A stretch of DNA of 47,733 nucleotides from Alphaproteobacteria bacterium (GTDB taxonomy: Bacteria; Pseudomonadota; Alphaproteobacteria; UBA3830). The stretch lies in NCBI GenBank assembly GCA_015062335.1, contig SUUU01000005.1, forward strand, positions 1 to 47,733. Reading direction: 5' to 3'. The notes under the pieces were generated by a model. That model searched no databases, was not told the DNA's origin, and was given only the letters and a program-made list of their open reading frames with translations. Positions 1 through 47,733 of the stretch are shown in pieces. Every line of letters starts with the position of its first letter. The stretch's first letter is position 1. A program made the translations under genes and the position numbers.

Positions 1-527
1 GTTCCTCTTTCACATAACAAAATATTATTATTCCCTGATGCCTCTACTTTTTCATAAACATGCTTCATGTCCCAAGGCGCCAAAAATTGCCCCTTTTTTA
101 TTTCGATAACTTTTCCTGTTTTAGCCGCTGACACTAACAAATCAGTTTGTCGGCATAAAAACGCTGGAATTTGCAAAACATCAACAACATCCGCAACTAC
201 AGAGCACTGATACGACTCATGAACATCAGTAACTATCGAACAAGTAAATTCTTTTTTGATGTCTGCGAAAATTCGTAAGGCCTCATCCATTTTGACGCCT
301 CGTTTAGCGTTCAAACTTGTTCTGTTCGCCTTATCAAAAGAGCTTTTAAAAACGAAGGGCATTTTCAACTCTTCCGCTACTTTTACAAGATGCTCAGCAC
401 ATCGAAACGCAACATCTCTACTTTCGAGTGCACACGGCCCCGCCAGTAATGCCATAGGTTTATCATTCGCAACAACAAAACCGTTTATGTTAACTGATTT
501 TGTTCGATTTCCTTGATTATTTTCCAT
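1..527 (-). CDS. kdsA: 3-deoxy-8-phosphooctulonate synthase (Kdo-8-P synthase), 3' part outside the window
   Basis: Condenses phosphoenolpyruvate with arabinose-5-phosphate to Kdo-8-phosphate in the cytoplasm, the first committed step of the Kdo sugar of lipopolysaccharide. The visible 175 residues are the N-terminal part of a protein that is usually about 280 residues long. Recognisable family segments are ALLAGPCALES near residue 27, FKSSFDKANRTS near 60, TDVHE near 100, IPAFLCRQTDLL near 120, and GQFLAPWDMKHV followed by NNILLCERG at the window edge. The ATG at 527 overlaps the secG stop by 11 bases (ATGGAAAATAA), so the two are translationally coupled. In many Proteobacteria pyrG sits between secG and kdsA; it is not here. 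Identification is secure; the C-terminus is unseen. Confidence 0.96.
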   Translation of the reverse strand, partial: MENNQGNRTKSVNINGFVVANDKPMALLAGPCALESRDVAFRCAEHLVKVAEELKMPFVFKSSFDKANRTSLNAKRGVKMDEALRIFADIKKEFTCSIVTDVHESYQCSVVADVVDVLQIPAFLCRQTDLLVSAAKTGKVIEIKKGQFLAPWDMKHVYEKVEASGNNNILLCERG

Positions 528-876
528 TGGACAAGTCACCCTGCTGTGTCTTCACGCCTTCAGTATTAGATGAATTATCTTGCGTCGCAGGAGGTATTAC
601 GCTCTCGCGAGCCACTTTATCGATTACCGATTCTTTCGCCGGAGCATGCTTCGTAATTTTTGCCATAAGCAGACAATTCAGCACGAAAATAGTCATCAAT
701 GTCCCCGTTAGCTTTGTTAATATATTAGCTTGTCCTCTCACTGAGAACATACCACTTGCGGCACCCCCACCACTAGAACCTAAAGCACCATCGGAATCGT
801 GTTTTTGAACCAGAATCAAACCTATAATTGCCAATGTAAGAACAAAATGAATTCCCAATAAAACGGATAACAACAT
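517..876 (-). CDS. secG: Preprotein translocase subunit SecG
   Basis: Small inner-membrane subunit of the SecYEG channel that helps SecA-driven export. The 119-residue protein has the family layout: a first membrane segment at about residues 2-22, then the conserved loop HDSDGALGSSGGGAASGMFS, then a second membrane segment at about 55-72 (LTGTLMTIFVLNCLLMA) and a polar Ser/Asn/Gln-rich tail. The start has a GAGG ribosome-binding site 5 bases upstream. It lies 8 bases downstream of the ferredoxin gene and overlaps kdsA, so ferredoxin-secG-kdsA read as one transcript. The identification rests on the glycine-rich loop and the two-helix plan. Confidence 0.93.
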   Translation of the reverse strand: MLLSVLLGIHFVLTLAIIGLILVQKHDSDGALGSSGGGAASGMFSVRGQANILTKLTGTLMTIFVLNCLLMAKITKHAPAKESVIDKVARESVIPPATQDNSSNTEGVKTQQGDLSNGK

Positions 877-884
877 ATCAACCT

Positions 885-1070
885 CTATTCAAATTCAATA
901 GCATCATTAGGACAAGTCGAAGAGCAACATCCACAATTTAAGCACGTACCCTGATCTATCGTAATCTCTTTTTCGCCCTGAGAAATTGCCATTACTGGAC
1001 ACACCTCTACGCAAGGACATGTCCCTGTCTTTGCTAAACAGCTCGCACATTTTTCAACTAAAACTCTCAT
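885..1070 (-). CDS. Small ferredoxin, two 4Fe-4S-type Cys clusters
   Basis: A 61-residue cysteine-rich electron carrier of the bacterial ferredoxin type. The second motif is canonical (C43-x2-C46-x2-C49-x3-C53-Pro). The first is irregular: C8-x2-C11, then a spacer with an extra C18 before C20-x3-C24-Pro, so the usual CxxCxxC run is stretched by about six residues. An additional C48 lies beside C49. AAGGAG lies 5 bases before the ATG. No redox partner is adjacent; the neighbours are secG and rpoZ. A role in Fe-S assembly or in an electron chain cannot be chosen from this context. The family call is firm and the exact subclass is open. Confidence 0.85.
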
Positions 1071-1128
1071 TTTATCTCCTTGGTTACCTCAGAATAAAAA
1101 GTTTTTCATCCGAGAACATTCTTATTTG

Positions 1129-1497
1129 TTACTTTCTCTCATTTTCCAACTCATCGTCGGAAATCACCGTTATATTTTCATGCTCCAAAGCCTGCGCTTC
1201 AAGGTGAGCATAAGGATTGTAAGAATCATCAATTGATATTTCATCAATATCCTCCTCTTCGTCATCGTTCGGTAAACACTGACGAAATCCGTTAATTGCC
1301 GTAGCCCTCAGCGAATCCATACAAATGGCTTGAGCCGCAATTTCCCTCAAGGCAACTACAGTCTTTTTTTCATCTTTCGTTTCAATAGCAGGAGCATCGC
1401 CGGCAGCAATCTGTCTAGCACGTTGCGCGGCCAGCACAACTAAATCAAACCTATTTGTTACCACTTTTTCACAATCCTCAACTGTTACACGAGCCAT
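1129..1497 (-). CDS. rpoZ: RNA polymerase omega subunit
   Basis: Omega helps assemble and stabilise core RNA polymerase by holding the beta' subunit. The protein begins [20 protein letters not shown], the family signature, followed by [15 protein letters not shown] and, near residue 50, [12 protein letters not shown]. The C-terminal tail is long and acidic ([12 protein letters not shown] and onward), as in other alphaproteobacteria; total length is 122 residues. I chose the ATG at 1497 rather than an in-frame start 18 bases upstream because GGGAGAG sits just before it and the family starts with MARVT. A near-consensus promoter lies directly upstream at 1530-1558. No spoT/relA is adjacent. Confidence 0.96.
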
Positions 1498-1529
1498 ATT
1501 CTCTCCCAAACCCAAATCAATGTACGGCC

Positions 1530-1558
1530 ATTATAGACACGAACTTTTTAAGTTTCAA
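1530..1558 (-). promoter_or_regulatory. sigma70-type promoter of rpoZ
   Basis: Reading the minus strand there is TTGAAA, a 17-base spacer, then a perfect TATAAT. The -10 ends about 33 bases before the rpoZ ATG. This is one of the best matches to the housekeeping consensus in the window. It probably drives rpoZ, and possibly the ferredoxin-secG-kdsA group behind it. Confidence 0.75.
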
Positions 1559-1568
1559 CTAACGCATA

Positions 1569-1597
1569 TTTTCATTTCTATGTTTTTCGGTTACAAT
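1569..1597 (+). promoter_or_regulatory. Probable promoter of the tmRNA gene
   Basis: TTTTCA (four of six -35 matches) is followed after 17 bases by TACAAT (five of six -10 matches), placing a start near 1604, just before the structured tmRNA precursor. It is divergent from the rpoZ promoter. Moderate support only. Confidence 0.45.
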
Positions 1598-1603
1598 ATC
1601 GTT

Positions 1604-1881
1604 GTCTTTTAAGACTATGATGATAAACGTCATGAGTAATAGGCGTTATGGACCCGGGGGCGGAGCCCGGCACCTCCACCATCTATGGGGGTGAATAGAT
1701 TCGACATGAGCTGAAAGGCATGATTTTCATTCGGGATGGTTTACGTTATAGAACCACTAAATATAAATGCGAACTCTAATTTTGTCGCATGCAACGATAA
1801 TTCTTTGGCAGCAGCAAGAGCAGCAGCCTAGGGTTGAGTAGACGCGGTTAGAAAGGCACCGGGCAACAGAAGCCTTTCGCC
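1604..1881 (+). ncRNA. ssrA: Transfer-messenger RNA, circularly permuted two-piece form
   Basis: Rescues stalled ribosomes and tags their products. The acceptor piece comes first and ends CACCTCCACCA at 1671-1681. The coding piece starts at 1687 with GGGGGTG, which pairs with CACCTCC to give the 7-bp acceptor stem with a G-U at the third pair, the Ala identity element. ATTCGAC follows, as in the tmRNA D-loop region. Only five bases (1682-1686) separate the pieces in the precursor. The tag frame runs 1769-1831 from a GCG resume codon and encodes ANSNFVACNDNSLAAARAAA, then TAG. A stem-loop GAAAGGC/GCCTTTC lies at about 1851-1879 near the 3' end. The 5' end of the acceptor piece and 3' end of the coding piece are estimates. 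Permutation is typical of alphaproteobacteria. Confidence 0.92.
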
Positions 1882-1906
1882 TAAATTAGTACGTCAGGAG
1901 CCTTGT

Positions 1907-2254
1907 ATGTATGATAAGTCGAATGTTTTTTTCAAAATTTTGTCTAAGGAAATTCCATGCGATACCGTGTATGAGGATGATGTATGCCTAGCATTTAAGG
2001 ATATCAATCCTCAAAGTAAAATTCATGTATTGATTATATCTAAAGGGCTTTATACGGATTTTACTGACTTTGCCTCATCAGCCTCAAGTGAAGTTGTGTA
2101 CCATTTTTTTAAAGCTATACCCCAAATAGCAAGCTTGCTAGGCATTAGCGAAACCGGATATCGTATCGCATCGAATATCGGCAAAGATGCAAATCAAGTT
2201 GTTCCTCATTTTCATATGCATTTATTAGGTGGCGAAAAGTTACGTGACTTGTGA
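1907..2254 (+). CDS. HIT family nucleotide-binding hydrolase (Hint-like)
   Basis: A 115-residue histidine-triad protein, a family that hydrolyses phosphoramidates and adenylates of purine nucleotides; the cellular substrate in bacteria is generally unclear. The active-site motif HFHMHLLGG (HxHxHxx) is near residues 101-109. The N-terminal part IPCDTVYEDDVCLAFKDINP and HVLIISK are also typical. Length matches bacterial Hint proteins. AGGAG lies 8 bases before the ATG. The gene starts about 25 bases after tmRNA, so it may share its transcript, although tmRNA processing would separate them. Family assignment is secure; no specific substrate is claimed. Confidence 0.92.
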   Translation: MYDKSNVFFKILSKEIPCDTVYEDDVCLAFKDINPQSKIHVLIISKGLYTDFTDFASSASSEVVYHFFKAIPQIASLLGISETGYRIASNIGKDANQVVPHFHMHLLGGEKLRDL

Positions 2255-2324
2255 TTTTCTTTGTATCTTGCGTCACACTGTAATTTCATATATTTTTTAC
2301 TAAAGTGACGAGTTGAGGTGTTTT

Positions 2325-2801
2325 TTGAAATTGGAAGAAAAAATTGAGGAGGCTATTGAGGCTTCGTTAGAACACAGAGGATATGGCCTTGTTCAAGTAA
2401 GATTTACCAAACTGGGAAAAAGACTGATTCTAGAGATAGATATCGAAAGATTAGATAATAAACCGGTATCGATAGATGACTGCACCGAATGCAGTAGACT
2501 GATTTCGGCAATTTTAGATGTTGAAGATTTCATTAAAGACGCATATACTCTGGAAGTTAGTTCACCAGGCGAGAATCGTCCTCTTTTAAAGGTTAAGGAT
2601 TTCGAGCGTTTTTGCGGTAAGACTGCAAAAATGGAGTTTTTTAATCCTATTAACGAATCGAGGAAGATTTCTGGAGTATTAGGAAAGCTGAACAGTGAAA
2701 AAACAGCTATCAATATCTTGGTGAAAAATGGAGAAGAAACAGATGAAATGGTCGTGTTTCTGGAGAATATAAAAAAGGCGAGTATAAAAAGAGATTTCTA
2801 G
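2325..2801 (+). CDS. rimP: Ribosome maturation factor RimP
   Basis: Assists assembly of the 30S subunit. The protein shows the RimP two-domain plan: an N-terminal alpha/beta domain (GYGLVQVRF, the segment DDCTECSRLISAILD and YTLEVSSPGENRPLLKVKDFERFCG near the middle) and a C-terminal Sm-like domain with INILVKNGEE and ENIKKASI near the end. I place the start at the TTG at 2325 (158 residues) because GAGG lies 6 bases upstream of it; another in-frame TTG at 2313 would add four residues but has no ribosome-binding site. It is 14 bases ahead of nusA in the classical rimP-nusA-infB-rbfA operon. Confidence 0.93.
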   Translation: MKLEEKIEEAIEASLEHRGYGLVQVRFTKLGKRLILEIDIERLDNKPVSIDDCTECSRLISAILDVEDFIKDAYTLEVSSPGENRPLLKVKDFERFCGKTAKMEFFNPINESRKISGVLGKLNSEKTAINILVKNGEETDEMVVFLENIKKASIKRDF

Positions 2802-2815
2802 GTTAGGAGAAACAA

Positions 2816-4324
2816 ATGTCAACAGCTTTATGGACAGATTCCAGATTTTATGGTCCTGAATTATTGCAAATTTCCGATGCGGTTGCTCGAGAAAAAGGAT
2901 TAAGCAAAGAAAAAGTTTTAGAAGCTATGGAAGAGGCCATCCAAAGAGCTGCGAAGTCTAAATATGGTTTTGAAAATGATATACGTGTCACAATAGATCA
3001 TAAAACAGGCGAAGTTGGGATTTTCCAGTGCTTAACGGTAGTCGAAATGATAGAAAATGATAACACGCAAATTTTGTTGGAGGATGCCAGAAAAACTAAT
3101 CCGGAAATTCAGCTGGGAGAAGTTATGTCGACAAAATTGCCTCCTATAAGCTTCAACAGAATGGCGGCACAAGCCGGAAGACAAATTATTTCTCAAAAAA
3201 TCTATGAAGCAGAAAGAGAAAAGCAGTATGACGAGTTCAAAGATAGGGTTGGCGAAATTGTTAGCGGTATAGTGAAACGAGCAGAATACAATTCCGTTAC
3301 TTTAGATGTTGGGCGCACTGAAGCCGTTATTAGAAGAGATCAACTTATTCCAAAGGAGAATTTTCGAGTAGGAGACAGAGTCCGTGCATATATAGTGTCG
3401 GTATCGAGAGAAGTTCGCGGCCCGCAAATTGAACTTTCCAGAACCCATCCTCAATTCTTAGCTAAACTTTTTAAACAAGAAGTTCCTGAAATATATGATG
3501 GAATCATAGAAATTAAAGCTGTAGCCCGAGATCCGGGAAGTAGAGCGAAAATCGCAGTTTATACTAGCGATCATAATATTGATCCTATTGGGGCTTGTGT
3601 CGGCGTTAGAGGTAGCCGTGTTCAGTCGATTATCCAAGAACTGCAGGGAGAAAAAATCGACATCGTTTTATGGTCGAACGACGTCGCAACTTTCGCTGTT
3701 AATGCATTAGCTCCAGCAGAAGTGTCAAAAGTAGTAGTGGATGAAGAAAACAAAAAATTTGAGGTGTTAGCACCAGAGGATCAACTTAGTTTAGCTATTG
3801 GTAGACGTGGGCAAAACGTCAGATTGGCGTCTGTATTGATTGGATGGACAGTCAGTGTCGTATCTGAAACTGAAGCAATTGAAAAGAAAAATAAAGAATA
3901 TCACGATCAATCCAATTTACTGATGCAGGCATTAGATTGTGATGAGGTTATTGCTCACCTTCTGGTTAACGAAGGTTTCTCAGACGTTGATGAGTTAGCC
4001 TCAGCTGAAATAGTTGAAGTTGCTTCAATCGAAGGATTTGACGAAGATATTGCGAAAGAATTAATTAGTCGTTCTCAAAATTTTGTGACCAAAAAAGATA
4101 AAGAAATCGAAGAAAAGTTGCAAAAAATTGATTTTGACGGAAGGATTGTTGATCTTAAGGTGTTGTCCAACAAAGAGATGTTAATTTTGTATGAACACGA
4201 TATAAAAACTCTTGATGATTTAGCAGATTTAAGTATAGAAGAGCTAATCGAATTGTTCCCGAACATGGGAAATGATAGAGCAAGCAATATTATATTGAAA
4301 GCTAGAGAACATTGGTTTAAATAG
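2816..4324 (+). CDS. nusA: Transcription termination/antitermination protein NusA
   Basis: RNA polymerase-associated factor acting in pausing, intrinsic and Rho termination, and antitermination on rRNA operons. Domain order: N-terminal polymerase-binding domain (about residues 1-130), S1 domain (about 135-200, with GEIVSGIVKRAEYNSVTLDV), KH1 and KH2 (about 200-345, with GVRGSRVQSIIQELQGEKID and AIGRRGQNVRLA), and two C-terminal helix-hairpin-helix acidic repeats to residue 502. AGGAGA precedes the ATG. In most relatives a short RNA-binding gene, ylxR, separates nusA from infB; here infB follows after 21 bases with nothing between. Confidence 0.98.
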   Translation: MSTALWTDSRFYGPELLQISDAVAREKGLSKEKVLEAMEEAIQRAAKSKYGFENDIRVTIDHKTGEVGIFQCLTVVEMIENDNTQILLEDARKTNPEIQLGEVMSTKLPPISFNRMAAQAGRQIISQKIYEAEREKQYDEFKDRVGEIVSGIVKRAEYNSVTLDVGRTEAVIRRDQLIPKENFRVGDRVRAYIVSVSREVRGPQIELSRTHPQFLAKLFKQEVPEIYDGIIEIKAVARDPGSRAKIAVYTSDHNIDPIGACVGVRGSRVQSIIQELQGEKIDIVLWSNDVATFAVNALAPAEVSKVVVDEENKKFEVLAPEDQLSLAIGRRGQNVRLASVLIGWTVSVVSETEAIEKKNKEYHDQSNLLMQALDCDEVIAHLLVNEGFSDVDELASAEIVEVASIEGFDEDIAKELISRSQNFVTKKDKEIEEKLQKIDFDGRIVDLKVLSNKEMLILYEHDIKTLDDLADLSIEELIELFPNMGNDRASNIILKAREHWFK

Positions 4325-4345
4325 AAAAAATGTGCGGAGATATTA

Positions 4346-6841
4346 ATGGTTGACGTAAAAAAAGGCACTTTGAGCTTATCTCATCTTTCAGGTATTGGAA
4401 AAGGGGCCGGAGAAACAGGCAAGGTTCGTCAAAGTTTTTCACATGGAAAATCTAAGATTGTCACAGTTGAAGTAAAACGCAAACGGTCTATAGGATCTTC
4501 AGCTATAGAGACACGGAGGCAATCCGGCGATTTGAAAAGCGGAGATTTGACGAATGAAGAAATGCAAACTCGTTTGCAAGTAGTTAAAGATGCAATTAGA
4601 GAAAATCGAGAGCAATTTCGACAACAAAAAGAAGAAACTTCCCCCATAAAAGCGGAAAAAGCAACCGAAGAAAATAAAAAAAATCAGGAAGATTGTGATA
4701 TCGTTTCTTCTTTCGCAAACACTTCTGTCGTTGTTGAGTCTGAATCTCGTGAAAAAAGCAAGAATTCAAAGCATTTTATGGAAATCAAAGAATCCCATGC
4801 AAAAATTCAACCTAAAAAAGATTTTCATCTCAACAAACGTGACGATACGGAAGATGATGATGCCTCCTTGCTGAAGACATCAAATCAACGTAAGGTACCG
4901 GCAATAAAAAGGGATATTCGAGAACTAAAAGGAAGGTATGGATCAGCTTCAAATGGAAAAATTTCCATATATAACGCTTTAGATAGCGAAGATGAGAGCC
5001 GAACTCGTTCTCTGTCTTCAATACGGAGAGCCAGACAAAAAAACAAGCTAATCTCAACTGTAAAGAATGATGATGTTAAAGTCATTAAAGAAGTTATTGT
5101 CCCTGAAACTATCAGTGTACAGGAATTATCAAATCGTATGGCTACGCGAACAGGTGATGTAGTTAAGTGTCTAATGAAAATGGGCATGATGGTTACTGCA
5201 AATCAGATCATCGATGCAGATACGGCAGAATTGGTAGTAGCAGAGTTCGGACATAAAATAAAAAGGATTAGCGATAGTGACATTGAGTTAAATCTTAGGA
5301 AAACGGATGCGCCTGAAGACTTGCTACCAAGACCTCCTGTCGTAACCATTATGGGACACGTAGATCACGGAAAAACTTCGTTATTAGACGCCCTCAGAAA
5401 AACTGATGTCGCGTTGAATGAAGCTGGAGGTATTACGCAAGGTATAGGAGCGTATCAGGTAACGTTAAGAGATAATCGAAAGATTACATTTATCGATACT
5501 CCAGGGCATGCGGCTTTCACAGAAATGCGTTCTCGTGGAGCGAATGTAACCGATGTCGTTGTTTTGGTCGTTGCGGCAGATGACAGTGTCAAAGAGCAAA
5601 CGATAGAGGCAATTAATCACGCGAAAGCAGCTGGAGTTCCTATTATTGTTGCTATCAATAAGATAGACAAACCCGGAGCTAATGCGGATAAGGTCAGAAA
5701 AGACTTGATGAATTATGAGATATTTGTTGAATCTTACGGAGGAGAAGTCATCGATGTCGAAATTTCAGCAAAATCGGGATTAAATCTAGATAAGTTGGAG
5801 GAATCCATTCTGGTTCAAGCTGAAATGTTGGAGTTAAAAGCCAATCCAAATAGGAGCGCCGAAGGAATAGTAATCGAATCGAAAGTTGAAAAGGGTCTCG
5901 GGCCTGTTGCTACTGTGTTAATTAACAGCGGAACATTAAAAGTCGGAGACATATTCGTGTCAGGATCTATACAAGGCAAAGTTAGAGCGATAAGAAACGA
6001 TTGTCGTCAATCATTAAAAGAGCTTACTCCTGGAACACCAGGAGAAATTGTCGGATTCAATGGTCCCACGATTCCGGGAGACGATTTTATTGTTGTAGAA
6101 GATGAATCAAAAGCCAAGGAAGTAGCGAACTACCGTGATCGTAAGAAAAGAGAGCAACAGTGGGTTGTATCTTCATCAAATAAAACCATAGAGCAAATGT
6201 TTACCAAACTGAAAGAAGATGAAAAATTAAAAATTCTATCAATTATCGTAAAAGCAGATGTTCAAGGGTCTGCTGAAGCAATTTGTTCCAGTTTAATTAA
6301 ATTATCCAACGACGAAGTAGCGATAAAGGTCATTCACTCCGGAGTCGGAGAAATAACAGAGAATGATGTTTCGTTAGCAAAAGCTTCAAATGCAATGATC
6401 TTGGGATTCAATGTTAGATCAAGTTCTCAAGCTAAAGATCAAATTGCAAGAGATCAATTACGTGTGCAGTATTATTCCATCATTTACGATTTGATTGATG
6501 ATGTTAAAGCTTTGCTGTCAGGCATGTTAACCCCGGATACAAAAGAAAATATTTTGGGTGCCGCAGAAGTTCGCAAACTGTTTGAAGTATCAAGGGTAGG
6601 AAAAATAGCCGGGTGTATGATTACCGAAGGTATTGTGAAGAGAGGAGCAAAGGTCCGACTGATCAGAGATGGTATCGTTGTACATACGGGAAGCATAAAA
6701 TCAGTACATCGTGAAAAAGATGATGTAAGAGAGGCAAGATCTGGATTTGAATGTGGTATTATGTTGGAAAATTATAATGATATTCATTTGAAGGATGTTA
6801 TTGAATGCTTTGAGATTGAAGAAGTTGCTAGAAAGCTGTAA
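4346..6841 (+). CDS. infB: Translation initiation factor IF-2
   Basis: GTPase that brings initiator tRNA to the 30S subunit and promotes subunit joining. The 831-residue protein has a charged, low-complexity N-terminal third (about 1-245), then the IF2_N module ([20 protein letters not shown], about 253-305), then the G domain with GHVDHGKTS (G1), DTPGH (G3), NKID (G4) and SAKSG (G5) between about 333 and 500, then the beta-barrel and C-terminal domains. The C2 domain ends with [14 protein letters not shown], the family ending. GGAG lies 8 bases before the ATG. rbfA follows after 2 bases. All catalytic motifs are intact. Confidence 0.98.
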
Positions 6842-6843
6842 GC

Positions 6844-7212
6844 ATGCAAGTCAAAAAAGAAAACTCCAGAGCATTGAAGGTTGCAATTGAAATAAAAAAG
6901 GTACTATCAGAGTATCTGATCTGTGGAACTATCAATGATTACAGTAAAGTCAGACCATCAATGATTTCAATCACTGAAGTTGTAATAAGTGCGGATTTAA
7001 GTCACGCTAAGGTGTTTATCTGTTCTATTGCAAAAGACGTTTCAGATAACGATTGCTTGGAATTTTTAAACCAACATTCTCACCAGTTACGACACCACAT
7101 AGCTCAGTCAGTTAGATTAAAGTTTGTACCTGAACTTCGCTTCTTTATCGATACCTCTTTTGAGTATGCAAATAAGATCGATAAATTATTTAAGTCTATA
7201 AATAAAGGTTAA
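6844..7212 (+). CDS. rbfA: 30S ribosome-binding factor RbfA
   Basis: KH-fold protein needed for late 16S rRNA processing and cold adaptation. The 122 residues carry the family segments ISITEVVISADLSHAKVFI (about 39-57), QLRHHIAQSVRLKFVPELRF (about 80-99) and the Asp/Lys-rich ending DKLFKSI. The ATG lies 2 bases after the infB stop, so it is coupled to infB. The usual followers truB, rpsO and pnp do not follow; yidC does, after a gap of about 48 bases. Confidence 0.95.
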   Translation: MQVKKENSRALKVAIEIKKVLSEYLICGTINDYSKVRPSMISITEVVISADLSHAKVFICSIAKDVSDNDCLEFLNQHSHQLRHHIAQSVRLKFVPELRFFIDTSFEYANKIDKLFKSINKG

Positions 7213-7260
7213 TATTTTCAAAAAAGCATTTTTATACAAGTATAAGAGTTGGGGGGAATT

Positions 7261-8979
7261 ATGCGAGAAGATCAAGAAAAAGAACAGCGCCGTAATATGA
7301 TTATATTTTTCGTGATAACTTTGTTTATTATGATGATATATCCACACATTTTTGGCCCAAATGTTGATGTTACTCCTTCAGCACAGATTCAAAATACAGT
7401 CGGGCAGAATTCTGAAATCATCGCTGATCTTTCGAGTCGCCCTGCCTATCAAGTTGATGAGACGGAGCTTATACCTATTGAGACAATCCGTATAGACGCG
7501 CCTCGCATTTCCGGAACTATATCGACAAAAGGCTTGGTATTTAATGATGTCACTTTGAAAGACTACAAAGTTGAGTACAATCGCAATGAAAAAGTATCTG
7601 TGTTCGGTGATTCTGTGTATTTTGCGACAACGACATGGAAAAGTAACACGCCATCTGTAAAATTACCTAATCAGTATTCACATTGGAAAACAAACGGCAC
7701 TGTTTTGTCTCCGAAAACACCAGTGATTCTGACTTGGGATAATCATCAAGGCCTACTATTTTCAAAAACCATTGAAATCGATGAAAATTTTGTGTTTACC
7801 ATCACTGATACTGTAAAAAATTATGGGTCTGAGTCTGTTGAGCTGTGTAACAGCGCAGAAATCTATAGAGAACTTCCGAATCAAGATGCTGAGTCTATGG
7901 GGTTTTATAACGGGCCAATTGGGTATTTCGACAAAAGTTTGAATGAAGTAGAATACGCAGATATTGAAAAGAAACAAAACATCGAATACTCCTCTAGAGG
8001 AGGATGGTTTGGTATCACAGACAAGTATTGGTTGGTAGCATTCATTCCCGAGGCTAATTCAGAGTATAAAGTTAACTACCAGTTCAATCCAAATAGAAAC
8101 AATAAGGGATATGTTATAAAAAGTCAGCATAATGCGATCAGGGTAGATCCATCGATGCAATTATCCAAAACTCAACACTTATTTATCGGTGCAAAGGAAA
8201 TCCAAAATTTGGATATGTATGAAGAAAAATTGAATGTTCCTCACTTTGATCTTGTTATAGATTTCGGTCGCCTATATATTCTGACGAAACCTTTACTGTA
8301 CGCTATTTCATATACCAAGGATCTGGTCGGAAATATGGGCTTAGGCATTTTGTTAATCACTTTGATACTAAAGCTCATTTTGTTTCCTCTCGCGAACAAG
8401 TCTTACCGATCCATGAACAAAATGAAAGATATTCAACCTAAGCTTAAAGAATTGCAACGCAAATACGAAAATGATCAAGCAAAGTTAGGACAAGCAGTAT
8501 CGGAATTATACAGAAAAGAAAAAGTTAATCCGATGGGAGGGTGTCTCCCGATGTTCCTGCAATGGCCAATCCTGTTTGCTTTGTACAAGGTTTTATATAT
8601 TTCTATAGAAATGAGACAAGCCCCGTTTTTCGGATGGATTCATGATTTGTCGATAGCTGATCCGTGGCCAATATTAACGTTAGGAGGGTTAATACCTCTA
8701 CCGTTACCGACATTTTTGCAAATCGGTATTTGGCCTATTATTATGGGTGCGTCTATGTGGATTCAGCAAAAAATGGGCCCCGCTCCAGCTGATCCTGCTC
8801 AGGCTAAAGTAATGTTGCTTATGCCTATAATGTTCACGTTTATGTTCGCACAACTACCGTCTGGACTGGTTATTTATTGGACTTTTAGTAACATCCTCGC
8901 GATTTTACAACAGTATGTTATTCAAAAATCAGATGAAAAGGAAAAAGCCAAAAAGTTAAAAACTCTCAGGAGTAAGTAA
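7261..8979 (+). CDS. yidC: Membrane protein insertase YidC
   Basis: Inserts and folds inner-membrane proteins, alone or with SecYEG. The 572-residue protein has the Gram-negative plan: a first membrane helix at about residues 14-32, a large periplasmic P1 domain (about 45-335) and a C-terminal insertase core with five membrane segments. The core carries VNPMGGCLPMFLQWPI, and a Lys in TLILKLILFPL where E. coli has the groove Arg by eye alignment. LPSGLVIYWTFSNIL is the last signature. I chose the ATG at 7261 because a GGGGGG run sits directly before it; a TTG four codons upstream is in frame. Its stop overlaps the engB ATG (TAATG). The rnpA, rpmH and yidD genes that often precede yidC are absent here. 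Confidence 0.97.
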   Translation: MREDQEKEQRRNMIIFFVITLFIMMIYPHIFGPNVDVTPSAQIQNTVGQNSEIIADLSSRPAYQVDETELIPIETIRIDAPRISGTISTKGLVFNDVTLKDYKVEYNRNEKVSVFGDSVYFATTTWKSNTPSVKLPNQYSHWKTNGTVLSPKTPVILTWDNHQGLLFSKTIEIDENFVFTITDTVKNYGSESVELCNSAEIYRELPNQDAESMGFYNGPIGYFDKSLNEVEYADIEKKQNIEYSSRGGWFGITDKYWLVAFIPEANSEYKVNYQFNPNRNNKGYVIKSQHNAIRVDPSMQLSKTQHLFIGAKEIQNLDMYEEKLNVPHFDLVIDFGRLYILTKPLLYAISYTKDLVGNMGLGILLITLILKLILFPLANKSYRSMNKMKDIQPKLKELQRKYENDQAKLGQAVSELYRKEKVNPMGGCLPMFLQWPILFALYKVLYISIEMRQAPFFGWIHDLSIADPWPILTLGGLIPLPLPTFLQIGIWPIIMGASMWIQQKMGPAPADPAQAKVMLLMPIMFTFMFAQLPSGLVIYWTFSNILAILQQYVIQKSDEKEKAKKLKTLRSK

Positions 8980-9581
8980 TGGGAAAAAATCCCGGAAATT
9001 TATGGAAATCTGAATGTAAATTTGTCGCAGGAGCTTCATCGATAGCGCAAATTCCCGACAGTTTTTGCTTGAATGAGATAGCATTTGTCGGACGCTCTAA
9101 TGTGGGGAAATCGTCGTTGCTAAATTCATTGGTTGAGCAAAATTGTGCTCGAGTTTCCAAACAGCCGGGAAGAACTCAACAAATTAATTTTTTTTCGTTG
9201 GCGAATAAAATTATGTTGGTTGATCTTCCGGGTTATGGATATGCTGCTGTATCTAAGCAAACTCGACAAGTATGGGACAACTTAATTTTGCATTATTTAA
9301 CGACCAGAAAAAATCTCAAAAGAGTTTTTCTGTTAATAGATGTTCGACGAGGAATTAAGGACAATGATTTGGAAGTAATTCAGTTGTTGGATTCTATTGG
9401 TTTAGTTTATCAATTTGTATTGACCAAAATTGATAAAGTAAAAAACTATCAAGAAGTATCCGAAAGCATCCGAGAGGTTGCGACATCCCATCCTTCCGCT
9501 TACCCTGAGATAATTTGTACAAGTTCGGAAAAAGGTACCGGAATTTCTTTTTTAAAATCAGAGATCATAGAACTATGTTGA
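8979..9581 (+). CDS. engB: Ribosome biogenesis GTPase YihA/YsxC (EngB)
   Basis: Small TRAFAC GTPase required for large-subunit assembly. G motifs are in order: GRSNVGKSSLLN (G1), an RTQQINFF switch, DLPGYGYA (G3), TKIDK (G4) and SSEKG (G5). At 200 residues it is the normal family length. Its ATG overlaps the yidC stop by one base, so the genes are translationally coupled; yidC-engB adjacency is common in alphaproteobacteria. Confidence 0.97.
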   Translation: MGKNPGNLWKSECKFVAGASSIAQIPDSFCLNEIAFVGRSNVGKSSLLNSLVEQNCARVSKQPGRTQQINFFSLANKIMLVDLPGYGYAAVSKQTRQVWDNLILHYLTTRKNLKRVFLLIDVRRGIKDNDLEVIQLLDSIGLVYQFVLTKIDKVKNYQEVSESIREVATSHPSAYPEIICTSSEKGTGISFLKSEIIELC

Positions 9582-9660
9582 ATTCCATGCAAAATGAATT
9601 TGGTTTGATTTATCACTGTGTTTATAGTAGTAATTGTAATGAAATAGTATGGGGCGTTTT

Positions 9661-10932
9661 ATGCTAAAATTTCTTCGCTGTTGTTTTTACTTAAGTGTGT
9701 CGATGTGCGCTTCTGCATTAGGCAAAACCTCCCAAGAAGTCGAGTATCCGGGAATTATCGCATATGTTGATGAAGAGATTATTCTACAGCAAGACCTTAA
9801 TGAACGGATTAATATTATAAAAATGTCTGTCGGAGGCAGATATGATAGTGGCATGGATAAAACAGCACTAAATGAGTTGGTGTTGGAAAAAATTCGTTGG
9901 CATTTATTGAAAAAATATGCTCCGCCAAAAGGATGGACAGATCCGCGAGAGATCGAGGAAATTTATGAAAGTATCGCGAAACAGAACAACTTATCATCTG
10001 ACAAGTTCACTGTTGTACTTCAGAAGCAAAATATTGATGCTAAGAATTTCAAGCATAGCATAGAGGTAAATTTAGCATGGAATCGATATATTGAAGCCAG
10101 GTACGGCTCAGGAATTAACATTTCTCAACACGAATTAACAGAAATAAAAAAGGGAATAGAGACAAGAAAAAATCAGCCCGCATTTTATTTATCTCGGATC
10201 TATATTCCTGCTGATGATCAGACATTTAAGCAGGCAAGTGATGAAGTTCATCAAATTATGAGAATGTTAGATCGTGGCGCATCTTTTGCTGATCTCGCGA
10301 GAAGATATTCGCATAGTCCTGACGCTAAAGAAGGTGGAGATCTTGGCTGGGTGTCTCAAGGTGAACTCTCACCGGATGAAGCAAAGGTCTTGCCAACAAT
10401 GTCTATAGGAAAGTCTGCCGTTGTAAAAACTAATAATGGTTATTTTATCCTTTACTTAAAAGACAAAAAAGAAGCAGGACAAGATTACTCTGTTTCTGTA
10501 GAATTTGTACAAATTGCCGTGCCACGTCCGGAACTTGCGGGAGGACAAGACACTCGGCAACTATTGCTAAATCTGAAAAATCAATCTTCGAATATTGCGC
10601 AGCTAATGCAATCAGCTAAGAATATCGGTTGTTTCGTATCTCCATCTGTGAAGATGCAATTAGAAGCAATTAGCCCTGAATACAGAGAAATGATAAGATC
10701 TACAAATGAGGGTAAGTCCAGTTCTATTGGGTCAAATGAACAGGCGTTGTTTATCTTTTGTGTATTAAAGAAAATGAAGCGTAAAATTCCAGAAAAGACA
10801 GAAAATCAGTTAAAGCAGGATCATGTAAACATCCAATTGGCGCGTTGTTCTGCACAAAGTTTAAGGGAATTAAAATTAAAAGCTCATATCAGATATAGTG
10901 AGCAAGGATTGAAGATTTTGTCGCAAAACTAA
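9661..10932 (+). CDS. surA: Periplasmic chaperone/peptidyl-prolyl isomerase SurA
   Basis: Periplasmic chaperone that escorts unfolded outer-membrane proteins to the Bam complex. A signal peptide covers about residues 1-19 (LKFLRCCFYLSVSMCASALG). The N-terminal SurA domain (YVDEEIILQQDLNERI and a helical region to about 165) is followed by one clear parvulin domain (about 175-270) with DLARRYSHSPDAKEGGDLGW. A degenerate second parvulin-like stretch and a C-terminal helix follow. The ATG at 9661 is preferred over one four codons upstream because GGGG lies 6 bases before it. The total of 423 residues is normal. lptD, which usually precedes surA, and pdxA, which usually follows, are missing here; rsmA follows after 9 bases. 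Confidence 0.92.
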   Translation: MLKFLRCCFYLSVSMCASALGKTSQEVEYPGIIAYVDEEIILQQDLNERINIIKMSVGGRYDSGMDKTALNELVLEKIRWHLLKKYAPPKGWTDPREIEEIYESIAKQNNLSSDKFTVVLQKQNIDAKNFKHSIEVNLAWNRYIEARYGSGINISQHELTEIKKGIETRKNQPAFYLSRIYIPADDQTFKQASDEVHQIMRMLDRGASFADLARRYSHSPDAKEGGDLGWVSQGELSPDEAKVLPTMSIGKSAVVKTNNGYFILYLKDKKEAGQDYSVSVEFVQIAVPRPELAGGQDTRQLLLNLKNQSSNIAQLMQSAKNIGCFVSPSVKMQLEAISPEYREMIRSTNEGKSSSIGSNEQALFIFCVLKKMKRKIPEKTENQLKQDHVNIQLARCSAQSLRELKLKAHIRYSEQGLKILSQN

Positions 10933-10941
10933 AGGTTAAAC

Positions 10942-11769
10942 ATGAATTTGATAGCGGAGGATTTATCTCCGCATAAAATTTTCGAATTGTTTTATAATAA
11001 AGCAAACAAAAGATTTGGTCAGAATTTCCTTTTTGATGAAAAAATTAATCAAAAAATAATTTCAGCAGCAGGTGATCTTACAGATAAAGTTGTAATGGAA
11101 GTGGGGCCCGGACCTGGCGGATTAACTTTGGAGATATTAAAGCAGCCTATTAAAAAATTATACGTAGTAGAAACCGATCCACATTGGGTTAACGTATGGA
11201 ATCAATTATCTCCGCTTTTTAATGAAAAGCTACATGTAAGACATTGCGACGCCTTAAATTTTGACGAAACAAGTATTTCGCCTGATGTGATTATCTCAAA
11301 CTTGCCATACAATATCTCAACACAATTGTTATTGAAATGGTTAGAGCATTTAGAGCAATTTGAGCAACTGATTTTAATGTTTCAGAAGGAAGTTGCTGAT
11401 CGCCTTTATGCAAAAATATGCACAAAATCATATGGAAGGCTATCTGTTTTGTGTCAGTGGAAAGCAAAAGTAGAAAAACTTTTTGATCTTGAACCTGGAA
11501 GTTTTTTTCCTCCCCCAAAGGTAAAATCAACTGTTGTCAAGCTCACATCTCATACATCCGACATTACTTGTGATGTATATAAGTCATTTGCAAACTTGGT
11601 TGGAATGGCATTTTCACATCGTAGAAAAACCGTAATCAAATCTTTGAAACACTATTCGGATGATATTCCTTGTGTTTTGCATAAACTTGGATACAATGAA
11701 AATACTCGAGCCGAAGAAATTTCTGTTTGCGATTTTTTCAAATTATTTTGTATTCTTTCGGGACAGTAA
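10942..11769 (+). CDS. rsmA: 16S rRNA (adenine1518-N6/adenine1519-N6) dimethyltransferase
   Basis: S-adenosylmethionine-dependent enzyme that dimethylates two adenines in the helix 45 loop of 16S rRNA late in 30S assembly. Motifs: RFGQNFLFDE near residue 25, the SAM site GPGPGGLT near 55, VVETD near 77, and the catalytic NLPYNIST near 116. SFFPPPKVKSTVVKL near 190 and AFSHRRKTV in the C-terminal domain are also typical. Length of 275 residues is normal. Together with surA it keeps the ancestral surA-(pdxA)-rsmA order without pdxA. The downstream phosphoesterase ATG begins 1 base after its stop. Confidence 0.97.
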   Translation: MNLIAEDLSPHKIFELFYNKANKRFGQNFLFDEKINQKIISAAGDLTDKVVMEVGPGPGGLTLEILKQPIKKLYVVETDPHWVNVWNQLSPLFNEKLHVRHCDALNFDETSISPDVIISNLPYNISTQLLLKWLEHLEQFEQLILMFQKEVADRLYAKICTKSYGRLSVLCQWKAKVEKLFDLEPGSFFPPPKVKSTVVKLTSHTSDITCDVYKSFANLVGMAFSHRRKTVIKSLKHYSDDIPCVLHKLGYNENTRAEEISVCDFFKLFCILSGQ

Positions 11770-11770
11770 A

Positions 11771-12811
11771 ATGATAGTATCCTTAGCTGTTTTTACTATA
11801 TTAGCATTCACGGCAGGATGTATTTGTGCTAGAGGACTGCATGTCCTTTTTCAGCGATCTTGGATTAGTATCTCAGCGGTTTTATTGACAGTTACAGTTC
11901 CTCTTTCTGTTAATTTGAGAATGGATAATATTGTAAGAGTCATCGGACATCTGTATGTAGGATTTATATTGTATTTTTCAATGTGTTGTATGGTGATTTA
12001 TGCCACATATTTGTTTAAACCATCATTAAATTATCGACAATTATTAAAATACAGTTCAATCGCTGTTATTGCTCTGCTTGTCGTCGGATACATTAACGCA
12101 ATAAATCCAACATTAAAGGAAATCTCCATTAACGCTGATACGAATGCAAAAATTTGTTTTGTTTCTGATATTCATGTCGGATCGATTAACTCAAAAACAA
12201 TTATGGCTCGTGTTGTCACATTAATAAACCAATCAAATCCGGATATTGTAATCATAGGTGGTGATACAATAGATTTAAACGCTTTAACAAAATATCGAAA
12301 TGATTTCATTCAAACATTTTCTCAAATAACTCAAAAATTCCGGACCATAGCGGTCATAGGAAATCACGAAATATACACTGGCCTTTGTGAAAGTATAAAA
12401 TTGTTGGAAGATGCAGGCATAGAGGTACTTTTAGATCGCGCTGTTTCGTTTAAGAATTTTACGATCATAGGAAGATTGGATTGTTCGATTGCAAAGCGCA
12501 AAAAAATCCCTGATTTAATATCAAATACCGGTAAAAATACAATCGTCATCGATCACCAACCAAATGACATTTCAAACATTGTTGAAAATAATGTATTTTT
12601 ACATCTAGCGGGACATACTCATAGCGGACAAATGATACCTATGAACTTTATTGTGAATTTTGTATATCCAACAACAGGTATCTTACACAAATTCAAAAAT
12701 TCATATGTTTACATTTCGCCTGGAGCTGGATTTTGGGGCCCTCCTTTTAGAATAGGTAACCATCCTGAAGTAGTATTAATTCATCTTAAAACAGAGCATA
12801 AATGTAAGTAA
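11771..12811 (+). CDS. Membrane-anchored calcineurin-like metallophosphoesterase (YkuE/YaeI type)
   Basis: Four or five hydrophobic segments fill residues 1-115, then a soluble binuclear-metal phosphoesterase domain follows. The metal-binding signature is complete: SDIHVG, GGDTID, GNHEIY, the DHQP histidine and GHTHSGQ. The C-terminal YVSPGAGFWGPPFRIG-like segment (here YISPGAGFWGPPFRIG) is characteristic of the YkuE/YaeI branch, members of which have been linked to envelope lipid phosphate hydrolysis; the substrate here is not shown. I chose the ATG at 11771, just past the rsmA stop. An in-frame start inside rsmA would add 37 residues and is unlikely. No terminator is obvious immediately after it. 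Confidence 0.85.
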   Translation: MIVSLAVFTILAFTAGCICARGLHVLFQRSWISISAVLLTVTVPLSVNLRMDNIVRVIGHLYVGFILYFSMCCMVIYATYLFKPSLNYRQLLKYSSIAVIALLVVGYINAINPTLKEISINADTNAKICFVSDIHVGSINSKTIMARVVTLINQSNPDIVIIGGDTIDLNALTKYRNDFIQTFSQITQKFRTIAVIGNHEIYTGLCESIKLLEDAGIEVLLDRAVSFKNFTIIGRLDCSIAKRKKIPDLISNTGKNTIVIDHQPNDISNIVENNVFLHLAGHTHSGQMIPMNFIVNFVYPTTGILHKFKNSYVYISPGAGFWGPPFRIGNHPEVVLIHLKTEHKCK

Positions 12812-13031
12812 TTGTTCGTCGACAACAGCAATGAATCGGATAAAAAAGCGATCGCAAATCAAGAAGAACTGTTGCCTGGATTACAGGTAACCGTGATGTT
12901 GCAACTTTCAAGAAATTATACAGCAAATTCCACTTGTTTTTAAAAAATCTTTAAGTATACAATTGAATGATTCATCACACAAAATTACGTTAATCGTTCC
13001 TTAAGGATAAACACATACCCCTAAACAACTA

Positions 13032-13051
13032 AAAGCGCCTGAAGGCGCTTT
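13032..13051 (-). terminator. Rho-independent terminator of rpmB
   Basis: An 8-bp perfect stem AAAGCGCC/GGCGCTTT closes a 4-base loop. On the minus strand it ends CGCTTTTAGTTGTTT, giving a modest U tract. It lies 25 bases downstream of the rpmB stop. It may also stop leftward and rightward transcripts, because the plus strand reads CTTTC after the stem. Confidence 0.75.
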
Positions 13052-13076
13052 CAAATTAAAAGAAAAAACTAAAAAA

Positions 13077-13361
13077 CTAAGCGATGACTTTACTTTCTAA
13101 TACTTTCTTCATCTTCCTAAAACGTGGAGAAAGCAAACAATCGCAGGCACCCAATAAATAGTTATCGATGCCTCCGCTTTTTTCAACGGAACGTATAGCA
13201 TGAGTCGACAACCTAACCCTAACTTTGATCCCCAAAGTTTCGCTCAAAAACGAAACATTCTGCAAATTCGGCATAAACCTATGCCTTGTTTTATTGTTGG
13301 CATGGCTTACCCTATTGCCGTACAAAACTTTCTTACCTGTTAAAGGACAAATCCTAGCCAT
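13077..13361 (-). CDS. rpmB: 50S ribosomal protein L28
   Basis: Structural protein of the large subunit. Begins [20 protein letters not shown], the typical alphaproteobacterial L28 start, then [40 protein letters not shown] and a basic C-terminus; 94 residues. The ATG at 13361 is chosen because GAGG lies upstream and the family starts MARxC; two extra codons upstream (TTG ATT) are not needed. It is a single-gene unit, with a strong promoter at 13392-13420 and a terminator at 13032-13051. Confidence 0.97.
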
Positions 13362-13391
13362 AATCAAAACCTCTAAAACAACTTTGATTTT

Positions 13392-13420
13392 TGTATATCA
13401 AAACAATATAAAAATGTCAA
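13392..13420 (-). promoter_or_regulatory. sigma70-type promoter of rpmB
   Basis: On the minus strand a perfect TTGACA is followed after 17 bases by TATACA. The expected start would leave a leader of only about 25 bases before the rpmB ATG. Confidence 0.7.
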
Positions 13421-13431
13421 TAAACAAAACA

Positions 13432-13851
13432 TCACTCCACATCAAAATCAAAGTGCGTATCCGAAATACGGCTCATTTTTCAAAGTAAAATGCCACCATT
13501 CGGAATCAATACCATCAACCCCTGCCTCGCACATTGCGTCCCTAAGTATTTTTCTGTTCTTCTTTTGCTCATCTGTTAGACGAGAATAATTGCTATTTGA
13601 AATATCACTAAAAAAATCAAAAGCCCCCATATCCATAGATTCGCCATCTAACGCTACTATTGTCAAATCAACAGTGATTCCTCAAGATGGCCAGATCTTC
13701 CTGCAATATGATTTTTCATTAAGTTAGGCTTCTGTTCATCCGGATAAAAGCCGTTATTTCCAAGATCTTCCGGATCACTAATCCATGTTACACAATCATT
13801 AACTGCTTTTTCAAAAATCTCTACAGCCTCAATTAATGCACTCTGCGCATC
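13432..13851 (-). pseudogene. Decayed D-alanyl-D-alanine dipeptidase (VanX/DdpX, peptidase M15D)
   Basis: Three reading frames joined in order rebuild the C-terminal two thirds of a VanX/DdpX-type zinc dipeptidase. Frame one (about 13846-13684) gives AVNDCVTWISDPEDLGNNGF, YPDEQ and IAGRSGH, the last being the zinc His motif. A one-base loss near 13680-13687 shifts to the second frame, which gives GITVDLTIVALDG (zinc Asp), MGAFDFFSD and SEWWHF (catalytic Glu and zinc His). A second shift near 13461-13468 restores DTHFDFDVE and a stop at 13432, matching the family ending. The N-terminal third, including the DGYRP Arg, is absent and the remnant abuts the fimbrial subunit gene. The enzyme family cleaves D-Ala-D-Ala, so a peptidoglycan recycling or defence function has been lost. 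Confidence 0.85.
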
Positions 13852-14646
13852 TTATTGTTGCGTCATTAATCTGATAGTTAATTTATCTTTATAATCACCT
13901 TGCATTTTAAGTTTTTGCCCGGGATTTACCCGTAATTCAATACGGGCTTCAGATTTATCCGCCGATATCTTAAAGCTGTTGTCGTATTCAGAAATTGATT
14001 TACCATCTGCGACCACACTATAATTAATGCTATCCGGTCTTCCACTATTTTTTATATCTCTCTTCATACAAAAACCATTTTCAGAAACAATGTAAGCAAC
14101 CGTATCTTTCAACACATTAAAACTACAACTAACAATCTGATGTTGTGGTGTCACCATAGTTTTATCATCTATCCAAGAAATCGTACCAAAATCAACTTTG
14201 CGAGTATTCACATAAATCGAAACATATGGATCTATCTTAAATTTAATTTTATCCCACTTCCCACGCCAATTTTTATATATCCCCAAGTCACACTCAACGA
14301 AGAATATCTCATTTAATAAATCTTTATACTCCACTTCATAATCGACTTCCTTCTCAACGCCTGCATCATCAATTGGCAGCATTTTTATTATAAATTTCAA
14401 ATTTCCGTTTCCGGTTTTTATTATTGGTCCTTTAATTTGCACTCTAAACTGACGAATTACGGCATCACTTGCTTCCTCTTTTACTTCAAAAATATGATTC
14501 ACATCCGGAGTTACCAGAGTAACAGTGGCTGCATCATTAGAATACAAACAAAACAACGAATGCGCTGTACATATCAAAAACAAAACGTAAAAATTAATCG
14601 CTGTTTTGACAAACCAATGATCCAAGTTGAATGATTTCTTCAGCAT
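13852..14646 (-). CDS. Putative fimbrial tip/minor subunit of the chaperone-usher locus
   Basis: A 264-residue exported protein. After a polar start comes a hydrophobic export segment (about residues 15-36, FVKTAINFYVLFLICTAHSL), then a beta-rich domain. The C-terminus (LKMQGDYKDKLTIRL) resembles the GxYxDxxTVxL ending of pilin domains that are completed by donor-strand exchange. It is the last gene of the chaperone-usher-subunit series. The ATG at 14646 is preferred over one seven codons upstream because AAGGAG lies 7 bases before it; it overlaps the usher 3' end by 53 bases in another frame. I do not recognise a specific family. Assignment as tip adhesin rests on position, secretion signal, size and the ending motif. 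Confidence 0.6.
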   Translation of the reverse strand: MLKKSFNLDHWFVKTAINFYVLFLICTAHSLFCLYSNDAATVTLVTPDVNHIFEVKEEASDAVIRQFRVQIKGPIIKTGNGNLKFIIKMLPIDDAGVEKEVDYEVEYKDLLNEIFFVECDLGIYKNWRGKWDKIKFKIDPYVSIYVNTRKVDFGTISWIDDKTMVTPQHQIVSCSFNVLKDTVAYIVSENGFCMKRDIKNSGRPDSINYSVVADGKSISEYDNSFKISADKSEARIELRVNPGQKLKMQGDYKDKLTIRLMTQQ

Positions 14647-17227
14647 TTTTCGGCTCCTTAATTTCAATATGAATATCTTTGATACCCTCTACATTTAAGC
14701 TTAGCTTATACTTACCTGGCCGCAGCTCAGTTATAATAAACTCTCCATCTTCATTGGTAAAAAATATCGATGGTTTTATATCCGGATTATCCTGATGTAA
14801 AGCATATCCCGTAATTTGCTGGAATGGCTCTCCATTTTCATCGATTATTATACCCTGCGCTGCTAAAGTACCTTCGGCTACGAGATCTTCTACAAATCCG
14901 CGTTTATATTCTCCATATGCAGAAATTGTATCCTGTTTTATATCTACACGATTTTTAAATTTTGTTAAATCCAAGCGTGCTGACGTATACTGATTCCTGT
15001 ACACAGGAACAACTGCGCCGCCACCTAAGAATCCAGATTTAGTTGGATGCCCTATAAATTGAATAGTTTCGTTACTTAATGCCTTTTTAGGTGTAACAAT
15101 AACAAAGCCACCATCTGAATAATTACTGTTAGAAATCCCATAGCGACCATCAGCAAAATATAATGCTGATTCCACGCCTGCTGTGATGGTTTGATAATTC
15201 AAGCTGCTTCGAGAATATCCAAAATTACTTTTCAAGATAGAATTAGTATAATCAGCCTTCACATCCATTTCTTTTGATGAAGAATTTTGCTTTGCGGAAA
15301 CTTCATACCACAACCCTATATCTTTCAGATGTTGATCGATTGATATATATGAACTTCTTGAAGCATCTGATTTGGTCATCCCTGAACGCAAGTTAACATC
15401 ATTCTTAAATGACAAAGAACAATACAGACTGATTGATTTGTCCTTTTGCGCTTTCGTTCCATCTGATTTTTCAAAACTTAGATTTACGTTGGCACCGCTG
15501 AACCAATCATTATTCATTTGAAAGTATTTTGCTATACCAATGGACTGATGGCGATTACTTTCTCCATTATGAAATTTTCGCCTTGAAAAGTTGGCATGAA
15601 AATTTGTTGATAATAACCCATCAATATATATTCCCCACGTAGTCGTCGTGTTTTTACCCTTAACATTTTCTTCTTGTTTTAATATCGTCTTGGAATATTC
15701 CAAGCTTTTAGCGACCGCATAAGGTTTAAAAAAATTATCGGACCTTTCGAGTGATGCTGCTGCTCTTACAGCAACGGACTCTCCGACCTTGACTGACGGA
15801 GTGTCGTATTTTGCATAATAAACGTTTCCTTTTATTCTTTCTAATTCATTTTTGTAATCACTTTGAGCATATTTAATATCAAACGTCCCCAAGGTATTAC
15901 CATGACGTATTTCATAAGAATTCGTATATCCTGCTTTATTGCGAAGCATCCCGAATCCTAGCTCCGTAGAAAATAATAATCCGTATTTTAGTGTCGCAGA
16001 TAAAACCGGGTTATGCTTGTCGTATCTTCCTTTTTGAGCATTTCGAACCTCAGGATATCCGTAAGTTCCATCAAGTGTAAATTTACCTTTTGGTATAAAC
16101 GCACTTTCATAAAAATAGCTCTCATCAATATATTGTTCGCGTCCGGTATCATCGATAATTTTAATTCTAATATTATTCGTACCGTTGTTAAACGCGATAT
16201 CGTCAAATGTATAAGTTCCCGGGGCAACATTGGTTTTAGTCCTGATCAAATTGCCGTTAAAATACACTTCAACCGTACTTTTTCGTAATAATGTAACTTG
16301 TATAGGAGCGTTTATGTTGTCAACTTTTTCTCTGGAAACATCCTTATAAATATTTAATCCCCAAACTCTCGGAGGACTTTGATAACTTAGTGTGCGACTA
16401 AATACGTCTCCTAACCTAAACATCAAATCATGCTCCGGCCAATCATAAACTAATGCCGTATAATCTCGAACAAATTTCCCTTTATCTCTAGATAAAGAAG
16501 AATGCTCATAAGATACTTCTCCCTCTACGCATACCCCCCACAAATTAACTGCTGGACTCAATAAAAGATGCTGTTGAGTGTAACTCGAGTAAGACCTATG
16601 CCATGTTTCAGCCGCCCTAATATTGACAAATGCGCTAATGTTTGCAGGATGGGCACTTACCGGATAACTTTCTTTGCTCGATATTCTCCTCCCTAAACTT
16701 TGCGTTTTTTTCTTTTCCACCGGAAGCGAAATTTCTACTTGCAACGTCAATCTATTTAATTTTGTCGCCATATTCAGCTTATTGAGCTTATCAAATTCTA
16801 TAAAACCATCACTATCCTTATACTTATCCATGACATTAATGTCAGAATCTTTCAAAAATCTTTGTAACAGTTTCTTTAATGGTGCGACTTGAATTCTATT
16901 GTTTTCCCCAACAAAAACCGGAGCTTCTCCAGCTTGATCTCCATCTACCAGAACAGAACAATCCAACAAAATATCTTTTTCTGATTCAGCATCACCAAAA
17001 ATTTGTCGGTATAAATCTTCGTCTTCTTCATATGCAAAATCTGATTCATCCAATCCTTCAATTTTTATTTCTTTATCCGGATGAACCTCTTCGTACTCAG
17101 AATTAACGTTATCTACTTCACCATTTTTTGAAACATTATCCGAAGCATATACACCTCCGACAACGATCATTTCACAGATAAAAAAACTGAGAAGAAAAAT
17201 AATAAAGGTTGTCATTTTTCTTCTCAT
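14594..17227 (-). CDS. Outer-membrane fimbrial usher
   Basis: Forms the outer-membrane pore through which pilins are polymerised and exported. The 877-residue protein has a signal peptide (about 1-29), then an unusual acidic linker (about 38-88, many Glu/Asp). An N-terminal domain follows (about 88-170, ILLDCSVLVDGDQAGEAPVF), then a beta-barrel. The barrel is interrupted by the plug-like domain at about 308-385 with STVEVYFNGNLIRTKTNVAP, GTYTFDDI and a GTNNIRIKIIDDTGR segment. A C-terminal domain (about 797-877) with GEFIITELRPGKYKLSL ends it. Compared with the classical FimD layout it is complete. It lies 9 bases downstream of the chaperone gene. The subclade (archaic, alpha or other) needs a tree. 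Confidence 0.9.
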   Translation of the reverse strand: MRRKMTTFIIFLLSFFICEMIVVGGVYASDNVSKNGEVDNVNSEYEEVHPDKEIKIEGLDESDFAYEEDEDLYRQIFGDAESEKDILLDCSVLVDGDQAGEAPVFVGENNRIQVAPLKKLLQRFLKDSDINVMDKYKDSDGFIEFDKLNKLNMATKLNRLTLQVEISLPVEKKKTQSLGRRISSKESYPVSAHPANISAFVNIRAAETWHRSYSSYTQQHLLLSPAVNLWGVCVEGEVSYEHSSLSRDKGKFVRDYTALVYDWPEHDLMFRLGDVFSRTLSYQSPPRVWGLNIYKDVSREKVDNINAPIQVTLLRKSTVEVYFNGNLIRTKTNVAPGTYTFDDIAFNNGTNNIRIKIIDDTGREQYIDESYFYESAFIPKGKFTLDGTYGYPEVRNAQKGRYDKHNPVLSATLKYGLLFSTELGFGMLRNKAGYTNSYEIRHGNTLGTFDIKYAQSDYKNELERIKGNVYYAKYDTPSVKVGESVAVRAAASLERSDNFFKPYAVAKSLEYSKTILKQEENVKGKNTTTTWGIYIDGLLSTNFHANFSRRKFHNGESNRHQSIGIAKYFQMNNDWFSGANVNLSFEKSDGTKAQKDKSISLYCSLSFKNDVNLRSGMTKSDASRSSYISIDQHLKDIGLWYEVSAKQNSSSKEMDVKADYTNSILKSNFGYSRSSLNYQTITAGVESALYFADGRYGISNSNYSDGGFVIVTPKKALSNETIQFIGHPTKSGFLGGGAVVPVYRNQYTSARLDLTKFKNRVDIKQDTISAYGEYKRGFVEDLVAEGTLAAQGIIIDENGEPFQQITGYALHQDNPDIKPSIFFTNEDGEFIITELRPGKYKLSLNVEGIKDIHIEIKEPKNAEEIIQLGSLVCQNSD

Positions 17228-17236
17228 TAATTCACT

Positions 17237-18277
17237 TCATCTTTTACTTGTTTTATCATTTGATGATGAACGGCTTTCTGCTTTCTTTCTCATATATACT
17301 CGATCATTTCCTGACATAATCACGGTATCAAGATCCTCCTTACTGATGAGCTCCTTGATGGATTTTCCCTCGCAAACCAGATCTGACTGTCTGATCTCTT
17401 GCCTCGTATTCCCATCATTGTGTAACACAATACTTTGCTCATTTACCGAAACAACCCTGACTTTCGGCTTAGCATTTTTCGGCGTGATGTATAGAGAACT
17501 CCAAATCTCATACTTAACATTAACTGATGCATTCTTCTGAGTTCTTTGAGCCTTTTTCGCCGTACTTATACCAAATTGAGAAAAACTTACTCTCATCGCT
17601 ATTTCTCTATCAGGAATTTTCCCGTGAAACCTTAACTTTATACTCCTTTGAGTCTTCGGAGGGATAATAATTTGTTTAGGATAAATGTCTATACAATTGC
17701 ACAGCCACTCAAAATTTGCGAACAGCTTATATTTCTCAGCAGCCCGCGAGTCATCTTTGATTTTCATTAGCTCCTTTGCATGTATAAAAACCTTTTCTTC
17801 GCCATCTCCATGCAGACAAACCCATCCACCTTTTGGATCACTAGTCAAGCTCTTCCACTCACTTACACTCAAAAAGAGATCTCCTCCATTTTTTCGTTGC
17901 AAGCGAATTTTTACATCACCTTTCTGATTATTTTGTAACTTTTTCACTTCCTGCACATCTACAAATATAATTTTTCCATTTTTATCATAAAGGCAGATCC
18001 GTCCGTTATTTCTGAATCGATTTCGCAGTTCTTTTAATTCCTTGATACTCATTAAAATATCTTTTCCGTTTTTATCCTGCAATCTAATCCATAACCCTAA
18101 TTCAAAGGCAAGTAAACTATCGCTTGTATTTGTTATATGATATTGGAATGTATTTTCATCTTCCACCACCCAAGTGTACACAAATGGAACAATCTGCATG
18201 GAATTTAACTCTGAAAAACAAGGCACTAAAACCAACAATAAGCTTAAAATTTTAATAATATTTGACATTTTATTCAT
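17237..18277 (-). CDS. Periplasmic fimbrial chaperone (PapD-like) with an internal four-repeat insertion
   Basis: Binds unfolded pilins in the periplasm and delivers them to the usher. Signal peptide about 1-27. The first immunoglobulin-like domain begins at about residue 28 with FQYHITNTSDSLLAFEL, a chaperone strand pair. It resumes at about 182 with LCNCIDIYPKQIIIPPKTQR and REIAMRVSFSQFGIS, equivalent to the PxxxxLxPgxxxxVR and ExxyRl segments. The second domain starts near 258 with IWSSLYITPKNAKPKVRVV and has HNDGNTRQE. Between residues 63 and 180 four tandem repeats of about 30 residues interrupt domain one. Total length is 346 residues, against about 230-250 for usual chaperones, and the excess is nearly all the insertion. 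The tail is Ser/Lys-rich. First gene of the minus-strand fimbrial unit. Confidence 0.82.
   Translation of the reverse strand: MNKMSNIIKILSLLLVLVPCFSELNSMQIVPFVYTWVVEDENTFQYHITNTSDSLLAFELGLWIRLQDKNGKDILMSIKELKELRNRFRNNGRICLYDKNGKIIFVDVQEVKKLQNNQKGDVKIRLQRKNGGDLFLSVSEWKSLTSDPKGGWVCLHGDGEEKVFIHAKELMKIKDDSRAAEKYKLFANFEWLCNCIDIYPKQIIIPPKTQRSIKLRFHGKIPDREIAMRVSFSQFGISTAKKAQRTQKNASVNVKYEIWSSLYITPKNAKPKVRVVSVNEQSIVLHNDGNTRQEIRQSDLVCEGKSIKELISKEDLDTVIMSGNDRVYMRKKAESRSSSNDKTSKR
17738..18091 (-). repeat. Four tandem ~30-residue repeats inside the fimbrial chaperone
   Basis: Repeats at protein residues about 63-92, 93-121, 122-151 and 152-180. Each has the pattern hydrophobic-x-Ile/Cys-Arg/Cys-Leu, a turn (DKNG, DKNG, RKNG, GDGE), a hydrophobic strand (DILMS, IIFVD, DLFLS, KVFIH), then ELK/EVK/EWK/ELM-x-L and a Gly/Asn-rich linker. 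They look like strand-turn-strand-helix units. The fourth is the most divergent. The DNA copies are diverged, so this is an old protein repeat and not a recent DNA duplication. Confidence 0.8.
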
Positions 18278-18368
18278 CTTTGCAAACTAACTGCTTACTA
18301 ATATAGTATACAATTACAACAAATTCAATGCATTATGTAATATATTTTGTATTTTTAGCATAATAATA

Positions 18369-18397
18369 TTGCCATTTGCTTAATTGTATCTTAATAT
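18369..18397 (+). promoter_or_regulatory. Probable promoter of the pilin gene
   Basis: TTGCCA (five of six), a 17-base spacer, then TAATAT (four of six), about 30 bases before the pilin ATG. It lies in the roughly 150-base AT-rich gap between the divergent pilin and chaperone genes, so both fimbrial units could be controlled from here. Confidence 0.55.
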
Positions 18398-18426
18398 TTC
18401 CCCGTAGAGAGAAGTTATGTCGAAAT

Positions 18427-18888
18427 ATGAAAAAAATATTTTCTTTATTGTTGATAGTTTTTTGCCTGTATTCTTATGCAGACAAATCGGCTGAAGTAGA
18501 AGTAGAATCAAAGGTAGATGCGCACTTAAATATTGTTCGTCTCGATTCCGGTATCGTGGATTTGTTTCGTCCTAGTCCTGTCAGATTTGCTATATTTTCA
18601 AATATTGATAAAAATATAAATTTAGAGGCAGATTCTGACTTTAAGGCCACCGACGTTAATAACAATCAGCATTACATTGATTATCAACTAGCTGTCAATG
18701 TGCGAGGAACGGATCACACAATAAACGAAACCAATAAAAAAATTGAAATAGAGCGTGATAAGTTCGATGATAATAAAAGATTAGATATTGATGTTACAGC
18801 GACTCCTGTCGACTTAAATAAAATAACGACGTTGCCGGCAGGAATTTACAAAGGAAAATATACTTTGAAAATATCGGCTGTCAATTAA
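18427..18888 (+). CDS. Putative major fimbrial subunit (pilin)
   Basis: A 153-residue exported protein with a classical signal peptide (MKKIFSLLLIVFCLYSYA, cleavage after about residue 18) and a mature beta-rich domain of about 135 residues. The ending LPAGIYKGKYTLKISAVN resembles the final strand of chaperone-usher pilins. The mature part has no Cys, so it lacks the disulphide of type-1 pilins and is closer in style to CS1-like or other non-classical subunits. The ATG at 18427 is chosen because it starts the signal peptide; GAGAGAAG lies 12 bases upstream, a weak spacing. Divergent from the chaperone gene, and it ends 11 bases from the convergent mrcA stop. Function inferred mainly from context. 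Confidence 0.65.
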   Translation: MKKIFSLLLIVFCLYSYADKSAEVEVESKVDAHLNIVRLDSGIVDLFRPSPVRFAIFSNIDKNINLEADSDFKATDVNNNQHYIDYQLAVNVRGTDHTINETNKKIEIERDKFDDNKRLDIDVTATPVDLNKITTLPAGIYKGKYTLKISAVN

Positions 18889-18899
18889 AAAACGGATGC

Positions 18900-21413
18900 T
18901 TAATACACCCCAAACAGCTGAATTGCCTCATCGTTTTGACCGTCTTTTAAGTCAGATGTTTCTTCGTTTTGTCTCTCTTCTTCAGTATCTTTCTTTGAAG
19001 AGGATATCGGGTTTTTTAAAGGATCGATATCAACAGAAAGACTCGTAGCTTCATCATATTTTAAGGATTCCCAAATGGTCGTTTTTTCTCGTGGAGCTCC
19101 CCCTGTCTCCAGATCAATTTGTCTCAATTTTATACCATTTGGCACTCTGAACGGCTTTGGGGTTAAATATTTTTTTGCATGCTTCATAAAATCGACAAAT
19201 ATTGGTAATGCTGTTGCCGTGCCACTTGCGTTTTTACCCAATGATTTCAAATGATCATCAAATCCGACAAACACGCCAACGGCAATATCCGGAGTGTATC
19301 CTATAAACCAAGTATCCTTGCTTTCATTACTTGTTCCTGTTTTTCCCGCAATTGGAAAGCCCAAAAATCTTGCTGGAACACCGGATCCTCTTTGAATAAC
19401 ACCTTCCAACAAAGATGTTAGTTGATAAATGCTCCTTTCATCCTCAATCTGCGATCGAATGTCATTTAGTCTCGGAGCTTCTTCGTTGTCACTTAAGATC
19501 GCTGTCCTCGCGTCTGCTTTATAAATAAGCTTTCCGTGTATGTCCTGTATATAATCAATCAATGTCGGCTCTATCTTTTTTCCTCCGTTAGCAAACATTG
19601 AATAAGCTGTAACAAGTTGCATCAACGTGGCTTCTCCAGCACCTAAAGCAAAAGAAAGATACTGAGGCATATTTTCGAATAAATCAAATTTTTCAGCTAA
19701 TTCTGCTATTTTTTTCATTCCGACTTCTTGAGCTATCCGAACAGTTGCAGTATTTACGGATTTTTCCAAAGCCTGACGGAAAGTAATTTTATCCAAAACC
19801 GCATCCCGATAATTGCGAGGCTTCCAAATTCCGAGCTGTGGCCCTAAATCTATTTCCACAGGGCTTGCATCTATAATTGTGTTAGGAGCAAAACCATTTA
19901 CAAGACCGGCTAAATACACAAATGGCTTAAATGCCGAACCTATTTGTCTTTTAGCCTGAGTAACTCTGTTAAACTCGCTTTGGGCAAATGAATATCCCCC
20001 TTGCATCGCCAATATTCTGCCGTTGTGGACATCCATAACAACAATAGCTCCCTGAACTTTTGGTACTTGCCTCAATCTATATTTGTTGTCTTCGATCTCT
20101 ATCAACACAACATCTCCTGACTTAAGATCTTTTGCCCAACGTAAATCAACGGAAGCAATATGAATATTCTTCTCCGTTTCTGTAATTGCCTTTCCTTTCG
20201 TATCAGTAACTACCGCCCTTATAAACTTTTCGCCGCCTTTAGGAAATTGAACAGCTTTCAGCGAAGATATTACAATATCTTTCGATTGGTTAACGTCGAT
20301 ACGACCAACAGGACCTCTCCATCCAAACCCCCTATCGACAGTTTCCAAACCCCGTTTTAGAGCAAAATATGCACACTTTTGAAATCTACTGTCGAGAGTG
20401 GCACGAACTACTAATCCCTCGTTATTAATATGACCACTCGGGTACTTACTTTTTAAATCCTTTCGAATTTCTTCAGAAAAGTACTCCGCCAAATAATCAT
20501 TGCGATGTTGGGTAACAATTTGTAATTCTTCTTTAATCGAAATTTTATATTCTTCTTCAGAAATGTATCCATCATCCAGCAATCGTCCTAGCGCCCAGTT
20601 TCTTCGATTTATTGCCCTTTCTTTATTTTTTACAGGATGATAATTGTTGGCGCCTTTTGCAAGAATCGCAAGATATGCGCTTTCAGAAATGCTCAACTCA
20701 TCAATCGTCTTGCCGAAATACGTTTTAGCTGCCGCCGCAACTCCATAACTTCCCAGCCCCAGGTAAATTTGATTCAGATATAACTCTAAAATTCGGCTCT
20801 TACTCAAAGCACTTTCAATTCGATAAGCTAAAATTGCTTCTTTTATCTTTCGAAGATAGGAAATCTCATTGCTTTTTATCAAAAAAATTCGAGCCACCTG
20901 TTGAGTAATCGTAGAAGCACCTTGCGGCCTCTTTCCGCTACCTATTCTTTTAAAATTTGTAATTAACGATCTTGCTATTCCGAAAAAATCAATTCCAGCA
21001 TGCTGATAAAAATGCTTATCTTCAACCGCAATAAACGAATTAATAACTTTCTGCGGGATTAACTCAATAGGAACAAAATATCTTTTTTCACTAGAATATT
21101 CGCAAAGTTGTGCACCATCTTGTAAAAACACCTTAGTAGCGGCGGTCGGATTGCAATTCTTTAAATTGTCATGATTAGGTAAGTCTGAACAAAAGAAATA
21201 CAGTATAACAATAAGACTCGCCACTCCAACACCAGCAATAGCAAAAAATGAACAGACTGTATAAAGGATTATTCTCAAAATAAAAGCGAAAAATCCGGAA
21301 TCTTTTCCTTTCTCGAAAGAACGAGCATTTCTTTGAGTCGCAAAATCTTCCAAATTCGCGTTGTCTTTCCGAGACAGGCGACTAGCCTTTTCGTAAATAT
21401 CTTCATCTTTCAT
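18900..21413 (-). CDS. mrcA: Penicillin-binding protein 1A (bifunctional transglycosylase/transpeptidase)
   Basis: Polymerises glycan strands from lipid II and cross-links them at the inner membrane's outer face. A 38-residue charged cytoplasmic tail precedes one membrane helix (about 40-73). The GT51 domain has the catalytic Glu131 in AVEDKHFYQHAGID and the QGASTITQQVAR motif. The transpeptidase domain carries SAFK (SxxK) in RQIGSAFKPFVYL, SVNTA (SxN) and KTGTSNESKDTW (KTG). An OB-like insert separates the two. Length of 837 residues is typical of class A PBP1A. Its ATG overlaps the amiC stop by four bases (ATGA). The presence of all catalytic residues implies that the cell makes peptidoglycan. 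Confidence 0.97.
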   Translation of the reverse strand: MKDEDIYEKASRLSRKDNANLEDFATQRNARSFEKGKDSGFFAFILRIILYTVCSFFAIAGVGVASLIVILYFFCSDLPNHDNLKNCNPTAATKVFLQDGAQLCEYSSEKRYFVPIELIPQKVINSFIAVEDKHFYQHAGIDFFGIARSLITNFKRIGSGKRPQGASTITQQVARIFLIKSNEISYLRKIKEAILAYRIESALSKSRILELYLNQIYLGLGSYGVAAAAKTYFGKTIDELSISESAYLAILAKGANNYHPVKNKERAINRRNWALGRLLDDGYISEEEYKISIKEELQIVTQHRNDYLAEYFSEEIRKDLKSKYPSGHINNEGLVVRATLDSRFQKCAYFALKRGLETVDRGFGWRGPVGRIDVNQSKDIVISSLKAVQFPKGGEKFIRAVVTDTKGKAITETEKNIHIASVDLRWAKDLKSGDVVLIEIEDNKYRLRQVPKVQGAIVVMDVHNGRILAMQGGYSFAQSEFNRVTQAKRQIGSAFKPFVYLAGLVNGFAPNTIIDASPVEIDLGPQLGIWKPRNYRDAVLDKITFRQALEKSVNTATVRIAQEVGMKKIAELAEKFDLFENMPQYLSFALGAGEATLMQLVTAYSMFANGGKKIEPTLIDYIQDIHGKLIYKADARTAILSDNEEAPRLNDIRSQIEDERSIYQLTSLLEGVIQRGSGVPARFLGFPIAGKTGTSNESKDTWFIGYTPDIAVGVFVGFDDHLKSLGKNASGTATALPIFVDFMKHAKKYLTPKPFRVPNGIKLRQIDLETGGAPREKTTIWESLKYDEATSLSVDIDPLKNPISSSKKDTEEERQNEETSDLKDGQNDEAIQLFGVY

Positions 21414-22393
21414 AATTTTTGACCCGATTTAAAATACTCATCCAGCGCGTACACCATAGCACAAACCACTTTATTCCGAAATGACTTGGTTAGTAACAAA
21501 ACCTGATCTTTTTTATTTGATAAATACGCTAACTCGATTAGTACAGCAGGACTTGAATTTTTTAAAATTTTCCAATCACCGAAACGACATGTTTTATTTC
21601 GAATTTTACAACGTCGAGGCACATACTTTGTCAGAATATTTGCAAATTTTCTGGAAAGTTTTAGATTGGATTGATACAGTGACAGATTCTCCATTGAATT
21701 TAAAGCATTTTCCGGCAAAGTGTAAACGGACAACCCACTTAAAGAAGGATCTTTATTGTAATCTGTGTGCAAAGATATAAAAAAACTGCCTTTCGCGTTG
21801 TTTATAATTTTTAATCGGTCCTCTAAAGATACGAATTCGTCCGCATCTCGAGTTAACACAACATTGTATCTTCCGGTATTTAATAGCGCTTGTCGCAATT
21901 CTAATGCTGCAACAAGTGTTATGTTTTTCTCAGATTGTTTGTTATACGGAGAAACTGTCCCAGGATCTTTCCCTCCGTGACCCGCATCTATAACGATTGT
22001 TGGTTTTTTTGTTATTGAAAAACTTATCTTAATAGAGGTCTTGTTGTAACTTTTTTTCAGAAACTTCACATCCTCATTAAAAGACATGATAAACATCAAT
22101 GACTTATCACCGATTTGCTCGAAAAAGTACCCTCGCAAACATCCTTGACTCCCGTGCTCAAGTAACGGTTTTTCAACCGGCTTCTTAAATGTTAAAAACA
22201 TTTTTAATCCATTTGCCGGAGTAAAAATAAGCGGATTAAAATCAAATCCCTTCTTTATATTTATGTTGAGAGTATATACATTTTCATTTTTACTTATCCA
22301 TGCTTTTTCTACAGGATCAGTTGCCCCCTGTGCCGATGATACTTGTAAAAATTCACAAATGATTACCAAAATGATTAATTTTAAAAGTTGCAT
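21410..22393 (-). CDS. amiC: N-acetylmuramoyl-L-alanine amidase (amidase_3)
   Basis: Zinc amidase that cleaves the bond between MurNAc and the stem peptide, used in septal splitting and turnover. A signal peptide (about 1-23, ending SSAQGA) is followed by an AMIN-like beta domain (about 25-125) and the amidase_3 domain (about 130-320). The domain shows VIDAGHGGKDPG (zinc His), a Glu in the SEKN helix, SLHTD (second His) and VLIELAYLSN (catalytic Glu). Size of 327 residues is somewhat short but complete. It sits directly upstream of mrcA with overlapping stop/start, the usual alphaproteobacterial pair. Confidence 0.94.
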   Translation of the reverse strand: MQLLKLIILVIICEFLQVSSAQGATDPVEKAWISKNENVYTLNINIKKGFDFNPLIFTPANGLKMFLTFKKPVEKPLLEHGSQGCLRGYFFEQIGDKSLMFIMSFNEDVKFLKKSYNKTSIKISFSITKKPTIVIDAGHGGKDPGTVSPYNKQSEKNITLVAALELRQALLNTGRYNVVLTRDADEFVSLEDRLKIINNAKGSFFISLHTDYNKDPSLSGLSVYTLPENALNSMENLSLYQSNLKLSRKFANILTKYVPRRCKIRNKTCRFGDWKILKNSSPAVLIELAYLSNKKDQVLLLTKSFRNKVVCAMVYALDEYFKSGQKL

Positions 22394-22415
22394 TCTGAAA
22401 ACCGCTTAAACATTT

Positions 22416-23312
22416 TTATGATTTTGTCTTCTGCCTTCTTCCTCTTGCAAAATCATCACCCGACATTCTGCCTTTTCCCGCCGGTTGAACTTCAATAATT
22501 TCCAACATTCCGTCCTTACACTGAATCCTCAAATGATTCGGAGATTGTCTCATTTTATCTGCGAGTTTTGCGTCTATTATTTTTACTCTGACTCCATCTA
22601 TTTCCATCCATGCACAAGGACTCGGAGATAACGCCTTAATCTGCCGTAAAACCTCAATACAATTTTTTTTACAATCTATCTCCATCATTTGTTTAGAAAT
22701 TTTCGGAGCATAGCAACTATTCTCATCTGATTGCGGTTTTGCATTCGTTAACAAATTAGGCAAATCAAGCAAAGCATTTTCGATCATATATGCCCCGAGA
22801 GAAGCAAGATCATTAGTAAGCTGTCCACTGGTAGTATGAGGCAAAATAGGCCATGATTTCATTGCTAAAACATCTCCCGTATCCAATCCGGCATCCATTT
22901 TCATAATAGAAACGCCAGTTTCTGTATCTCCGGCCCAAATAGCAGACTGAACAGGAGACGCCCCTCTCCATCTCGGTAACAGCGAAGCATGAATATTAAT
23001 AAACAAAGAGCTATCCAAAAAACTCTGAGGAATAATCAATCCGTATGATGCAACAACAGTAATATCCGCATTGAGTCGTTTAAACTGTTCTAGCGCTTCA
23101 TCTGTCTTCAACGTCTCCGGAGTCATTACTTCGATATCGTGTTGTTCAGCATATTCATGAACAACCGTTGTTTGAATTTTGTAATGTCGTCCAGTAGGCT
23201 TTGGAGCACGAGAATATACCGCAACAACATTAAACCCCTTGTTGATCAAACGACGTAGTGCAACAAGAGAAAACTCGGAGCTCCCCATAAACACAATACG
23301 TTTGCTGAGCAT
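22416..23312 (-). CDS. fmt: Methionyl-tRNA formyltransferase
   Basis: Formylates initiator Met-tRNA using 10-formyl-tetrahydrofolate. N-terminal catalytic domain: IVFMGSSEFS near residue 6, NIHASLLPRWRGASP (Asn and His of the active site) near 106, and MDAGLDTGDV (Asp) near 138. The C-terminal tRNA-binding domain includes IKALSPSPCAWMEIDG and ends basic. Length of 298 residues is normal. The ATG abuts the def stop (TAAATG), giving the canonical def-fmt pair. Confidence 0.97.
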   Translation of the reverse strand: MLSKRIVFMGSSEFSLVALRRLINKGFNVVAVYSRAPKPTGRHYKIQTTVVHEYAEQHDIEVMTPETLKTDEALEQFKRLNADITVVASYGLIIPQSFLDSSLFINIHASLLPRWRGASPVQSAIWAGDTETGVSIMKMDAGLDTGDVLAMKSWPILPHTTSGQLTNDLASLGAYMIENALLDLPNLLTNAKPQSDENSCYAPKISKQMMEIDCKKNCIEVLRQIKALSPSPCAWMEIDGVRVKIIDAKLADKMRQSPNHLRIQCKDGMLEIIEVQPAGKGRMSGDDFARGRRQKTKS

Positions 23313-23828
23313 TTAAGCCTCTTTTTCAGTTAAAAAATTTTTTTCTTGTGATTTTTTAAATCTCTTTAATGCCAAACTTCTTTTCAGTCTGCTTAAGCGA
23401 TCTACATACAACATCCCCTGTAAATGATCCAACTCATGTTGCAAACAGCGTGATAACAATCCGCATGCATTCACCTGCTGTTTATCAAAATTCTCATCAA
23501 AATATTCTACAGTTACCCGAGAAAAACGTTGCACTGTTTCAATTAAATTCGGTAACGATAAACAACCTTCCTCTGATTCAACTCTGTCTTCAGATGTCCA
23601 AACAATTCTTGGATTTATCATTTTAAATAAGACCGCAGGATCATCCCTGACGTCAATAACTACCAGTTTTTTCAAAACACCAACTTGAGGAGCCGCCAAT
23701 CCTACTCCATTCCAATCGTACAATTTTTGACTCATTTCATTCAGGATTGGTAACACGTTCGAATCACCGATCTCAACATCTTCGCACTTTTTAGATAAAA
23801 CAGAATCCGGATAAATCTTCAAATCCAT
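23313..23828 (-). CDS. def: Peptide deformylase
   Basis: Metalloenzyme that removes the formyl group from nascent proteins. The three motifs are present: GVGLAAPQVG (motif 1), EEGCLSLP (motif 2, metal Cys) and QHELDHLQG (motif 3, HExxH). I place the start at 23828 (MDLKIYPDSVL, 171 residues) because the family starts there and GAGG lies upstream. An open frame continues 33 codons further but overlaps the previous gene and has no family similarity. It is immediately followed by fmt. Confidence 0.96.
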   Translation of the reverse strand: MDLKIYPDSVLSKKCEDVEIGDSNVLPILNEMSQKLYDWNGVGLAAPQVGVLKKLVVIDVRDDPAVLFKMINPRIVWTSEDRVESEEGCLSLPNLIETVQRFSRVTVEYFDENFDKQQVNACGLLSRCLQHELDHLQGMLYVDRLSRLKRSLALKRFKKSQEKNFLTEKEA

Positions 23829-23899
23829 ATTAATGGCCTCTTTCTCGAAGACTACTCTATCACATTCTTCAGATTTTTTATAGAGAAACGAATCAAATG

Positions 23900-24508
23900 C
23901 TAATGAACAAACAACTCTTCCGGACAAATATCTTGAAGATCCAAATCGGCAATCAACTGAAGATGATCAAAGCATCTATTCGCTAATCCGAGTCTTCCCT
24001 CCCTTTCCAACATAAGATCCAACTTTTCTTTCAGTTGATGCAAATAGATAACATCTCCTGCAGCATATTTTAACTGCTCTTCAGATAATGAATCACGCCC
24101 CCAATCTGATGATTGTTCTTGTTTAGACAAATCCACACCTAGCATGTCCTTACATAAATTTTTTAATCCGTGTTTATCCGTATAAGTCCGAACCAGTTTA
24201 GATGCAATCTTTGTACAATAAATATTATTCACTCTTATTCCGAAGGTATAATTCAAAATTTCGACATCAAACCTTGCGAAATGAAAAATTTTCTGTATTT
24301 TCGAATCTTTTAAAATCCTTTTCAGATTAACCGCTTTGCCACATTGATCTTTCAAAATCTGAACCATATGGACATCGCCATCTGAAGAACACATTTGAAC
24401 CAAACACAGGCGATCTCTTTTGGTAACTAATCCCATAGTCTCAGTATCAATAGCAACACTGTTCTGGAACACTACATTGTCAGGAAGATCATTCTTGTAT
24501 AACTTCAT
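23900..24508 (-). CDS. Short RNase D-type 3'-5' exonuclease (DEDDy)
   Basis: Exoribonuclease of the DnaQ fold; RNase D relatives trim tRNA 3' ends. The acidic residues are Asp21 and Glu23 in VAIDTETMG, the Asp in HFARFDVE, and YxxxD in YAAGDVIYL. The protein is only 202 residues and lacks the HRDC domains of the long E. coli enzyme, a form that is common in alphaproteobacteria. The ATG at 24508 has GGAG 8 bases upstream; eight more codons are open but unsupported. It begins 14 bases after the tRNA-Leu gene on the same strand. The assignment to the family is firm; the precise substrate is inferred. Confidence 0.88.
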   Translation of the reverse strand: MKLYKNDLPDNVVFQNSVAIDTETMGLVTKRDRLCLVQMCSSDGDVHMVQILKDQCGKAVNLKRILKDSKIQKIFHFARFDVEILNYTFGIRVNNIYCTKIASKLVRTYTDKHGLKNLCKDMLGVDLSKQEQSSDWGRDSLSEEQLKYAAGDVIYLHQLKEKLDLMLEREGRLGLANRCFDHLQLIADLDLQDICPEELFVH

Positions 24509-24522
24509 GAAACAAACTCCAA

Positions 24523-24609
24523 TGGTGCCCAAAAGAAGACTCGAACTTCCACCCGCTTGCGCGGACTAGGACCTGAACCTAGCGCGTCTACCAATTCCGC
24601 CATCTGGGC
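24523..24609 (-). tRNA. tRNA-Leu(CAG)
   Basis: 87 nucleotides with encoded CCA. The 5' strand GCCCAGA pairs with TTTTGGGC-type 3' strand (one G-U), the D arm has GGCGGAATTGGTAGACGC, the anticodon stem CTAGG/CCTAG closes loop TTCAGGT with anticodon CAG, and a long variable arm (CCGCGCAAGCGGG) is present as in class II Leu tRNAs. The T loop is TTCGAGT. It lies between efp and the RNase D-type gene, all on the minus strand. Confidence 0.96.
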
Positions 24610-24619
24610 ACAAAAAGGC

Positions 24620-25183
24620 CTACTTCGCCTTTTCTACATAAGAACCATCGTCAGTATTTACCACGATGCGAGTACCTGCGTCAATGTGCGGAGGAACCAA
24701 TATTCTTTCTCCGTTTTCCAAAACAGCCGGTTTGTACGACGCCGTTGCAGTTTGCCCCTTTACAACAGCATCAGCTTCAATGACTGTCATAACGACAGTA
24801 TCAGGAAGCATTACGCCTATGATTTCACCATCATACGACTGAATTTTCACCATCATGTTATCTTGCAAAAATCTCGCAGGTTCGCCGATTATCTCTTTAT
24901 TAATCTGGATTTGATCAAAAGTAACGGTGTTCATGAAAGTAAAAACATCCCCGTCGCTGAATAATAACTGATACTTTTCTTCATCCAAAGATACTTTTTC
25001 TAAGACGTCTTCTGAGCGAAATCTTTCATTTAATTTCGTGCCTGATTTTATATCTTTCAACTCAGCCTGTACAAAAGCTCCACCTTTCCCCGGCTTAACA
25101 TGCTGCAATTTGCAAGCTGTCCACAATCGACCATTGTGCTCAATTAACATACCTATTCTTAGCTCGTTAGCTCCAATCTTCAT
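24620..25183 (-). CDS. efp: Elongation factor P
   Basis: Relieves ribosome stalling at polyproline stretches by binding near the P-site tRNA. Three-domain protein of 187 residues; the domain I loop is KPGKGGAF with the modifiable Lys33, the substrate of EpmA-type beta-lysylation. The OB domains II and III have GEPARFLQDNMMVK, LPDTVVMTVIEADAVVKGQ and a final IVVNTDDGSYVEKAK. The modification genes epmA/epmB are not in the window. It heads a minus-strand series running through the tRNA and RNase D-type gene to mrcA. Its 3' end is 10 bases from the tRNA 5' end. Confidence 0.97.
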   Translation of the reverse strand: MKIGANELRIGMLIEHNGRLWTACKLQHVKPGKGGAFVQAELKDIKSGTKLNERFRSEDVLEKVSLDEEKYQLLFSDGDVFTFMNTVTFDQIQINKEIIGEPARFLQDNMMVKIQSYDGEIIGVMLPDTVVMTVIEADAVVKGQTATASYKPAVLENGERILVPPHIDAGTRIVVNTDDGSYVEKAK

Positions 25184-25268
25184 ATTGCATTCCTATAATA
25201 TTGCGTTTTGTAATTTACGATGTTATAGGTATTTTTCCAATAGCATTTAAAAATTTTTTGGAGATTTA

Positions 25269-25958
25269 ATGAAAGCAGTAGGATTAATTCAGTCATTTGG
25301 ACGAAAAAGAGCACGAGGACTGAGTACAACTCAGAAAAACAATCTCGATTCATTGGCTGAAAAGTTTGGCATCAGTCTCGCAGATACGAACTTAGACCCT
25401 CATTCTATTTTTGACAACAGATTTTCAAGCATATTTGTCGAAATAGGATTTGGTGGTGGAGAGCATCTGATACAAAACTCCATTTTGCATCAAAATATCG
25501 GTTTTATCGGTTGTGAACCTTTTGAGAACGGAGTAGCCAACACATACAAAAACATTAGCAATAACAATTTACTCAATGTTCGAATTTTCAAAGGCGATGC
25601 TAGATTGTTACTTAATCAATTTAAGAACGACACCATTAAGCGTTTTTACGTACTTTTTCCAGATCCATGGCCGAAAAAAAAGCATCATAAAAGAAGACTT
25701 TTATCCGTTGATTTTTTAAAGCTATTACAAAAAAAAGCTACTTCCGATGGAGAATTGGTAATAGCGACCGATAGCGAAGACTATATGTTAAATATTCTTG
25801 AAAATTTAAAAATTGCAAAAATTTGTGATGATATCACTGATTTGTCTCAATTATCGAACAAACCTAAGTGGTTTTTAGAAACAAGATATGAACAAAAAGC
25901 GTTACAACAGGGAAAACAGTGCTATTACATAAAATTGCAACTAAACAAAATTGCATAA
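25269..25958 (+). CDS. trmB: tRNA (guanine46-N7)-methyltransferase
   Basis: SAM-dependent enzyme making m7G46 in the variable loop of tRNAs. Recognisable segments are FGRKRARGLS near residue 10, the SAM site VEIGFGGGEHL near 58, GCEPFENGVAN near 80, the FPDPWPKKKHHKRRL signature near 130, and TDSEDYMLN and FLETRYEQKALQQGK near the end. The 229 residues match the family. GGAG is 5 bases before the ATG. Divergent from efp across an 85-base gap. Confidence 0.96.
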   Translation: MKAVGLIQSFGRKRARGLSTTQKNNLDSLAEKFGISLADTNLDPHSIFDNRFSSIFVEIGFGGGEHLIQNSILHQNIGFIGCEPFENGVANTYKNISNNNLLNVRIFKGDARLLLNQFKNDTIKRFYVLFPDPWPKKKHHKRRLLSVDFLKLLQKKATSDGELVIATDSEDYMLNILENLKIAKICDDITDLSQLSNKPKWFLETRYEQKALQQGKQCYYIKLQLNKIA

Positions 25959-41971: not shown

Positions 41972-44900
41972 CTATTTTGTCTTTCTTCTGTTAATTTTAA
42001 CTCCAAACTTATTTTCCATTACCTCGTTCTCAGAAATAACAGACCCTTTTGGGTCTTTTGATGCACTTTTCACACCTCTATCAAAAGCCTTACTAATAAA
42101 GGGATCCTTACCACCTTCATGCTCCGTATTGCTGTCTTCATATGTCAATGACTCATCATTCGTCGCAACCATTACCATTGGCAACATATTTCCGAATGTT
42201 TCCTGAATCACATCAAAGCTGAAGAATTTCAACGGCTTTATAACAAGATTAGGATGAGCAAAAGAACCCGTCACATAATACGGAGCAGCATGGGCGCCAT
42301 TGATTCTGTTAGTATTCAAAACAGAAGATGTCAACATCGAAATTCCGCTGATATTAAATTGATCTGCCAAACGATCGTAATGACCACTGTATGAAATCCC
42401 TAATGACGGCCCCACTGCTTTTCCGTTTTCGATTGTAATCGTATTGTCTGACCAAACAAAGCTTCCAAGGCATGTATTAAATCCTATAGCCGGACGATCT
42501 GCCCCGTTGAGGTAATTCATCGAAGAAAATGCTATTAATCTTGCAAGATTACTGTCTTTAGCCATGAAATCATTTATTTCAAACGCTCCGGATATTGATT
42601 TATCTGACATAACCCTGTCATTCATAACTATGTTTATAGTTCCGCCTTCTACTGCATTTGTGATTTTGAAAAATTTCAAAAATTGGCCTGCATCTGACGC
42701 AGACAATGATACTAAACTACTCTTTTTATCCTTTTGAAGTTGCGCAGTTAACGCTAATGTCGTACTATCCGCGATAACTCCGTAGCATCCTCCGTTGATC
42801 AATTTACCATTTTGAATATCAAAACTTCCTTTAACATTTCTTACCGAATGATCTGCAGTTAAGTGCAAAGTATCAATGTTAACGTATCCTGCGACTACTT
42901 CGTTATTCGGCACAGATTTGAATAAATTAGTTAAAATATCTGCATTCAAATCTTTTCCGACAATTGATACAGACAATTTACCTTGTAAATCCCTTATCAA
43001 ATTGATTTTGGCCGAATTATCGTTCATCGTAAAGTCATTTAAGATACATTTACGCAAATGACCTTCATTATCAACAATGATATGCCCGAATAATTTATTA
43101 TTTGCAGAGCTCAACGAAAGATTTGCAATATCCCAAACCCCATCTTTTTCTTGAACTTTTGCAGATAACGATCCTTCCGTACTTCTGAGTTTTACATCAC
43201 CCAAAATCGGAAGAGTCATTAACGCATCTTTCAAATTGATATTTACATCATAATGGTTCACAGCATTATCCCATTTTGACCTGATATCAATGTTATAATT
43301 TCCTGAACAAAACTTATCGATATTTGGTATCAAGGCCTTTAGAAAATCCGATGAAGATTTAAAATGATATTCCGACGTTCCAGAATGATTTTTTAAATTT
43401 TCTTCCATAGAAATGAAAACTTCTTCTTTTCCTTCATTGGCTTCTCCAGAAACTAACAGTTCATCCGCATTCCAAGAAAATTTCAATTCTTTTGTATTAT
43501 CTTTCGATTTTAAAACACCATTTCCTTCCACTATACGGAAAGGCAATTGTTTATCGTCCAGTTGATCTCCTGTAACCTTAACCAATTTCAAATTTACATT
43601 TACATTATTCGAGATATTCAATTTTTCCATAGGTAATTTTTGAAGTTTATCGGAAATGTCAACGGCATATTTTGAAACGTCAGAAAATGACAAATCCGCA
43701 TTAACCGTTCCTATCCAAGAACTGTCATTTGCTGCAATATAGAAGTTACCTCCCTTAACATTGACGTTATCAAACTGTGCCCTATGCAACTGAATATCGA
43801 ATCCGTCAATTCCTATGTTTCCTGTTGCCTCAATTCCTTTCACCATAGAATTGCCCAACGCGACTTGAGCATCCCTAATCTTAAATACTCCGTTTCCGAA
43901 CTGTATTGGATCTTCTATATTGCGTTTACCAAAAGATATCGGCCCGCTCAGATCTATCTTAAACAGATCTAACTTGAATCCCGGCAAATAATTCTTAAAA
44001 AACGGTGATATGGATTTACTGAAGTTTTCAGGAAGCAAGGTGTTAATTTCAGCGATACTTACATTAGTCAAACTTAATGTTCCGCCAAGATTAGCCACAT
44101 CCATCAAATGATACTCAATCATCGGAATACTGACCTGGGTCAAATGAATACCGGAATCTCCATATAACACATTCAACGAACCGATATCTACTCCGTTTTC
44201 GGAAAACGTTCCGATGATGGATGCGCTATCTACAGATTTGCCCAAATTCGGAGATAAAATATTCTTTACTGGAAGTTTGACTGATCCGCTACCGCCCATC
44301 AAATCAAAATCCCCATTAACTATCGAACCGTTCTTTAAACTGAAACGTACAGTGCCGGAAACTGGCAAGTTATTTTGCAAAATTGAATTAATTATCGGAT
44401 TATTGATCGGAGAAGATCTTTGATCCAGCGCCCTTCCTAAACAATAGGGATTACACGAATTCATATTAACAACGTATTTATCTTCATCTCGTACTGAAGC
44501 ACGAATAATGTTAAAAGTCGAAAAGTAATCTTGTTCCGGAAATTTAATTTTAAATGAACAGGCTTTTGGAAATTTATTACCTCCTGTATAGTGGCAGAAT
44601 ACATTCTTCAAATCCCACGCAAATCCATTTTCTTCTATCTTTACATCAGCGTTCAATATTTGAACATTCACTTCATCATTTAAAAGCTTATTAAGTGATC
44701 CCAAAATGTGCAGTGGCTCATACAACGACGTTTTTGTATCAGCTTTCTCCATATTAGGATCAAAATGTACTATTTTAAAATCGTCAGATAATTTTACATT
44801 TATTTTCGGATTAATTATCGATATTCCATTAGTAATCAATTTCTGAGCTTTAATCGTTTCCAGGATATTTGGATAAATGGATATAGTTGGAATTACAACG

Positions 44901-45307
44901 TCATCCAGTCTCAATCTTTTAATAGTAATTTCCGGAGAGTTTTTGTCAGAATTCCAAGACAATTTCGCGGATCTTGTTGAAAAATCAGCATCGGGAAACA
45001 TCCTCATAATATGATCATTAATAACTAAGGAAATGAATTTACTCTCCACCGATTTAGATTGAATAAAAATACCGAATAGCAATAAAGAGATTATCAATCC
45101 TATCAAACCTCCAGTTATTACAAATGAAGATACTCTTATAATCTTCATCAAGTAACTCGATACAGGTTTGATGATCATCACAGAAAACGATTCCTTGACG
45201 TAATTTCGCGTCGAAAAATCCAATTCGACATTATCCGAAACCACCTGAAGACCTTTGGTATTTTTCTTTCTTTTAATTAAATTCACAGCACTACTAAACA
45301 AACTCAT
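41972..45307 (-). CDS. AsmA/YhdP-like inner-membrane protein (DUF3971 and AsmA-like C-terminal region)
   Basis: Giant periplasmic-spanning protein of 1111 residues. A cytoplasmic N-terminal 50 residues, one membrane helix (about 57-80, SSFVITGGLIGLIISLLLFG), then a long beta-rich region with repeated strand-turn patterns. The C-terminal part (about 890-1060) shows AsmA-like segments such as GTINIVMNDRVMSDKSISG, NGADRPAIGFNTCLGSFVW and VTGSFAHPNLVIKPL. The family (YhdP, TamB, AsmA) is thought to carry phospholipids between membranes; that function is inferred. The ATG at 45307 is preferred; a TTG three codons earlier exists. No ribosome-binding site of note. It is followed by the SIMPL gene. 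Confidence 0.82.
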   Translation of the reverse strand: MSLFSSAVNLIKRKKNTKGLQVVSDNVELDFSTRNYVKESFSVMIIKPVSSYLMKIIRVSSFVITGGLIGLIISLLLFGIFIQSKSVESKFISLVINDHIMRMFPDADFSTRSAKLSWNSDKNSPEITIKRLRLDDVVIPTISIYPNILETIKAQKLITNGISIINPKINVKLSDDFKIVHFDPNMEKADTKTSLYEPLHILGSLNKLLNDEVNVQILNADVKIEENGFAWDLKNVFCHYTGGNKFPKACSFKIKFPEQDYFSTFNIIRASVRDEDKYVVNMNSCNPYCLGRALDQRSSPINNPIINSILQNNLPVSGTVRFSLKNGSIVNGDFDLMGGSGSVKLPVKNILSPNLGKSVDSASIIGTFSENGVDIGSLNVLYGDSGIHLTQVSIPMIEYHLMDVANLGGTLSLTNVSIAEINTLLPENFSKSISPFFKNYLPGFKLDLFKIDLSGPISFGKRNIEDPIQFGNGVFKIRDAQVALGNSMVKGIEATGNIGIDGFDIQLHRAQFDNVNVKGGNFYIAANDSSWIGTVNADLSFSDVSKYAVDISDKLQKLPMEKLNISNNVNVNLKLVKVTGDQLDDKQLPFRIVEGNGVLKSKDNTKELKFSWNADELLVSGEANEGKEEVFISMEENLKNHSGTSEYHFKSSSDFLKALIPNIDKFCSGNYNIDIRSKWDNAVNHYDVNINLKDALMTLPILGDVKLRSTEGSLSAKVQEKDGVWDIANLSLSSANNKLFGHIIVDNEGHLRKCILNDFTMNDNSAKINLIRDLQGKLSVSIVGKDLNADILTNLFKSVPNNEVVAGYVNIDTLHLTADHSVRNVKGSFDIQNGKLINGGCYGVIADSTTLALTAQLQKDKKSSLVSLSASDAGQFLKFFKITNAVEGGTINIVMNDRVMSDKSISGAFEINDFMAKDSNLARLIAFSSMNYLNGADRPAIGFNTCLGSFVWSDNTITIENGKAVGPSLGISYSGHYDRLADQFNISGISMLTSSVLNTNRINGAHAAPYYVTGSFAHPNLVIKPLKFFSFDVIQETFGNMLPMVMVATNDESLTYEDSNTEHEGGKDPFISKAFDRGVKSASKDPKGSVISENEVMENKFGVKINRRKTK

Positions 45308-45643
45308 AATGTACAACCCAAATACTTATCGTAATTCTGCAACGAAACTATTTGATAAAAAGTTAATAAAACAAAAAAAGCCCCAAAGCAGGGGCTCAAA
45401 ATAGAAGGAAATGAAAAATTAAATACATATAATATATTTACATTCTATATATATGGCATTATTTATAACTTTGCAAGAGATTATTAATAAAAAATTAATT
45501 TTTTCTACAAAAATAATTTCATTAGTATTCTTTGGCAAGATCAATTAACTGGCATTTCCCTTCAAATGCCTTATTATCAGACTGGTGTTTTGTTTTCTTG
45601 CAAATTATGTTAAGAAGTAGTGTTTTGGATCGAAGGAAAAATT
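45308..45643. other. Gap between the YhdP-like gene and metG
   Basis: AT-rich stretch with no credible gene or tRNA on either strand. It holds a minus-strand terminator-like hairpin (45379-45396), A/T tracts at about 45415-45510 and the metG leader. Divergent promoters for the two flanking genes must lie here, but no single match is convincing. Confidence 0.5.
45379..45396 (-). terminator. Orphan minus-strand terminator upstream of the YhdP-like gene
   Basis: AGCCCC/GGGGCT stem with a 6-base loop; on the minus strand it ends in GGGGCT then a run of seven further T. It is an excellent terminator by sequence, but the only gene behind it on the minus strand is the YhdP-like gene that it precedes, so whatever it ends lies in the gap at 45397-45640 or is antisense to metG. 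Confidence 0.7.
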
Positions 45644-47128
45644 ATGAAGTTTTGTGTTACCACTCCTATATATTATATTAATGGAACGCCACACATCGGA
45701 CACGCTTATGCCAGCACCGCCGCTGACGTATTAGCACGGTTTAATCGCTTAGATGGCAAGTGCGTACATTTTTCCACAGGTACTGATGAACACGGAATCA
45801 AAGTAGCCAGATCCGCAGAAAATGCAAATATGGATGTCAACTTCTTCAGCGATATGATGTCTGCAAAATTCAAGCAAATGTCAGAACTAATGAATATTTC
45901 CTACGATGATTTCATTCGAACGACCGAAGCTCGTCATATTTGTGCAGCACAAAAATTATGGTCGTTAATTGAAAAAGATATTTATAAAAGCTCTTATACT
46001 GGATGGTATGATCCGCGAGATGAAGTATTCGTTGCAGAGAGTGAAATTGTCAATGGCATTGCGCCAAGCGGGGGTAAAGTTGAATGGATGGAGGAAGAAT
46101 CCTACTTCTTCAAATTGTCGGATTATCAAGATAAGTTGCTGGAACATTATGAAACTCATCCTGATTTTATCGCACCAACTTCTCGTCGCAATGAAATTAT
46201 AAATTTCGTAAAAAGCGGACTAAAAGATCTCTGTATTTCGCGCAGCAAGTTTAATTGGGGAGTTCCTGTTCCAAACGAAGAAGGACATGTAATGTATGTT
46301 TGGATCGATGCTTTGGCAAATTATCTAACTACGTTTGGATTCCCTGCAAACCAAGTTGAAGCAGAAAACAAAATGGCCAACTGTATTCATATCGTCGGAA
46401 AAGAAATTTTACGTTTTCACGCCGTATATTGGCCTGCATTTTTAATGTCCGCCGGAATCAAATTACCTAAGAGAATTTTTGCTCATGGATGGTGGACGTG
46501 TGAAGGGCAAAAAATGTCAAAATCCGTAGGTAATGTTGTAGACCCGTTTGAAATAGTCTCCAAATACGGAGTCGATTCTTTAAGATACTTTATGATGCGA
46601 GAGGTAAGGTTTGGTGAAGATGGAGATTTTTCGGAAGACGCATTAAAAAAACGCATCACTTATGATCTCGCAAATGACTTGGGGAATTTAGTTCAACGCG
46701 TACTCGCGTTCATCCAAAAAAGAAATGGTCAGTTACATATTGATTACAACTTTTCAGAAGAATACATGTCTTTGTTCAATAACTCCAGGAATTTAATTTC
46801 TAGAATAAGAGAATTAATATCAAAGCAAGATTTAAGTAATGCGCTAAACGTAATTTGGGATCTTGTCTCCGAATCAAATAAGTTCGTAAATGACATAAAA
46901 CCATGGGAGTTAGCAAAGTCGAATGACCCACGTTTAAACAGTGTGTTGACAGTTTTATGTGAAAGTATCAGGGCTATTGCATTCGGACTGGCTTCGTTCA
47001 TGCCAGAAACATCGACAAAAATCTTCAGATTCATGAACATTAGAGGGAAATCATTTAAAGAAATTGACGATAAATTTATCGATCAGATCTTTCCTCAACC
47101 CTTCCCACTATTTCCGAAGGAAAAATAA
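45644..47128 (+). CDS. metG: Methionyl-tRNA synthetase
   Basis: Charges tRNA-Met and initiator tRNA. Class I catalytic motifs: TTPIYYINGTPHIGHAY (HIGH) near residue 5, FSTGTDEHGIKVARSA near 45, FAHGWWTCEGQKMSKSVGNV (KMSKS) near 285. The C-terminal helical anticodon domain follows. The 494 residues match the shorter MetG form without the C-terminal EMAP-like domain. The start at 45644 is set by GAAGGA 8 bases upstream and by the family start; an ATG eight codons earlier is unsupported. The stop overlaps the tatD ATG by one base. Confidence 0.97.
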   Translation: MKFCVTTPIYYINGTPHIGHAYASTAADVLARFNRLDGKCVHFSTGTDEHGIKVARSAENANMDVNFFSDMMSAKFKQMSELMNISYDDFIRTTEARHICAAQKLWSLIEKDIYKSSYTGWYDPRDEVFVAESEIVNGIAPSGGKVEWMEEESYFFKLSDYQDKLLEHYETHPDFIAPTSRRNEIINFVKSGLKDLCISRSKFNWGVPVPNEEGHVMYVWIDALANYLTTFGFPANQVEAENKMANCIHIVGKEILRFHAVYWPAFLMSAGIKLPKRIFAHGWWTCEGQKMSKSVGNVVDPFEIVSKYGVDSLRYFMMREVRFGEDGDFSEDALKKRITYDLANDLGNLVQRVLAFIQKRNGQLHIDYNFSEEYMSLFNNSRNLISRIRELISKQDLSNALNVIWDLVSESNKFVNDIKPWELAKSNDPRLNSVLTVLCESIRAIAFGLASFMPETSTKIFRFMNIRGKSFKEIDDKFIDQIFPQPFPLFPKEK

Positions 47129-47634
47129 TGTTCGTAGATTCACATTGTCATGTTTACAGAACTGCCTATGAGCAATTTTTAGAAGGACGAGAGATTTTTC
47201 ATCCTCCGGCTTTTTACAATCCTGATGTCGTATTGAGTAGAGCGAAAAAAGAAAATGTTCAAATCCTTCTTAATATCGGAACACAATTATCCGATATTGA
47301 GGAGATTACCCAAATAAGCGAGGCTTGTCCTAGAATTTTTCGAACTGTTGGTATTCATCCTCAATATGCGAAAGAGCATTTACAAAATTTCACAAAAGAA
47401 GAAATTCAAAAAATATTCGAAAAAAGTTGTGAATCATCAACAACCGTCGGAATTGGGGAAATCGGATTAGATTACCTCACAAACAAAGATATTGAAGAAC
47501 AAAAAGATTTGTTCGATTTTCAATTGTCATTGGCTGAGCAATTCGAATTGCCTGTTTCGATTCACACCAGAGAAGCGTGGATCGATACAATGGATTTAAT
47601 TGAGGTTCATCGTAACACGAAAGGAGTTATTCAT
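47128..47634 (+). pseudogene. tatD: TatD-family metal-dependent hydrolase, interrupted
   Basis: TatD DNases are TIM-barrel hydrolases of about 255-265 residues. The N-terminal two thirds are intact: VDSHCHV (HxH), NIGTQ, RTVGIHPQYAKEH, GIGEIGLDYL (metal Glu) and PVSIHTREAW (His). The frame ends at GVIH plus a stop (47635-47637), where relatives continue CFSG. The following 97 bases in any frame do not resemble the missing C-terminal third (the second His/Asp region), so the gene is broken, most simply by an insertion just after CATT. It follows metG with overlapping stop/start, a standard metG-tatD arrangement. Confidence 0.75.
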
Positions 47635-47733
47635 TAAGCCTCTTGCGAAAGTCGAGAGGTTTGTGGTTTTTATGAAAGATAAAGTACTCAGATTTCATCA
47701 GAAGCAATTATCCAAATCTCAAATTATAAATTC
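47635..47733 (+). mobile_element. Possible left end of an insertion sequence within tatD
   Basis: tatD homology stops sharply at 47634. The next bases start TAAGCCTCTTGCGAAAGTCG, with an imperfect palindrome CCTCT...AGAGG, as at many element termini. A new frame opens with ATG at 47672 (MKDKVLRFHQKQLSKSQIIN...), running off the window. No family can be named, and the right end and target duplication are not visible. A mere sequence divergence of the tatD end is the alternative. Confidence 0.4.

Follow-up and report, generated by a model that had tools for sequence, protein, structure and literature searches.

The fimbrial chaperone gene described here carries an array of four strand-strand-helix (ββα) units, each of about 30 residues, which fill residues 62-176 within the first immunoglobulin-type domain. 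The array originated from the chaperone's own C1-D1' hairpin. Repeat 1 is this native hairpin and, as read from the sequence, the extra material corresponds to units 2-4 with their helical joints, about residues 91-176 (window 17750-18007; the window is the whole stretch of 47,733 nucleotides that was analysed). The array is restricted to a single lineage, represented so far by one metagenome-assembled genome (MAG).

Organization of the chaperone gene

The minus strand at 17237-18277 is one uninterrupted reading frame of 346 aa. Its product begins with a hydrophobic leader, followed by a first domain of immunoglobulin type, which the repeats split, and by a second domain. The features of the gene are as follows.

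17240..18277, minus strand: CfaA-like fimbrial chaperone, 346 aa; stop codon at 17237-17239
18197..18277, minus strand: putative signal peptide region (periplasmic export), residues 1-27; hydrophobic N-terminal helix at residues 3-26 in the model
18008..18094, minus strand: unit R1, residues 62-90; end of strand C1, DKNG turn, strand D1' and helix; native, not inserted
17918..18007, minus strand: unit R2, residues 91-120; extra ββα copy containing Cys95; 0/5000 shuffles against R1
17828..17917, minus strand: unit R3, residues 121-150; extra ββα copy, nearest to R1 (IRLQ.KNG.D)
17750..17827, minus strand: unit R4, residues 151-176; degenerate extra copy, nearest to R2; Cys154 in the register of Cys95
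17696..17749, minus strand: closing helix, residues 177-194; matches the place of the second helix in the D1' extension of the sister species G006
17240..17695, minus strand: remainder of domain 1 from strand D1 (IYPKQIIIPPK..), then domain 2; 46-53% identity to most relatives in the genus

Residues 1-27 probably direct the protein to the periplasm, as the modelled helix suggests. In the AlphaFold2 model most framework residues in the ranges 51-80 and 201-330 have a pLDDT of about 90 or higher; from strand D1 onward values are mostly 80-97, except in the 241-250 loop and the tail. When the model was compared with solved structures by Foldseek, CfaA was the best match (4ncd/4y2o/6k73), followed by CsuC, Caf1M, EcpB and FimC. 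The fold matches, among them CfaA, CsuC, Caf1M, FimC and PapD, had E-values down to 3.6e-8. An immunoglobulin framework is thus present on both sides of the repeats, in agreement with the first-pass annotation, which had proposed a fimbrial chaperone interrupted in this way. That annotation had also read each repeat as strand, turn, strand and helix. This pattern is predicted four times in the model, but with low confidence for units 2-4 (insert pLDDT 43-50), and the fold of these units is therefore not established.

The protein is a CfaA-like non-classical chaperone

A profile built from 17 relatives matched CfaA (6k73, 3.8e-9), EcpB (4.4e-6) and CsuC (2.4e-4) among PDB sequences. In the Pfam search the window chaperone alone gave no match to PF00345 (PapD_N), and four relatives in the order and class passed the gathering score of this family. 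NCBIfam TcfA matched the window chaperone weakly (2.8e-5, residues 194-343), far under the family cutoff. Judged by its fold matches, the protein has the two immunoglobulin-like domains of a PapD-like periplasmic chaperone, the first of PapD_N type. The gene context, with an usher downstream and a pilin-like gene divergent upstream, is that of such chaperones.

Class 5/FGA chaperones have a long F1-G1 loop (about 20 residues), shifted donor-strand residues and a short interdomain linker; in the window chaperone the loop region is modelled with low confidence (residues 243-246). Their D1' insertion (CfaA type), located between C1 and D1 of domain 1, occurs at the same site in the window chaperone and is much larger there. 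The disulfide-closed C2-D2' insertion of this class is absent, domain 2 having a single cysteine, Cys302 (the G006 chaperone contains no cysteine anywhere). As D1' is present but the C2-D2' disulfide is not, the protein is classed as a CfaA-like (CfaA/EcpB/CsuC-like) variant of the non-classical fimbrial chaperones and not as a member of Class 5.

CfaA of the CFA/I Class 5 fimbriae (PDB 4ncd, 4y2o, 6k73; PMC4133393), the best match by both profile and fold, shares with the window chaperone the location of the D1' insertion and a gene cluster in which usher, pilin and tip genes also lie. The alignment of CfaA to the family profile starts immediately behind D1', at chain residue 56. In CfaA, D1' is a short acidic segment, whereas in the window chaperone it is a ββα array with about 114 residues more, and the CfaA C2-D2' disulfide (C163-C172) has no equivalent. 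The alternative/archaic chaperones EcpB (5dfk) and CsuC (5d6h, 6fqa) (PMC4654587) have the same non-classical fold and their C1-D1 hairpin aligns, but it is short and carries no repeats in place of the array.

Units 2-4 are copies of the native C1-D1' hairpin

The four units begin at residues 62-64, about 91, 121 and 151, with a spacing of 30, 30 and 29 residues. Their pairwise similarity was assessed by local alignment scores against 5000 shuffles. The R1-R2 score was 61 (19.4±4.3 in shuffles), and those of R1-R3, R2-R3 and R2-R4 were 60, 51 and 44, respectively, none of the four being reached in any shuffle (0/5000). R4 is the degenerate unit: its alignment to R1 was equalled in 21/5000 shuffles and that to R3 was not significant. 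Block R1R2 aligned to block R3R4 with a score of 89 (shuffle mean 22.7, maximum 51). The motif IRLQ is common to R1 and R3, and G-x-(I/V)-C-L to R2 and R4. The simplest history is a one-unit duplication (R1 to R1R2) followed by a two-unit duplication (R1R2 to R1R2R3R4).

Units 2-4 are about 50% identical to unit 1 in amino acids and 53-57% in DNA. In-frame DNA identity between true copies is 53-57% (R1-R2, 57%) compared with 28±5% for random in-frame pairs. Tandem Repeats Finder detected no repeat at the DNA level, because the copies are too diverged. This divergence also bears on the possibility that the MAG contig was wrongly assembled or binned. The long form is indeed seen in one genome only, but copies differing by 43-47% in DNA cannot be created by mis-joined reads; in addition, the reading frame is unbroken, the composition fits, synteny with relatives is kept and G006 has a shorter extension. 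An artefact is thus most improbable.

Relatives without the insert read 'LAFEISVFRRKLDKNGKDILEKD-TESFLLRPSQIIIPP' and repeat 1 of the window chaperone is IRLQDKNGKDIL... In these uninserted relatives the hairpin, e.g. 'ISVFRRKLDKNGKDIL', runs within a few residues into strand D1 ('FLLRPSQIIIPP'). Unit R1 aligns to 16/16 relatives; R65 and G71 are invariant and D73 and L75 nearly so (17 rows). Since the hairpin occurs in insert-free relatives, repeat 1 is the native C1-D1' hairpin. Compared directly with the uninserted family hairpin, R2-R4 show only marginal similarity (for R2/R3, p about 0.015 to 0.3 by unit and reference set). Units 2-4 are tied to the family through unit 1, which aligns with the family and resembles units 2 and 3 beyond chance. 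This likeness, together with the alignment of block 1-2 to block 3-4, indicates that units 2-4 arose from the chaperone itself by in-frame tandem copying. The first-pass annotation had described four repeats inserted at about residue 62. The four units of 29-30 residues and their beyond-chance similarity hold, but only three are extra, and the additional material begins at about residue 91 and extends to about 176.

The array is not a foreign domain

A module brought in from elsewhere, as the annotation implied, would be a domain inserted into the chaperone to recognize peptidoglycan, a ligand of the host or calcium. The DKNG turns loosely resemble EF-hand loops (centrin, E = 0.3-1.1) and four cysteines lie in the insert region. 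Against this, unit 1 is native to the family, the GC content of the insert (0.364) is that of the gene (0.356), and no EF-hand or peptidoglycan-binding Pfam match was obtained at E<=1. The suggested peptidoglycan recognition finds no support. The insert alone had no homologue above noise in 41 genomes of the family and no match in phages, plasmids, Pfam, PHROGs or PDB sequences; nor did the repeat give a meaningful profile match to the EF-hand or any other known repeat family in Pfam, PHROGs or PDB sequences. A foreign origin is accordingly very improbable. The EF-hand-like resemblance and the matches of the insert to centrin, exosome MTR3 and Sas-4 are at chance level.

Distribution of the extension among relatives

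Realignment to the profile of all chaperone-like frames from the genus, the family, the order (50 genomes), the class (385) and the phylum (399) gave 49 distinct frames, including two weak second frames. Between C1 and D1, 47/49 homologous frames have 39-42 residues, G006 has 64 and the window chaperone 155; the insertion point is profile position 73. The four-unit architecture is absent from the 48 other homologous frames, and the full array is seen in one genome (a MAG) only. Literature searches for repeats in chaperones, with subscription literature partly outside their reach, yielded nothing relevant and no description of such an architecture. The view that it is new among chaperones is thus upheld. 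Among named relatives, the closest are MAGs of uncultured proteobacteria, several of which carry the label rumen or omasum.

The window genome (G000) and its sister species G006 form a clade with support of 99/99. The G006 chaperone (contig CALXQM010000014.1, L002/L035) is 46% identical to the window chaperone and has the LWIR-QDKNG-DIL hairpin in common with it. Both proteins are extended by helices at this site, but the G006 chaperone lacks the ββα copies. Its extension of 23 residues forms two helices after the hairpin in the model (pLDDT about 95; second helix 83-98). Window helix 177-194 corresponds by position to this second helix, with weak sequence similarity. Its placement makes likely the order of a hairpin, then a hairpin with two helices, and then amplification of the hairpin-helix between them. 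As relatives carry a single hairpin-plus-helix, the array of this one gut bacterium elaborates a known protein in a lineage-specific way and is not a foreign domain.

A second variable site of the family lies in the F1-G1 loop region (profile position 126), where L008, L012 and L013 (from G007, G033 and G027) have a separate extension of 18-21 residues. It does not occur together with the D1' array.

The fimbrial gene cluster

The usher, pilin-like and minor-subunit-like genes beside the chaperone are intact in the window.

14594..17227, minus strand: outer-membrane usher, 877 aa, intact; PF16967 TcfC E-set, 1.4e-6
13852..14667, minus strand: minor subunit or tip-like protein, following the usher gene (downstream) and overlapping it as listed; its start codon is uncertain
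18427..18888, plus strand: pilin-like gene, divergent from the chaperone; aligns with the G006 and G001 pilin-like proteins at 16-27% identity

The window usher is 48-54% identical to the three ushers of relatives compared with it, and the usher of a relative matches PF00577 (Usher) at 1.9e-13. The minor-subunit-like gene occupies the same place in the G006 and G001 clusters (26-29% identity). It had no match to solved structures, and neither its profile nor the usher profile matched PDB sequences. The gene at 18427..18888 had no family match and is considered pilin-like by position and pattern. A hit of this protein (window 18376-18888) to NCBIfam GapS4b (E 0.0012, 17.7 bits, cutoff 300) is probably due to chance.

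Gene order in the G006 cluster is as in the window. In G001 the chaperone, usher and minor-subunit-like genes follow the window order and several pilin-like genes are divergent upstream. Two adjoining peptide deformylase genes lie beside the fimbrial cluster of G006 (L059:7799-9055), the second with an extra leader-like N-terminus resembling the start of the adjacent pilin-like gene. In G001 (L060:154-4477), three small pilin-like genes alternate with two genes for coiled-coil-like proteins of 420-433 aa on the strand opposite the chaperone.

In the window usher, the N-terminal region that precedes the conserved E(D/E)LYRQ-FG motif (17027-17227) exceeds that of every relative compared in length. 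Counted from the first Met it has 67 residues, and it is strongly acidic, with a charge of -8 between start and motif. No clear change in the usher tails matched the array, and tail length varies among relatives; hence the tail was not taken as proof.

Possible role of the array

In CfaA, mutation of D1' (T44A/E45A/E46A) left the CfaA/CfaB ratio at 0.67, compared with 0.66 in the wild type, and piliation was delayed and lowered to 43%; an interaction of D1' with pilin or usher was proposed (PMC4133393). For EcpB and CsuC, hydrophobic usher-binding residues were proposed on the G1F1C1D1 sheet of domain 1 (PMC4654587). By analogy with the CfaA D1' insertion (PMC4133393), an added surface for usher or pilin, already suggested in the first-pass annotation, is possible and is the favoured reading. 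In the ancestor common with the sister species, the solvent-exposed C1-D1' hairpin of domain 1 would have gained helices. In the window lineage the hairpin-plus-helix unit was then amplified by in-frame tandem duplication into the ββα array, the pilin-holding framework staying intact. The homology, the site of the array, the origin of its repeats and their restriction to one lineage are established. The array lies at the C1-D1 end of the GFCD sheet, where CfaA has its functionally important D1', and not at donor strand G1, which grips the pilins. There it could provide an enlarged contact surface at the assembly step, and we infer from the CfaA analogy that the contact would chiefly be with the usher; such contact would speed the hand-over of chaperone-subunit complexes or make it specific. 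This role as an assembly-side surface, most likely for the usher, is put forward tentatively, as a reading that falls somewhat short of an even chance. The strand topology puts the C1-D1 end at a distance from the usher patch that was proposed for EcpB/CsuC (PMC4654587); the array may therefore contact a different surface or a different region of the usher.

The main rival is a tolerated, near-neutral expansion, in which replication slippage or recombination duplicated an exposed hairpin. The array would then serve no purpose of its own and simply leave the chaperone unharmed. The exposed loop away from strand G1, the restriction to a single lineage, the degenerate state of R4, the low confidence with which the insert is modelled and the reduced genome (about 0.86 Mb) are all consistent with it. 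Between true copies pN/pS is about 0.4/0.7, a ratio below 1, compared with about 0.5/0.5 for out-of-register controls; with dS near saturation and pairs not independent, this is only a rough sign of constraint. The hydrophobic pattern is nevertheless kept despite near-saturating synonymous change, and the sister species retains an extension at the site that is confidently folded in its model. Selection on the repeats is thus suggested by a rough, sequence-based measure. The intact frame alone proves nothing in this respect, since domain 2 lies downstream. Near-neutral expansion appears a real but lesser prospect than the assembly contact.

A module for pilin specificity or folding, touching the bound subunit, e.g. 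as a cage beside the pilin groove, would suit the location of the array in domain 1 and the fast divergence of the pilin-like proteins of the clusters (16-27% identity). It is unlikely, as the CfaA D1' mutant keeps its chaperone-pilin stoichiometry (PMC4133393) and C1-D1 and donor strand G1 are not neighbours within the GFCD sheet. Somewhat less doubtful is a selected docking arm, built of repeats through amplification of the chaperone's own C1-D1' hairpin. Such an arm would add a contact to the usher, or to neighbouring chaperones with possible disulfide links (Cys95/Cys154/Cys193/Cys195), and would alter subunit hand-over.

Cys95, Cys154, Cys193 and Cys195 (window 17692-17995) lie in or just after the array, Cys95 and Cys154 in the same R2/R4 register. 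Relatives in the genus have few or no cysteines in the mature chain. Periplasmic disulfides among the four residues are possible.

Chaperones vary very little in size and fold, as the length of C1-D1 shows, and the array multiplies exactly the element that affects assembly in CfaA and not pilin binding. The lineage carrying the array is therefore a natural experiment on the role of D1'. With a short hairpin, a two-helix extension and a four-unit array on a supported clade, the family clearly illustrates how a repeat array arises from part of its own host domain.
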